NCBI RefSeq assembly: GCF_000340215.1
Contig: NW_006921540.1
Coordinates: 1,668,377-1,732,376, forward strand
From: Pseudocercospora fijiensis CIRAD86
Taxonomy: Eukaryota > Ascomycota > Dothideomycetes > Mycosphaerellales > Mycosphaerellaceae
Direction: 5' to 3'
Length of the DNA stretch: 64,000 nucleotides
Positions 1-64,000 of the stretch are shown piece after piece; within the stretch, counting starts at the first letter, position 1, and each line of letters opens with the position of its first letter. The position numbers and the translations under genes were made by a program. Under the pieces are notes generated by a model. The model was not told where the DNA came from and searched no databases. It was given only the letters and a program-made list of their open reading frames with translations.

Positions 1-1042
1 CCGTTGCTCTGACGTCCGGAATGGTGCGTAGATCAAGCATATCTTCTCTGAGTGAAAGCCCGGGTTGCGATTCAGCTGGCTCGAGCGCGGATTCTGCAGC
101 AGGCAGGGCATCGGATGTGTCGACATGTTCGTAATACTGCGACGTGGCACGGCCTAATATGGCAAACTCATTGTCATCGTACTCCTCGGATAATAGAACG
201 TCGTCCATGACCTCATCGCCCAGCTCTTTCGCGATCTCGGCATACCTGCGGATGGTCCTTTCGCGTCTGGGGCCGTCCAGTGCTCGTATGGCGGCGCGCA
301 TTACGGGGATCAAAAGGCTTGGCTCTGGTGTCACACGCTTGTTGCGAATCTCCACTTCAAACCATCTTTGCATATCTTTCAGCAGAGCTTGTGACTGGGG
401 AGAATGTCTACCCTCCAGCATGACGCTCCGAAGGAGATTCTGCAGATAAACGCCATGGGCATAAGCGAGCTCAGGCGATTGTGGGTCGATCTGGTCGGCG
501 AGTCGTTGTATAATGGCCTCGGCACGATCTCTGCGGCCCACGGCCAGGGTTGTGTGCAAATGGCCCAACAGATCTCTGACCGAGCCAGTCAGACCGTGCT
601 CGGTCAAGATGAGACCTTCGTGCAGGACTGTAGATGGCGTGCGATCGTGCAGGGCGATGGAATGCGTGTGATTGGCATCGGTGAAGGCAGAGAAGTCGAA
701 GGGGAGGTAATCGTCGGCGACATTGCGAAAGCCTGAGCCCAGGCCCAGCGGGGGCACTTGACTGCTGCTTCGGGGCGTGTACTGGTCTGCTGCCGTGGCC
801 AGTGTTCGTAGGTGCGTTCTGCCACTGCCGCTGCCCCTGCCACTGCCACTCGTGATTCGGCGCGACTCAATGCCTCTTGCGTGTGCTGAGTTGGACGGGC
901 GACTTGGCGCGGCGTGGGATGCAGTGCATCGTAGCTGTGGCGGAGCTGGAGGCAGGCATGGTCGATGGAGGTGTGCTGGAGGCAGGCATGGTAGATTGAT
1001 GTGACGATGTGGTTGTCGGCGTGCGGCACATCGGACCAGCAT
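1..1042 (-). CDS. rpo41: mitochondrial DNA-directed RNA polymerase, N-terminal part (runs off window)
   Basis: One open frame runs from the ATG at 1042-1040 to the window edge (about 347 codons), so the catalytic domain lies outside. The first ~40 residues (MLVRCAARRQPHRH...) are Arg-rich without acidic residues, as in a mitochondrial presequence, followed by RTLATAADQY and a Gly/Ser/Arg linker. From about residue 110 it has the helical, PPR-like look of the N-terminal extension of fungal Rpo41 (LPFDFSAF; GRRDRAEAIIQRLADQ; MQRWFEVEIRNKRVTPEPS). The family is a single-subunit T7-like polymerase that transcribes mtDNA. The presequence contains a duplicated PCLPPA segment caused by a ~50-bp imperfect direct repeat at 940-992. 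The gene is divergent from the next one. I judge the family by pattern; the downstream polymerase domain would confirm it. Confidence 0.72.
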   Translation of the reverse strand, partial: MLVRCAARRQPHRHINLPCLPPAHLHRPCLPPAPPQLRCTASHAAPSRPSNSAHARGIESRRITSGSGRGSGSGRTHLRTLATAADQYTPRSSSQVPPLGLGSGFRNVADDYLPFDFSAFTDANHTHSIALHDRTPSTVLHEGLILTEHGLTGSVRDLLGHLHTTLAVGRRDRAEAIIQRLADQIDPQSPELAYAHGVYLQNLLRSVMLEGRHSPQSQALLKDMQRWFEVEIRNKRVTPEPSLLIPVMRAAIRALDGPRRERTIRRYAEIAKELGDEVMDDVLLSEEYDDNEFAILGRATSQYYEHVDTSDALPAAESALEPAESQPGLSLREDMLDLRTIPDVRAT

Positions 1043-1395
1043 TGTCGATTGCGTCGACACGGGCTAATGCGATGCGATCATTCGCACTCGTTGCGGGAGA
1101 AGGTGCGAGACAGACGAAAGGGCGGCTCCTGATGGGATGGGTGGAGGTAGTGTAGAGTACAGACGGCTGAAGGAAGGCATGGAAGCATGGAAGCGGAGTG
1201 GTCACAAACTTTTCGTGGCAAGGAGCAGAAGCTAGAATACTCGCGTGCAGAGCCAATCGGCGCGCGCGCGCTCACACGCGGCAGCTGACGATGATCTTTG
1301 TCAAAGAGGAAGGTGGGAGTCGGTCGGCATCGGCATCAGCAGCTGCATGCAGTCGATGCGATACGGTAGCAAAAAGGCAAGCAACCTCCACACTG

Positions 1396-1460
1396 GCCTC
1401 GCCCTCGCCCTCGCCCTCGGCATCGCCCTCGCCCTCGCCCTCGCCCTCGCCCTCGCCATG
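1396..1460. repeat. CGCCCT-type hexanucleotide microsatellite
   Basis: About ten copies of the 6-mer ctcgcc with one interruption (cggcat). It lies in the 470-bp divergent spacer between the RNA polymerase gene and the plus-strand gene. The open frame through it would give poly (Ser-Pro), but it precedes the most credible start codons, so I treat it as promoter or 5' UTR sequence. Confidence 0.8.
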
Positions 1461-1512
1461 TTCACCGTCATCTTACGCGCTGCTCATGCGCATGCTGCAT
1501 ACATGCACCAGA

Positions 1513-4432
1513 ATGAACCAAAGCCATCTGCCTGGCGCTATGGCTATGCCGGTAGAAGATGCGGTCGCTGGAGCACATGAGCCCGATGCGCTCTCAGAAG
1601 ACGAATACCATGGTTATGGAGCACATGGGGACCGCTCGTACGTGGCCGAGGCGCTCCAAAGCGTCGCTGAAGAAGAGCTCATGTCGACGCTTCACCACCA
1701 TCTCCGGCCACCATACATTGTCGACGAGTCGAGCCATCCTTCCAGCCAAGAGAGCATCGACGCTTTCATTCGCAACAAGCCTGAGCTCCGCATATTCTAC
1801 CACGAGAAGTGGCACGTCGACGTTGACTCGGTCGAATATCTTGCTTCTGTCATGCGTGCCACCAAAGCTGCGCCCACCGAAGAGCAACGGTACGGCATTG
1901 GCATCGGCATCGACACGTCCTTCAAAGCTCTCAAGCTCGAAGAGCCTCTCCTACACACACACCCGCCCAGTGACATGGCCCACATTCGGAGGCGTAACGC
2001 TGTCGAGCTGCACACGGAAGACATCGCACCTTTCAAGATTGACGATGAACAGGACGAGGGCATTGCATGGCGTGCATCCAACCTCAATCTGCCGGCGCTC
2101 GTGAATGACGAGCTGAGAAATGAGAAATGGCCCATCGATCACGACACAGTGGGCTTCATAAAGCATGTCTTTTCAACATTGGACTCTCATCTCCAACCCT
2201 GGTTGGCAGAAGATCGCAAGCGGCGCGTGCGTGCCACAAAACCGCTCCTTCCAAGTAAATACTGACTTCTGACAGCTTCTTCCCAAGCTTTCTTCGCCCT
2301 TGCTGCCTCTATCGCCACCTCTCAGTCCGGAGAGGTTACCTTCGCCAATAGCAGAAGTGGAGCTCACTTCCACCCCAGAAGACCCTTCCGTTGCTGAGGC
2401 TGCCATTCTTGATGCACGACTTGCTGAGCGTGATATGCTGGACGCCGAGAGCACTACGGCTATGGACTTGACCGATCTGAAAGGCTTCTTAGATGCGACG
2501 ACCACAGGGTCCTCATCGCCGCTTCAGCGAAAGGCTAAGCGGTTACAAGACCTCAAGCTGTCAGACCCTCTTCTCCCCGACACTTCATCGGAACCTCCGA
2601 CCAAGAAAACGAAGACTGTCTCATTCACAGAAGAGTTGCATACGCTGATACCTCGCTTGCCATCGGACGAATCAGTAGGAGAGCCGTCTACAGACGAGGC
2701 AATGGCGATAATGACCGACGTACTTGCGCCTTTCGCCAAGACCGGCATCGATCGGCTGCGGAAGGAGCAGCTTACTGAAGTAGACACGACGCTGCGAGTG
2801 CCTGTGCCAAAGATCGAGGACGTAAGCCTCACCGCACCGTGGGAGATTTACGCCCAACGACAGCAGGATCTGATGGTCGATGTATTCAACAAGATCATCA
2901 AGACGAACGGCAAGTGGAGTGGGGTATCAAAGCTGGAGAAGACGCTGCCTTGGAGTCCCTTTCCGTCGTATCTGGCCAAACTTAAACCAGAAGGAGACTT
3001 TGATGATGGCTCGTGCGTGAGGTACCTCGCAGATATCAACTTTGATGGAGAAGTTGACTTCGCAAATCTGACGTGGAAGCTTGAAGGTCTGCGCGTGCTT
3101 GAGGAGGATGACGACGATCAGGATGAAGAACTGGAGGCTTGTCACTTTTCAGGCGATGAGATGATAGATACAGATGCGCACCAGATTTCTGGCCAGGTTG
3201 TGCAAAGCCGTGCAACTCAAAACAGGAATACTCTGCATCCTGGTCGGGGAGCATTACGGACACAACTCAGGCTGGACGATGCAGCGACAGGGGGCGGCGT
3301 CTCCCAAGTGTCGAGCTTCTCTCAGCTGAACCCAGAGAGTCAGCGAGCTGACAATGGCGCATCGTGCAAGCCCTCAGAAGCTCGACATGTGCTGCCAAGC
3401 ATGGAGGAGCTCATCAAACGCAGAGCGGCTCAGCTGGAGAGTGGCAAGCAGAAGCACGAACAACTTGTCGCAATAGCAGAAAAGGCGGCAAAAGAGGACG
3501 GGAAGGACACAGGGTCTGTGCCGCAGCAGCCAAAAAGGTTGATTCGACAGCATCAAGGCCTCGACCAATTCATGGCACTGCAGAATCAGCAAGCCATTGA
3601 CAATTCGGCACCATTCAGCGAATCTGTCGTCGAGAGCATCAACGCACCAGAAGTATTCAAGGACCCACAGCTCCCAGCACCAGCACTACCAACAGAAACT
3701 CTGCAACAGCCAGAGTCCGCCTTCCCAACCCCAGTCATCAGCCAAAAACAAATGTCAGCAACAATAATAACCTCCCCGTCCTTCGACCGCCGCCTCGCAG
3801 CAAAACTTATATCCTACTGCCCAAACCTCCAAGAAATCACTCGCCCACCAATTTCCAACCAGACAGAAACAGAAGCCCACCTAACCCTCTCACCCTCAAC
3901 CGGCCTCCACATCACAAACCTCCAAAAGATCGCGCAAAAACCCCTCCCAGGCCGCGAACACGAATTCCAGCCTTTCCTATCCCGAATCCAGAACATCTCC
4001 CTGCGGTACTCAACCTTGATTGTCCTGGTGAATGGACCAATCCATAGCATCGCGGCGCTCAATACCTTGACTTCTCAAACGACAACAAGCAGCATACCGA
4101 ATTGCGAGATTCGCACCATCTACATCCCGTCAGAGCACGAGATAGATCTGGTCAGGTGGATCGCGGCTTGCATCGAAGGACATTGCTCTGCAGAGGCAAA
4201 GATACTGGGGGAAGAAACGTACTGGGAAAGATTCTTGCGCACGGCAGGATTCAATGCTTTCGCTGCACAGGCCATCCTAGACGCATTGAAACCAGGCGAC
4301 CTGGCGTCATTCGTGCTGATGAGTGAGGAAGAGAGAGTGCGTCGTTTTGGTGCTCTGCTTGGCGGCGAGACTGTACTGCGCAGAGCCAGTCAGGCGATAG
4401 ATGCGAGATGGGAGTCAATCGCAAGTGCTTGA
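1513..4432 (+). CDS. DUF7102-type nuclear protein with XPF-like C-terminal region (two exons)
   Basis: Best model joins 1513..2226 and 2276..4432 (about 956 aa). The 49-nt intron 2227-2275 starts GTGCGT and ends CTGAC-N9-CAG, and it puts the two open frames in register; without it there is a stop at 2263. Alternative in-frame ATGs are at 1486, 1492, 1540 and 1291; I chose 1513 because the longer forms translate the microsatellite. The protein has an acidic N-terminal part, a Pro/Ser stretch (LLPLSPPLSPERLPSP), a long disordered middle, and a C-terminal region (LTLSPSTGLHITNLQKI, YSTLIVLVNG, YIPSEHEIDLVRWIAACIE) that reads like a degenerate XPF/ERCC4 nuclease fold, then an HhH-like helical tail (FLRTAGFNAFAAQAIL). 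This resembles the fungal DUF7102 family. A link to SHOC1/ZIP2-like meiotic factors is inference only. Confidence 0.7.
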
Positions 4433-4804
4433 TGCATCCGTCGCCGCTCGCCATCGAATCATGAAATCTTGGAACAATGTACTAGCTTTGCTGGATGATC
4501 GAATGATCGATCTCAACTCATGCTTTCATATCAAAAGACGTATCTGAGTGTGCTTACGAACGTGCCCATTATAGGGTCTTTCTCTGCCTCTCTAACCACT
4601 TACACCTCCAATCATGTATTTCTTCCCAACGATGCTCAAGCACCAACGACCGACACGCAAGCACCTTCCTTCTGGTATCATCGCTTCAGGCTGGCCCAAA
4701 GCTCTAGCCTGCAAATGCTATTCTCCGAAAGACTGTACGCCAAAGGGGGTATCATGTACACTGGTCCGGTTCTGGAGTCCCAGCTGTGAAAGCAGTGCTC
4801 ACAT
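4433..4804. other. convergent 3' intergenic region
   Basis: The plus-strand gene ends at 4432 and the minus-strand channel gene ends at 4805. Short open frames here have no coding character. I see nothing beyond the shared 3' UTRs. Confidence 0.6.
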
Positions 4805-7522
4805 TTAGTAGTAGATCTTCTCTTCATAAATTGGAGGGCGGCCTTCATCGGCGTCCCAGCACACATTGTTCTTGTCATCAAGGTAAGCACCCTCGTCTGT
4901 GATGGGGATGACCTTGCCGGTGTCTGCCACTTCCTGTCGTGAAATGCCGACTGGGTCGCGTGGGATCCAGAGAAGGGGTGCCGGGCTGCCGATTGCTGGG
5001 TTGTAGAAAGCGTGATCCTCGGTCTCCTCTGTATAGTTGATGGCAATGTCCTTTGGTACAAGTCGGCGCATGGTCTCGTAGTCGGCGTAAAGGTCCGGGC
5101 GCAGCCACTTGGTGAAGAAGTTTGGCTTCTTCTGCGGAGCTGCGCCGAGCTCGTGGTTGGCGCCAGTGCTGTGAACGTGTGCCCCTTCCTTACCGGCACC
5201 GTCGGCGTACTGATCGCCCTCTGCAACGTTGCCATTCTCGATCTGAAGAAGGCGTCGCTCCTCGGCGTCGAGAGATTTTGGCAGGTAGTTGAGCAGTGGG
5301 TCCATGGCGCTGTTTAAGCTGATGTGGTAGAGCGCGGTGAAGATGAGGAAGACGATCATCAAAATCAGCGGTCCCAAAGCGCCAATGCTGGAGCCGGTGG
5401 CGATGGCGAACAGGCCGATGAGGCAGACCTCGGCTACGTACAAGCCGACGAAGAGGTGCTTCAGCGCACGTGGGTAGACCAGACCCTTGGTGTCAATGGA
5501 CGCGTTGGACACGAAGAGGAGGTTGTATCGGTAGGCGAAGTAGAAGAGGGACAATCCTATTGCCGCAAATCCCATGACGAGTGGAGCGATGGCAGCATAA
5601 CAGAATGCAATGACGAGCAAGTTGGTGTAGACGGGGAAGAGAGTGCCCCAGCCGAGGCCGCTCAGCTTGATCCAGCGTGAGTACATCTTGCGTGGTGTCT
5701 TGTCCAGGATCTTTCCAAGGACCATGAAGAGAACGAGGCCAACGAGACCGACCAAGAGACCAGAGACAATTCCGAGGCCCTGAAGGACAAAGTAGGAAAG
5801 ATAGAATGTGCTTGCCTTTGGCAATTGCGTGGCCAAAAGGGTGGTGACGCTGGATGGGTCGTCAACCACACTCTGGACCACAGAAGATGCAGCGGATCCC
5901 AGAGTTGCCACGAGGAAGACCTGGACGATCTGGAAGGCGAAGTAGCTGTTCTGGCAGTGAAGCTCCACGGCACTAAGTGTTGGAGCGCCTGCAAGCTTGG
6001 CCATCTTGCGGAGAATAATGGGAAGGAGTGACATGAGTACGGCCAGCAGAATGACGGGAAGCAGACCGGTCACGACACCACGGACGGCAGATGGGATGTC
6101 GTCAATGAAGCTCAGCCATGGCAGTGAGCAGGTCAGGTAGGTAATGTTGCTGATGGCACCGACGACGGCGACAGGGATGGACCAGAAGAGGACCAAGGCG
6201 ACAATGAAGGTTGTCGTTGCGATCTGGCGGACAACTCTCTCCCACCACTTGATGCGCAGGTTGGACCAGACGACTTCTTCAGGGCTCATGCCGACGAATC
6301 GCGGTGACATCTGGAGGACGTGGTGATGAGTGAGGCTCTGGTATGCAGCTTGGGCGGCACTGAGGGTATCGAATTCGACAAAGGCGGAGTTGAGCAGCGT
6401 GGCTTGGTTGGCCTTGTGCTTGGCTTGAGCCGCGTCGACCTTGGGGATGAGGCTCTTAAGCTCGCTGCGGCACCAGTCGATGGTGTCGACCTTCTTGCCG
6501 ATCAAAAACTTGAGCTTGTGTGTGGGGCGCTCTTTCTCCTGGAGGTAGCGAGCGGCAACAGCGCCTTCCTCGCCGATTGCAGCCTCCTCGGAGTTCTGGC
6601 GCCCAGTCTCCTTCTCAGCCTTGAGTCTGTTGGCATTTGCAGTCTTGATCAGCTTGGTCTCAGCGGCTTCAAGCTTCATGGCGGTCTTATCGCGCTCTTC
6701 AACAAGCTCTTCCAGCTCTTTGCAATCGGTAGACAGCCAGATCTTGCGGACGCCTGGCTCGAGCATGCTTCGAAGCTTCTGCTCGCTCATGTAGTCCTCC
6801 GGAATGCTCGTGTACAGGACTGTACGCGAGGAGATACGGCTCGCATAGAATGGCGACATGAGGTATGCCTGGCGCAGGTTGATGAAGTAAATGAGCTCGC
6901 GCGTGATCATGTAGATGACGAAGCTGAAGAAGAGGATGGCACAGCCTGCGTGAGCGAAGTAGCGGAAGTAGTAGCTGTTCGGTGAGCTGCCGTCTGGGGC
7001 CACGAGGTTGGCCATTGTGAGGATATCGAGTTGCTTTTGGCCACCTTGGCCCGTGATGTTGACTGGGAACAGCACTGGCCATGTTATCAAACAGCCGACG
7101 AGACAGCAGACGCAGGAGATCTTGAGGAATCGCAAGAAGAGGTAAGCGTCGAGAGTGTGGTGGTTCAAGACGTAGGTGTCGGGGAGACGGCAGAACTCGG
7201 CAAACCAGTTGAAGAGGCCATCTTTGGGTCGGGGGGTCCGCTGTTCTTCTCGCAATGAGCCGACGAAGGTGCGAGGTCTGTAATATCTGGGGAATCTATT
7301 GCGCAAAACGAGGAAAAGAAAGGCCCAGATCAAGGCATAGAGGGCGACTGGGGCAATAACCGAGACGACTGAAGTGGCCGAGTTGGAGTCGTTGGTGCTG
7401 GAGGACTGCGAAGAGCCGATATTCGCGTCTCCGCTTTGGCTCTGTCACCGAGGTCAGCACAAAGGTGTGGTGGTGGATTGAGTTTGGGCGAGGCTCACGA
7501 TGCCGCCGCAAGAGTTACCCAT
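4805..7522 (-). CDS. CSC1/OSCA-like (DUF221) osmosensitive calcium-permeable channel
   Basis: Two exons: 7522..7499 (MGNSCGGI) and 7441..4805, separated by a 57-nt intron (GTGAGC...CTGACCTCGGTGACAG). Together they give about 886 aa. The long frame without the small first exon lacks an ATG start. Layout follows the family: an N-terminal membrane segment (SVIAPVALYALIWAFLFLVL), two further membrane helices before the conserved LMSPFYASRISSRTVLYTSI stretch, a charged cytosolic PHM7_cyt-type loop of about 180 residues, then the multi-helix RSN1_7TM core (from about residue 390 to 690). A hydrophilic tail follows. Members form mechanically or osmotically gated cation channels in the plasma membrane or internal membranes. 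Length and domain order are complete, with no frameshift. Confidence 0.92.
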
Positions 7523-7733
7523 GTCGACGTGACGTGAGAGAGACGCCTGCCGCGGGAGCAGCAGGCTTGTTATGGGACGCACACGCTCGTCTGGATGAAT
7601 AATGACAGAAAATTAATGCTCTGTGTTGGCGGGACAGAAGGCAATGTGGTCGGTGAAGAGGTGAGGTCAGGTCAGGTCGAAGAAGAGCGCAGGCAGAGGT
7701 CGATACGATCTCCTGGACCGAGATGGCGGTTGC

Positions 7734-7757
7734 GACTGCGACTGCGACTGCGATTGC
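7734..7757. repeat. GACTGC hexanucleotide microsatellite
   Basis: Four copies of a 6-mer (gactgc, last one gattgc) upstream of the channel gene. Confidence 0.75.
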
Positions 7758-7893
7758 GCAAAAAGCCAATGCAGCCAATGCAATCTAAACACGGGAGGCG
7801 CGCCACGGCCAGGGGGGCAACGACAGCGGCCTTTCCTTCCTTGGCTGTGGCGATCGACGCTGCACCGTGATGTCGATGGTTGTTGTGCCTGCC

Positions 7894-7926
7894 TCTGCTC
7901 TGCTCTGCTCTGCTCTGCTCTGCTCT
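7894..7926. repeat. CTCTG pentanucleotide microsatellite
   Basis: About six to seven perfect copies of ctctg in the spacer upstream of the channel gene. Confidence 0.85.
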
Positions 7927-8629
7927 GTGGTCGTGAGTGGAGTGGCGAGAAATGCATGTGCCTTCTACGACAGACCGCCTCGATGTATAGAACTATCATA
8001 CCATCGCGTTAGCTATCGATTCCATGCTTTGGCGTTTCACAGGGTGATGCCTGCACAGACGCCTCCGTCCGAAAAGAGAGTGCACATGATGCGACATGTG
8101 ACATTGACAGCCTTCTAGCCACCCACCACCGCCACGGCATCTTGAATCCTTCGAAAACCGGTTTCCTGGTTGCAAACCACGTCGAGTTTCACATGATTCG
8201 AAAGTCGTGGGTCGGCGGCTCGCATGCGCGCACTCAACACTCTCAACTCGCGACGTCCAAATACCTACCTACAGCAGTATACAGCTGGTGCTCTCCGAGA
8301 TGTGACGACTGCCTTGATGATGCCGTGCCAGCGAAATTTCTGATTGCTTTCCGGAGAAACATCGTGGCTTTCGCACAGCGAACCCTCTCCAAACCTTCGG
8401 CCCTCAGCCATCTCACAATCCTGGGCTACTACTGGGGCTGATGAACACGAAGGCCCGCTCTCGAACCTCACATCTTCTTGACTTCAGCTGCTCCAGCATC
8501 TACAAATCAACCGAGTGATCCCCTGTGGTAGCTGAGCGGACAAATTCATCTTTTGCCGCAAAAAGTCACATAGGTTAGTAGGTCGCATAATTTACCTTAC
8601 ACGCCTCTAAGTGATAAAGTGACACCTAA

Positions 8630-8652
8630 GGCCCTATATACTTCTGTAGATT
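8630..8652 (+). repeat. Harbinger left terminal inverted repeat
   Basis: Starts GGCCCTATATACTTCTGTAG and is preceded by TSD TAA at 8627-8629. It matches the reverse complement of 52325-52347 at 22 of 23 positions. Confidence 0.88.
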
Positions 8653-8689
8653 GTAGGTTGTAGATCTATAATATAACAACTTAATAAAA

Positions 8690-11600
8690 GTTAGGGCCCC
8701 TTTAGGCTTAGTGCGGCTTAAAACGGGCTAACCGTAGCCTCTAATTAGTAGACGTAAGGAACGTTAATACCTTAGCGATCCGGAAGGGCGTAGACGTCGT
8801 AGTATATACCGCGACGAGCTATAACTTCGATAGTAGTCTCGAAAAGGGCGTCTTCGTCGTATATATCTTATTCGGTAGTATTTACTCGAAGCGGTATACT
8901 CGATCGCGCTAGTAGCCTTATAGGAAGCGTAATTTAGTATATATAACCGGTACCGAGGCCCTACTATCGCGAGCTCCGCTATCGGGATCTTATAAATACG
9001 ATACTATCGACTCTCTTAGTCGCTATCGTAGCTCTATCGACCTTTACGGCCTTTAAGAAGCTATACGAAATTATAGTATCCTTCGCTCGCGAGTCCTAAG
9101 GAAGGCGCGCGTCGCGTATACGACTACAGCAGCTACGTATAACGCGCCTACGTCCGGAGACATAACGACTTTAGCAGGTATACGGTTATTAATTACTACT
9201 ATAATAATCTAATATCGCGATCGACTATTATAAACTCTACTAAAACCGACCTCGATCTAACTTCTCTAGCTACCGGATACTTATTCGCGTCGTACTAGTA
9301 TAGATCTAACGAGGGCCCGCTACTAACTACCTATCGTAGTCTCTCGAGGCCTACCGTAATACTCGCGAAGATATATACTTAAGATTATAGTCTTAAAGGG
9401 TCCGAGGTATAGAAAGCTATAGTAAGTAGTACGGTAGCGGTCGTACTTCGATATAGCGGCTAACAATTCTAGTACGAGGAGGTTTACGGTACTCGGTAGG
9501 AATTACCGTAAGAGTCGGTAGTTTTCTTTACGAAGATATAGCAAGACTCGCTACTACTTAGCCCGCTATAGAGGATTCTCGATCTACGGCGGTTCGGCTT
9601 ATTTCCTTCGTTTAGTATCGTCCCTCGGAAGCTAGACCTTAGGTAGATATTCGAATTATAGCTAGTAGAAGGATCGACTATCGCGAAGCCTCTTAAGGTA
9701 TTTTATATCGCTACTAGCCTTTTCTATAACGACGTCGCCGATAAGGCAGCTATAAAGGTCCTCGAGATCTAGTATTAATTCGATACGATATCTAGCTATA
9801 GTATTAGCGTCGCCTTACTCTTAGAGAGTGCTACTCGCGATTAGAAACGGACGGTATAGCTCCCGGCCCTATTTAGCGACAAGTACGCTAAGATAACCTA
9901 CTTCTTAGACTATTTCCGGCTCCTTTATAATAGTATAGGCTTCGACTAGGTAGCGACGCGGAGTTGTCTCTTAACTATATACGGCGCTCCTATCTAGCGA
10001 AAGCCTTTATTATTATTATTCGGTCTCGCCCTACTAGAGGAGTATCGTAGCGAGTCGAGCGTTATAATAAACTAAGGCGCGAGCAATTATAGTACCGAGC
10101 GTAAGGGAGAATATAGTATTTAGAGAGGTTGCGGAAGGAAATCTACGATAATCTTAGTACATTTGTTATAATTTTTAGCGTACTATCTACTTAACGGACA
10201 TCTTTTTATATCCCTCGATATAATATAAATTTATAGCTCTAGAAGATATATCTTACCGGATTATACCGCTAGAGGTAGACAATGCGCTTCTTCGCCTTAA
10301 CTCGAGTCCTTAACGACTTCGTTCGTATTAATATCTCCCTAGCGACGATGCCGATATTATAGTAGTAGGATCTAAGCTAGAGTAGTAAGCGTAAGGTCGA
10401 GTGTTCGTCGTTGCGTCGTAAGAGGCTATTATTATTATCGTAGGTCGCTTTATATCGTCGCTTTATATCGTCGCTTTATATCTATTAGCTAGTATAGGCT
10501 TAGCGCGCGGCGACGGTTACGTATACAAATAGTAATATTGTAGCGTTGCGCGTCGTCTAAATATTACTACTATAATAACTAATATAGCGACTACTTCTAC
10601 GTAGCTATATCTACCTTCTTCTAGTTATCGATATTACTAGTAGCGACCTCGATAAAGGCGCCCCTCCTATACGGTCTTAGCTACTATAGCCCTCCCTAAT
10701 AGTAAGTCTCTAGCGTATCGGTCGCCGTACGCTACTTTCGCTAATATCGAGCTATAGAGATAGACGTTCTACGTAGTATACCGTAGCGAGCCTTTTAATA
10801 TTAGGAATTAAATCGCGCTATAGCCGAGATTAAGCACCCCTACGCTTCTATACGACTTCGCTAATAGCTCGCTATAGGCCGGGCCCCGGTATATTAAGAA
10901 GCGCTATAAGATATATATAAGCTAGTTACTAAGGAGGTATTACGCCGCGTGCGCGAGAACCGCAATATAGATAAGAATAACGGCTTCTCTCCTAAACCTC
11001 CGTACTATAGCGTTATAGATTACCGGCTGTCTAGGTATATATCGAGATTAGTGTCTCTAGTTATAAATAAGATCTACTAGCGGACGGAGTCTTAGGACGA
11101 AGAATACGTAGTACGTATTCTCGTATATCGTCTAGTATATAGTAGTAGAAAGCTAACTCCTATAGATCTCTATACCTAAGTAGTCGTAGGACAAGTACCT
11201 AGATAGTAACCTTAACGTTATTACTACTTAGGCGTAACGGGAAGAGTAAATAGAAGGGTCTATCGTCTACGTTAATCTAGATACGAATACTAATAGGCTC
11301 GACGAACTCGACGAGTTCGAGCCGAGACTATATCTCTAAAAGTCTAACTCGCTATTTCCTCGGCATTGTCGCTAGGTATATCCGTCGCGTACCCTAAGAA
11401 TATAGCGCTTTTACTAACCGGTTCTAGATCGAATTCGCGTAGATAAAGCTTACTACTATATAGCCGTTCGGTATAGATCGCTTCGTTATCGTTCCTTTAC
11501 GCATATATCCTACTATAACGAGCCGAACGGATAGCACCTTCGTATAGAGGGTCCTAGTTAGGTACGACCTACGGTTGTTAGAGGAAATCTGTCTTCCTAG

Positions 11601-12230
11601 CGCTATCGATACTTTGCTATAATATAACTAACCGTTCGACTTCCTATAAAACGATAGCTATATTAAATACTATAACTTCTTCGACGTAGAGATAGGAAGG
11701 GACTTTAATATAAAAAGGAGGCTATAGTTAGTATAGAATGCTACTAATTTCGGTTATACTTAAATCGATACGGACGACGCGATAGTAATCCTCGATATAG
11801 GGCGTAGGAATAGAGAGTTTTATCGTCTAGAGATATATATAGGAACGGGAGAGTAGTACGTTTCCTTAGGACTACTATAAGTACGGTACTCGCGCCCTAG
11901 AGACAGACGCTATCGTAACTTAGTAGGGAGGCGGAGGAGCCTAAGTACGGTATCGTAGGTAGAGCAATCTATCTCCTTTAGTCTATAAACTTTCTATACT
12001 TGTTATCGTCTCTAGGCTATAATTTGCCCTTACGCGACGTCTTCGATAGCGTAGCGGCGCGTAGAGTGCATTTAAAGCTGCATCTCGTTCTTACTACGCG
12101 TAAAGATAATACGCTCTCTAAATAGGCGGCGGTACCGGACAAGTTAGAGGCCCTAGATAGACCGATACGTTTAGTTTTAGTCTCTATCTCGTCTTAGTAT
12201 AGACGAGAAAGCACGTACCTTAGAAGGCTA
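8690..12230. pseudogene. RIP-degraded coding-like DNA, 5' part of Helitron, function unknown
   Basis: Long stretches translate with only TAG/TAA interruptions, as expected of RIP-mutated genes. Examples are plus frames at about 9665-10140 and 11401-12120. The minus strand is comparably open at 11200-11820, so I cannot fix the strand. I recognise no domain: no reverse transcriptase, DDE, helicase or tyrosine recombinase motif. At 7 stops per 100 codons the decay is heavier than in the Rep/helicase gene. It lies inside the inferred Helitron, so it is probable cargo or an older inserted element whose ends I could not find. Confidence 0.35.
10445..10481. repeat. 13-bp tandem repeat, three copies
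   Basis: Three consecutive copies of tcgctttatatcg within the degraded 5' part of the Helitron. Confidence 0.8.
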
Positions 12231-12380
12231 GGGGGTTTTTTTTTATATATATAAAGTTCTAGTATCCCTAAAACACGCGGGCGCTCCCGCTTAGCGCGGC
12301 AGTTCCCGGACACGGGGAAAATTACATATAGGAACTCCCGAATTCGCGGCTATAGCCGGCCGCCTTACGCGAGCGTAAAA

Positions 12381-12450
12381 GGATAGCTAATAGAGGATTC
12401 GAACCTCTAATACTAAAAGTTATACCCTCGCTAGTCGCTACCCTGTGTTT
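12381..12450 (-). repeat. tRNA-like sequence (SINE or tRNA remnant)
   Basis: The reverse complement carries a perfect B-box GGTTCGAATCC (12395-12405) inside a 5-bp T-arm stem (AGAGG/CCTCT), preceded by a plausible A-box TAGCGACTAGCGAGG. The acceptor arm does not pair well, so a functional tRNA is unlikely. A second, weaker fragment of this kind (gggaattaaacccc) lies at about 12562-12575. Confidence 0.45.
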
Positions 12451-12870
12451 CTATAAGGACTATAAGCGAATAACTCTTACTATCTAGAACCGATCTAATT
12501 AGCTAGAGGGTTATAGAATATAGATAATTATATAAATCGAAAAAAAAAGTTATAGCTAATAAGGGAATTAAACCCCCTATCTAGACGATCTAGTAGATCG
12601 TAGATCGCCTTATACTAATTTTACCGTACCCTTAAAGGTACGGTCGGCTAATATATTTAAGCGAATATAGTTCGGCATCTCGCTAACTAGGGCTAGCTTT
12701 AAATAACTAGCGAGGGTATAACCTTTAGGACTACCTAATTAGCTAGAGGTCTCTATTTACGTAGCGGCTATAAGCGTCCCCGCTCGCTTAGCTCCGGTTA
12801 CGTATTAGAAAGCCGCTCCTATCCGACCTCGCCTTTCTTCGCTATAGGAGTATATATAGTATCGGTAGAG

Positions 12871-13145
12871 AGTAAATAGAGGATTAGCGGAGACGACGCG
12901 AGGAGCGGGCGAGGTTTAGGAAAGGGACTCCCTTTTCGCCGTTAGGATAGCGTAGATCGATACGTCTTACTAGTATTTCGCGACGCCGAAAGCGTAGGTA
13001 GTAAATAAACGACTAGCGGAGACGACGTAAGAAGTAGGCGAGGTTTAGAAGAGAGACTCCCTTTTCGCTATTAGGATAGCGTAGATCGATACGTCTTACT
13101 AGCATTTCGCGACGCCGAAAGAGTAGGGAGTAAATAGAGGATTAG
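12871..13145. repeat. 129-bp tandem repeat, about 2.1 copies
   Basis: Units start at 12871, 13000 and 13129 (agtaaata...). They differ mostly by transitions. No coding content is apparent. Confidence 0.85.
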
Positions 13146-13680
13146 CGGCGTACGTAGTTAGTACAATTTTCGCGGCGGTAGCGAGTATAGGAAAGGAGAG
13201 TAAAATATATAGTTAGATACGGGCGACGGTAAGAGTAGGACTATTTTTATTTTATTTCTACCGATTTAGGTACTACTAGAATCGCGATATCTTTAGATAT
13301 AGCCGTTAATTACCCCTAAACTCTAGCTCGTTAATAGCCTTTAGGTATACGTCGCTAACTCCCTACTTCTATAATATCTTAGGTTACTAGTCCGTATATC
13401 TAAAGCTAGCCTTATTCTACGCCTTCTTTAATATCTAGGGCCGATACTTATTCTCCCTATCTTATACGGAGCGGAACGCAATATTGTATTAAAGGCCTCG
13501 AGTGCCTTCTACTAGAAAATAGAACGGGCGGGCCTATTTGCTAGGTAGGGTTAGATTAGTGCTAGGTCCGCTAGTCGAGATATAGCTTAGCTAGCTCGGG
13601 TCGAAGGTATAGAATAGCTATACCTTACCTACTAATTCGAAGGAAGGCGACCGCGGGTTAAGGATAGGGTATATAAGAAG
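13146..13680. other. AT-rich RIP-mutated stretch without assignable gene
   Basis: Dense stops in all frames and no recognised motif. Part of the Helitron 5' region. Confidence 0.4.
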
Positions 13681-15200
13681 TAGGAGGGGGTATTTAGCGA
13701 GGGGGTAGTCTTCTATAGCGATAGTCCGGAAACGGAGCTCGCCCTAATATACCTATCCGAGCCTATAGAGGTTAGTACGAGATTAAAAATAGGTAATCCT
13801 TCCCGACGGGCTAACTTACGAATCTCTTTAGGGCCGGAATCTTACTATCTACCTCTAAGAAGTTATAACGATCGAAGGGATAGGGAGAGCTATCGTCCTT
13901 TAGCTAAAAAGTAAGGTCGACTACGCCGCCGTCTACTATTTCGTACTAGTACGTCTAGTTACTATTAGCTCTAGTTTCGATATCTATACGCGGCGCTAAT
14001 ACTTACAAACTTAGTGTCTAGTTTCGCGTTTATCCTTCTATTAACCGCTATTACGATCTCGTTAGCGTATATATTATAGCGGCGGTTATCGCGGTACGCT
14101 ATATCTAGTTGCCGGCCTATTCTACGGTTCTCCCTTAGGCGATCGAAGATAGGGCTAGTCTTCGGCTTAACGCTTTTATTCTCGTTACAGAGCGACTTAG
14201 CGGCGAAGTTTAGCTCCTACTACTAAATAGCTATAAAATCGACGTCCTCCTAGTCTACTATCGCGCGCGTTCTAATCGCTAATATAATAGTATCGGCGAA
14301 GGAAATCGAGAGGGAAATAGTCGTACTAGACTACGCGAAGTATATAGAAGGGCGGCGGTCGATAGAATAACGGTTAATATCCGTATCGCGCTCTAAGTTC
14401 GTATTAATAATTGCGTTAATATATCACTTCTAGATCGCGTTACGTATATAAACAAACAGGTAGCTACGTATACGCGGCGCGTATATTACTTCGAGATATA
14501 CTTAGGACTAGGGGGTTTCGAAATAAAGGTCTTTAGAATTGCGCGATACTACCCGAACGAATATCGCTCTTTAAAAGCGCCGAGCACGGGAAATCAAGCC
14601 GAAGAATATACTATCCGAGCTAGCGTATACGTACTATGTCGCTAATCTAGGCCTTTAACGCCGAAATTGCCCTCCTAGAATATATAGTCTTAACTAGCGC
14701 TTAGTCTATATCTTTAACCGCGATCTGCCTTCCTTTAGGCGTAGTAGGTACTATTATAGCTTCTTTACCTTCTTCTATATTAAAATCCTCTACATCCGCC
14801 GCCTACGATACTATCTCTAGATATACCGGACTATCGTTTAGCGAGCTAATATCTTAGACGCTTAAAGGCGAGTTATAGCCGTCCTCGCCTAATACCTCTA
14901 ATCGGCTATTACTAATACTACTAGCTCTAGTAGGATCTAGTTTTCTAAATAGCCCCTAGCTATATACGTATCTCTTTTTAATAATCGGCGACTAGAGGAT
15001 AGTACTCCCGGTAGTACCCGTATAGAGCAATCTACTTAACGCCTAAGGAATCTAGTAGCTATCCTACTAGTCTCCTAACTTTAGGCGCTCTATAGGGTGC
15101 CTATAGCCTTTCCGCGTCGGGAAATTACGAGATCGATACTACGTAAGACTAGATTACGCCGGTAAACGTAGAGCTTTCTTAGGATCGGTTAAAGAGGCGC
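13680..15200. pseudogene. RIP-degraded frame upstream of the Helitron Rep gene, function unknown
   Basis: On the minus strand, 15180 to about 14510 reads as an acidic protein-like frame interrupted only by TAG/TAA (fragments GEDGYNSPLSV, DVEDFNIEEGKEAI). Below 14500 stops become too frequent. A plus-strand frame at 14340-15000 is comparably open, so strand and limits are uncertain. If minus, it would be divergent from the Rep/helicase gene. I recognise no family. Confidence 0.3.
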
Positions 15201-16009
15201 CTATCTACCGAGTACTCTCGCTCTCTCTCTCCCCTCTATACGAACTACCCTATACGAACCTACTATTCGTACTTAGTCCTCCTCCGTAATCTCGGCCGGC
15301 GAGTATCCTACTACTCTCGCAAACTATATGCCCTAGATTTGATTAACTAGTTAGGGATAATTTGTCTAAACTAGATCTCGAGGGCTCGTATAGGAGTAGT
15401 ATTCCGAGTAACCTTTATTTAATCTATATACTCCGCTAATACTACCTTAGGATCTAGGAATCTTCTAATCTACGGATTCTAATAATCTAACTAGCTCCGT
15501 TAAAGGAACTTCCTAGTATTAATTTCCGAATTATTACGATTCGTAAGCAAGTACTAATCGTATTAGCCCCCCTAACTAGGTTCTCTACTATCGATTCTTT
15601 GCGATTCGTCCTCCCTAGATCTTAGACTTCTTTCGTAATATCGAATATCTAGCTATTCTATCTATAAACAACTTAGAACTAGTAAGCATTAGAGGTAGGT
15701 AGGCTAATAGCCGCGGTCCCTCCTAACCGAGATCCCTAATATCGACTCTTTACGATTTGTATACCTTATACCGCTCTAGGATCCTAATTTCCGAGGCATA
15801 CCTTAACGCTTATATTATCGACGATCTCTACGAGAAAACAACGGCTCGCTCTTAGAATTGTCCCTATCTCCGAGAGGTAGTATATAAGGACGCCTCGATA
15901 TCGTCGGTCTACTAATAGTACGTTGTAATTACCTCGCTTTTTATACGAAAGGCCGCGATTCTTCGAACTCTATAGTACGGCGTACTCGCTTAGCTCTTCC
16001 TTACCTAAA
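15201..16009. promoter_or_regulatory. 5' region of the Helitron Rep/helicase gene
   Basis: About 800 bp without a credible frame, ending at the ATG at 16010. Promoter content is inferred from position only; no element is distinctive. Confidence 0.3.
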
Positions 16010-16398
16010 ATGTCTTCTCTATCTACTCTATCTTCTTCTAGATCTAAGCGCCCGATACTTACGCTACCGGATATAAAGAGCGCGAGGAAAGGCAAGAAGC
16101 GAGCGATACCTAGCTCTTTCGTACCGCCCGACTTTACGATTAACCTAATATCGGACGATAGTCTACCTAAGTTACGGCGTTCGCGACGACAGCTAAAGCT
16201 AAAGCGGAGATCTAGTTCCCCGTTACTAGTTAAAATGTCGACGGGGATAAACGTCGTATAAGACGATAATCTATTCTAAACGATATTATATAGAGATAAA
16301 GAGACGAGGTATAGAGCGGGTATCTCCTAATCTTCCGCTAGGCTATCGTTTCCGTATAACCGTATTCCCGTTACTAGTCCCGCTTCTAGACTAGTAGT

Positions 16399-16406
16399 CG
16401 AACTAC
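16399..16406. repeat. hAT target-site duplication, left copy
   Basis: CGAACTAC, identical to 26023-26030. Removing one copy with the element restores the Rep/helicase frame. Confidence 0.9.
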
Positions 16407-16426
16407 TAGACCCCGTAGTAGTTCGG
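16407..16426 (+). repeat. hAT left terminal inverted repeat
   Basis: TAGACCCCGTAGTAGTTCGG. It pairs with 26003-26022 at 18 of 20 positions; both differences are G/A or C/T. Confidence 0.88.
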
Positions 16427-16551
16427 TTTCCGAACTACTAAACGTATATAGTTTGGTTTCTTAGCGGCGAACTAGCTCCCTAGTTCCGGTTTAGTTTTTT
16501 CGAACTATATAGATTCCTAGTTTGAACTAGAGACTATATTAGTTTTACTAC

Positions 16552-16860
16552 AAGGACACTCTTATTCGACTGCCGGCTACGATTGCCGGCTATAATAGTA
16601 ACTCTGTTACATTTACTACGCTCTTTTGCCGTTGCTAGGGCGTAGTTGCTGTTACTAGGGCGTAGTTGCCGTTACTAGGGCGTAGTTTTGCTATAAGGAC
16701 ACTCTTATTCGACTGCCGGCTACGATTGCCGGCTATAATAGTTACTAGGTTGTATTTACTACGCTTTATTACCGTTGCTAGGGCGTGGTTGCCGTTGCTA
16801 GGGCGTAGTTGCCGTTGCTAGGGCGTAGTTGCTATTACCGGGGCGTAGTTGCCGTAGTTA
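16552..16860. repeat. 143-bp tandem duplication with 15-bp minisatellite, hAT left subterminal region
   Basis: Two units start at 16552 and 16695 (aaggacactcttattcgac...). Each contains two copies of the GCCGGC repeat and then several copies of gttgctagggcgtag. Subterminal repeats of this kind are where hAT transposases usually bind; that role is inference here. Confidence 0.75.
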
Positions 16861-16984
16861 CGAAAGCTTACCTATATAACGTTACGTAGGCGGCAACAAT
16901 TAGGGCTTCGCGATATTCTTATACTTTCAACTTCTTCCTCTATACCTATACCGATAATAACTACTATACGCTACGCCCCTGCCC

Positions 16985-18400
16985 CTTTCCCTTATAATAG
17001 TAAGAGAGAAACGCGCCGCGCGCTAAATAGAAGATAGAACTAAAGACCGCGAGTTTGTTTTACCTAAGCGTCTAACTAAAAAGCGTAAGACTAAAGAGGA
17101 GTACTCTACGAAGAAGAATTCCGTACGAGACCGCGAGAGAAAGGACAAGATAGATAAGGATAAAAGAGCTAAGGATAAGAGAAGAAAGGCGCGGAATAAG
17201 GCATTCTATCGATAGCTAGCGCCTATAGAAAAAAGTAAAGGTTAGAATAAGAAGACAACCTAAGAGAAGGCTAAGAGGAGGAAAGAATTGCGGCTAGTTT
17301 TCGAGCGTAAAGTTCTAGTAGCGTAAGTCAATCTAGCTAGCGGCCGTAGCTAGTAGCTATAGCCGGTAGCTGTAGCCGGCAGCTATAGCCGGTATATTTT
17401 TCTTTAATACGTTAACTAATAGCATTTAGACCTATAGCCGCTACCTCTATCGATACGACCGATAGTAACGGAGATGTTTAGATAGCCGAGAACAACAATA
17501 CTAGAGTTTAGGATGCCGCGATAGAGCTTAATACTACGAATAAAGGAACTAAAAAAAGCGAGGAGATACTATACGTCGATCTAGTAACAGGTGCAGTCTT
17601 AGGGCCTAACGCTATAGACGATAAGCGCTAGGAGTAGATCGAGCATAGTTAAAGAGACGAGATACTAGTAAAGGGCTAAGGTATAAGTCCTATTAATCTA
17701 GAAAATCATAGTTAAAGCTACTACGAAAAGCTAGCAAGGATTGGAATCGAGACTAGTCGTCTTTATATCCTCGATATAGAGTAGAAGTTTCTTTATTAGT
17801 ATTAGAGCGAAGCCTTTACGTCTATAAAGGCAAAGTAGCTTGCGATTAATGCGATCGGGGCTAGGTATCTAGGGACGGCAGAAGTGTTACTATAGGAGGA
17901 AGGGGTATAGGTAATTATTCTATACTCGGCATATATAGCCGGCGTTCGTAGCCGGTAGATACTAATAGTTAAATAGAAAGCGTTTCTTAAAGGCAGAGTA
18001 CTACTACTATATAAAATCTTTACTAAGGTAGAGAGGGCTTGTATCCGGAATCTAAGCTACTAGTAGGATAGGTTAGCGTTAGAATTCTCTAAATCTCTAT
18101 ATAAGCCTCCGAAGGATTACCTATTTTAGCGATACGGCTTTATCTCGACTACTCTATAGGCACCCGAAGAAGCTCGAGCGCTCTTTAAGGTCTTTACTAA
18201 GAAGCGGAAGGAGTTCGAGGATTAGGATTAGTTAATAGAGCTATTAGTTAGTCTTAGGTTTCGTAGTTAGACTCGGCCTAAGCATTTGCTTATCGAGTGT
18301 CTTATACCGAAAGAGGATAGATTGAGACTAAAAACGAGCTTAGATTCGTTAGGTATAGTAGCTCGGTTCCGTTAGTAGGAGAGAGCCGCCGTATAGAAGG
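16985..18400 (+). pseudogene. Lys-rich unknown protein, first gene of the hAT element
   Basis: The plus frame begins near 16985 (start codon apparently mutated to ATA). Its N-terminal ~110 residues are almost entirely Lys/Arg/Glu (for example KDKIDKDKRAKDKRRKARNK). The 90-nt intron 17333-17422 (GTAAGT ... TTAACTAATAG) and 58-nt intron 17911-17968 (GTAATT ... ACTAATAG) both contain the GCCGGC repeat. The later exons read as an ordinary globular protein (LYILDIEQKFLYQYQSEAF, EARALFKVFTKKRKEFED). I recognise no domain; a DNA-binding or chromatin role would be a guess from charge alone. A short AG-rich tandem repeat (ctagtagttaggtagctagg type) follows at about 18405-18530. Confidence 0.5.
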
Positions 18401-18639
18401 CAAAATTCAGGTAGTTAGGGTAGCTAGGAAAGAAATTCTAGTAGTTAGGCTAGCTAGGGTAGCTAGGAAAAAAAATCTAGTAGTTAGGTAGCTAGGAAAC
18501 AAAAAAAAAGGTAGCTAGCTATTTACTGCCTAGCTATTCCTAACGATACGATACTATAAAAGAAAGGGTGTTTCCCTATAGCTACTAGTATATATCTACT
18601 ACTCCTAAGTCCTTACCTTACCGTACGAAACCTTAAAAC

Positions 18640-21600
18640 ATGCCGACCGACATTGTATATACACTAGGCGCTATACTAGGAAGGGTAATAACGAGACGAT
18701 AGTCGAAACAGTCTAGTATACGAGCGAGATTGCGACAACGTCGAGAGGAGGTCGTATACTTACCTTCGAGCCTATCGAGTCCTAGACGACGATTAGGGCT
18801 AGATTTATCCTCTCCGAATCCTAGTAGTAGGAATTCATTATAGGGTACTACTACCTAGTCCTTACCTTTACGGAGTCTAAGTAGAAGGTTGTTCGGAGAT
18901 ATAAGAATATCGAGTATTAACCCGGAAATCTTCGAAAAGGCTAGCTAGGCGTATCTTTAGAAACCCGAGTATATAGAGCAGTTCAATTAATAGGTCTATA
19001 AGATATAGTTCCCTTTATACTTACGTTCAAAGGAGTATAAACTCCGGAAGTACTCGATGCGATAGGGGAGTAAGGAGCGAACGGACATATTCTAGAAGTT
19101 CTTTATAGAGGGGGCATTGCACCGTTATACGACTTCTCGACTTAAAGGTTAACTAGTAATTGTCTATAACTTCTACGGTTCAATCTTAAAATATCCGAAA
19201 CTAGGGGATAGGAACTTATCGCCTACGAACTATCTCTATTCTAAACGGTATCGGGAATCTTAAGGAGAGAGGAGAGTTAATATAGATACAGCGTTCTAGA
19301 AAGAGGTACGTCTTCTAAAATGCCGGCTATAGCTACCGGCTATAGCTGCCGGCTATAGCTGCCGGCTACAGATTCCGGCTACAGATTCCGGCTACAGATT
19401 CCGGCTATAGATTCCGGCTACTTAAATCAACCGTAGAGGTCTAGCTAATTATTATAGGCTACGCTTAAGGAAGCTCTAGGATTAAAGGCTACCGATTTCT
19501 CCCCCGAAGACTTTAAGTAACTAGTAAACGAAATGCTAGCTACAAACGGTCTTCCGGAAGACTTCTACGAAAGGGAGTCTATATAGAAGACATACCTATA
19601 TCTTATAAACTACCCTCCCCTATTTCTCGGCGCGACAACCTAGCGTATTATATTCGAAAAGAATAAAGAGGCTACGTTAGACGATATTCGGGAGATCCTC
19701 CGTAATACTCGCCGAGTAGCTATTACTATCGATAGCTAGTTAAGCCGGACTATAAGAGCCTCCTTCCTCTCGATTATACTATACTTTATTAATTCGGATT
19801 GGAAACTCTAGGAACTTATAATCGGATTCCCTAAAATTCTAGGTTCCTATACTAGTAAGGATATAGCGAAGCTTGTCTATACGGCAATAGATAGGGTTAG
19901 CGTAATAACGAAACTAATCTCGATTACTGCGGACAACGCTAGTAATAATCGAATATTGTATAAGGCGTTGTATATACAATTCACTCGCATATGTCTTTAA
20001 AATTACTAATTGTATCGATAGGGTCGAGTACGTAGAGGAGATTATAAGGTCTATAATCTAGCTTAATCTTCCGAATATTAAGCTCGCTACGATTCCGGAT
20101 ACGTACGATAATACGTACGATAATAACGATAAAGAGGAGCCTATTAATAGCCCTAGCCCTAACGAATCGGAGCCGACGTCGTTGCTAGTTATATCCCTAT
20201 AGAAGTTTCCCTACCTCGCTTATATAGTTTAAATCGCGATCCGAGCCCTCTTTAAGACGCTTAAAATTGCACTATTAAACGACGACTAATAGAAGATCCT
20301 AGATAAGGATAAAGTAAAGTCGAAAGTCGAGAAACTTATTATAGTAATAAGACGGGATAAGGTAGAGAGCCTCGCTCTCGTTTTATATAAGGTATAACTA
20401 TTGTCCGTAGCCGGCACCTATAGCCGGCAACCTAGTATAGTTCTAACTCTTTTTCTCTAGCTTCGTCGTCTAGCAATATATACGAACTCGAGCTTATAGA
20501 GATATAACCGATTCGAGGCTATTTAAAAGAACCTAATCGAGCGCCCTAAAACCGATGCCTAGAATATCGTATAGAATAAGCGATAGCAAAAGCGGCCTCC
20601 TTAGCGCCTACTCCGTTTTACCTAAGACGTTAAGATCCGGTTCGATTCGACTTTCTATATAGTTACGAGGGGATATACTTTACGTACCGCTCTCGAGATC
20701 TATTAGAGTTCCGAGGGTATTAAGTAGCTCGGCCTTACCGCCGCCGAATAGCGCTAAGCAGAGTATCTCGTCGATATTAGTAAGCATTACGCGAAGGTTA
20801 CTACTACGATTAGAAGAACCCGAGGACCGACGATCTACCTTGTCTTTGCGTACTATAACTAGCTCTTTAACGAGCTCGAGGAAACCGTAGCTAAGCTAGC
20901 TAAGAAGAGCGTTCCCTAGAAAGTAGCTATAACGAAAGCTATAGACACCTCCTATACTAAGTTATATAAATATTATAGTGCTACCTTTAACTCGTTCGGG
21001 GATATCTATAGCGTTATATACTTGCTTAACCCGGTAGAAAAGGATATATACTAGTAGAGGCCGGAATAGAAGGCGGACGAGGTATAGCCGAAGCATTACT
21101 AGACTATTCTAGAAAAGATATTCTACGAGCGTCGGAAAGAAACTAGTCTAAATACAGCTCCTATAAAGAAAAAGAAGGTTTAGAAGGCTCCGACATTATA
21201 CCTATTTCGTAGGTAGGAAGTAGAGGTAGAAGAGGAAGCAACTACTAAAGTAAATAAAGAAGAGTTCGATCTCTATCGGCGCGCGAGTAAGTACAAAGCC
21301 GTAGGCTCGGAAAGAGGGCTAATAATCTCTAGATCTTACCGGTCTTCTAGACGAATTCGGAGACGATATTCTCGCTATATAGCAGCGGTTAGAGCCTAAG
21401 TTTCTAACGATAGCGTCGGTCGCTCGGGACGTCCTCGCTATCCCGAGTGTAGGTATAGGCTATAAGAGGTCTTTTAGTATCGCTCGTTACTAGGGCCGCT
21501 TTAATCGAATATACTCGCCTACTACCTTCGAATCTATTATAGTATTCCGATACTATCTCCTCTACTAGAATCGCTAAGGTAGGTTACTAAAGATTATACT

Positions 21601-21808
21601 AAAGGAGTTAATCGAGGAATTAGAAAACCTTAAGATCGAAGAAACTTAGGAGCGCGAAGAGAATACGAAATTTAGTTTAAGCGAAACCCTAATTAGCGAT
21701 AACGAAGAGGAGGAGGGCGGAGGTAGAAGGCGATACCGGGTCGAGAAGCGGAAACGTATATAGGCTTAGAGTAGCTTTAAGGAGACGAAGCGTTTACGTA
21801 TAAGGTAA
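18640..21808 (+). pseudogene. hAT transposase (RNase H-like with C-terminal dimerisation domain)
   Basis: ATG at 18640. Introns at 19306-19457 (GTACGT ... CTAATTATTATAG; phase 0) and 20392-20460 (GTATAA ... TTCTAACTCTTTTTCTCTAG) both hold the GCCGGC repeat. A further intron or indel is needed near 20000 to keep the frame. Diagnostic hAT segments: VAITIDSWLSRTIRASFLSI with the catalytic-type Asp near 19730, ISITADNASNN near 19920, and the C-terminal dimer segment PKFLTIASVARDVLAIPS near 21390 followed by a RGR-like helix (GRFNRIYSPTTFESIIVFRY). The N-terminal part lacks a clear BED finger. Stops are TAG/TAA at Gln/Trp positions. Strong family match; not functional. Confidence 0.9.
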
Positions 21809-22119
21809 TATAGCCGGCGTATATAGCCGGTATATATCCGAAATGTGTTTCGAATTCCTAGGACCTAAACAGACTAGTTGCTATAGCAACCGACCCCGCT
21901 TACCTACGGACTATTTCTAATTCTCTATTCGCTCTTCCTCTCCTTCTTCCCTTTCCCTACATTCTTAAAGACAAATATACCTTAAGGATTCGGCTTTTCG
22001 GGCCTTCCTAAGCCGGCTGCCTCCCCTTCCTTAAGCCACTATCCTTTATTCGAATCTAACGATAACCTAATAAGGCGGTTTAATAGAAGACTATTTGTTC
22101 TAGAAGGTAAGAAGCATTA

Positions 22120-23302
22120 ATGTCTCCTTACGATTATATGCTTATTAATTTTCTAGGTCCTACCGATATACCCTCGTCGCCTAAACGCGCAGATAAATAT
22201 CTTTAGAGGCTAAAGGGCAAGGGTAAAGCAAGCTAAGCATAGGGAGACTGTAGCGAGAACGAGATATCGGAAGAGTAAGGCTCTCCGTAGTATATACGAA
22301 GGAAGGGGGTTCCTCGGAAAACAGTACCGAAAAATAAGAAGGCTATAGGTAGATAGGAGAAGGCTAAAAAGAGTAGGCGGACGAAGACTATCGCGAAGAA
22401 AAGTTATCTTTCTATTAAAAGAAAGGGAATAAGGTAGGACTCGACGACAAAGAAGCGGCGCTTTAAACTAGGTACTATTGCCCTTCGCTAGATCCGGCTT
22501 TTCTAAAACAAAAGAGGGACCGAGCTTTTAATCCCTAAGACTCCCTTCTAGTAACTCGTCCGAGAAATTATATTAGATTTTCGGTCTAGTATACGATTTA
22601 CGGCTAAGGCGATTAGTGCTCTTTAGGAAGCTACGGAGGCATTTCTCGTAACCGAGCTTAAGCTTTTAAACCTCCTTACTATCTATACGAAGCGGGTTAC
22701 TCTTTAAAATAAAGATATATAGCTTCTAGCTAAAATTCGGCGTCGGTTTATAGCGGATTAGTTGGAAATTGTATTTAGTCGTTAGATTAACCTAGGAGGA
22801 GGCCTATTTTCGTATCCTTTTGCCGGCTATAGGTGCCGGCTATATTTCTAATTTTATCTCCGCGCCGTCCCTAAATCTAAGGTACGAAGTAGAAACCTAG
22901 CGCTCTATATTTACCCGGCTATTATAGAGACGAGCTATATTTAGATTAGTTTCTTCGTATATCGCGACCTAGCGGGTAGTAAGCGAAAGGGCGATAGAAC
23001 GTTTATAATACGTCTCTATTTAGACCTAAAATACAAAGGTCCTAAGGAGCCCTAGCATCCTAACTATAAGGAGATTCTTTAGTATTAGTACTTTGATCCT
23101 CTATACTGCGAGGCAGATAGTAAGCCTGCGAGAGAGAAACTTTAACGAGAAATTCTCTATAATACGTAGCGCTATTATATAGCTATAGATGCGCACTAAG
23201 TCCGGCAACTCGAAGAAGAATTAAGATAGCGTATTAGCGACCGAGGAAGAGATCGATAGTATACTAGTAGAGTCGAGGTCTTATAAGCGAAGTATAAGAT
23301 AA
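22120..23302 (+). pseudogene. histone H3-like gene 1 carried by the hAT element
   Basis: From ATG 22120 one frame runs through a ~115-residue basic tail (far longer than the canonical H3 tail) into an H3 fold starting at 22471: GT(I)ALRQIRLF, TELLIPKTPF, LVREIILDFRSSIRF, ISALQEATEAFLV, IYTKRVTLQNKDIQLLAKI, reading RIP stops as Gln. From the REI motif to the end of helix 3 it aligns with canonical H3 without a gap, including loop 1, so it lacks the loop-1 insertion of CENP-A. It has a two-residue insertion in the N helix region (FQNKRGTELL). A 70-nt intron 22812-22881 containing the GCCGGC repeat leads to a C-terminal extension of about 135 codons with no counterpart in H3. About 16 RIP-type stops make it non-functional. 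Confidence 0.85.
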
Positions 23303-24078
23303 TATAGGCTCTTAGTCGTATAGAGTAACGTACTATATAAATAACTAGGCGTACTACTCTTATTCACTTACGACCTATATCCTAGGATACTCTTCTCGTA
23401 CTTTTTATACTCTTTTCTAATACCTCACCTATAAGCGCTCCGCGATAACCGAGTAAATATAAGCTGTAGGGTTTCCGCTCGGTACCTTAGCCTCCGAGAT
23501 AGGGCGGAGTTAAATTTAGAGCGATAGCCGGCACTCGTAGCCGGTATATAGAGACGGTAGTAGGCCTTTTCCTACTAAATAACTAGCTTGTTTAGTATAG
23601 CCTACCTAATATTTCTTATATTTACTAGCAATAGGCCTAGGTTACTTATAAGATTACTATAGCTAGTAAAGGCATTACTAAAGAATATCTATACTATAGT
23701 AAGATACTATTATTACGCCGGCTATTTATTAAAAGGAGGCTTTCGCCTATTACTATGTCGGCTATATATGCCGGCTATATTTTAAAGTCTCCCGTACCTA
23801 CCTTTTTTAGCCGTACCTACCTTTTTTAGCCGTACCTGCCTTCTTTCCTTACTCTAACGTTACTATAATATAGGCTTACGCGAAGCTTACTCTGTTACCT
23901 AGCGATACCGCGATACTACCGCTATATTCAACCTTCGTATCGATACCTATACCTCTACGCTCTATATCTACTACCTCCGTAATACCCTCGCTCCGCGCGC
24001 GCCTTCGTATACCTTCGTAACGTACTTTTTTCCTTAATTCGACGACTTTTATAATAGCGAGTCTACTTAACTAAGTTA

Positions 24079-24867
24079 CGACGCCTCGCAAGAAGGGACC
24101 TAGTGCTTCTACGGGTCGTAATAAGACCGGAAATAGTAGAACGAGTATAGTACATTAACGCAAGAGGGCTGCTGCTGCTACCGCTAGCTCCGGTACTAGA
24201 AAGGGCGTCGCGAGTAAGGCTCCGCGTAAGATAACGGCGGGCAAGGCTCTACGTAAGACGACAACTAGCGCTTCTACTACTAGTAGCAATCGTACGAAGC
24301 GTCGATAGCGCCTAGGAAGTAAGTCCTATTTATAGCCGGTAGCGTAGCCGGTAGCGTAGCCGGTAGCGTAGCCGGCATTCTTACTGTCTTTTTACTAATC
24401 CTTCTTTAGCCGTAGCCCTCCGTAAGATTCGGCAGTATTAGAAGAGTTCTTAGCTCCTAATCCGCAAAGCTCCTTTCTAACGACTTGTTCGCGAAATTGC
24501 CTAGGATTATAGAACGGACCTTCGCTTCTAAGCCTCCGCAATAGGCGCCCTTTAAGAGGCTATAGAAGCCTACCTAGTTCGTATCTTCGAATATATGTTT
24601 CTCTTCTACCTCTTTTCGGACTATACTAATACTATTTTAGCGGTTAACCTTATAGCTATCTACGCGAAGCGTATAACGATTATAGATAAGGATTTCAAAG
24701 CACTCGATTAGATTCTAAAAGGCTAGAATGTCTATATTCGAGACGGTGCTAGGTAGGATAGATGTTCTAGTAGAAAGGATGTTCGTAGTGTTATCTATAA
24801 GCTTTTCTATATACGAAATAAGCCGCTATTATACGGCGCTACATACCGCGCTCTAAATACTCTCTAA
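24079..24867 (+). pseudogene. histone H3-like gene 2 carried by the hAT element
   Basis: Exon 1 encodes a basic Ser/Thr/Lys tail (SKAPRKITAGKALRKTT) ending RLG. The 91-nt intron 24319-24409 (GTAAGT ... TTACTAATC ... TTTAG) contains four GCCGGC-repeat units. Splicing joins RLG to TVALRKIRQYQKSS exactly at the conserved H3 GTVALR motif. It continues LLIRKAPFQRLVREIAQDYR, TDLRFQASAIGALQEAIEAY, then NLIAIYAKRITIIDKDF after a likely 60-nt intron 24581-24640 (GTATCT ... ACTAATACTATTTTAG) that would drop about four residues of helix 2. This copy is closer to canonical H3 than gene 1 and also has a C-terminal extension of about 50 residues. The start codon is not clear (possibly mutated). Confidence 0.87.
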
Positions 24868-25050
24868 GCATATATATATAGTATAGTATGCTTTATTGGC
24901 CGTACGGAATAGAAGTCTCCTAAAATCCCGTTAGTACTAAGGAGTAAAAAGGCCGGCTACGCTGCCGGCTACGCTGCCGGCTACGCTACTAGCTACGCTA
25001 CTAGGTTTTTTAAAGAACTAAAAGAAGATAGACATTCCGGTTGATTTGTA

Positions 25051-25590
25051 TTAGTTTAGATTTTTATAAAAAGAAAATAGGGAAAAATAAGGAAGGTTGA
25101 AGAGCCTAATAGTTATAGTTATAGGCACTATCCCTGTTTTCTAGAGTATATTATATACCTGCCTTCGTAACTCTACCTAATACTCCCTCTAAATATCCTT
25201 ATACTCTACCTACTAAAAATTCAACTAGGTACCTAAACCTATAGCTGCCTCTATATCTTTTACTATCTTCTATAGGTTAAAGGCCTCTTCTATAGTAGCC
25301 TCTACCTCCTTATACAATACGAAGTTACTACCTACCCTACCCTTTATATCTCCTAAATAACTAAGAGTTCTAAGGAACGAACTAGCATTCGGCCTTAGTA
25401 TAGCGAGTAACTAGTAGAACGTTCTATAGAGCTGCCTTATAGCTCTTTTATATACTATACCGATACCGAGGGAGGAGCTATCCTAGTACTTAATATTGTC
25501 GAATAGTTCGGTAGGAAAGTGTATAAACTTCTTAAGGAGGAGGACTTCTAGGGAAATCGATAAGTTCTGCCTAGATCTAGATAAAGACAT
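25051..25590 (-). pseudogene. small unknown protein, minus-strand gene of the hAT element
   Basis: ATG at 25590-25588, frame to TAA near 25051 (about 179 codons) with roughly ten TAG interruptions at probable Gln codons. The N-terminal part is MSLSRSRQNLSISLEVLLLK. The middle is mostly helical (YKEVEATIEEAF). I recognise no family. It is the only hAT gene on the minus strand and faces the right TIR. Confidence 0.5.
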
Positions 25591-25680
25591 TCTACTAAGC
25601 AGTTAGGGAATTGAACCGTAAACGAAAGGATGAAATTTATACCTAAGGAGTACAGTTTCCGAACTAAACTATAATGCCTT
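25588..25680 (-). repeat. tRNA-like sequence next to the minus-strand hAT gene
   Basis: The reverse complement contains a B-box GGTTCAATTCC and an A-box-like TATAGTTTAGTTCGG with plausible spacing. The acceptor stem pairs poorly. SINE-derived or decayed tRNA. Confidence 0.35.
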
Positions 25681-26002
25681 ATATATATATGTATATGCTT
25701 TTGATTGGTTAGTGCCCTTAGCTAATTGTCTATAGATTTGAGGTTATATAAGTACCTTTATACAACTATATAGCCTAAGTAGGATTCGAAAATTCTATAA
25801 GTACTAAGGACTAAAAATGCCGGCTACGCTGCCGGCTACACTGCTAAGTCTTACAAAGGGCTTGCTTGAAGCTACGTATACATTCGTACACTTCTTAAAA
25901 ACCGATAAATTATATAGTTCGAACTAGCTACTTATATAGTTGCTTAGCAAACCAACCTAAACTAAACTAGAGTTTCGGCTTAGCAAACTAAACTAAACTA
26001 AC

Positions 26003-26022
26003 CCGAACCACTGCGGGGTCTA
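26003..26022 (-). repeat. hAT right terminal inverted repeat
   Basis: Reverse complement TAGACCCCGCAGTGGTTCGG. The A-rich Leu/Asn-like run just inside (aactaaacta repeats, 25950-26001) is probably subterminal sequence. Confidence 0.88.
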
Positions 26023-26030
26023 CGAACTAC
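26023..26030. repeat. hAT target-site duplication, right copy
   Basis: CGAACTAC, identical to 16399-16406. Confidence 0.9.
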
Positions 26031-29000
26031 GTTAATGCAAATTCTATTAGATCGTTAAACTAGTATCTAACTTCTAGAGGAAGAACGGACGATTCTATAG
26101 GGTCTGTACTCTAGTAGTATGTTAGCGCGTAGATTAGCATTCGAGCGATAACATTCCCTAACTTTAATAGAAAGCCTAACTTTCTGCCTATAGTAACTAC
26201 GATTCTAATACTATATATCTATAGTTAGCGTACGACGACGTATCTACTAGACTATTACCTAGGTTACATCGAGCAAGTCCTATCTTTAACGATATATTAG
26301 AGGCGTTAGGGACGACGCGCGACCTCTCTAGCGTATTATCGCTATATATGCAAGGTGTTTTATCTAAAACGCTATCCGATCGTTCCCTCTTTTATATATC
26401 TTCTTCTACTAAGCGTCCCTATACTCCGCCTACCTACGAGTTATATACTATCGACCCGTTACGTCTAATACTATCTCCTTTATTACATTCGGCGTAGAGT
26501 TTACCTACTATTACAATTCCGAGCGTTAGTCGTAGGTCCGATTCTATATCTATATTAGCAAGCGGCGCTTCTAGTATCTATACTCTACTAAGTCCGATAG
26601 GTCGCGACTATAACTAGGACGATTAGTCTGTCTTGCCTAGAGATAGCGTTATATAGGACGCCGAGAGGCAAGGTCCGACGCTACCGGATATAGAGGCCTC
26701 TAATAAATACGGTCTAGACGCTTTCGATAATTACTACGACTTCGGCGACCTTCTCGATCCTTCTAGACCGATAGACGTTGAATTTACGGAGCCTTCCTAT
26801 AACGCTAACTCTACGAGTTTAATTAAGAATAGTAGCTCTATCGCGCCTAGAGCTCCGTCGCTAGGGCCTATCTAACCGCTACTTCTACCGAGCCTTCCTT
26901 TTACCCCTAGAGTAATACCGACGGACACTACTACTGCCCCTACTAGTAGGGCTAGAGCTAGCGGTTCTAGTCCTTAGGTGCGAGCTAGTTAGCCTTCTCT
27001 AGGGCGGATATCTTTTAAACGTCTAAACGATTATAATATCCTCCCTACGGCGGTCGCCGAAGCGTACTATAGCCTAGGTCGATCGTAGGCTACTAACGCC
27101 GACCTCTTATACCTAGAGAGGTCTACTCTTCCTAAGGCGTATATCTCGATACTATACGAGGCAGTAATACTTAATATTAGCGATATAGTATATACCTACT
27201 AATACTATTAAGCTAAGTATTAGATCCGTAAAGTATCGAACGTCCGAGCAGATAGCAAACCGTCTTCTTCTACGGACAAGAACGGTATAGTGTTTATAAT
27301 ATATTGCAGTAGTAGCGCGGTAAAAGGTGTATTTCCGATCCCTAAACTACCTCCGTTACTACGGCGACTACTTACTATAGACCTATCTAAGGATATAGAA
27401 GCAAGAACGTTCTAGGAGAACATTCGAGCCTATAATTGCCGCCTCGTAATAACTTTATTTATAGCTAAGCGTAATATACGGGTATTAGGATACAGTTCGT
27501 TCTAGATCTACGAGGAAGCGTATTATTTAGGTAGCGGTCTCTTCGCTCCGACGGAAGATTCCTAATACGCGTAGCTATACTTTTACGACCCTATATATAC
27601 TACTAAGAGGCGTATATAGAAATCCGGCGATCGTAGATATACTAGCTAGAACTAGAAATCTGTACTATCGCTATAGCTAGACTACGGTACTATAATCGCG
27701 TTATATAAGATAATTACGTAATATAACGCGCTATATTACAAGTTCGCCGTAGCTCGGGAAATGTTTATATCCTCCTAAGGACCTAGGCGCCTCGTTCTTA
27801 AGGCTATAGACCTTAGTTTGGTCTACGAAGGTATATAGGACGCGCGTCGATATAATAAGCTAGTCGTAAACGAAGTAGCCGCCCTCTATCCGGATTACGA
27901 TCCGGAAGCTATTAGCGGAATAAGGGATTTTGTAGTAGTAGAGCGGTTAAGTATAGGAGAGGTATCTACTACTCTATATCGTATAAATCGCTACTATTTA
28001 TACTACTTCCCTATATATTACGTCCTCCTCTAGGCGGCTAGAACTCCTAGGTTTTCGTAGAAGAACTAGTTTCGTACGCGTAGTAGGAGGCACGTTACGC
28101 TTAGGGATTATTTTAGGTATATTTTACACTATCGACTAAACTAATTTCCTACTATCTTCTATAGTCGCCGGCTCCTATAATAATTATACGTCGACGTATA
28201 TACCGTAGTAGACTTAAACGAGCTACTTTTCCTAGGCAACTATTAGAAAGAAGTATAGGCGGATACGTACGACTTAAAACAACCGAAACAGCGTAGTACC
28301 CGCGTACTATTAGGCAATAAGAACGGATAGGACATCTAACGAGAGTTGTCTTAATAGATAGGCGAAGACCTACGTTACGATGTTCTTCGAACTAAGGTAT
28401 AGTACGGGGAATGCGAGAGAAGCTAGCGTTATAGTTTGCTATAGCGGAACTGTTTAGTCGTCCCTACGAACGGGGCTCTATTATCCGATAGCATCCTATA
28501 AGCTCTACGAATAGTTCTCCTATCCTCGTACGTCGGCGGCGATCGGTAGATTTTATAGTGCTACTAAGATTCTATAGCTATCGTCGGCTACTTCGGCGTC
28601 TCTATATACTTTATTACATTTACGGCTAACCCTAACTAGCCGGAGATTACGCGTTATTTATTCGACTATTAGGACGCGATAGACCGCCCGGACATTACGA
28701 TAAGGGTCTTTATTTAGAAAGCTAAGGAGTTTCTATACAAGGTCTGCTATATAAACGTATTCGGTCGCTATATCGCGAGATGCTAGACGGTCGAATACTA
28801 GAAGCGTAGCCTCCCCTACCTTTACCTCTTACTATAGATCGCGCCCGATTAAGCGCTAGATACTATATCTAAGATCGACAACTTTATCTACGCTAAGCTT
28901 CCGAGCCTAGCCGAGGACCCGGATAGTAGCGTAACGAACTTAGTTAAGGAACATATATATTATAGACCTTATAGCGCGGGCTTTCTATACGTCCCGTATA

Positions 29001-32000
29001 TATAGTTACCTCGATACTCCGAAGGGACGTATTCTAAGGGATTCCCTATAGAGTTCTCGGACGAGACGGTAGTAACTAATATCGCGTTTCCGAAATATTG
29101 TAAACGCCGTAATAGGAGGATATAGAATAAGAGGAGGAATCGCGCGTTCCTCTTCGATAATCGTTATATCGTACTATACAATCTATACCTACTAAAGCGG
29201 TTTAACGCCTATATTAACGTCGAGTAGGTCCGCTTATTACGGGCGATTAAATATATTAATAAGTACGTCTATAAGGGCGCCGACTATGCGACTGCTCGCC
29301 TCGAGATTCCTAGTAACGAGATCGCTAACTACGTTAATATACGATATATTAGTCCTATAATAGCGATATATAATATCTTAGGAGGCAAGCGCTATAAAGA
29401 ATAGCCCGCGGTTATTCGACTAGACGTCTACCTACTACGCCCTAGGGGTAATATTGTATTTAACTACTATGCGACGATAGCGGACTTACGCGGCGATAGA
29501 CGATAACGTACTACGCTCGTCGCGTAGTTTCGGTATAACGCGTTACTACTAGACAACGACGTATCTTACCGGCGCTTAACGTATCTTAAGTTTCTAAAAT
29601 ACTATACGCTATATAATAAAGCGTAGAAAAAACGTTCTAGGCGCGTAGTATACTCGATCGCGTGTCTTAACCCGCCCCTACGTCCTAAAGGCGAGATGCT
29701 ATACTTAATTAAATTGCTCTATATCGTTCGGGGTACTAAATGTTTCCGCGACTTAAGGATATATAGCGGTACTATATATAAGAGCTTTCGAGCGGCGGCG
29801 ATTATATCTAGTCTTATAAGATCGGAAGATAAATAGCTAGATACGTTCCGGGAGGCCGAGAAGATATATACCTCCCGACAATTGCGTCTTATATTCGTAC
29901 TACTTATCCTAACGGATACGATATCCGGAGCCGACTATACGCGATAGCAGAGTCTTCTATAGAGGGATATATATAAAGATCTATATATCGAACTACGGCG
30001 CGGAGGCTACGTAGGAAGGTATAAGGAGATAAATGCTACTACTAAAAGTTATAGTAAGTAGTAGCTATATACCGAATTAGTTACTAACGGATATAAGGTA
30101 TCGGGCTATAGACTACCGAGTCCTAATCCTACGTAGGCGAAAATGCATAGCAGCAACGACGCTATCGCTTAAGAAGAAGCGTTAGTCGATATAGGAAACG
30201 AAGACAGGAACAAACTCTACGTTTAATAAAACGCCTACCTTCTTAATAACAGTTAAAGGCGAGCCTTTACCGATATTACGAACGATATCGACTAGAATCC
30301 GTTAACGGCGCACTTTTTTATCTAAGGTCTAGAAGGCTACGGGAAGACGTTCCTATACCGTATACTCGTAGCGACCTATAGAGTACGTAGCCTTATCGTA
30401 TTATATATCGCGTCTTTAGGTATCGCCGTACAGCTGCTTCCTAGCAGTCGTATAGCGCACTCCTGATTCAAACTTCCTTTAAATAATACCGGGCGGCAGG
30501 ACTGTCCTATTATATAAGACATAATAGACGCTAAGCTAATCCGAAAGACTTATCTAGTTATTTGGGACGAAGCCGCGATATAGAACAGTCGCGATATTAT
30601 AGCCACATATCGACTCTTTTACAAGTTACGATTAGGTAGTAACGGCTAGGGTAACGAACTATTCTTCGCGGGAGTCTCCGTCGTATTCGGCGGCGACTAG
30701 GTATAGACTCTTCTAGTGCTTCCTAAGTATAAGAAGTCTTCGAAGGAAGCAGACGTAACAGCGATTATATTTAAAGCCTTCCTAATCTAGAATAAGATTA
30801 AGGTGCTCTATCTCTAGCAAAATATACGGCTCGTAGATAGCAATCCGCGGAACGTCGACTTCTACCGCTAGACCCTCTATATTATATACGACGACGTGTT
30901 CGATCGATTTATTAAGCTACTAATATACGTCGGAAGAGTCTAGGACCTTAGCGAGCTTATCGATTTCGTCTTTCTAAGATAGGGTATTGTTAAGGCTAAG
31001 TACGACCTAGTATTCTATCGTTCTCGAGCTATCCTTTATATAACGAACGATACCGCCTACGAGATTAACGAACGTATCGTAGACGACCTGCCGTACGGTA
31101 CAATTCGCGAATATCGCTACGAGGATAAGATAGAGAAGTTGCCTAGCGATAAAGACTAGCCTCCGGAAATCTTAAGCCTTTTAAAATCTATCTAGAATAC
31201 CGAGCTCTAGATTCCTTGCCTACGGATCCGGGTAGGTATGCTAATAATAATTATACGGAATATCTATAAGACGGTAGAACTCGTAAACGGAACGCGGGTT
31301 GTCGTCGTAAAAACACTCTAGTTCGGGGTTAAAGTTTAGAAACTACTAGACGACGATAATTAGGAAGTGTACTAGATACCGCGAATCTAGATACATTCGA
31401 ACAAAGGCCTACCGTTTACTCTTAAGCGATATTAACTTCCGCTTCGACCTTGTTTCGTAATAACGATAAATAAATCTTAGGGTTAATCCCTAGTATATAT
31501 CGGTATCGACCTTCGATAGCCTATATTTAGCTACGGCTAACTCTTCGTAGCATTCTTACGCGTTACGGACGTATACAACCTCCGCGTACTTATTAACGGA
31601 AAGTATGCTTTTATATAGGGCGGCGACTCCCTAAATAAGGTGTTTCGCTTAGCTCTATTATATCTGCCTAAGCGTCTCTACGACTTTATTTTTAAGGATA
31701 GAAATCTGTTTATAGGTATAACCTCTAACGTCCTATTACGCGGAGCGACATACGCTATACCTACTAGCTCTACCGGACTAGCGTAGTAACCGCGACGCCC
31801 GTAGGGTACTCTTAACTACGTACCTCGAGCGTATATTCCCGAAATCGCTAAACCGCCTACCGGTTCTACTCGAGACGCTATAGAACCCGAAGACGAGCCT
31901 AACTAGTATACTCGAAACTTTGCGGGTCTAGACCGCGAAGTAGGTAGCGATAGCAGCCTTCCGCGTAGGGTAGAAAGGGGTCCTAGGGCATTCGTACTAG

Positions 32001-32799
32001 GTAATAACGAAGATAGGACGTTAGTCGATACTAGAGTCGGACGATAGCTAAGCCGGCGAGAAACTGCGCTAACTATAGTACTAGCGAAAAGTTCGCGCCG
32101 ACCGTTATTCGTAGAACTTCCTAGATACTAACTAGACGACTCCTTAGTCTACCTCTAGAACTTAGCCCCGGGTCCTAGTAACGCCTAATAGATAATATAA
32201 GTTACGGCTAAAATAACACCTTCGAAGGAGATTACGTAGGTAGATCTAACTAAGACCTTATCGATACTACCTACGCTAGTACCTATACCGGTACCTCGTT
32301 CCGCATCTACGGCGCGTATAATCTAACAGATTTCTAAGGATACTACGCCTATTCTAGGTCCTTCGTTCTCTAGGAACCGACTACCCGGATAATCCGTATT
32401 CCTCTCGAAGCCTATATCCCGCACTTAAGACTCTACTCCGACCTCGATAGTATACGCTCTAACGCTACCTTATACTCTAAGGCTAGGCGACGTTGCTAAG
32501 GGGAAGGCTCCGGTTGTCGGATATAAATAAGAAGCTAAGATCCTTAGTATGCTTTAAGACGTAGATCTCGACTTCGATATAGAAGACTTTTAGGCTGCGA
32601 TTAGTAGTTATTCTCTATAATATATATATATAAAACTTCTCTATCCGTAGTAGCATTTTTTTCTCTTTAGGTATAGAGGTTAGCTACCTAAATACGGTTA
32701 GCGTATTACTACTTCTCCGAAGCACTAAGAACCTTATTATTTAGCCGCTTATCCCCTGTCTATATAAGCTAAGTTCCCGGTAGTTCTCTTAGTTATCCT

Positions 32800-33850
32800 C
32801 CTTTTTCTTCGGGTTCTCTACTATACTCCTAGCGCTAATACAATATCGAGCCTTAATATTGTACCTAAAGTAGGAAAGGACTACGCGCAACAATTCGTAT
32901 AAGTAGTAGTAGAAGCATATTAAAAAGGTGAAATTTAAGAAACTAGAACTACGGACTACGCGCTAGTAAAGAAAATCGTAAGCAGTAAAGGGCGAGATCT
33001 AGTATTTCGAGAGGGCTATATACGTATACTAAGAGAAGGCGTAACGTAGAAGGGTACCGATAAGAGAGCGAGGCGAGCGGCGCTAGTCTATATCCTCGGT
33101 ATAGACGCTAGAAGTTGCGCTATACTAAACTGTCCCTTTCCTTCGAAATATAGAACTTACGAATCTAACTATAGTTATTTCGAAGGGTGCCGTTATTCCT
33201 ATAACCTAGCGCTAAAGCTACTATATAGCAATTGCGCTTATAGAGGAGATCCTAGGAGCTATACTAGCTATATAAACTATAACCGGAAGAGAGTAGCATT
33301 ACTAGAATTCGAAGATAGCGGGCGGGCTTCGAAATTAAATACTCGACCTCTATCTACGGAGTACGAATAGGAAGAGGGCACCCTAGAATATTAAGAGACT
33401 ATCTCCGCCGAGGATACTAGCTACTAGTAGGAATACGGCTTTACCCCGGACGTATCTTAGAAAGCGGAAGAACTTAGGCGAAGTATAAGCAAAGCATAGC
33501 TCTAGCAACTCTTCGAGTTTCTAGCGGAATTGTTATATTCTAATTCTCCTACGTTTCCGACGTAGCATATTTAAGATATATATTACGAGAGTATTAGCGA
33601 GATTGCAAGCGGTTATATACCGGAAATAGGTAGTAAGCGAGCTCGTATAGGAGTCGTCGCGGCAGTAGAGCGGACTTAACTAGATTAGGTACACATTTTA
33701 AACCGACTACGATACGAATAGCAATAACGGCGGTAACGTACTAAGAAACGCGAGATTAAACATTACTAGCTTCGCCGACCGATATTATAGGCCTAGTATA
33801 TATCTATTATACGAGCAGACGAGATAAAAATAGGAAGGAGAAGATTATAA
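32800..33850 (+). pseudogene. Helitron cargo frame B: Cys-containing unknown protein
   Basis: One plus frame from about 32800 to the stop near 33850, about 180 bp downstream of the Rep/helicase gene, with RIP-type TAG/TAA only. The centre has spaced cysteines (SCAILNCPF ... EGCRYSYN ... YSNCAYRG, about 33110-33245), which could be a zinc-binding module. An acidic, Gln-rich C-terminal half follows. The start codon is not visible (ATG probably mutated). I recognise no family. Same strand and adjacency suggest it belongs to the Helitron rather than a separate insertion. Confidence 0.5.
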
Positions 33851-33990
33851 GTTACTTTATAGATTTCATTTTTTGCGAAGGGCTAACTAACCTCCGTAGA
33901 GTATATATATCGGTCCGCGCCCTATAGTATAGATAGTATATCTTATCTTATTTCCTCTCGCTTTTTCTAACTTTTAACTTCTTAATTAGC

Positions 33991-34281
33991 ATACTATTCT
34001 TAGATTATCGCGTTCTTCCGAGTAGCGGCGATATAGATTCCTATAGCAAATCGATTCCTAGGTCCTATCTAGACGAAAGGAGAGCTAGCGCCGAAGTCCT
34101 AGGTAAAGTCCGATTCTAGGAGGGTAGCGTACAACTACGCGTTTATAGTAGAGGTACCTAGCGACTACTAGTACTCGATAGTCTTAGCGCCCTCTTAGAG
34201 GACGATAGTATAGTTAAAAGTAAGGCGGCGTACTACGCTACTAACGAAACGTACGAAGACTTCGCCTACGACGAGCTTTAA
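33991..34281 (+). pseudogene. Helitron cargo frame C: small unknown protein
   Basis: 97 codons with only two internal stops, starting at ATA 33991 (probably ATG before RIP) and ending at TAA 34279-34281. Contains YSKSIPRSYLDERRASAEVL and an acidic C terminus (NETYEDFAYDEL). Low mutation load compared with its surroundings makes it a credible frame. No family recognised. Confidence 0.45.
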
Positions 34282-34441
34282 GGGTTAGTATATCTAGTAA
34301 TATATATTTATAAACGAGACTTACTAGAGTCGCGACCCTCTTAGAGCCGGTCTTCTTAACTAGAACTCGCTTTATAGAGTAAGGGGGAGACTCGTTAGAG
34401 GACGTGCCGGCGAGATCGATAACTTCCTTACCCTTAAACAC
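34241..34441 (-). CDS. intact 66-codon open frame, doubtful gene
   Basis: ATG-to-stop frame without interruptions (MFKGKEVIDLAGTSSNES...). It overlaps the 3' end of cargo frame C on the other strand. Intactness is notable in RIP-mutated DNA but at this length may be chance. Confidence 0.2.
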   Translation of the reverse strand: MFKGKEVIDLAGTSSNESPPYSIKRVLVKKTGSKRVATLVSLVYKYILLDILTLKARRRRSLRTFR

Positions 34442-34619
34442 TTAAGCGACTAATACTATTAGCGACGCGGTTATAAAGGTTTAGCGACAATGTTAAACTT
34501 ACCGGTAGCGCTCGAGATCTTGCTCGGGGTTTCTATAGGGGCTAGTATAGAGGGTAGGTATAGTATCTAGCTTAGTAAAGATAGAAAGGGAGCAGTAACG
34601 AGTCGTAGTAGTAGTAGTA
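34442..34619. other. Helitron 3' region before LTR retrotransposon 1
   Basis: Noncoding RIP-mutated DNA ending in a TAG-rich stretch in which the retrotransposon inserted. It continues at 41801 with the Helitron 3' terminal region. Confidence 0.4.
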
Positions 34620-34816
34620 TGTTAGGGCTAAAGAGGCTATACGTGATTGGCATGTAATTAGGCCGAGTGAAGCTAGGGTCTTAGTGCCTTAGGCAGGGCT
34701 TAGCGCTTAGCGTTAGGCTAACTAGCCTGCCTTCCTCCCTCTCCTTTTAGATCTCTATCGAATACTATACTAATTTACTACTACCCTATCTACCTGCTAA
34801 CATAACCCTTCTTATA
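34620..34816 (+). repeat. 5' LTR of retrotransposon 1
   Basis: Starts TGTTAGGGC and ends CTTCTTATA (terminal CA mutated to TA). Confidence 0.9.
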
Positions 34817-35049
34817 TAGTATTCGATCTACCCTTTAAGGGCAGCAGCTAGATAGTCCTTATTTTAAGCTTTTAAGCGGTATAGCTACGAAAAACTATCG
34901 ATTTAACTATATTGCGCCCGAAGAACGGGACCTATACGTACTACTCTACTAAAACAACCGTACCAATTATTAAGCAAGGCCTTCTATACGGCCTATTACA
35001 CTAAGTCAAGCACATTAGGCCGATACTCGCTAATTCCGCTATATCCGTA

Positions 35050-38000
35050 CTATAAGGGGCTATAATACATTATTAGTACTACCCCTTATTATAATAGCCG
35101 GTTTATCGCGAAGTAACAACAACCGTACTACCGCTAGTAGCGCTAGCAATAACAACGCTAGTAGCATAGTACCTGCTAAAGTGCCTACTAAAGCACCTGC
35201 TAAAGTACCTACTAAAGAGCCTGCTACTAGACCTGCCGAAGAACCTGTAGTTCTAGGCGACGACCTAGAATTGCCTATTAACGACATTCTTAACAATATT
35301 GTTAATCGACGATATAGCTAACTAGCCTTTAGGCCCTAGCTAGTAGCGAGACTTTAGGAAGCTACCTAAAACAGGCTCGCTGCTCTACGCTAAGAACAAC
35401 AGCTAAAGGATAATCTCCTTAAGATTCGTCGCCTTTAGGAGGCCCTAACAACTAATACTAAGCCGATAGCAGGGCCGTCCTTACTATTAGTCCTAGTCTA
35501 GAAGAAGGATGCTAAACTTAAGGACTGCACCGTGTTTAATAGCTCTAGTCGAAAGCAATACAATAACTATATTCGTAACTGTAAGCTTAACTAGCGCAAT
35601 ATACCGAGAGCGCTACTAGATAACTATTCCTTAGTTGTCTATACTATGCAGTATATCAACGGTGACCCTAAGCGTATATAGGATAACCATTTTAATTCCC
35701 TTTACGACTAGACCGCTATTCAATAGCAGGATTACAAGACTATTATGCTAAACACCCTTAGCAACCCTATATTACGCTAGCAGCACGCCTAAGACTAATA
35801 CCTACGTGCTAAGCAAAAGGCCGACTAAACCTCTCGATCCTTCGAGGCCTATCTAAAGACCCTTAAGGACGATTTGCTACCTAAGACCGACTCTATCTAG
35901 ATATCTAAGATACGACCTAAACTAAGATAGGAACTAGTCCTTGAATTAGACCGCCGCCGTATGTTCGAACAGGCCAATCTTATACGCATTCAATTCATAG
36001 TTAAAGTAGAGACTATAGAGCGTATAGTATAGCTATAGCAACGGTTAGAATCTAAGATACGACTATCTACTAACCGTAGCCGCGGTAGAAACTAAGGAGG
36101 TACTCCCCAAACTAACACTACTAACAATAGAAACAGTAACGACTAACGTGGAAGAGGCAGGGGCCGATACCGCGGTAGAAACCCCTAGCGAGGAAGAGGA
36201 TAAGGAAGGGGCTTATTTCTATATACCCCTAATCGTTTATCTAATTCTAGTACCAATTCGAGCGGACCTAGCGGTGCCCTAACTAGATACAAGTGCTTTA
36301 ATTGTAACAGCACTACTCATTTACTAGGCTAATGTAATAGGCCCCGAGACTAGGCCCGAGTCGACCGTGCTACCGCTAAATACCGAAAGTACCTCTTAGC
36401 CGCTAATGCTACCTCTATTAGCCCTTCTAACTATTCGAAAAAAGAATAAGCGCCGCACTAACTATTAGCCTTGTACGGCGTAAGACTATCGACATTGTAC
36501 TAGCTATTATACGCACCTGTCTCGTATCGGACTCGTATAGCAACAATTATAGAGCTAAGGTTATGCTAGACCTAGGAAATTCAGTTAGCGCCCTTATTAG
36601 CTATCGCCTAGCTAAGCAATTAGACCTTCGACAACTGCCGAAGACTAACCTGCTAACCCTTACTTAGTTTAATAACGCTCGGTACTTAACCTACGGAGCC
36701 TACTATATCTATATAGCTCTAAAGGACGACCTCGGAAATGAACGCCTACTAAACTTTACTGCCTACGCGGTAGACATAGACAGCCTCCTATCCGACATTG
36801 TTATTAGCAACCCTATTCTTAAGTACTATACTATAGTTATAGACTTAGGCAGTCAACAATAGCGATTTAGAATCGCTAGGAAAGAGGACATTAAACACAT
36901 CGATATTAGCGAGTGTCCTAATAATATTAGGGTCCTATTTATTAGCAACCTAACTCCCGCCTTAGCTAATCCAACTGCCGACCTGCTCGGTAGTAATAAC
37001 GATGAACTAGTGCCCCCTAATAGCATAGATCCTAAACAGCTTAAGCGTATACTAGAACCTATTCGAGAGACCTATATTAATGTATTCAAACACTACTTAG
37101 CATCGACATTGCCTATATTTAAAGAGACGGATTATAAGATTAATATTATAGAGGGCAAAGAGGTCCCTTTTAGACCCCTCTACAACCTTAGTAAACGAGA
37201 GCTTGCTATATTGCGTAAGTACCTAGAGGAAAACCTAGCTAATAGCCGGATACAGTATAGTAACAGCCCTGCTAGTGCCCCTATCCTGTTCGTACTAAAG
37301 AAAGATAGTAGCCTACGCCTCTATATCGATTATTATAGGCTCAATGCTATTACTATTAAAGATCGTTGTCTACTTCCTCTTATTAATAAGGCCCTCGATC
37401 GCCTTTCTAGTACCTACTACTATACTATATTAGACATTAAGGACGCCTATTACCGCATCCGTATTCGTAAGGGCGATGAATAGAAGACAGCCTTTCGTAC
37501 TCGCTATAGCCATTTTGAGTACTTAGTTATACTATTTAGGCTAGCTAATGCCTCTGCTACATTCTAGTCCTACATTAATCGGGCCCTATTAGGCCTATTA
37601 GATTACCTCTATATAGTTTACCTAGATAACATCCTAGTTTATATACACTCTCCTAACATTGCGGAACACTAGGCTACAGTCCGTAAGGTACTCGATCGCC
37701 TAAGGGCCTATAGCTTATATTGTAAGCCTTCTAAATGCACCTTTGCTACTAAAGAGGTATCCTTCCTTAGCTTCCTCGTATTAACCGAGGGTATTAAGGC
37801 TAATCCTAATCGGATTAAGACTATTACTAAGTAGCCGACGCCTACTAGTATTAAAGAGCTTCAATTATTCCTAGGTTTTGCTAACTTCTACCGTCGATTT
37901 ATCGAAGGTTACTCGCGGCACGTAATGCTACTAACTAAGCTTACTAAAACCAAGGCCAACCCGACTAGAGAGTTCAAATAGACTAACAGAGTATAAGCCG

Positions 38001-40336
38001 CTTTTAACGGTCTAAAGCGACGCTTTACTAAAGTCCCCTTGTTATACTATTTCGTACTAAATAAGCAGATCCGAATTGAGACTAACGCTTTACAGTTCGC
38101 TATATCGGCTATTATATCCTAGCAATCAGATAATGACTATTACTAGCACCCGATTGCCTTCTTCTCGAGGAAGATAATTAATACAGAGCGTCGCTACGAG
38201 ATATACGAGCAAGAGCTCCTAGCTATTGTCGAGGCCTTTAAGCATTAGAGGCACTATCTCGATAGTGTATAGCACACTATTTAGGTCTATACGGACTATA
38301 ACAACCTCCGTAGAATTACGAAAGTTACTAGGGTTATAGGTCGATAGGCTAGATAGGCCGTCTACCTCGCTAGGTTTGATTTTAATATATTATATCGGCT
38401 AGGCGTAAGCAACCCTGCTAATAGCCTATCGAGGCGACCTAATTACGATAGCGGGACTTAGCAATCTATTAATTCATTGTTTCTAACCCTGTAGTATAAG
38501 ATTGCTATAGCCCGTATTGTTAATAAGTACGCGTAGGATAAGCGGCTTACCGGACTCCGCGACGGCTTAAAGCATATTAATGCTCTTACTATATTAATAG
38601 TGCGTATTAAGGCAAGAGCTAAGGATACAGACAGGAGAAGTTATAATAACTCCCTAGTCGATATCGCTATATATAGTAATAGCGATTAAAGCACTAATGC
38701 AGTTAATCCGGCTGCTAGTGCTATTAGATATATATAATACGTACCTCGTTTAATAGCGAGGGTACTATTAAATAACCTTGCAAATAGGGATAGTTAATCG
38801 TTTATAGATGAGCTATTACGGGCTTAGCAGAGGGACGCCTTTGCTACTAAACGTATAGACAAGCTTGTAAGTAGGCGAAAGACTCGATCTAGTAAGAGTA
38901 ACAACTAGTCGATCGATAATAAAGGTCATTTGAAGTTTAAGGGCAGATACTATGTCCCCGCTAAATATTCGATCCGATAAGAGCTTCTTAAGCGACACTA
39001 TAATAGTAAGCTTACCGGTTACTATAGTATAGAGAGGTCGTACGAGCTACTATCGCGTATATACTACTAGCTAAATAGTAAGCGGGACATAAAGGACTAC
39101 GTAAATACGTGTACCGTATATCAACGAGTTAAAGCACTAAAGCACTTACTATTTAGCGAGTTGTCTTTACTCCCTATTCTAAAGAAGCTATTTGCTAAGC
39201 TTATAATGGATTTTATTATAGGCCTCCCGCCTACTAAGCGTAGGGGCAGCAAGGATGTGTATAATGCTATCCTAGTTATCGTAGATCGGTTTACTAAGGG
39301 CGCTCGTTACATTTCTACCCGAAAGGATTAGACGGCTATTAACCTAGCTAAGTCGTTATAGAACAATATCTTCTATAGCTATTAGGGAACCCCTAAGGGG
39401 ATAGTCTCCGACCGGGGCTCGACATTTATATCTTACTATTAGAGTGAGATTTGCCTATAGCTAAGACTTAAGCATCGCCTGTCTATAGCATTCTATCTAC
39501 AAACAGATAGTTAGACTAAAAGGCAGAATGCTACCCTATAGTAGTACCTACGCAGTTATATTAACGAGAACCCTAACGACTAGGTCAACCTCCTATAGCT
39601 AGCTAAATTCGTATACAATAACAGTGTCCACTTATTAACTAAGGTGTTACTATATATAGCTATAATAGGCTAGAACGTAGCTATACTATAAGATCCCCTA
39701 TCGCTCGAGGCCGAGCGTAAGGAAAGGGAAGCGGGTTAACCTAAGATACTAGCGGCTATTAAGAGGGTTTAAAAGATGCGAGAAATCTATACTAAGATAG
39801 CTAAGAAGCTAACAAAGGCTTAAGAGTACCAAAAGACCTACTATAATAAGCGTTACACACCGATAACCTTTAAGCAAGGCGATATAGTTATACTTAGTAT
39901 AAAGAACCTCCGTATCCGCAAACACCTATTACCCGATAGCAAAACACGCCCTAAACTAGCACTACGGTTCATTGGCCTATTCCGAATCCGAGAACCGAAG
40001 GGCAATAGCTAGGCCTACTAGTTATAGCTTCTACCTTATTATACTATCTATAATACCTTCTATATCTCCCTCCTTAAACTGTACTACTAACGCGAAGGCG
40101 ATAAAGCGCCTACTAAGTTAGAAGAAGTCTTAGCTAATAGCGAAGAACTATGGTCTATAGAACGTATCCTAAACTATCGGACTAGACAAGGCAAGAAGGA
40201 GTACCTATTAAGATAGTAAGGCTATTCACTAGAATAGGACTTATAGGAAGCTAAAGATTCCTTTAAGGACATAACCGAGTTGTTAGATAAGTATTAGACT
40301 AGCGTAAAGAACAAGAAGAAGGCTAAAAGCTTATAA
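35050..40336 (+). pseudogene. gag-pol of retrotransposon 1
   Basis: Gag ends in a CCHC knuckle CFNCNSTTHLLGQC (near 36295; Q read through a stop). The protease has LDLGNSVSALI near 36565, where D-T/S-G is expected. An intact frame 37010-37483 covers the start of reverse transcriptase (LYIDYYRLNAITIKDR). The RT active site reads YLDN instead of YLDD, a RIP-type change. RNase H and integrase follow (LIMDFIIGLPPTKR, IVSDRGSTFI, TDSQTKRQNATLQQY). The C terminus is a chromodomain (WSIERILNYRTRQGKKEYLL), ending at TAA 40334-40336. Many in-frame stops; not functional. Confidence 0.9.
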
Positions 40337-41598
40337 TGTTACTATTAAGGCCTAGGATTAATGCTACCCCCGGGGTGCTATTAGCTAACTAATTAGAGAC
40401 AAGCAATTGTTAGTAACAAAGGACAATAAGACTATACCCGGCGCGCTACGACGCGTTAATTAATCAATCGCATACTCTTTTAAGGGCTCTACCTCTTTAC
40501 TAACGCGCCCTATAGGTCCCCCTCTTGTTCCCTTATTCTAACGAGGCCTCGAGGCCTAAGCGATCGGCGAAGGCGCGCGCGTAGCGGATAGTGTCGGCGG
40601 TGTGTTAGAAGAAACGGCACACGCCTATATTAGTAATAGTGTTACAGAGTGTATTGCTATTTAGGAAAGGAAGGACACGGCTATATTAGTAACGGTATTG
40701 CCGAGTTGTTGTTAGTTGAAGAAGGAAATTAGAAGCAAGGTAAAGTTAGCGCTAAGACGACTAGCGCCGCTATTATTAACATTACTTGCTGTTGCCGCTG
40801 CGCCTATAGACACAACCTCACCTGCACTACGAGCCGGAGCGCACCCTACTAGACAAGTTAAAAGAATAGCTATATTAAAGGTTTGATTAAAACTTTAATC
40901 AAAACTTTAAGCCGCTTAAAAGATTAAGCGACTAATAGACTAACTAACTAAGGGCAAAACTATAGAGCTAAGCTAGCCGGGGTCGATCTTGCGGATAATA
41001 GGTTACTCCTTAATCTATCTAACCCTTCAAGCGAGGCGAACCTCTACTACTACACTTATAATAGCCTTTACCTATAGAAACTAGACGAGCTGTGTTTTTA
41101 AAAAGATATAATTAGTTAACACTTAAAGGCTGCCAAACCTAACTAATTAGGGCTAGCGAAACTACGAACAATAATAGTCCTCGTAATAATAAGAACAATC
41201 CCTCGGAAACGGACAAACCCTCGGAAGCGGACATTTCTAGGTCTTTTAAGAGTAGACGTAAAGAACTCGGTACGACATTACTTAGAGCGGAGGCAGGGCT
41301 ACAATACCTCGTACGTCTACCTATTATAGTAGGGAAGACGCGCTCGTATTATAATTAGTCGAAGGCCCTCAATTCTCGTAGATATATATTACTTTATTGT
41401 ATATAAGAATAGCGCAGTTAGAGTTGCATATTGTGTTGTATTAGAAGTGAGGTTTGATATAGTTATATAATTAGGTAGTTAAGTGTTCAATTTAGCGCGG
41501 ACTAAGTAGCTTATTAGACCTGCTAAGTTAGCAGCAATAGAGGTCGAGATTGGAATATAGACAGGCTATAAGGGCGCGGCCTTTAGAAGGGAAGCGTA
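40337..41598 (+). other. 3' untranslated region of retrotransposon 1
   Basis: No frame. Closely matched by 48895-50060 of retrotransposon 2. Confidence 0.7.
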
Positions 41599-41795
41599 TA
41601 TTAGGGCCAAAGAGGCTACACGTAATTAGCATATAATCAGGCCGAGTAAAGCTAGGGTCTTAGTGCCTTAGGCAGGGCTTGGCGCTTAGCGTTAGGCTAA
41701 CTAGCCTGCCTTCCTCCCTCTCCTTTTAGATCTCTATCGAATACTACACTAATTTACTACTACCCTATCTACCTGCTAATATAACCCTTCTTACA
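41599..41795 (+). repeat. 3' LTR of retrotransposon 1
   Basis: Starts TATTAGGGC (TG mutated to TA) and ends CTTCTTACA. Confidence 0.9.
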
Positions 41796-41955
41796 TAGTA
41801 GAAGTAGTAGTAAGTAGAAGAAGTTATTATTAGAAAGGCGCGCGATTTATAAAGCGCGATTTATAACGATTTCCGCCTTATTGCCTAGCGTAGCACGGCT
41901 ATAGCCGCTGTAGAATCTTCTAGAATCTAGCTTACCCTATCCCGCTCGTCGCCTT

Positions 41956-42020
41956 AGCCTTTACTTATAGCTCTTTGGCCTTTACTTATAGCACTTCGTC
42001 CTTTACTTATAGCTCTTCGA
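41956..42020. repeat. about 20-bp tandem repeat near Helitron 3' end
   Basis: Three copies of cctttacttatagctctt with small changes; the last leads directly into the 3' hairpin of the Helitron. Confidence 0.8.
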
Positions 42021-42036
42021 GCTATATAAACACTAG
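42011..42036 (+). terminator. Helitron 3' terminal hairpin and CTAG end
   Basis: Stem AGCTC/GAGCT with loop TTC, nine nt spacer, then CTAG followed by T. In Helitrons this structure marks the end of rolling-circle transfer (a transposition terminator, not a transcription one). Confidence 0.65.
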
Positions 42037-43177
42037 TTATAGGTTAATAACCTATCGCTATAATCTGTAGATTATACAGTTATTAAGTAAACGGTTTTAT
42101 AGTAGATTATAGGTTATTACGGCTCTATTAGGTTATTAGTTTTAGCTCTTCTACGGACGTGTCCTATCGCGTTACTAGTACTATAGATTGCCTTGTCTAC
42201 CTCTTAGTTATTCAATTTAAGCTCTTATAATAGCTCCGAAGCGTAAACGTCGTCTAGCAAAGAAGAATAAAGCCTTAAAGGCGACGAAGTATCTAGAGCT
42301 TAAGCGCTATATAAATAAGCATCTCTAGTTCTATCTCGACTAGTTAATTAAAATTAAGGCGAAGTAGACCGATAGTAGAAACTTCTAGTTAAAGGACCTC
42401 CGGCCTATTATAGCGACAATAAGTAAGAAGTTTTAGCTCTAGTTTAAAGATATAGCTCTTAAGAATAAATAGGCTATAATAAAGCGAGAATAGGGTTTCT
42501 AGGTTATCTATTTAACTTATATTAGCGGCTAGAATAGATAGCCTCCTCGAGGGACCGCTAAAGCCGAAAATACTTATAATAAGGCATATCTAGAGTATAC
42601 TATCTTTCTCGAGTAGAAGCTAGCGTAGAAGGTAGAAATAGAGGCGCTCGTAGGCGTAGATATCGCGATAGGTAATAGCGCTAAGACGGCGGCTTCGTTA
42701 GCGGAAGATAAGCTAACTAATTCGATAAGTAGTCGAGGGTCGGACGAAGAGGATAAGGACTCGAGTAATAGTAGTAGCGACAGCGGCGAAGAATCTAAGG
42801 ACGACGATTAGCTAAGCGAGTACAAACGATAGGTAAAGCGCGCGGCGAAGAAGTAGAAGATAAATAAGAAGAAGTCTCTAAAAGCGAAGGTAGAAGGCAA
42901 GCGTATCTACCGCCGCTAGATAGCCGAGGCCGCTACTAATAAGGATATTATTACGAAGGCGTTTAATCCGCTAAAGGATATACTAGCTAATTTCCTTTAC
43001 AAGTCTAACGCTAAGTCTTCTATACTAATACTACGAGTTAAGGATTCTTTAGAGCTAGTATATAAGCGGCTATTTAATCCGGAAGTGCTAAAGGAGTAGC
43101 CGTTTACTATAAAGAACAATATAGCGAAGGAGGTTAGAAAGGTGCTATACCGCGCAAATATTGCCGTCTTAATAATA

Positions 43178-43374
43178 TGTTAGGGCCAAAGAGGCTATAC
43201 GTGATTAGCATGTAACTAGGCCGAGTGAAGCTAGGGTCTTAATGCCTTAGGCAGGGCTTGGCGCTTGGCGTTAGGCTAACTCTCCTACCTTCCTCCCTCT
43301 CCTCCTAGATCTCTATCGAATACTAAACTGATTCACTACTACCCTATCTACCTGCTAACATAACCCTTCTTATA
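43178..43374 (+). repeat. 5' LTR of retrotransposon 2
   Basis: Starts TGTTAGGGC, ends CTTCTTATA. Confidence 0.9.
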
Positions 43375-43599
43375 TAGTATTCGATCTACCCTTTAAGGGT
43401 AGTAGCTAGATAGTCCTTATTTTAAGCTTTTAGCGGTATAGCTACGAAAACTATCGATCTAACTATATTACGCCCGAAGAACGGGACCTATACGTATTAT
43501 TCTATCGAAACAACCGTACCAATCATTAAGCAAGGCCTTCTATACGGCCTATTATACTAAGTTAATCGTACTAGACTAATATCTACTAATTCCGCTATA

Positions 43600-46500
43600 T
43601 CCGTATCTTAGGGGCTAATAATACATTATTAGTGTTACCCCCTATTATAATAGCCGGCTTATTACGAAACAACAACCGTGCTACCGCTAGCAGCGCTAGC
43701 AATAACAACGCTAGTAGCATAGTACCTACTAAAGTGCCTACTAAAGCACCTGCTAAGGTGCCTACTAAAGAGCCTACTACTAGGCCTGCCGAAGAACCTA
43801 TAGTTCTAGGTAACGACCTAGAATTGCCTGTCGACGATATTCTTAACAACATTGTTAATCGTCGATATAGCTAACTAGCCTTTAGTCCTTAACTAGTAGG
43901 GAGACTTTAAGAAGCTACCTAAAACAGGCTTACTGCCCTACGTTAAGAATAATAGCTAAAGGATAATCTCCTCGAGATCCGCCGCCTATAGGAAGCCCTA
44001 ACAACTAATACTAAGCCGATAGCAGGGCCTTCCTTACTATTAGTCCTAGTCTAGAAGAAGGATGCTAAACTTAAGGACTGTACCGTATTTAATAGCTCTA
44101 GCCGCAAGTAGTACAATAATTATATACGTAATTGTGAATTGAACTAGCGGAATACACTAAGGGCCCTGCTAGACGACTATTCGCTAGTCGTCTATGCTAT
44201 GCAATATATTAATAGAGACCTAAAGCGTACCTAGGATAACTACTTTGACTCTCTTACTAATTAGACCGCTATTTAGTAGCAAGACTATAAGACTATTATG
44301 CTAGACACCCTTAGAAACCCTATACTAAGGCAACAACACGCTTAGGACTAATACCTTCGAGCTAAACAAAAGACTAATTAATCGGCCCGTTTATTTAAGG
44401 CCTATTTAAAGACCCTCGAGGACGATCTGCTAGCTAAGACCGACTCTATCTAGATTTCCGAAATACGCCCTAAATTGCGATAGGAATTGGTCCTTAAATT
44501 GGACCGCCGCCGTGTGTTTGAATAGACCAACCTAACACGCATTTAATTCATAGTCGAGGTAGAAACAGCTAAACGAGCTGTCTAGCTCTAGTAACGACTA
44601 GAATTAAGGATCCGACCTGCTAGCAACCGTAGTAACCGTAGCCGCGGAGGAAACTAAGGTTCCTACTAGGACAACAATGCTAACAATAGGAACAGTAACG
44701 ATCGTAGAAGAAGCCGTAGCCGGCGGCTATATAGAGGAGGCTACGATAGAGGCCGTAGAAGGGGCTCGTATCCCTATAGTACTAATCGCTTAGCTAATAA
44801 CAGCGGCAATAGCTATAGCAATCCCCTAACCGGACTAAAGTGCTTCAATTGTAATAGCACTAGCTATCTACTAGGCTAATGCGACAAACCTAAGGACTAG
44901 GCCCGAATCGACCGTACTACCGCTAAATACCGAAAGTACCTTTTAGCAGCTAACGCTACCCCTATAGGCCAACCTTCGAAAAAAGAGTAAGCGCCGCACT
45001 AACTATTAGCCTCGTGCGGCGTAAGACTATCGACATTGTGCTAGCTATAATACGCTCCTGCCTTGTATAGGATACGAAGGGTACTAGCTATTAAACTAAG
45101 GTTATACTAGATCTAGGAAATTTAGTTAGTGCCCTTATTAGCTATCGCCTAGCTAAGCAATTAGACCTTCGATAACTGCCGAAGACGGACCTACTAACCC
45201 TTGCTTGGTTTAATAACGCTCGGCACTTAACCTATAGAGCCTACTATGTTCCTATAGCTCTAAAGGACGACCTCGGAAATAAACGCCTACTAGACTTCAC
45301 TGCCTACGTAGTAGATATAGACAACCTATATAGGGGAGCTACTATTGTTATTAGCAACCCTGTTCTTAAGCACTATGCTATAGTTATAGACTTAGGCAGT
45401 TAACAATAGCGATTTAGAATCGCTAGGAGAGAGGACATTAAACACATCGATATTAGCGAGTATCCTAATAATATTAGGGTCCTGTTTATCGGCAACCTTA
45501 TACTAGCCTCCGCCTTAGCTAATCTAACTACCGACCTGCTCGGTAGTAATAACGATAAACCTATGCCCCCTAATAGTATAGACCCTAAACAGCTTAAGCG
45601 TATACTAGAGCCTATTCGAGAAACCTATATTAATGTGTTTAAACACTACCTAGCATCGACATTGCCTATATTTAAAGAGACGGATTATAAGATTGATATT
45701 ATAGAGGGTAAGGAGGTTCCTTTTAGACTACTCTACAACCTTAGTAAGCGCGAGCTTACTATATTGCGTAAGTACCTAGAGGAGAACCTAGCTAATAGTC
45801 GTATTCGGTATAGTAATAGCCCTACTAGTACACCTATCCTATTCGTACTAAAGAAGGATAGTAGCCTACGTCTATATATCGACTATCGTAGGCTTAATGC
45901 TGTTACTATTAAAGACCGCTGTCTACTCCCTCTTATTAATAAGACCCTCGATCGCCTTTCTAGGGCTTACTACTATACTATACTAGATATTAAGGATGCG
46001 TACTATCGTATCCGTATTCGTAAGGGTAACGAATAGAAAACAGCCTTCCGCACTCGCTATAGCTATTTCGAGTACTTAGTTATACTATTTAGTCTAGCTA
46101 ATGCCCCTATAACATTCTAGTCCTATATCAATCGGGCCCTTTCGGGCCTATTAGACTATCTCTATGTAGTTTACCTAGATAACATCCTAGTTTACACACA
46201 TTTACCTAATATTACAGAATACTAGGCCGCAGTACGTAAGGTCCTCGACCGCCTACGAGCCTATAGCCTATATTGCAAACCTTCTAAATGCACCTTTGCT
46301 GCTAAAGAGGTGTTATTCCTTAGCTTCCTTATTTCAACCGAGGGTATTAAGGCTAATCCTAACCGGATTAAAACAATTACTAAATAGCCTGTTCCTACGT
46401 CTATTAAAGAGCTTCAATTATTCCTAGGTTTTGCTAACTTCTACCGTCGGTTTATTAAGGGCTACTTACGGCATGTGATGCCCCTAACTAAGCTTACTAA

Positions 46501-48894
46501 AACTAAGGCTAACCTAACTAGAGAGTTTAAATAGACTAATAGAGCACAAGCCACTTTTGACGGCCTAAAGCAACGCTTTACTAATGTCCCCTTATTGCAC
46601 TATTTCGTACTAAGTAAGCAGATCCGTATTAAGACTAACGCTTTACAGTTTGCTATATTAGCTATTATGTTACAACAGGCTAATAACAATTACTAGCACC
46701 CGATTGCCTTCTTCTCGAGGAAGATAATTAATGCTAAGCGTCGCTACGAGACCTACGAGTAAGAGCTCTTAGCTATTGTTAAAGCCTTTAAGCACTAGCG
46801 CTACTATCTCGATAGTGCTTAGTATACAATTTAGGTCTATACAGACTATAACAACCTCCGTAGCATTACTAAGGTTACTAGGGTTATAGGTCGATAGGCT
46901 AGATAGGCCGTCTATCTCGCCGGGTTTGATTTAATATGTTATATCGGCTAGGTGTAAAGTAACCCTACTAATAGCCTATCGAGGCGACCTAATTACGATA
47001 GCGAAAACTAACACATTAATTCTTTGTTTCCAACCCTGTANNNNNNNNNNNNNNNNNNNNNNNNNNNNNNNNNNNNNNNNNNNNNNNNNNNNNNNNNNNN
47101 NNNNNNNNNNNNNNNNNNNNNNNNNNNNNNNNNNNNNNNNTAGTACGTATTAAGGCAAGAGCTAAGGACACAGATAGGAGAAGTTATAATAACTCCCTAG
47201 TCGATATCGCTATATATAGTAACAGCGATTAAAGCACTAATGCAGTTAATCCGGCTGCTAGTGCTATTAGATATATATAATGCGTACCTCGTTTAATAGC
47301 GAGGGTGCTATTAAATAACCTTACAAATAGGGATGGTTAATCGTTTATAGATAAGCTATTACGTACTTAGTAGAGGGACGCCTTTGCTACTAAACGTATC
47401 GATAGGCTTATAAGTAGGCGAAAGACTCGATCTAGTAAGAGTAACAATTAGTCGATCGATAACAAAGGTTATTTAAAGTTTAAGGGCAGATACTATGTCC
47501 CCGCTAAACATTCGATCCGATAAGAACTTCTTAAGCGACACTATAATAGTAAGCTTGCCGGTTACTATAGTATAGAGAGGTCGCACGAGCTACTATCGCG
47601 TACATACTACTAGCTAAATAGTAAGCGGGATATAAAGGACTACGTAAACACGTATACCGTATATTAACGTGTTAAGGCACTAAAGTATCAGCCTTTTAGC
47701 GAGTTGTCCTCATTGCTAATCCCTTATAAGCTATTTGTAGAGCTTATAATGGATTTTATTATAGGTCTTCCTCCTGCTAAGCGAAGAGGAAGCAAAGACA
47801 TCTTTAACGCTATCCTAGTCGTTATAGACCGGTTTACTAAGGGCGCTCGATACATCCCGGCGCGGAAGGATTAGACTACTATTGATATAGTAGAAGCGCT
47901 ATAGAACAACATCTTCTATACCTATTAGAGGACCCCTAAAGGGATAGTCTCTAACCGAGGCTCGATATTTATATCTTATTATTAGAGTGAGATTTGCCTA
48001 TAGCTAAGACTCAAGTATCGCCTGTCTATAGCATTCTATCTACAAACAGATAGTTAGACCGAAAGGCAGAATGCTACGCTATAGCAGTACCTGCGTAGCT
48101 ATATTAATAAGAACCCCGATAACTAGGTCAATCTCCTGCAACCCGCCGAATTCGTATACAACAATAGTGTCTACTTATCTACTAAGGTGTTACCGTATTT
48201 CGCTATAATAGGCTAGAACGCTGCCTTACTACAAGATCTATTTACCTCGCTCGAGGCCGAGCGCAAGGAAAGGGAAGCGTATTAAGTACTAACCCCTAAA
48301 ACACTAGCGGCTATTAAGAGGGTTTAAAAGATGCGAGAAATTTACGCTATAATAGCTAACAAACTAGCAAAGGCCTAGGCCTATTAGAAGGCCTACTATA
48401 ATAAACACTATACGCTAATAACCTTCAAACAAGGCGACATAGTTATACTTAGTACGAAGAACCTCCGTATCCGTAAACACCTATTACCTAATAGCAAAAC
48501 ACGCCCTAAACTAGCACTAAGGTACATTAGTCTATTCCGCATTCGAGAAGTTAAGGGCTCCTTCGCACAGGCCTATTAGTTATAGCTTCTACCCTATTAC
48601 ACTATCTATAATACCTTCTACGTATCCCTCCTTAAACTATACTACTAGCGCGAAGGCGATGAAGCGCCTACTAAGTCAGAAGAAGTCTTAGCTAATAGCG
48701 AAGAGCTGTAGTCTATAGAACGTATCCTATAGCACCGGACTAGGAAAGGTAAGAAGGAGTACCTATTAAGATAGCAAGGCTATTTACCTAAATAGGACTC
48801 GTAGGAAGCTAAAGGTTCCTTTAAGGATATAGCTAAGCTATTAGACGAGTATTAGACTAGCGTAAAGAACAAGAAGAAGGCTAAAAGCTCGTAA
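43600..48894 (+). pseudogene. gag-pol of retrotransposon 2
   Basis: Gag knuckle reads CFNCNSTSYLLG[Q]C, with the zinc-binding His changed to Tyr by a CpA to TpA transition; element 1 keeps the His. The intact frame 45563-46036 covers the RT start (LYIDYRRLNAVTIKDRC). The RT motif is YLDN, the same change as in element 1. Integrase keeps SQTERQNATL where element 1 has Lys for Glu. A chromodomain precedes TAA 48892-48894. The gap at 47041-47140 removes part of the frame. Confidence 0.9.
47041..47140. other. assembly gap (100 N)
   Basis: Exactly 100 unknown bases inside retrotransposon 2, at a place where element 1 has related sequence. Probably a placeholder length. Confidence 0.99.
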
Positions 48895-50060
48895 TGTTAC
48901 TAAGGCTTAGGAATAATGCTACCCCCGGGGTGCTATTAGCTAACTAATTAGAGGCCGGCAAACTAGGACAATAAGACTATACTAGGCGCGCTACGACGCG
49001 TCTATTAATCAATCGCATACTCTTTTAGGGACTCTACCTCTTTACTAACGCGCCCTATAGGTCCCCCTCTTGTTCCCTTATTCTATCGGGGCCTCGAGGC
49101 CTAGGCAATCGGCGAAGACGGCGCGGCCGGCGCGGCTATATTAGTAACGGTGTTGCGGGGTGTGTTGTTAGTTAAAGAAGAAAATTAGAAGTAAGGTGAA
49201 GTTAGCGCTAAGACGGCTAGCACCGCTATTATTAACATTACTTGCTATTGCCGCTATGCCGCAGGCACAACCTTACCTGCACTACGAGCCTAAGGCACTA
49301 CACTAACTAAGTTAAAAGATTGAGCCTATTAAAGGTTTAATTAAAACTTTAAGGCCAAGTTAGAACTTTAACTAAGTTAAAAGATTAAGCGACTAATAGA
49401 CTAACTAAGGGCAAAACTATAGAGCTAAGCTAGCCGGGGTCGATCTTGCGGACAATAGGTTACTCCTCGATCTATCTAACCCTTTAAGCGAGGCGAACCT
49501 CTACTACTGCACTTATAATAGCCTTTACCTATAGAAACTAGAAGAACTAAGTTTTTTAAAAAGATATAATTGGTTGACACTTAAAGGCTACTAAACCTAA
49601 CTAATTTAGGCTAGTAAAACTACGATAGTAAATAATAGCCCTCGTAATAATAAGAACAATCCCTCGGAACGGACAACCCTCGGAAGCGGATATTGCTAGG
49701 TCTTTTAAGAGTAGACGCAAAGAACTCGGTACGATATTACGTAGAGCGGAGGCAGGGCTACAATACCTCGTACGTCTACCTATTATAGTAGGGAAGACGC
49801 GCTCGTATTATAATTAGTCGAAGGCCCTTAATTCTTGTAGATATATATTACTTTATAGTTCGTTGTATATAGGGATAGCGTAGTTAGAGTTAGATATTGT
49901 ATTAGAAGGTAAGGTTTGATATAGTTACATAATCCGGTAGCTAAGTGTTTAATTTAGCGCGGATTAAGCGGCTTATTAGACCTGCTAAGTTAGTAGTAAT
50001 AGGGGTTGAGACTAGAACAAAGACCGGCTACGAGGGCGCGGCCTTTAGAAGGGAAGCGTG
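48895..50060 (+). other. 3' untranslated region of retrotransposon 2
   Basis: Noncoding. A 62-codon open frame at 49945-50133 crosses into the LTR and is not a gene. Confidence 0.7.
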
Positions 50061-50257
50061 TGTTAGGGCTAAAGAGGCTACACGTAATTGGCATATAACT
50101 AGGCCGAGTGAAGCTAGGGTCTTAATGCCTTAGGCAGGGCTTAGCGCTTGGCGTTAGGCTAACTCTCCTACCTTCCTCCCTCTCCTCCTAGATCTCTATC
50201 GAATACTAAACTGATTTACTACTACCCTATCTACCTGCTAACATAACCCTTCTTACA
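50061..50257 (+). repeat. 3' LTR of retrotransposon 2
   Basis: Starts TGTTAGGGC, ends CTTCTTACA. Confidence 0.9.
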
Positions 50258-50849
50258 TAATACGACCTAAACGGCAAGCGGACTTCGAAGCCTTCTTCGT
50301 AGAGCTTTAAAACGAGGTTAATAGTATACCTCGACTATAGGGATAGTATCTAGATATACCTACGTATAGCTAGCCGTCGCCCTTTACCCTTTTACCCGGT
50401 TTAGGGTATCTATAGAGCTAGCGATAGGTTGTTATTTGTAGAAGAGTTAGTATAGACTAAAGTTTAGAGGTTAAATTTAGCTAATCCGAGTCTGAGTCTA
50501 ATTTTATAGTTTAGGAGGTCGGAGAGATACGCACTTATATATATAGTAACTCTACGTTAGCAATTAATTCGACTTTGTTAGTATTTTATTATATATCGAC
50601 GAATCGTACGTAACTAGCTTTTATATAAAGTACAAATTCTAAACTCTTTATATCCTAAACCCTACCCCGCTAAGACCGTACTAATATAACGTTAACTTAC
50701 CTCGAGATATCGATATAGAGACGTAGAAAGGTAGTCTATATACTGTTACTATAGCTAGAAGGGAAGAAACAGCGAAAACCTTACTAAAAACGCCTCCTAT
50801 ATCCCCTACTAGATAGCCTCCGGTAATAACTGAACTTTACCCTACTCCT

Positions 50850-52030
50850 ATAGGCGCTAATCGAGCCGTTTCCGCTCTAAATACTCGAGATAGTCCTACT
50901 ACATTTCCTCCGCTAGTTTATTACGAAACTTGATTATTATATCGTTTTTAATACTACCTTGTATCTCGTTTACGGACCTATCGGGGTTTCTAATTATACT
51001 ATTGCTTCTAGTAAGCTTAGGCTCGCTCTCGAGAGGCTGTCCGCTATAGCTAAGGATAAAGTTATAGAGTACGAAATAGGCTATTAAGATACGCTTCTAG
51101 TCGATAAGTTTATAACCTTAGTATAGACCTTAAGCGACGATTTCGAAGCGCTTCTTAATAATGCTAAATATCCGCTCTATATAGTTACGAAGCTACGCGT
51201 AGCGGAGGTTGAATAGCTCTTCCTTTATCTCTAGTCGCCGAGAAGAAGCGTACTACTTACGAAGATAATATCTTGTTCTTTAGTATAGTACTAGAAGGCG
51301 CTTATCGAGTAGTAAATAGCTACCGTTAGCGAGATAATATCGACCTTTAGGTACGCTAAATCTACCGCTCTTAAAGGCGCGACCTAATACTATTCTATCG
51401 TTTATAGAGCCTTCGTAACCGACAAACGCGTATAAGAACTTATAGTCGAAGTCGTACGCCGCTATTACATTCTACGCGATAAAATTCTTCCTATAACGCT
51501 AGGCGCTCTATTCTTAGTATAGTATTTGAGCGTAGATATAGGTACTATTAAGGGCGCCGAGCGCGCCTAAGAAGTACTTAAATAGAGGATCTTTTAGCTT
51601 CTCGTAAATCGAGTCCGCCTCTAGCAACGATATATATTTATCTACTATCCTATAGAGCGCTTTGCTAACTCGCTTAGTAATTAACTTAAAGGTGCTAAAC
51701 GAGTACTAATATTCCTTTCTTAGCTGCCTTATAGATAGGTTGTACGCTACGAAGTCTAAGAATATAACTACCTACTCCTCGACTAAAACCTTAATCGCGC
51801 CGTATAGATCCAAATCGCCGCCTTCCTTTAGCTCCTATATTAACTTATATAGCACCGGCTATCTAAGACGTATTATATTATAATAATCCTACTCCGGACT
51901 ATATAGTACTCGAAAGGTCTCCTTTATGCCTTTATTCGGCTCCGTAAGGGTCTCGGTCTTACTAGATAGCTAGTACTACCGTCTACGCGTATTTTGTTAA
52001 AAGAGAGGGATCGAGGCGGCGAGGGTCGCT
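50850..52030 (-). pseudogene. PIF/Harbinger DDE transposase
   Basis: Minus-strand frame with RIP stops. Segments typical of the DDE_Tnp_4 family: KYFLGALGALNSTYIYAQ near 51570-51515, where GA-DGTHI is usual; NVIAAYDFDYKFLYAFVGYE near 51475; VPKGRYYLANGSYLL near 51340, where DAGY is usual; ELFNLRYA[Q]LRNYIERIF near 51210 and LYNFI near 51070, usual form LRN-IER-FG and LHNFI. The changes D to N, G to S and H to Y are all RIP-type transitions, so catalytic residues are lost. Close to the right TIR, reading inward. Confidence 0.85.
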
Positions 52031-52324
52031 CTAGCGATAAAAACGACGACTACGGCGACTTAGATAGAGTCTATATTAGATATATAATAATAGTTAGAAA
52101 GAAGAGCTACTACGGAAACGACGAGAAGTCTATTATTTAGGGGCTAAAAGCACCTCTCGAGGTGTTTAGTAGGTTATTCGTATATAACTACCGCAATTAG
52201 TATCCCTAATAATCTCTTTACGATAACCTATAATCTATAATAGTCGTACGATTAAGAAGTATATAGTATTTAAGAAGCTATAGATTGTAGATTATTGCTA
52301 ATAATCTATAGGAAATAAGCCGAT

Positions 52325-52347
52325 AATCTACAGAAGTATACAGGGCC
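52325..52347 (-). repeat. Harbinger right terminal inverted repeat
   Basis: Reverse complement starts GGCCCTGTATACTTCTGTAG and is followed by TSD TAA at 52348-52350. Non-RIP sequence resumes directly beyond it. Confidence 0.88.
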
Positions 52348-52350
52348 TAA

Positions 52351-52872
52351 CGCGCGCCTACAGAAACTTTGCTAGCGCAGAAGCCTCGCCGAGTGATCGT
52401 CATTGTGTCCCGTGAAATACATACGTACCGAGCACGAGCCACAGCATCGAATTTATGTATCTACATTCCATTCTTCGTGTACAAAGATCATGCGAATGAG
52501 TACCGTTCAAATGCTACACACTGAGTCTGCTGGGCTCGTGGTGCTTCAGTCCACAACGTGACAAGAGCGTTCGTCTATCATGAATCTCATCACATTTTCA
52601 TCAAGCATCATCAGATACCACCCACCAATTCTTGAACGCCTCTAAATTGACTCTGATGCCGTCCACGCTATCCGGCACGACTTGTCTGCTTTGAAGCGCC
52701 CCCCAAAACTATCTGGCCGCCACGTGCGAACCAGCCTTGATAGCGTAGATTATCGTCTATGTCTACGGGTCTTTGCTTTCTTGACCACGCAAAAATCCTC
52801 CTCTGCAAGTTGGAAGCATCTGTATTCTCTTTGCGCTTTTTTTCTATTGCCGCCCTTGATCTGCTCTCAGAA
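52351..52872. other. intergenic, 3' side of threonine synthase
   Basis: Ordinary composition starts at once after the Harbinger TSD. No gene seen. Confidence 0.5.
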
Positions 52873-54799
52873 CTACCGTGTCTTTTCTGACTGCACTTCC
52901 TTGATGACGATGTTCCGAACTTCCTTGAAATCGCTTGATGATTCGGTGATGCGCTTTTGAAGCTTGTCGAGACCAATGAATTGCTCTGGCAGCACCGTCT
53001 CGAATGTAAAGCCTTCCACGTCCTTGAGAGCCAGCTCGACAGCATGAGAGAACTTGGCAGGGTGAGCTGTCGCGAGCGAGATGTGATGCACATTCGAGCC
53101 TGCATCCTGCGACGCCTTGACTGAACGCAGTGCCGCAGCAACACCGATGGCAGAGTGCGGGTCGAGAATATAATGACCATTATGCAGCATTCCAGTCGTG
53201 GCCGGCTTGTGCTTGCCGTTGACTGCGCTCGATTCCGGCAAGGTCCAGGTGTACACGTCCTTGATTGTGTCGATGGTCTGCTTGTCGGACACACGTTCGC
53301 TCTCGAACTCCTTCTTGGCAGCAGCGAGAATCTCCTTCTCCACATCGAATCCTCCCTCCGACTTCAGCCACTCCAGCCAGCCTTTCACGCGTTCGCCAGC
53401 AACCATGCGGCGTCTATTGACTTCTTCGACATTGCTAGTCTGGTACGCCAGGAACCACAAGAGTCGCTCAAAGTTTGACGACACCAGGATGTCCATGGCA
53501 GGAGCGTAGGTCATTTTGACACCAGATGGATCGGCCTTGGCTCCATCCTCTTCTAGGCCTCCTTCAGCTTCAGCGCCATGCTTCGGCTTCTTCTCGTACG
53601 ACCCCGTCTTCCAGAATCTGTGCAAAATGTCGTTTTCGTTGGTCGCAATCACAAGTTTGTCGGTCGGAAGGCCCATGCGCGTCGCGAAGTATCCAGCCAG
53701 GATGTCTCCGAAGTTACCCGTGGGCACAACGAAGCGGAACTTGGGATTTGATTCCTTCGTCTGCCGTACGAGGGAAAAGTAGGAATGGATGTAATATGTG
53801 ATTTGCGCAAGAATTCTGGCCCAGTTGATGCTGTTGACAGCCCCAAGGCGGAACTTCTCGTTCATCTCCTTGTCGGCGAACAAGTCTTTGAGTATGCCCT
53901 GTGAAGCAAGCGTTAGTTGGCATCAGCATCACTTCTCTGCTGCTAATTACTCACTTGACAATCGTCAAACGTGCCTTGTACTGCGATGTTGTGCACGTTC
54001 TGATCTGGGACTGTTGTCATCTGGGCTTCTTGTATGGGGCTGACCTTGCCCTTGGGATACATTATGAAGACCGATACATCTTGCTTGCCTCTCAGCCCAT
54101 AGATAGCTGCCGAGCCAGTGTCTCCCGATGTCGCGCCAATGACAGTCAAATGTTCCCTGTTCTCATCCTTCTTGCCTTGGTTCCTTCGAACGAGAAAGTA
54201 CTCGAACAAGTTGCCTACGAATTGCAAGGCAACGTCTTTGAACGCGAAGGTCGGTCCGTGGAAGAGCTCGAGCAAATGCAGCTTCTTGCTCTTGTCCAAC
54301 GTGACGAGCGGTGTGACTTCTGGCGCTCTGAACGTCTCGTACGATCGTTTTATGATGTCCTTGAGATCTGCTTCGGGGATCTCTTGGCGGGAAATATAGA
54401 GCGTGAATATTTCGAAAGCGAGCTCTTCAAACGAATAGTCTTGCCATTTGGTAAGAAAGTCGGGCGGGAGGGTAGGGATGTCCTCTGGTATGAATAGTCC
54501 GCCGTCTTGCGCCAGGCCTTTCAACACAACATCTTCGAAGGAGAACTGCTCACTTTCTCAGCATGGACGCAGGAAGCACACTACAACCGAACGAAGGCTC
54601 GCTAAGCATTCACACTATGCTTTGTATGCAACGTGCCACATGACAGGTTTTGTCATGGCGAAATGCACGCTTTTCTCCCGTCTCTATTCCGAGCTCTTTC
54701 ATATGTGCATTGCATAGCTGCCCGCAGGCGTTCAAGACGTACATCGTAGGAGCCTCCTCGCGTGCTGAGATAGCGTTGCGATGCGCTGTGAGATGGCAT
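52873..54799 (-). CDS. THR4: threonine synthase
   Basis: Three exons: 54799..54743 (MPSHSASQRYLSTRGGSYD), 54545..53955 and 53898..52873, giving 557 aa. Intron 1 (GTACGT...CAG, 197 nt) and intron 2 (56 nt, GTGAGT ... CTAAC ... CACAG) restore the conserved YLSTRG...FSFEDVVLKGLAQDGG start and the FDDCQ-GILKDLFAD junction. The PLP-lysine segment HGPTFAFKDVALQF and the GATSGDTGSAA phosphate-binding loop are present. The enzyme converts O-phosphohomoserine to threonine in the cytosol, the last step of threonine synthesis. The C-terminal half is slightly extended by a Glu/Ala/Lys insertion (KKPKHGAEAEGGLEE). No damage despite lying 526 bp from the repeat block. Confidence 0.96.
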
Positions 54800-55554
54800 T
54801 CTGGACCAGGAATGAAAAGGCTTGGGAGCAATGGCCGCTGTCTCTGCCGGTCGGAGAGAGCGATGTGATATATGACTCTTCTCCCTCGCTATTCCGCCCG
54901 TACCAAACGAAATCACCAGGGTCTACGGAGCGATCAAAGCTCCCTCCGAAACCTTGCAGGCGGTCCCCGACTTCACGCGTCCGATTTCTTTCCCGCATGC
55001 TGCTGTACGACCATACAATTCTGTAGGCAAGGAGACGCAAAGGCGCCGGAGAAAGAAGTCGGGACTGCTGCTGATATATCCCACCATTGGTCTGACTGGC
55101 TCGCCAAGTCGCAGCACCTCATCGCCGCCCGTCGCGCCACTATTCACGGAAGGAAGCGGAGAAGCAATAATATGTATGGACAGGATGGGGCGACGATGGT
55201 TCTTAAGAAGGTCTGTGTATACCTTGTCATTGACTCATCTGTCTCGGTGGCCGCTTGCATCAAGGCCGAGAGCCACATAGACACCCTCACCATTGGTCAT
55301 ACGCTTGATATGCGTTTGCGGTAGGGCAGACTGCAAAATCCGTGAACGCCGAATACCCGTCATGCTTCACTGCAGCCCAACCATAGAGGTCCCTCCTTCC
55401 CATTCTCAGCGGCAGCAGTGACGATCGCATCCAAGGAGCCGTCCATGTATCGCGAACGCATTTGAAAGACAAACAAACAAGCTCGGCACGTGCTGAAAAC
55501 AACAGAAATCATCAAAAACCCCCGTCGTGCCTCCCACAACTGAGGAATGACGCA
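54800..55554. other. intergenic region upstream of threonine synthase
   Basis: Promoter side of threonine synthase and 3' side of the next minus-strand gene. Several short open frames on both strands lack coding character. Nothing else seen. Confidence 0.45.
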
Positions 55555-56592
55555 CTAATATCCTCCACCTGGGCGGTAGTAGTCGACATTACGGCCACCA
55601 GGCGTGCGAGAGAGTCCATGCTGGCGAAACAGGTCTGGTCGGCCAGCCTGGAACATGTCGTTCTCGTAACGGCGACGATTACGCTCAGCCTCTTCCACAC
55701 TGTCGACGAGATCTGGACGAGATGCACGCCACATTTCGTCGTCGAAACGATGACTGCTCGCGTTGCGACGCTTGCGTTGTGCCGGGCGAACCTCCTTCAA
55801 GTCAGCCTGACGCTCGAAGAGGTCAGGACGAGATGCGGCAAGCAAGTCGGCCTGTACGGAGCGCGATGGCGACCGAGCAGCGCGCAACTGGCGAGACCGA
55901 GAATGGCGGCGAGAAGTAGTGGCGTCTGCAGCTGGTGTGTTTCCCTTGTGCTGAAATAAAAATTGTGGCCCACGAGCGACATCAAGCAAGTCTGGATAGG
56001 CGTCCTGGTAGAGGTTGGGACGGGGACGCAGGCGAGAACGCGAGCGAGAACGGCCATCACCAGTCTTTGCCTCGACCAGATGCTCTCCCGCAAACATGTT
56101 CAGAAATGGTTCTTTGCCATATCGGGTCTCTCGATTGCGCGACCTCGATCTCCTCCTATCGTCCGAGTGATACTGCATAGCAGCCCGACCGTGACCTCCG
56201 CCGTAGCTTTCTGCCATCGTCGTCGTGCTGTCTGGTCTAGATCGCGTCTTGCTGCGACCACGAGTCGACTGTGTCACCGATCGGTCGACATAGCCAGGAT
56301 CTGGTGGCATTTCCTTGTAGCGGCGGGCCGAAGCAGAAAGGCGTGTCGTAGTACTGTCTTCATTTGCTGTGTCTGGGCGGCGGTTTGGAGCTGGCACAGC
56401 ATAGTCAAACGGATAGCCAATATGCATGAAGCTGTTGCTCGTGCGGCTACGCGAGGGCATGCGCGGACGAGCTTGAGTAGTCTGATCTGCTGCGCGGCCA
56501 CGCGACTGGACCTGCGACTGTTCGGTTGGGCCGCGCGAGGGGGCGCGTCGCGCTGGAACGGCGTAATCGAACGGATAGCCGAAATGGAACAT
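55555..56592 (-). CDS. Arg/Ser-rich protein with internal repeats, unknown function
   Basis: Single exon, 345 aa, ATG 56592-56590. The segment GYPFDYAVPA occurs twice (residues 5-14 and about 58-67). A second motif, (A)(S/G)RPDL(F/V), occurs three times in the C-terminal half, with a degenerate fourth copy (DAYPDLLDV). Between them are SR/RS-rich stretches (RSRSRNRETR, GRSRSRSRLR). No signal peptide or membrane segment. Such composition suggests a disordered nuclear or RNA-associated protein; I recognise no family. A TATA-like TTTATAAAC lies about 150 bp upstream (near 56738). Confidence 0.65.
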   Translation of the reverse strand: MFHFGYPFDYAVPARRAPSRGPTEQSQVQSRGRAADQTTQARPRMPSRSRTSNSFMHIGYPFDYAVPAPNRRPDTANEDSTTTRLSASARRYKEMPPDPGYVDRSVTQSTRGRSKTRSRPDSTTTMAESYGGGHGRAAMQYHSDDRRRSRSRNRETRYGKEPFLNMFAGEHLVEAKTGDGRSRSRSRLRPRPNLYQDAYPDLLDVARGPQFLFQHKGNTPAADATTSRRHSRSRQLRAARSPSRSVQADLLAASRPDLFERQADLKEVRPAQRKRRNASSHRFDDEMWRASRPDLVDSVEEAERNRRRYENDMFQAGRPDLFRQHGLSRTPGGRNVDYYRPGGGY

Positions 56593-57023
56593 GACCGTGG
56601 TCGTGTGGTTCTTGAGGGAGCAGCTGCTTTATCTTGGTGACTTCGAGGTATGTATGGCTGAGTGATCAAAAGGTGCGCAATCGAGCCGTTGCGATCAGTG
56701 TTGGTCAGATGATGCTCAAGGACAGGGTGTAGCGGGGTTTATAAAGGGTAGCTAGGGAACAGAATCACTCCACGGTTCACATGGCAACTGTGGTCCGTGC
56801 TTCAGCTGTGAGTGAATGACTGCAACGGAGCGGTGCTTCACACGTTCTTGGAAGTTATCACATGCTGAGCAGAATCACTGCAGCAACTATTGTCACACTA
56901 TGTCTCAAACCCCAATATCTATACTCATCCATTCCCGCCAACAACTGTCTAGTCAGGGATCGAACTGACCAAGAGCGAACCAGCTACCGCAATACTAACC
57001 GATCACATCTCGCTTCACCAAAC

Positions 57024-57227
57024 ATGGCTCCTCTCTACCTGGCTTCTCTCATTAGCCTTGCTGCTGTTGGCAGCTCCCCAGATCCAGGATTCACCTTAAA
57101 CAGTTCACTCAAGCCCGATCACATGCACACTCGGAGCCGAACAATACACCTTGCACTATTCTTTGACCAAGTTAAATTTCATTCAAACTACACACTAAAC
57201 ACACTGGGTCATCGGAGAAGAAGATGA
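57024..57227 (+). CDS. possible small secreted protein
   Basis: 67 codons from an ATG in good context (AAACATGGC). The N terminus MAPLYLASLISLAAVGSSP looks like a signal peptide. The rest has no cysteines and no recognised domain. May be a chance frame or a first exon. Confidence 0.25.
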   Translation: MAPLYLASLISLAAVGSSPDPGFTLNSSLKPDHMHTRSRTIHLALFFDQVKFHSNYTLNTLGHRRRR

Positions 57228-57748
57228 ATAGCCCTGAGTTTCAAGTGATTACAGGGTTATCGAGTATGTGTTTCACACGAAGCGATTCATGGCACTGTTT
57301 GTGAGGATTGAAAGCATTCAAATTATTGAGCGAGCTTCCTCCATTCATTTTGTTTTCGAAGGAGAGGACTTTCTGCATGATTTTCCATACAATGCGAAAG
57401 GCGCCAGCGGACATATATCGGGCAGATGTTCTGGGAGTATCGCACTCAGGTCGATGCTTCAGCTAAGCTTCATGACTTCTTTGTTCTTCGCTCTCCGATA
57501 TTCTCCTACTCTCGCCTTTCCAACGTCTCGTGATTGCTTTGCTGGCACCCGAATGATGCAGAATGTCATACAGCAATGTGACATTCGTGGAGAATGCAGT
57601 GTACAAAAAAAGCCCCTTACTCTTCTCCGTCGAGTTTCTTTGTTGCAGTGGTATACAGAACGCAGCTTCAGAATCGAAGAGGCTTGAACTGTCATACACA
57701 AGTACACCAAACGAAGACTGTCAAACCTGTGTCAACACAACATCTACG
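57228..57748. other. intergenic, no supported gene
   Basis: An open frame at 57268-57687 begins at GTG, has no domain and is probably chance. Confidence 0.4.
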
Positions 57749-58813
57749 ATGAAGTCTATTTCTGCACAAATATTGAGCATGATGCTCTCCACGATGCTTG
57801 CCGTGGCATCACCACCGCCTGGTTCCATCAGGCACGGCTCAATCACACGCAAACCTTTCCTGGTCACGCTTGACGGCAAGGAAAACTTCAGCAGTACATC
57901 CTATCCACCAGAGATCTATGCTCGGCAAGCCAGTCCGTACCAGTACGCTGTCGAGAAGGGTAAGAAGCTGTGGGACATGATGATCAACCCTAAAGCTCGA
58001 GACCAGCGCGCTGGAGACTACGAGAATCTGATGAGATGGGGCTGGGTTTGCGCCACGGAGAAGCGTATGGAAATCATTGAAGAAAAGACGGGCGGACTTG
58101 AGGAGGCGTCTCGATCGTGCCATATCCAGTTCAACGAGGAGAAGAGTATAGGCCTTTCTATGGTCCATAAGAACGAAGTGACTGTACCGATGCAGGTAAA
58201 TGGAAAACTCAAACAGGTCACTATCCAGGTAAGCTTCGTCAGTCAGACTCGTCAGGTCTGATACCAAACTCTCAATATCCTGCAGGCCACACATGCCGAA
58301 TATGCTTCCATCTTCAATCCCACGCAGGGCGCAGTGGTGATGTACACGGCACACAGCCCAGCCTACATGCTCGAAGCCAGCGGCAAAAAGCCTACTCAAG
58401 AGAACACACCCGGAATCTCTCATCCTTCCGACGTCTTGTTCCTGACCTGGAAACACCTCGTCACCAATTACCCAGAACACGGTCCTCACCTCCGCTACGT
58501 CTTCGTCCGAGGCATAACTTCTCAATCTGTCCCGACCCGCGACATTATCTGGCAAGCGCTCCGAGCTGACGATCCAGACCTGGAGGCACCACCACAGGGG
58601 TGGAAGAATGCGCATATGTTCAGACGACCGGGTCAGAACGGGAAGGGCAGGAAGGCTGATGAGCCCTTCTATGCTGTTCTTGGGACTTACAATTTCCGCA
58701 CGATTGCATATATGCTTGCTCAACACCAGCAGATGTTTCGAGGGAGGGTTATCAGTAGTATCTACATTTGGGGAGAGGGGGATTACTTGCATGGTATGGC
58801 ACATATTGCTTGA
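57749..58813 (+). CDS. predicted secreted protein, unknown function
   Basis: Two exons, 57749..58228 and 58286..58813 (335 aa), with a 57-nt phase-0 intron (GTAAGC ... CTGCAG). The N terminus MKSISAQILSMMLSTMLAVA followed by SPPPG is a signal peptide. Mature protein about 310 aa, with one Trp/Gly-rich segment (MRWGWVCATEKR), two cysteines close to each other in exon 1, and a C-terminal half rich in aromatic residues (YAVLGTYNFRTIAYMLAQH; YIWGEGDYLHGM). No catalytic motif recognised. Could be a lineage-specific secreted protein. Confidence 0.75.
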
Positions 58814-59125
58814 ATGACCATGGGCTTTGCGAAAGACAGCAGTGTGCAAGCGACTTGGTTGATGGCTTTTTTTCATTCTCTTGCTTGTTGATGCCGAGGA
58901 ATCAAGAGAGTAAGCTAGATTGTCTTTTGGATGAACTTTTATGAAAGGTTCGTTGCTTCTTGCCGGGCGTGTCCAGAGTTGCCTGAGGCAAATATCTCGT
59001 GAAGGATCCACAGTGGCTGAGTAGCATTTGAGCCATCATCCTGCTCTTAACAAAACGATGAAAGATTCAAGGAAGACTTCTGTGCAAGTCACAGCTCTCC
59101 TCCTCGTTTCCATCTTTCTCAAGAC
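58814..59125. other. intergenic
   Basis: No gene or repeat seen. The start of the next gene is not firmly fixed and could lie slightly upstream. Confidence 0.4.
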
Positions 59126-60025
59126 ATGTACGACGGCAATGGACAGCGCAACGGGGAGAAGCGTAGAGCCGCGGTCCAAGCCTGTGTGTTCCTCACATTT
59201 GGCAGCGTTTTTCCACCGAAATACATTGCTTCCTACACACGTGATCAAATCAAAGAGCATTACTGGAGAACTTACGACCAGCTTTCAGAGAGGAAGAGGG
59301 ACTGTCAACGTCGACGGGGGAAGGCATTCCTGGATGTGACCAAGCTTAATCCAAGACCGCAAACCCAGAGTGCGTTCCTCGCCCGTCTTCCTCTCGAGAT
59401 ACGACAGATGATCTATGTCTATGTCTTCGATCATATCAAAGTCTCAATCGGCCAGGTCAGGCACTTCCCCAAGAAGAGGCTTGTCGGAATTCCAGCCCTG
59501 GCTCGGTATAAACTCAACAGCCGCTTGGCCCTGCCTTTGAGCTGTAGGCAACTTTATCTCGAATGCTTCCATATGCTCTACATTAGCACGACGTTCTGCT
59601 TCATGGATCCTGGACGCGTCAGGTCAACCAAGAAGTCACTTTCGCCGTCGATTTGGGACAGGATCAAGTCCGTCGAAATCAATCGCGACATACGTTGGCT
59701 GGCTGGAAGTGGCGTCCTGGGTGCTGAAGGACGAACGGAGATGGCATGGAACGAGTTCTGGGAGAACATCAACAGCCTGGAAGGATTGCAGGAGATTCGG
59801 AGCTATAACGGTATGATGCTCCAGGAGTGTCAGCCCAGGCCTAGTTACCAGCAGGCTACTAGCACCTATGGTCCTCGGTATGGTGTAAAGTTCAGTCATC
59901 CTGTCGAGGGCAGAGTCAGCTTCACGTTGCCAAGTGGAACCGTATTTGAGAGCAAGGGAGTCGACCACGAATCGTATGTATCCTATCGGTTGACTCCCGA
60001 CCAGCCCGCCAACGTTCGCCGATGA
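59126..60025 (+). CDS. F-box-like 2EXR/DUF7730-type protein
   Basis: 299 aa open frame. After a basic N terminus it has FLARLPLEIRQMIYVYVF (about residues 90-107), the LP-EIR--IY signature of the large fungal 2EXR/DUF7730 group, followed by LPLSCRQLYLECFHMLYIST, the usual second helix pair. These proteins resemble F-box adaptors but few have known partners. A consensus donor GTATGT at 59974 could splice to 60050 in frame, replacing the last 17 codons with the frame ending at 60452 (416 aa in total). Confidence 0.7.
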   Translation: MYDGNGQRNGEKRRAAVQACVFLTFGSVFPPKYIASYTRDQIKEHYWRTYDQLSERKRDCQRRRGKAFLDVTKLNPRPQTQSAFLARLPLEIRQMIYVYVFDHIKVSIGQVRHFPKKRLVGIPALARYKLNSRLALPLSCRQLYLECFHMLYISTTFCFMDPGRVRSTKKSLSPSIWDRIKSVEINRDIRWLAGSGVLGAEGRTEMAWNEFWENINSLEGLQEIRSYNGMMLQECQPRPSYQQATSTYGPRYGVKFSHPVEGRVSFTLPSGTVFESKGVDHESYVSYRLTPDQPANVRR

Positions 60026-60049
60026 AGAATTCCCGCGACTCGGGTCAAG

Positions 60050-60452
60050 TCTCATGTGTTGGGTTCAGTCTCCGGTATCTCCGCCGTTCGTTACTTTATG
60101 GAAAGTCTCGAAGTCAGATGGGCCAGACCTCTACGCAATAACAATTCTAAGATCTCAACCTATTCCTGTCCGCGTCAAGGTAGAATCTCACCGTGACGGC
60201 TCGGTCGTTTTCTCTTTTGATGATTATTTCGACGAGTTGCTCTCAAACACGCAGGCCAAGGTGGAATTTGTTCAGGTCCTCTCGATCGGGTTGGGAGCAA
60301 GTTTGGGCGAGTACGATACCATTCCATTTATCGACCAAGAGCAGCTGACCATGGAGTCCCGATGCCAACAAAGTCTGTCCATCTTTGTCAACAGTCCAGA
60401 AGAAACGGCATGTATGAGTCTTCCAGTATCCTTCGAAAAGGTCCTTTTCTGA
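60050..60452 (+). CDS. possible second exon of the preceding F-box-like gene
   Basis: Open frame of about 133 codons in register with the 59974-60049 intron model (GTATGT ... TCAAG, 76 nt, no strong branch site). Reads as ordinary protein (VVFSFDDYFDELLSN) without a recognised domain. Transcript data would decide. Confidence 0.35.
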
Positions 60453-61152
60453 TCCGGCGGCGAATGCACTCTCAGTGAATTGCCTAAGCAGTCAGATTGA
60501 GAGCGAGCTGTATTGGAGATCCGTCGTGTCAAGAGTTACAGGTGTAGCATCGGACGGTAATCCTCCATGATTATGTGTGTACTAAAAAGGGCCACTCTTC
60601 ATCATCAGAGCTTCGCCGCCATGACGAGCATTTCTCCACGAAACCGCGTGCGGCTTTCCACGTGCGGAAACCTGCTTCCAGGGAGCCAAGGTTGCGGAGC
60701 CACCAAGAACAATCATAACCGCCAGTAAAAGTCGTAGACACCCGGGACGCCCAGCATAAGAATGCTCCCTCCCAAGCACATGGCCTGTATCGTTCCGATG
60801 TGTAATTGCAAATCGATTTCGGAGACGAGCGCAGGACAAGGCCCTAGCGATAACCAGAAACGAGTCAGAAGTACTTTCGCAGTCCGTTGCTACTCGGCTT
60901 CTGTCTTCATGACCTCGTTTAGAGCGCTGTCGTGGGCGACCTATTGTGGCAGATCAGTGCGTATTAGGAGTCAGTAGCATATGTGCCGTCGAAGAGCAGA
61001 GATTTATTCACATGGAGGTTCTACTACACATTGTCAAAAAGTACATTGAACAAGTTGCTCGGACTGCCGCCGATGCTCTCCACACCGCGCTTGTAGTCGG
61101 ACGCCGGGTAATGCTATTGTTACAAATTTTCGTTTCCAGGTATCATGGCCGT
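60453..61152. other. intergenic, no supported gene
   Basis: 3' region of HSP10 and of the F-box-like gene. A minus-strand frame near 60720-60890 has a hydrophobic stretch (MCLGGSILMLGVPG) but no complete gene model. Confidence 0.4.
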
Positions 61153-61640
61153 CTACTCGTTGATCTTGGCAAGAATACTGTATTTTGTCAGTCGTTTACC
61201 TTGAGGCTTTTCATCTTGTTGATGACTTACTCGTGGTCCCGGAAGATGGAGTACTCCTCTTCGCCAACCTTGATCGGGCTGCCACCGAACTGTATGTCAC
61301 ATTAGTGTCCCGTTTCCCATTATGACCTACCCATCAAACTCTTTCTTTGCCTTACCTGAGGAATGAGGACTTTGTCGCCCGCCTTCACGCCCATGGGCAA
61401 TCGCTTGCCGTCCTTGTCAAATGCACCGGGTCCGACAGCCAGCACCTTGGCCTCGTTCAACTCTTTCACTGCAGTCTCTGGGAGGAAGATGCCACCGGAT
61501 GTCTTTGCCTCAGCCTTTACGCGCTGGATCAGAACGCGGTCGAGGAGTGGTGCGAGGGCCTTGATGGACTTGATGGCGGTAGTCTGGTCGTCGTCGCATT
61601 AGTTCTGCGGGGCTCAATCTCATCGATTTCGACATACCAT
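61153..61640 (-). CDS. hsp10: mitochondrial 10-kDa chaperonin (HSP10/GroES)
   Basis: Four exons: 61640..61638 (ATG alone), 61583..61356, 61289..61231, 61177..61153, giving 104 aa, the standard length. All introns have GT-AG ends and ACTAAT/CTGAC branch sites (54, 66 and 53 nt). Conserved GroES blocks: PLLDRVLIQRVKAEAKTSGG, IFLPETAVKELNEAKVLAVG, GDKVLIPQFGG, EYSIFRDHDILAKINE. The protein caps HSP60 for folding in the mitochondrial matrix. The gene has no long open frame because of its short exons. It is divergent from the WD40 gene with 216 bp between the start codons. Confidence 0.95.
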
Positions 61641-61856
61641 TTTGATGCAGCTTTGAACGGTAGCTCGGAGTGTGCGGTGGACGTGTTTTCGGGAGTGTCT
61701 GAGAGTCGGTTGCTGCAGAATGGATAGAGGAGAGAGGGTAGAACTTTTGTCGAAGCTCTTCGAAGCTCGTGAGTTCTCGGCCCTGAAGCCGGACAGCACG
61801 GACTCCCGTCCTTTCTCGATTTTGCCGCCGGCATTTCATTTGAACCTCGTCATGGC

Positions 61857-63056
61857 ATGGCTTCTCTCGGCCACCAACTTCGACCGAAGTGCATCGCGAC
61901 GACAAGAACACGGGACGGCGACTCGTCGAGCGGCGATGAGAAGCCTCGGCCTCAGAGCGCCTTTCGACAAGCGCTTTTCAGCCCCGATGGGACCTCCGTG
62001 ATCACGCGAAGCCAAGACAACTGCCTACGCACTTTTGTCTTGCCAACAGATCTCCTGGAGGAATCCGATGGTCCGAAGCAGCTGCGGCCTTATGCTTCCT
62101 GGCAGTCTGGCAGCAATATCCAAAATCATGCGTTGTATCCAGGCTTCGACCTTCAGAATGCAGCCACGACTCTGGTGTTGACGGGAAGTGCCCATGTTCC
62201 GATCACTCTGAGGAATGCATTGCACTATGACACGATACACGGCAGCTACCCGCTTGTCAAATCCCAGACCGAAGCGCATCTGCCTCCTCGTAGTCTGCTA
62301 TTCACACGTACCGGTGAGCATTTCGTGGCTGGCAGCGAAAATGCCCTGGCTGTCTTCGACTGCAGCAGAGCCGGAGAAGCACCCACGAAGTTCACGCGTT
62401 TGACTCCAGCGAAGAAATCTCACCGAGGCGGACTTCATGGATTGGCTCGCAAAGCCTTCGTGTCAGCAATGAGTATTAGCTGTGATGGCATACTTGCTTT
62501 GGGCACTACACAGCGCGAGGTCGCCCTCTATGATCATGATGCCTTGGGCGCTTGGGCGTCGACTTTCAGCGTGGAGGGTTTCGGCAATGGCATCTCGGAT
62601 CTAAAATGGAGTCCTGATGGAACGTATCTGCTCGTCGGCGAGAGGCAGAGCGACCGCATTCAGGTTTTCGATATTCGCAACACGCAACAGAAGTTGGTCA
62701 ACTTGGTAGGCAGGCACGCTGATACGCCGCAGCCACTTTACATGGATGTTATACATACGGCATCTGGCTACGAAGTCTGGACTGGTGGAACTGACGGCCA
62801 AGTAAGGGTGTGGTCGAACCCTGGCCAAATTTCTGACGACCAGCCACCTGATGCTGAACTTCACGTGAATAATGCAGCAGTGGCCAGTGCTGTCTGGCAC
62901 TTGAGCGGCGCCGTTCTGGCAACGGCATCCGGGCATCAATCTCTTCCCGGTCGAGCTGATGAAAGCGACAGTGAAGATGAATCATCTTACCGAAGTCAGT
63001 ATCACTCGGACGCCGATAACGCGCTGAATATCTGGACTGTCCCAACACTCCGCTAA
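61857..63056 (+). CDS. swt21: WD40 protein of the WRAP53/TCAB1-SWT21 family
   Basis: Single exon, 399 aa; another ATG lies at 61852 in a different frame. WD-type repeats from FSPDGTSVITRSQDNCLRTF onward; LYPGFDLQNAATTLVLTGSA, VPITLRNA, SYPLVKSQTEAHLPPRSLLF, LKWSPDGTYLLVGERQSDRI and GYEVWTGGTDGQVRVWSNPG match the layout of fungal SWT21 and animal WRAP53. An acidic insert (DESDSEDESS) lies in the last blade. The family takes part in snRNP/Cajal-body or telomerase RNA biology in animals and in pre-mRNA splicing in yeast. Family call by pattern. Confidence 0.78.
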   Translation: MASLGHQLRPKCIATTRTRDGDSSSGDEKPRPQSAFRQALFSPDGTSVITRSQDNCLRTFVLPTDLLEESDGPKQLRPYASWQSGSNIQNHALYPGFDLQNAATTLVLTGSAHVPITLRNALHYDTIHGSYPLVKSQTEAHLPPRSLLFTRTGEHFVAGSENALAVFDCSRAGEAPTKFTRLTPAKKSHRGGLHGLARKAFVSAMSISCDGILALGTTQREVALYDHDALGAWASTFSVEGFGNGISDLKWSPDGTYLLVGERQSDRIQVFDIRNTQQKLVNLVGRHADTPQPLYMDVIHTASGYEVWTGGTDGQVRVWSNPGQISDDQPPDAELHVNNAAVASAVWHLSGAVLATASGHQSLPGRADESDSEDESSYRSQYHSDADNALNIWTVPTLR

Positions 63057-63308
63057 TAGACAAAATCCGCTATTGCCATCATTCGGTTTCTGCTCACTTT
63101 GAGCCCCGGAAGTGTTATATGCAATGGCTTGTGGCTCACCGAGCATCTTAAGTGCATTCGTGAAGTGAAGCAGCTGCAGGTGAGCTTGAGCGACAGCAGA
63201 CTTCGAACGGCGTTTCTTGGCCGGCCATCAACTTCTCTTTTGAACACCAAGACATATCACACACTTTCCATTGAAGACCTCCCCGTGACAGCAATTGTCA
63301 ATCCTGAG

Positions 63309-64000
63309 ATGTCACAACCACGGATCGCATCGGACATTCAACTCGCTGCAATTCCATCATCTTCACCTGCACCATCTGACCAAGACATGTCTTCCAATGA
63401 CTCCAGCGACGACCGCGGAACCGTAGCACCATCGCCGGTGACACCTTCGACTTCGACGGTAGGTGCATCTCAACAGCCAAGTCCTGATGCAGCGACTAAG
63501 GAAGATGGACATGCCGTCGGCCAAGACCCAGAGGATGTCGACCTTGAGAGCAGACCGGTGATGGCTACAGTGGAAAGGATATTCACTCCATCCGCGCTGC
63601 TAGAGTTGCCGGAGGCGATTCGGGTACGCATTTACCGTTACGCAATGTTTCCAAACGGTACCGCCAACGCACCCAGACCACATTTCTCGCCTACCAGCTG
63701 CTGGCGTATCAAGCCTCCAGCTCTGCTCCGCACATGCTACGAGATTCGACAAGAAGCCATCAAGATCTATTACAGCCATTTTCACATCACTGCTCGCTCA
63801 TCTCGCGACCTAATACCATTCTTGCGCTCTTTGGATCCTGAGGCGCGTGCTGCTCTTGAGAAGGTCTCGTTGAAGTACGACTGGTACGATATAATGCATC
63901 AGGGCATCAATCAACAGGTCAATGGAGCCTTGGCTATGTTCAAGACGAACGGCGTGGAGCTGAAGAGGACGGCGATTGGGGTTACAGGTGTGGTGGTTAC
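63309..64000 (+). CDS. F-box-like 2EXR/DUF7730-type protein, 5' part (runs off window)
   Basis: ATG at 63309. About 100 residues rich in Ser/Pro/Asp, then LLELPEAIRVRIYRYAMFPN with the LP-IR--IY signature, followed by PPALLRTCYEIRQEAIKIYY, the conserved LL-TC-EIR-EA-----Y helix of these proteins. Continues to the window edge. The frame is open upstream to 63057 without another ATG, so a spliced 5' exon is possible. Second gene of this type within 4 kb, but the two are clearly diverged. Confidence 0.72.
   Translation, partial: MSQPRIASDIQLAAIPSSSPAPSDQDMSSNDSSDDRGTVAPSPVTPSTSTVGASQQPSPDAATKEDGHAVGQDPEDVDLESRPVMATVERIFTPSALLELPEAIRVRIYRYAMFPNGTANAPRPHFSPTSCWRIKPPALLRTCYEIRQEAIKIYYSHFHITARSSRDLIPFLRSLDPEARAALEKVSLKYDWYDIMHQGINQQVNGALAMFKTNGVELKRTAIGVTGVVV

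What the first reader, a model, noticed from the sequence alone, without database searches (positions are those of the whole stretch)
22120..24867. Two histone H3-like genes carried as cargo inside a hAT transposon
Between transposase and right TIR lie two separate H3 homologues. Gene 2 is near canonical across the alpha-N, alpha-1 and alpha-2 helices (PFQRLVREIAQDY, LRFQASAIGALQEA). Gene 1 is more diverged but aligns without gaps from REI to the end of helix 3. Both have unusual tails and C-terminal extensions, and both lack the loop-1 insertion of CENP-A. Both lie well inside precise TIRs and an 8-bp TSD. I know of no described hAT family that carries histones. An element that supplied its own H3 might influence chromatin or silencing at its copies; that role is inference.
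Basis: partly seen in the sequence, partly recalled or inferred. Interest (0 to 1): 0.93.

Follow-up and report, generated by a model that had tools for sequence, protein, structure and literature searches.

The report
Transposon carrying two histone H3 genes
This is a dead copy of what is very likely an already published fungal jumping gene (hAT type) that carries two histone H3-like genes; three diverged subfamilies in the same genome kept both reading frames in step, and one gene has two predicted introns, so the histones were likely working proteins of the transposon and not just a copied host message.

Summary
Window 16407-26022 is a 9,616-bp element with 20-bp inverted ends (18/20 matched) and a perfect 8-bp target duplication. 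Two H3-fold genes lie downstream of a hAT-like transposase; all are full of RIP-type stops. The claim that no such hAT is described fails: Dhillon et al. 2019 (PMC6710886) describe this family in Pseudocercospora fijiensis, very likely this genome, and Manning et al. 2013 a similar hAT in Pyrenophora.

New here: (1) gene 2 has two predicted introns, 91 and 48 nt; 48 nt equals the published '16-aa insertion' of the second copy, so the published 'retrocopy without introns' reading does not fit gene 2. (2) Three subfamilies (A, B, C; five copies read) carry both H3 genes in one order, with the gene 2 introns. (3) Indels between subfamilies are multiples of three in both H3 genes, but mostly not in introns and flanks. 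(4) Gene 2 changes fastest of the three genes compared. (5) The 'C-terminal extensions' are not supported.

I read the H3s as resident accessory genes of the transposon, likely translated and perhaps put into nucleosomes; that role is inferred. Against: genes 1 and 2 lack the clear codon-position signal that the transposase shows.

The parts
16399..16406 (.). left target-site duplication CGAACTAC
   Evidence: identical 8 bp at 26023-26030
16407..16426 (+). left terminal inverted repeat (20 bp)
   Evidence: 18 of 20 bases pair with the right end; the same ends in 11 of 20 other copies
16407..26022 (+). whole hAT-type element, subfamily A, 9616 bp
   Evidence: TIR plus TSD; 11 complete copies elsewhere of 9537-9663 bp
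17470..18440 (+). upstream coding-like region (ORF0), function unknown
   Evidence: long coherent frame with RIP stops in A, B and C; no Pfam match
18639..21800 (+). hAT-like transposase, broken by RIP, with a predicted intron at 19306-19457
   Evidence: Dimer_Tnp_hAT at E 0.006 in A, 0.03 in C, 0.018 in B, all below the curated cut-off; codon position 3 excess of transversions between subfamilies; intron by scan
22120..22761 (+). gene 1: diverged H3-like gene, no intron found in its fold, likely stop at 22759-22761
   Evidence: Pfam Histone E 6.6e-20; PDB H3s; indels all multiples of three between subfamilies; intron scan negative
24078..24726 (+). gene 2: H3-like gene in three predicted exons (24078-24318, 24410-24592, 24641-24723), likely stop 24724-24726; start codon not settled
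   Evidence: Pfam Histone E 1.1e-27; PDB H3s
24319..24409 (+). predicted intron 1 of gene 2 (91 nt; GTAAGT...CTAAT...CTTTAG), holds a CCGGCTA-type minisatellite
   Evidence: signals in 15 of 16 subfamily A rows, the 16th masked, and in 4 of 4 B and C copies; best pair of an unbiased scan in A, B and C
24593..24640 (+). predicted intron 2 of gene 2 (48 nt; [GA]TATRT...CTAAT...TTTTAG)
   Evidence: 48 nt in 5 of 5 copies of A, B, C; acceptor in 16 of 16 A rows, donor GT in only 3 of 16, mostly AT, which I ascribe to RIP; second best-pair choice of the scan in A, B and C
26003..26022 (-). right terminal inverted repeat (20 bp)
26023..26030 (.). right target-site duplication CGAACTAC

Best explanation
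The window holds a RIP-killed copy of a hAT-type element, very likely the one published from P. fijiensis, whose two H3-like genes kept their reading frames while three subfamilies diverged and so were likely translated accessory proteins of the transposon, one of them from a gene with two predicted introns. Shown: TIRs, TSD, both H3 folds, both genes in the same order in five copies of subfamilies A, B and C, frame-keeping indels, and gene 2 as the fastest-changing of the three genes compared. Predicted: splicing of gene 2. Inferred: the transposase cut and pasted the element by its TIRs, and the H3-like proteins would pair with host H4 and enter nucleosomes, perhaps at element copies, to keep them accessible or blunt silencing. 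Passive capture of a spliced host H3 transcript, the published reading, does not fit gene 2; capture of a genomic H3 copy, or descent of an older H3 line within the element, fits better.
For: TIR, TSD and both genes in 11 of 11 complete A copies of 20 fetched and in a complete B element. Intron scan best in A, B and C; a third cut adds at most 4 score units. Indels in H3 coding sequence that are multiples of three: A-B 5/5 against 6/30 in introns and flanks (p 0.0014), A-C 5/5 against 8/22 (p 0.016), B-C 4/4 against 6/24 (p 0.010) (pairs not independent). Gene 1 rows form one clade (100/99) and gene 2 rows another (98/96), apart from host H3 and CenH3. Transversion rate of gene 2 is 0.114, 0.068, 0.120 against 0.045, 0.016, 0.043 for the transposase.
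Against: Genes 1 and 2 do not show the codon-position signal that the transposase shows (gene 1 p 0.46, 0.80, 0.65; gene 2 fold p 0.029, 0.61, 0.074, tail p 0.22, 1, 1), so purifying selection on amino acids is not demonstrated. Intron 2 has a GT donor in only 3 of 16 A rows and in none of the 4 B and C copies. All five copies whose frames I translated are broken. No expression data, no H4 binding data. Relatives in other species could not be reached.
Confidence: 0.62

Rival explanations
1. Passive transduplication, as published: a host H3 transcript was captured, copied along with the hAT element and killed by RIP, and never worked for the transposon.
For: Authors' inference from exon-exon junctions without introns (PMC6710886). 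Gene 1 has no intron found in its fold. No clear codon-position signal in genes 1 and 2. 148 of 150 scored Histone matches in the genome hold internal stops.
Against: Two predicted introns in gene 2, the published 16-aa insertion being 48 nt; frame-keeping indels across three subfamilies.
Confidence: 0.3
2. The cargo derives from the centromeric H3 (CenH3) and would act at centromeres.
For: Both genes have long, unusual tails, and gene 2 shares some tail and alpha-N residues with host CenH3 by eye.
Against: No loop-1 insertion; identity to host H3 is higher than to host CenH3 (gene 2 A 55/83 against 47/83; gene 1 A 46/86 against 43/87).
Confidence: 0.05
3. The H3 genes are a later separate insertion in one hAT copy, not cargo of the family.
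For: None found for the genes themselves; noncoding blocks between and behind them do differ between subfamilies.
Against: Both genes in 11 of 11 complete A copies of 20 fetched and in all four B and C copies.
Confidence: 0.03

Closest known systems
H3-carrying hAT family of Pseudocercospora fijiensis and five relatives (Dhillon et al. 2019, PMC6710886; parts 1 to 5 of 7 of the text read)
   Same: 74-Mb genome, full length 9.5-9.9 kb, 20-bp TIR, 8-bp TSD, two H3-like copies in each full-length element, RIP in AT-rich blocks, intact H3 on scaffold 6 (here contig 6).
   Different: They infer a captured transcript without introns and a 16-aa insertion in the second copy; here gene 2 has two predicted introns, one of 48 nt, and the family splits into three subfamilies that kept both frames.
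H3L hAT element of Pyrenophora tritici-repentis (Manning et al. 2013, PMC3538342; passages seen)
   Same: hAT transposase, then further ORFs including an H3-like gene that is neither canonical H3 nor CenH3; ESTs reported.
   [quoted passage not shown] Dhillon et al. found no nucleotide similarity to the P. fijiensis element.
Fungal DNA transposons that encode a TET/JBP dioxygenase, hAT7 among them (PMC12730594; passages seen)
   Same: A hAT carrying a chromatin- or DNA-modification gene as cargo.
   Different: An enzyme, not a histone; other fungal lineages, 7-bp TSD in hAT7.

Membership tests
hAT superfamily | 8-bp target-site duplication | tested here: met
   perfect in the window; 8/8 in 10 and 7/8 in 1 of 20 further copies, the other 9 lacking a right end in the stretch fetched; perfect in the B element
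hAT superfamily | short terminal inverted repeats | tested here: met
   20 bp, 18 of 20 paired
hAT superfamily | C-terminal dimerisation domain of the transposase (PF05699) | tested here: inconclusive
   E 0.006, 0.03, 0.018 in A, C, B, all under the curated cut-off; frames are RIP-damaged
hAT superfamily | DUF659 domain, reported by Dhillon et al. for this family | tested here: inconclusive
   not among the Pfam matches of the pieces scanned
hAT superfamily | catalytic DDE residues | not tested
   frame too damaged; not mended
Published P. fijiensis hAT-H3 family | length 9.5-9.9 kb, 20-bp TIR, two H3-like copies per full-length element, RIP | tested here: met
   9,616 bp; 11 complete copies 9,537-9,663 bp; two H3 genes; RIP-type dinucleotide bias
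Published P. fijiensis hAT-H3 family | TIR letters equal to the published logo | not testable with these tools
   figure not held
H3 retrocopy (transcript capture) | no introns | tested here: not met
   gene 2: two predicted introns; gene 1: none found in its fold
Histone H3 | histone fold matching PF00125 and H3s above other chains | tested here: met
CENP-A / CenH3 | loop-1 insertion | tested here: not met
   absent in all ten element rows, present in the host CenH3

The most novel reading that the evidence does not exclude
A transposon lineage evolved its own pair of histone H3 variants, resident since before its subfamilies split. One comes from a spliced gene whose exons diversify faster than its own introns and than the transposase, most of all around alpha-N, loop 1 and the start of alpha-2, as in an arms race. 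The element uses them to build nucleosomes that escape or reset host silencing.
Probability: 0.3. Interest if true: 0.8.

Novelty: already known. Interest (0 to 1): 0.45.

Why it matters
The element is in print, so the headline is not new. The corrections matter: if the transposon's H3 genes were spliced, frame-maintained and fast-changing in three subfamilies, the published story of a passively copied housekeeping gene becomes one of a transposon with its own histone variants. That can be tested directly in Cercospora, Sphaerulina and Pyrenophora, where relatives are reported.

Tried and rejected
Search of 5.8 billion predicted proteins with gene 2: 104 candidates, none at E 1e-5 or better, although the same gene matches H3s in PDB and Pfam; I infer that the collection holds few eukaryotic H3s, so no cross-species tree was possible. 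C-terminal extensions as parts of the genes: rejected. CenH3 origin: disfavoured. A clean claim of positive selection on gene 2: not made. Its exons exceed its introns in transversions (A-B 54/495 against 1/138, p 2e-5; A-C 32/465 against 3/117, p 0.085; B-C 53/468 against 2/117, p 6e-4) and its codon positions 1+2 exceed position 3 of the transposase (p 0.046, 0.006, 0.019), but gene 2 position 3 is raised as well in the fold, the intron minisatellite may be homogenised, and the three pairs are not independent. Transposase exon limits were set by eye. In one search the gene 2 fold stretch ran 94 bases past the stop; one search repeats it with the right end, and only those numbers are used. 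A common origin of genes 1 and 2 is not resolved. H3-less derivatives were not systematically sought.

Full report
What is there. From 8 to 52 kb the window is a RIP-type block: TpA/ApT is 1.61-2.2 and (CA+TG)/(AC+GT) 0.11-0.49 in the 22 two-kb bins starting at 8001 to 50001, against 0.41-0.78 and 1.11-1.49 in the 10 bins on either side. Inside it lies a 9,616-bp element at 16407-26022 with TIRs matching at 18 of 20 bases and the TSD CGAACTAC. Of the 40 best matches to its left 500 bp (491 candidates), one is the window; 20 of the other 39 were fetched. Of these 20, 11 show both TIRs with a TSD (10 perfect, one 7/8), 9,537-9,663 bp long. Gene 1 is fully present in 18 of the 20 and gene 2 in 15 (one, L021, partly N-masked); all 11 complete copies hold both. 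A genome search with Pfam Histone gave 772 candidates, 150 of them scored; 148 rows hold internal stops, and the two that do not are the host H3 on contig 6 and an exon of the host CenH3 on contig 5.

It is published. Dhillon et al. 2019 (PMC6710886; parts 1 to 5 of 7 read) describe in P. fijiensis, 74 Mb, 784 H3-like copies in 471 hAT elements, full length 9.5-9.9 kb, 20-bp TIR, 8-bp TSD, two H3-like copies in each full-length element, and the original H3 on scaffold 6. This genome has 73.9 Mb and its intact H3 on contig 6, so it is very likely the same species and element; no tool named it. Manning et al. 2013 (PMC3538342; passages) reported a hAT with an H3-like gene in P. tritici-repentis. 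A 2026 paper cites the P. fijiensis case (PMC13041039; passages).

Gene 2 has predicted introns. Its tail and its fold lie in different frames, and the fold carries a 48-nt block. A scan of all pairs of a [GA]T[AG] donor and an AG acceptor, 40-125 nt apart, scored against the host H3, picks the same two introns first and second in A, B and C: 294, 353 and 293 pairs tried, score 235 to 329, 176 to 265 and 187 to 251; a third cut adds 0, 4 and 0. Intron 1 is 91, 103, 91, 69 and 69 nt in the five copies, GTAAGT to TTAG in 5 of 5; intron 2 is 48 nt in 5 of 5. In subfamily A, intron 1 signals stand in 15 of 16 rows (the 16th is masked). The intron 2 acceptor stands in 16 of 16, its donor is GT in 3 of 16 and mostly AT otherwise, and it is AT in all four B and C copies; I ascribe that to RIP. 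With both removed the fold aligns with H3 without a gap. Intron 1 lies in phase 1, one codon downstream of the host's second intron, also phase 1; intron 2 has no counterpart in the host gene. Dhillon et al. report that the second copy differs by an insertion of 16 AAs and infer a transcript or retrocopy. As 48 nt is 16 codons, I take that insertion to be this intron. The same scan finds no gain in gene 1 (231 unspliced, best of 132 pairs 227). That the intron reading is not in print rests on searches of an open-access library only.

Three subfamilies. L003 is 77-86% like the window's element over its longer pieces. A search with part of it gave 44 matches (40 of 735 candidates scored): 11 at 87-100%, 29 at 79-84% and 4 short pieces at 85-87%. 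I read two B copies (C12, C20) and two C copies (C6, C13). The C12 element is complete, 8,599 bp, with GAAGTAAA on both sides; in the C6 copy my scan found no right TIR, while the C13 copy aligns to the right end. All four carry gene 1 and gene 2 in the same order. In a 14-row tree gene 1 rows form one clade (100/99) and gene 2 rows another (98/96), apart from host H3, CenH3 and two PDB H3s, so both genes predate the subfamily split. Whether they are duplicates of each other is not resolved.

Were they working genes? Indels in H3 coding sequence are multiples of three in 5 of 5 (A-B), 5 of 5 (A-C) and 4 of 4 (B-C) cases, against 6 of 30, 8 of 22 and 6 of 24 in introns and flanks (p 0.0014, 0.016, 0.010; pairs not independent). 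The transposase shows the excess of transversions at codon position 3 expected of a working gene (36/25/68, 8/11/28, 38/21/63; p 3e-6, 2e-4, 2e-5). Against my reading, gene 1 does not (p 0.46, 0.80, 0.65), and neither does the gene 2 tail; the gene 2 fold does so for A-B only (p 0.029; A-C 0.61, B-C 0.074). Gene 2 is the fastest of the three genes (0.114, 0.068, 0.120 transversions per site; gene 1 0.059, 0.030, 0.039; transposase 0.045, 0.016, 0.043). Over the three subfamilies, codons with a transversion number 0 of 8 at residues 45-52, 18 of 38 at 53-90, 0 of 15 at 91-105 and 10 of 28 at 106-133 (H3 numbering by my alignment). So the changes gather from the end of alpha-N to the start of alpha-2 and again, chiefly in B, in the third exon. 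This is fast evolution with the frame kept; whether relaxed or diversifying I cannot separate.

How it would work. The transposase would move the element. The H3-like proteins would pair with H4 and enter nucleosomes; that they acted at element chromatin is inference. A K9-like lysine survives in all five gene 2 rows, while the K27-like site falls in a 27-nt deletion in the two C copies (sites named by my alignment), so a tail that simply cannot carry the K9 mark is not the explanation. Roles of single H3 residues and the usual ends of hAT elements are recalled, not tested.

Noticed in passing
window 16573-25838: CCGGCTA/TAGCCGG minisatellites: 37 of 47 occurrences in the window lie inside the element, and 14 of the 37 inside introns predicted by scan (17911-17976, 19306-19457, 24319-24409). 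They could be transposase binding sites or intron-tolerated repeats.
   Followed up: partly
window 24319-24640: The introns of gene 2 differ less between subfamilies than its exons (transversions A-B 1/138 against 54/495). Not explained.
   Followed up: partly
window 17470-18440: An upstream coding-like region in A, B and C without any Pfam match.
   Followed up: partly
L002, L004, L006, L007, L008, L014, L018, L028: Copies with a second copy of about 360 bp of the element (6745-7107) behind gene 1.
   Followed up: no
window 22793-22922 and 23445-23574: A 130-nt inverted repeat, 70% complementary, behind gene 1.
   Followed up: no
window 37010-37483 and 45563-46036: Two near-identical 157-aa open frames that by eye look like pieces of an LTR-retrotransposon reverse transcriptase.
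   Followed up: no
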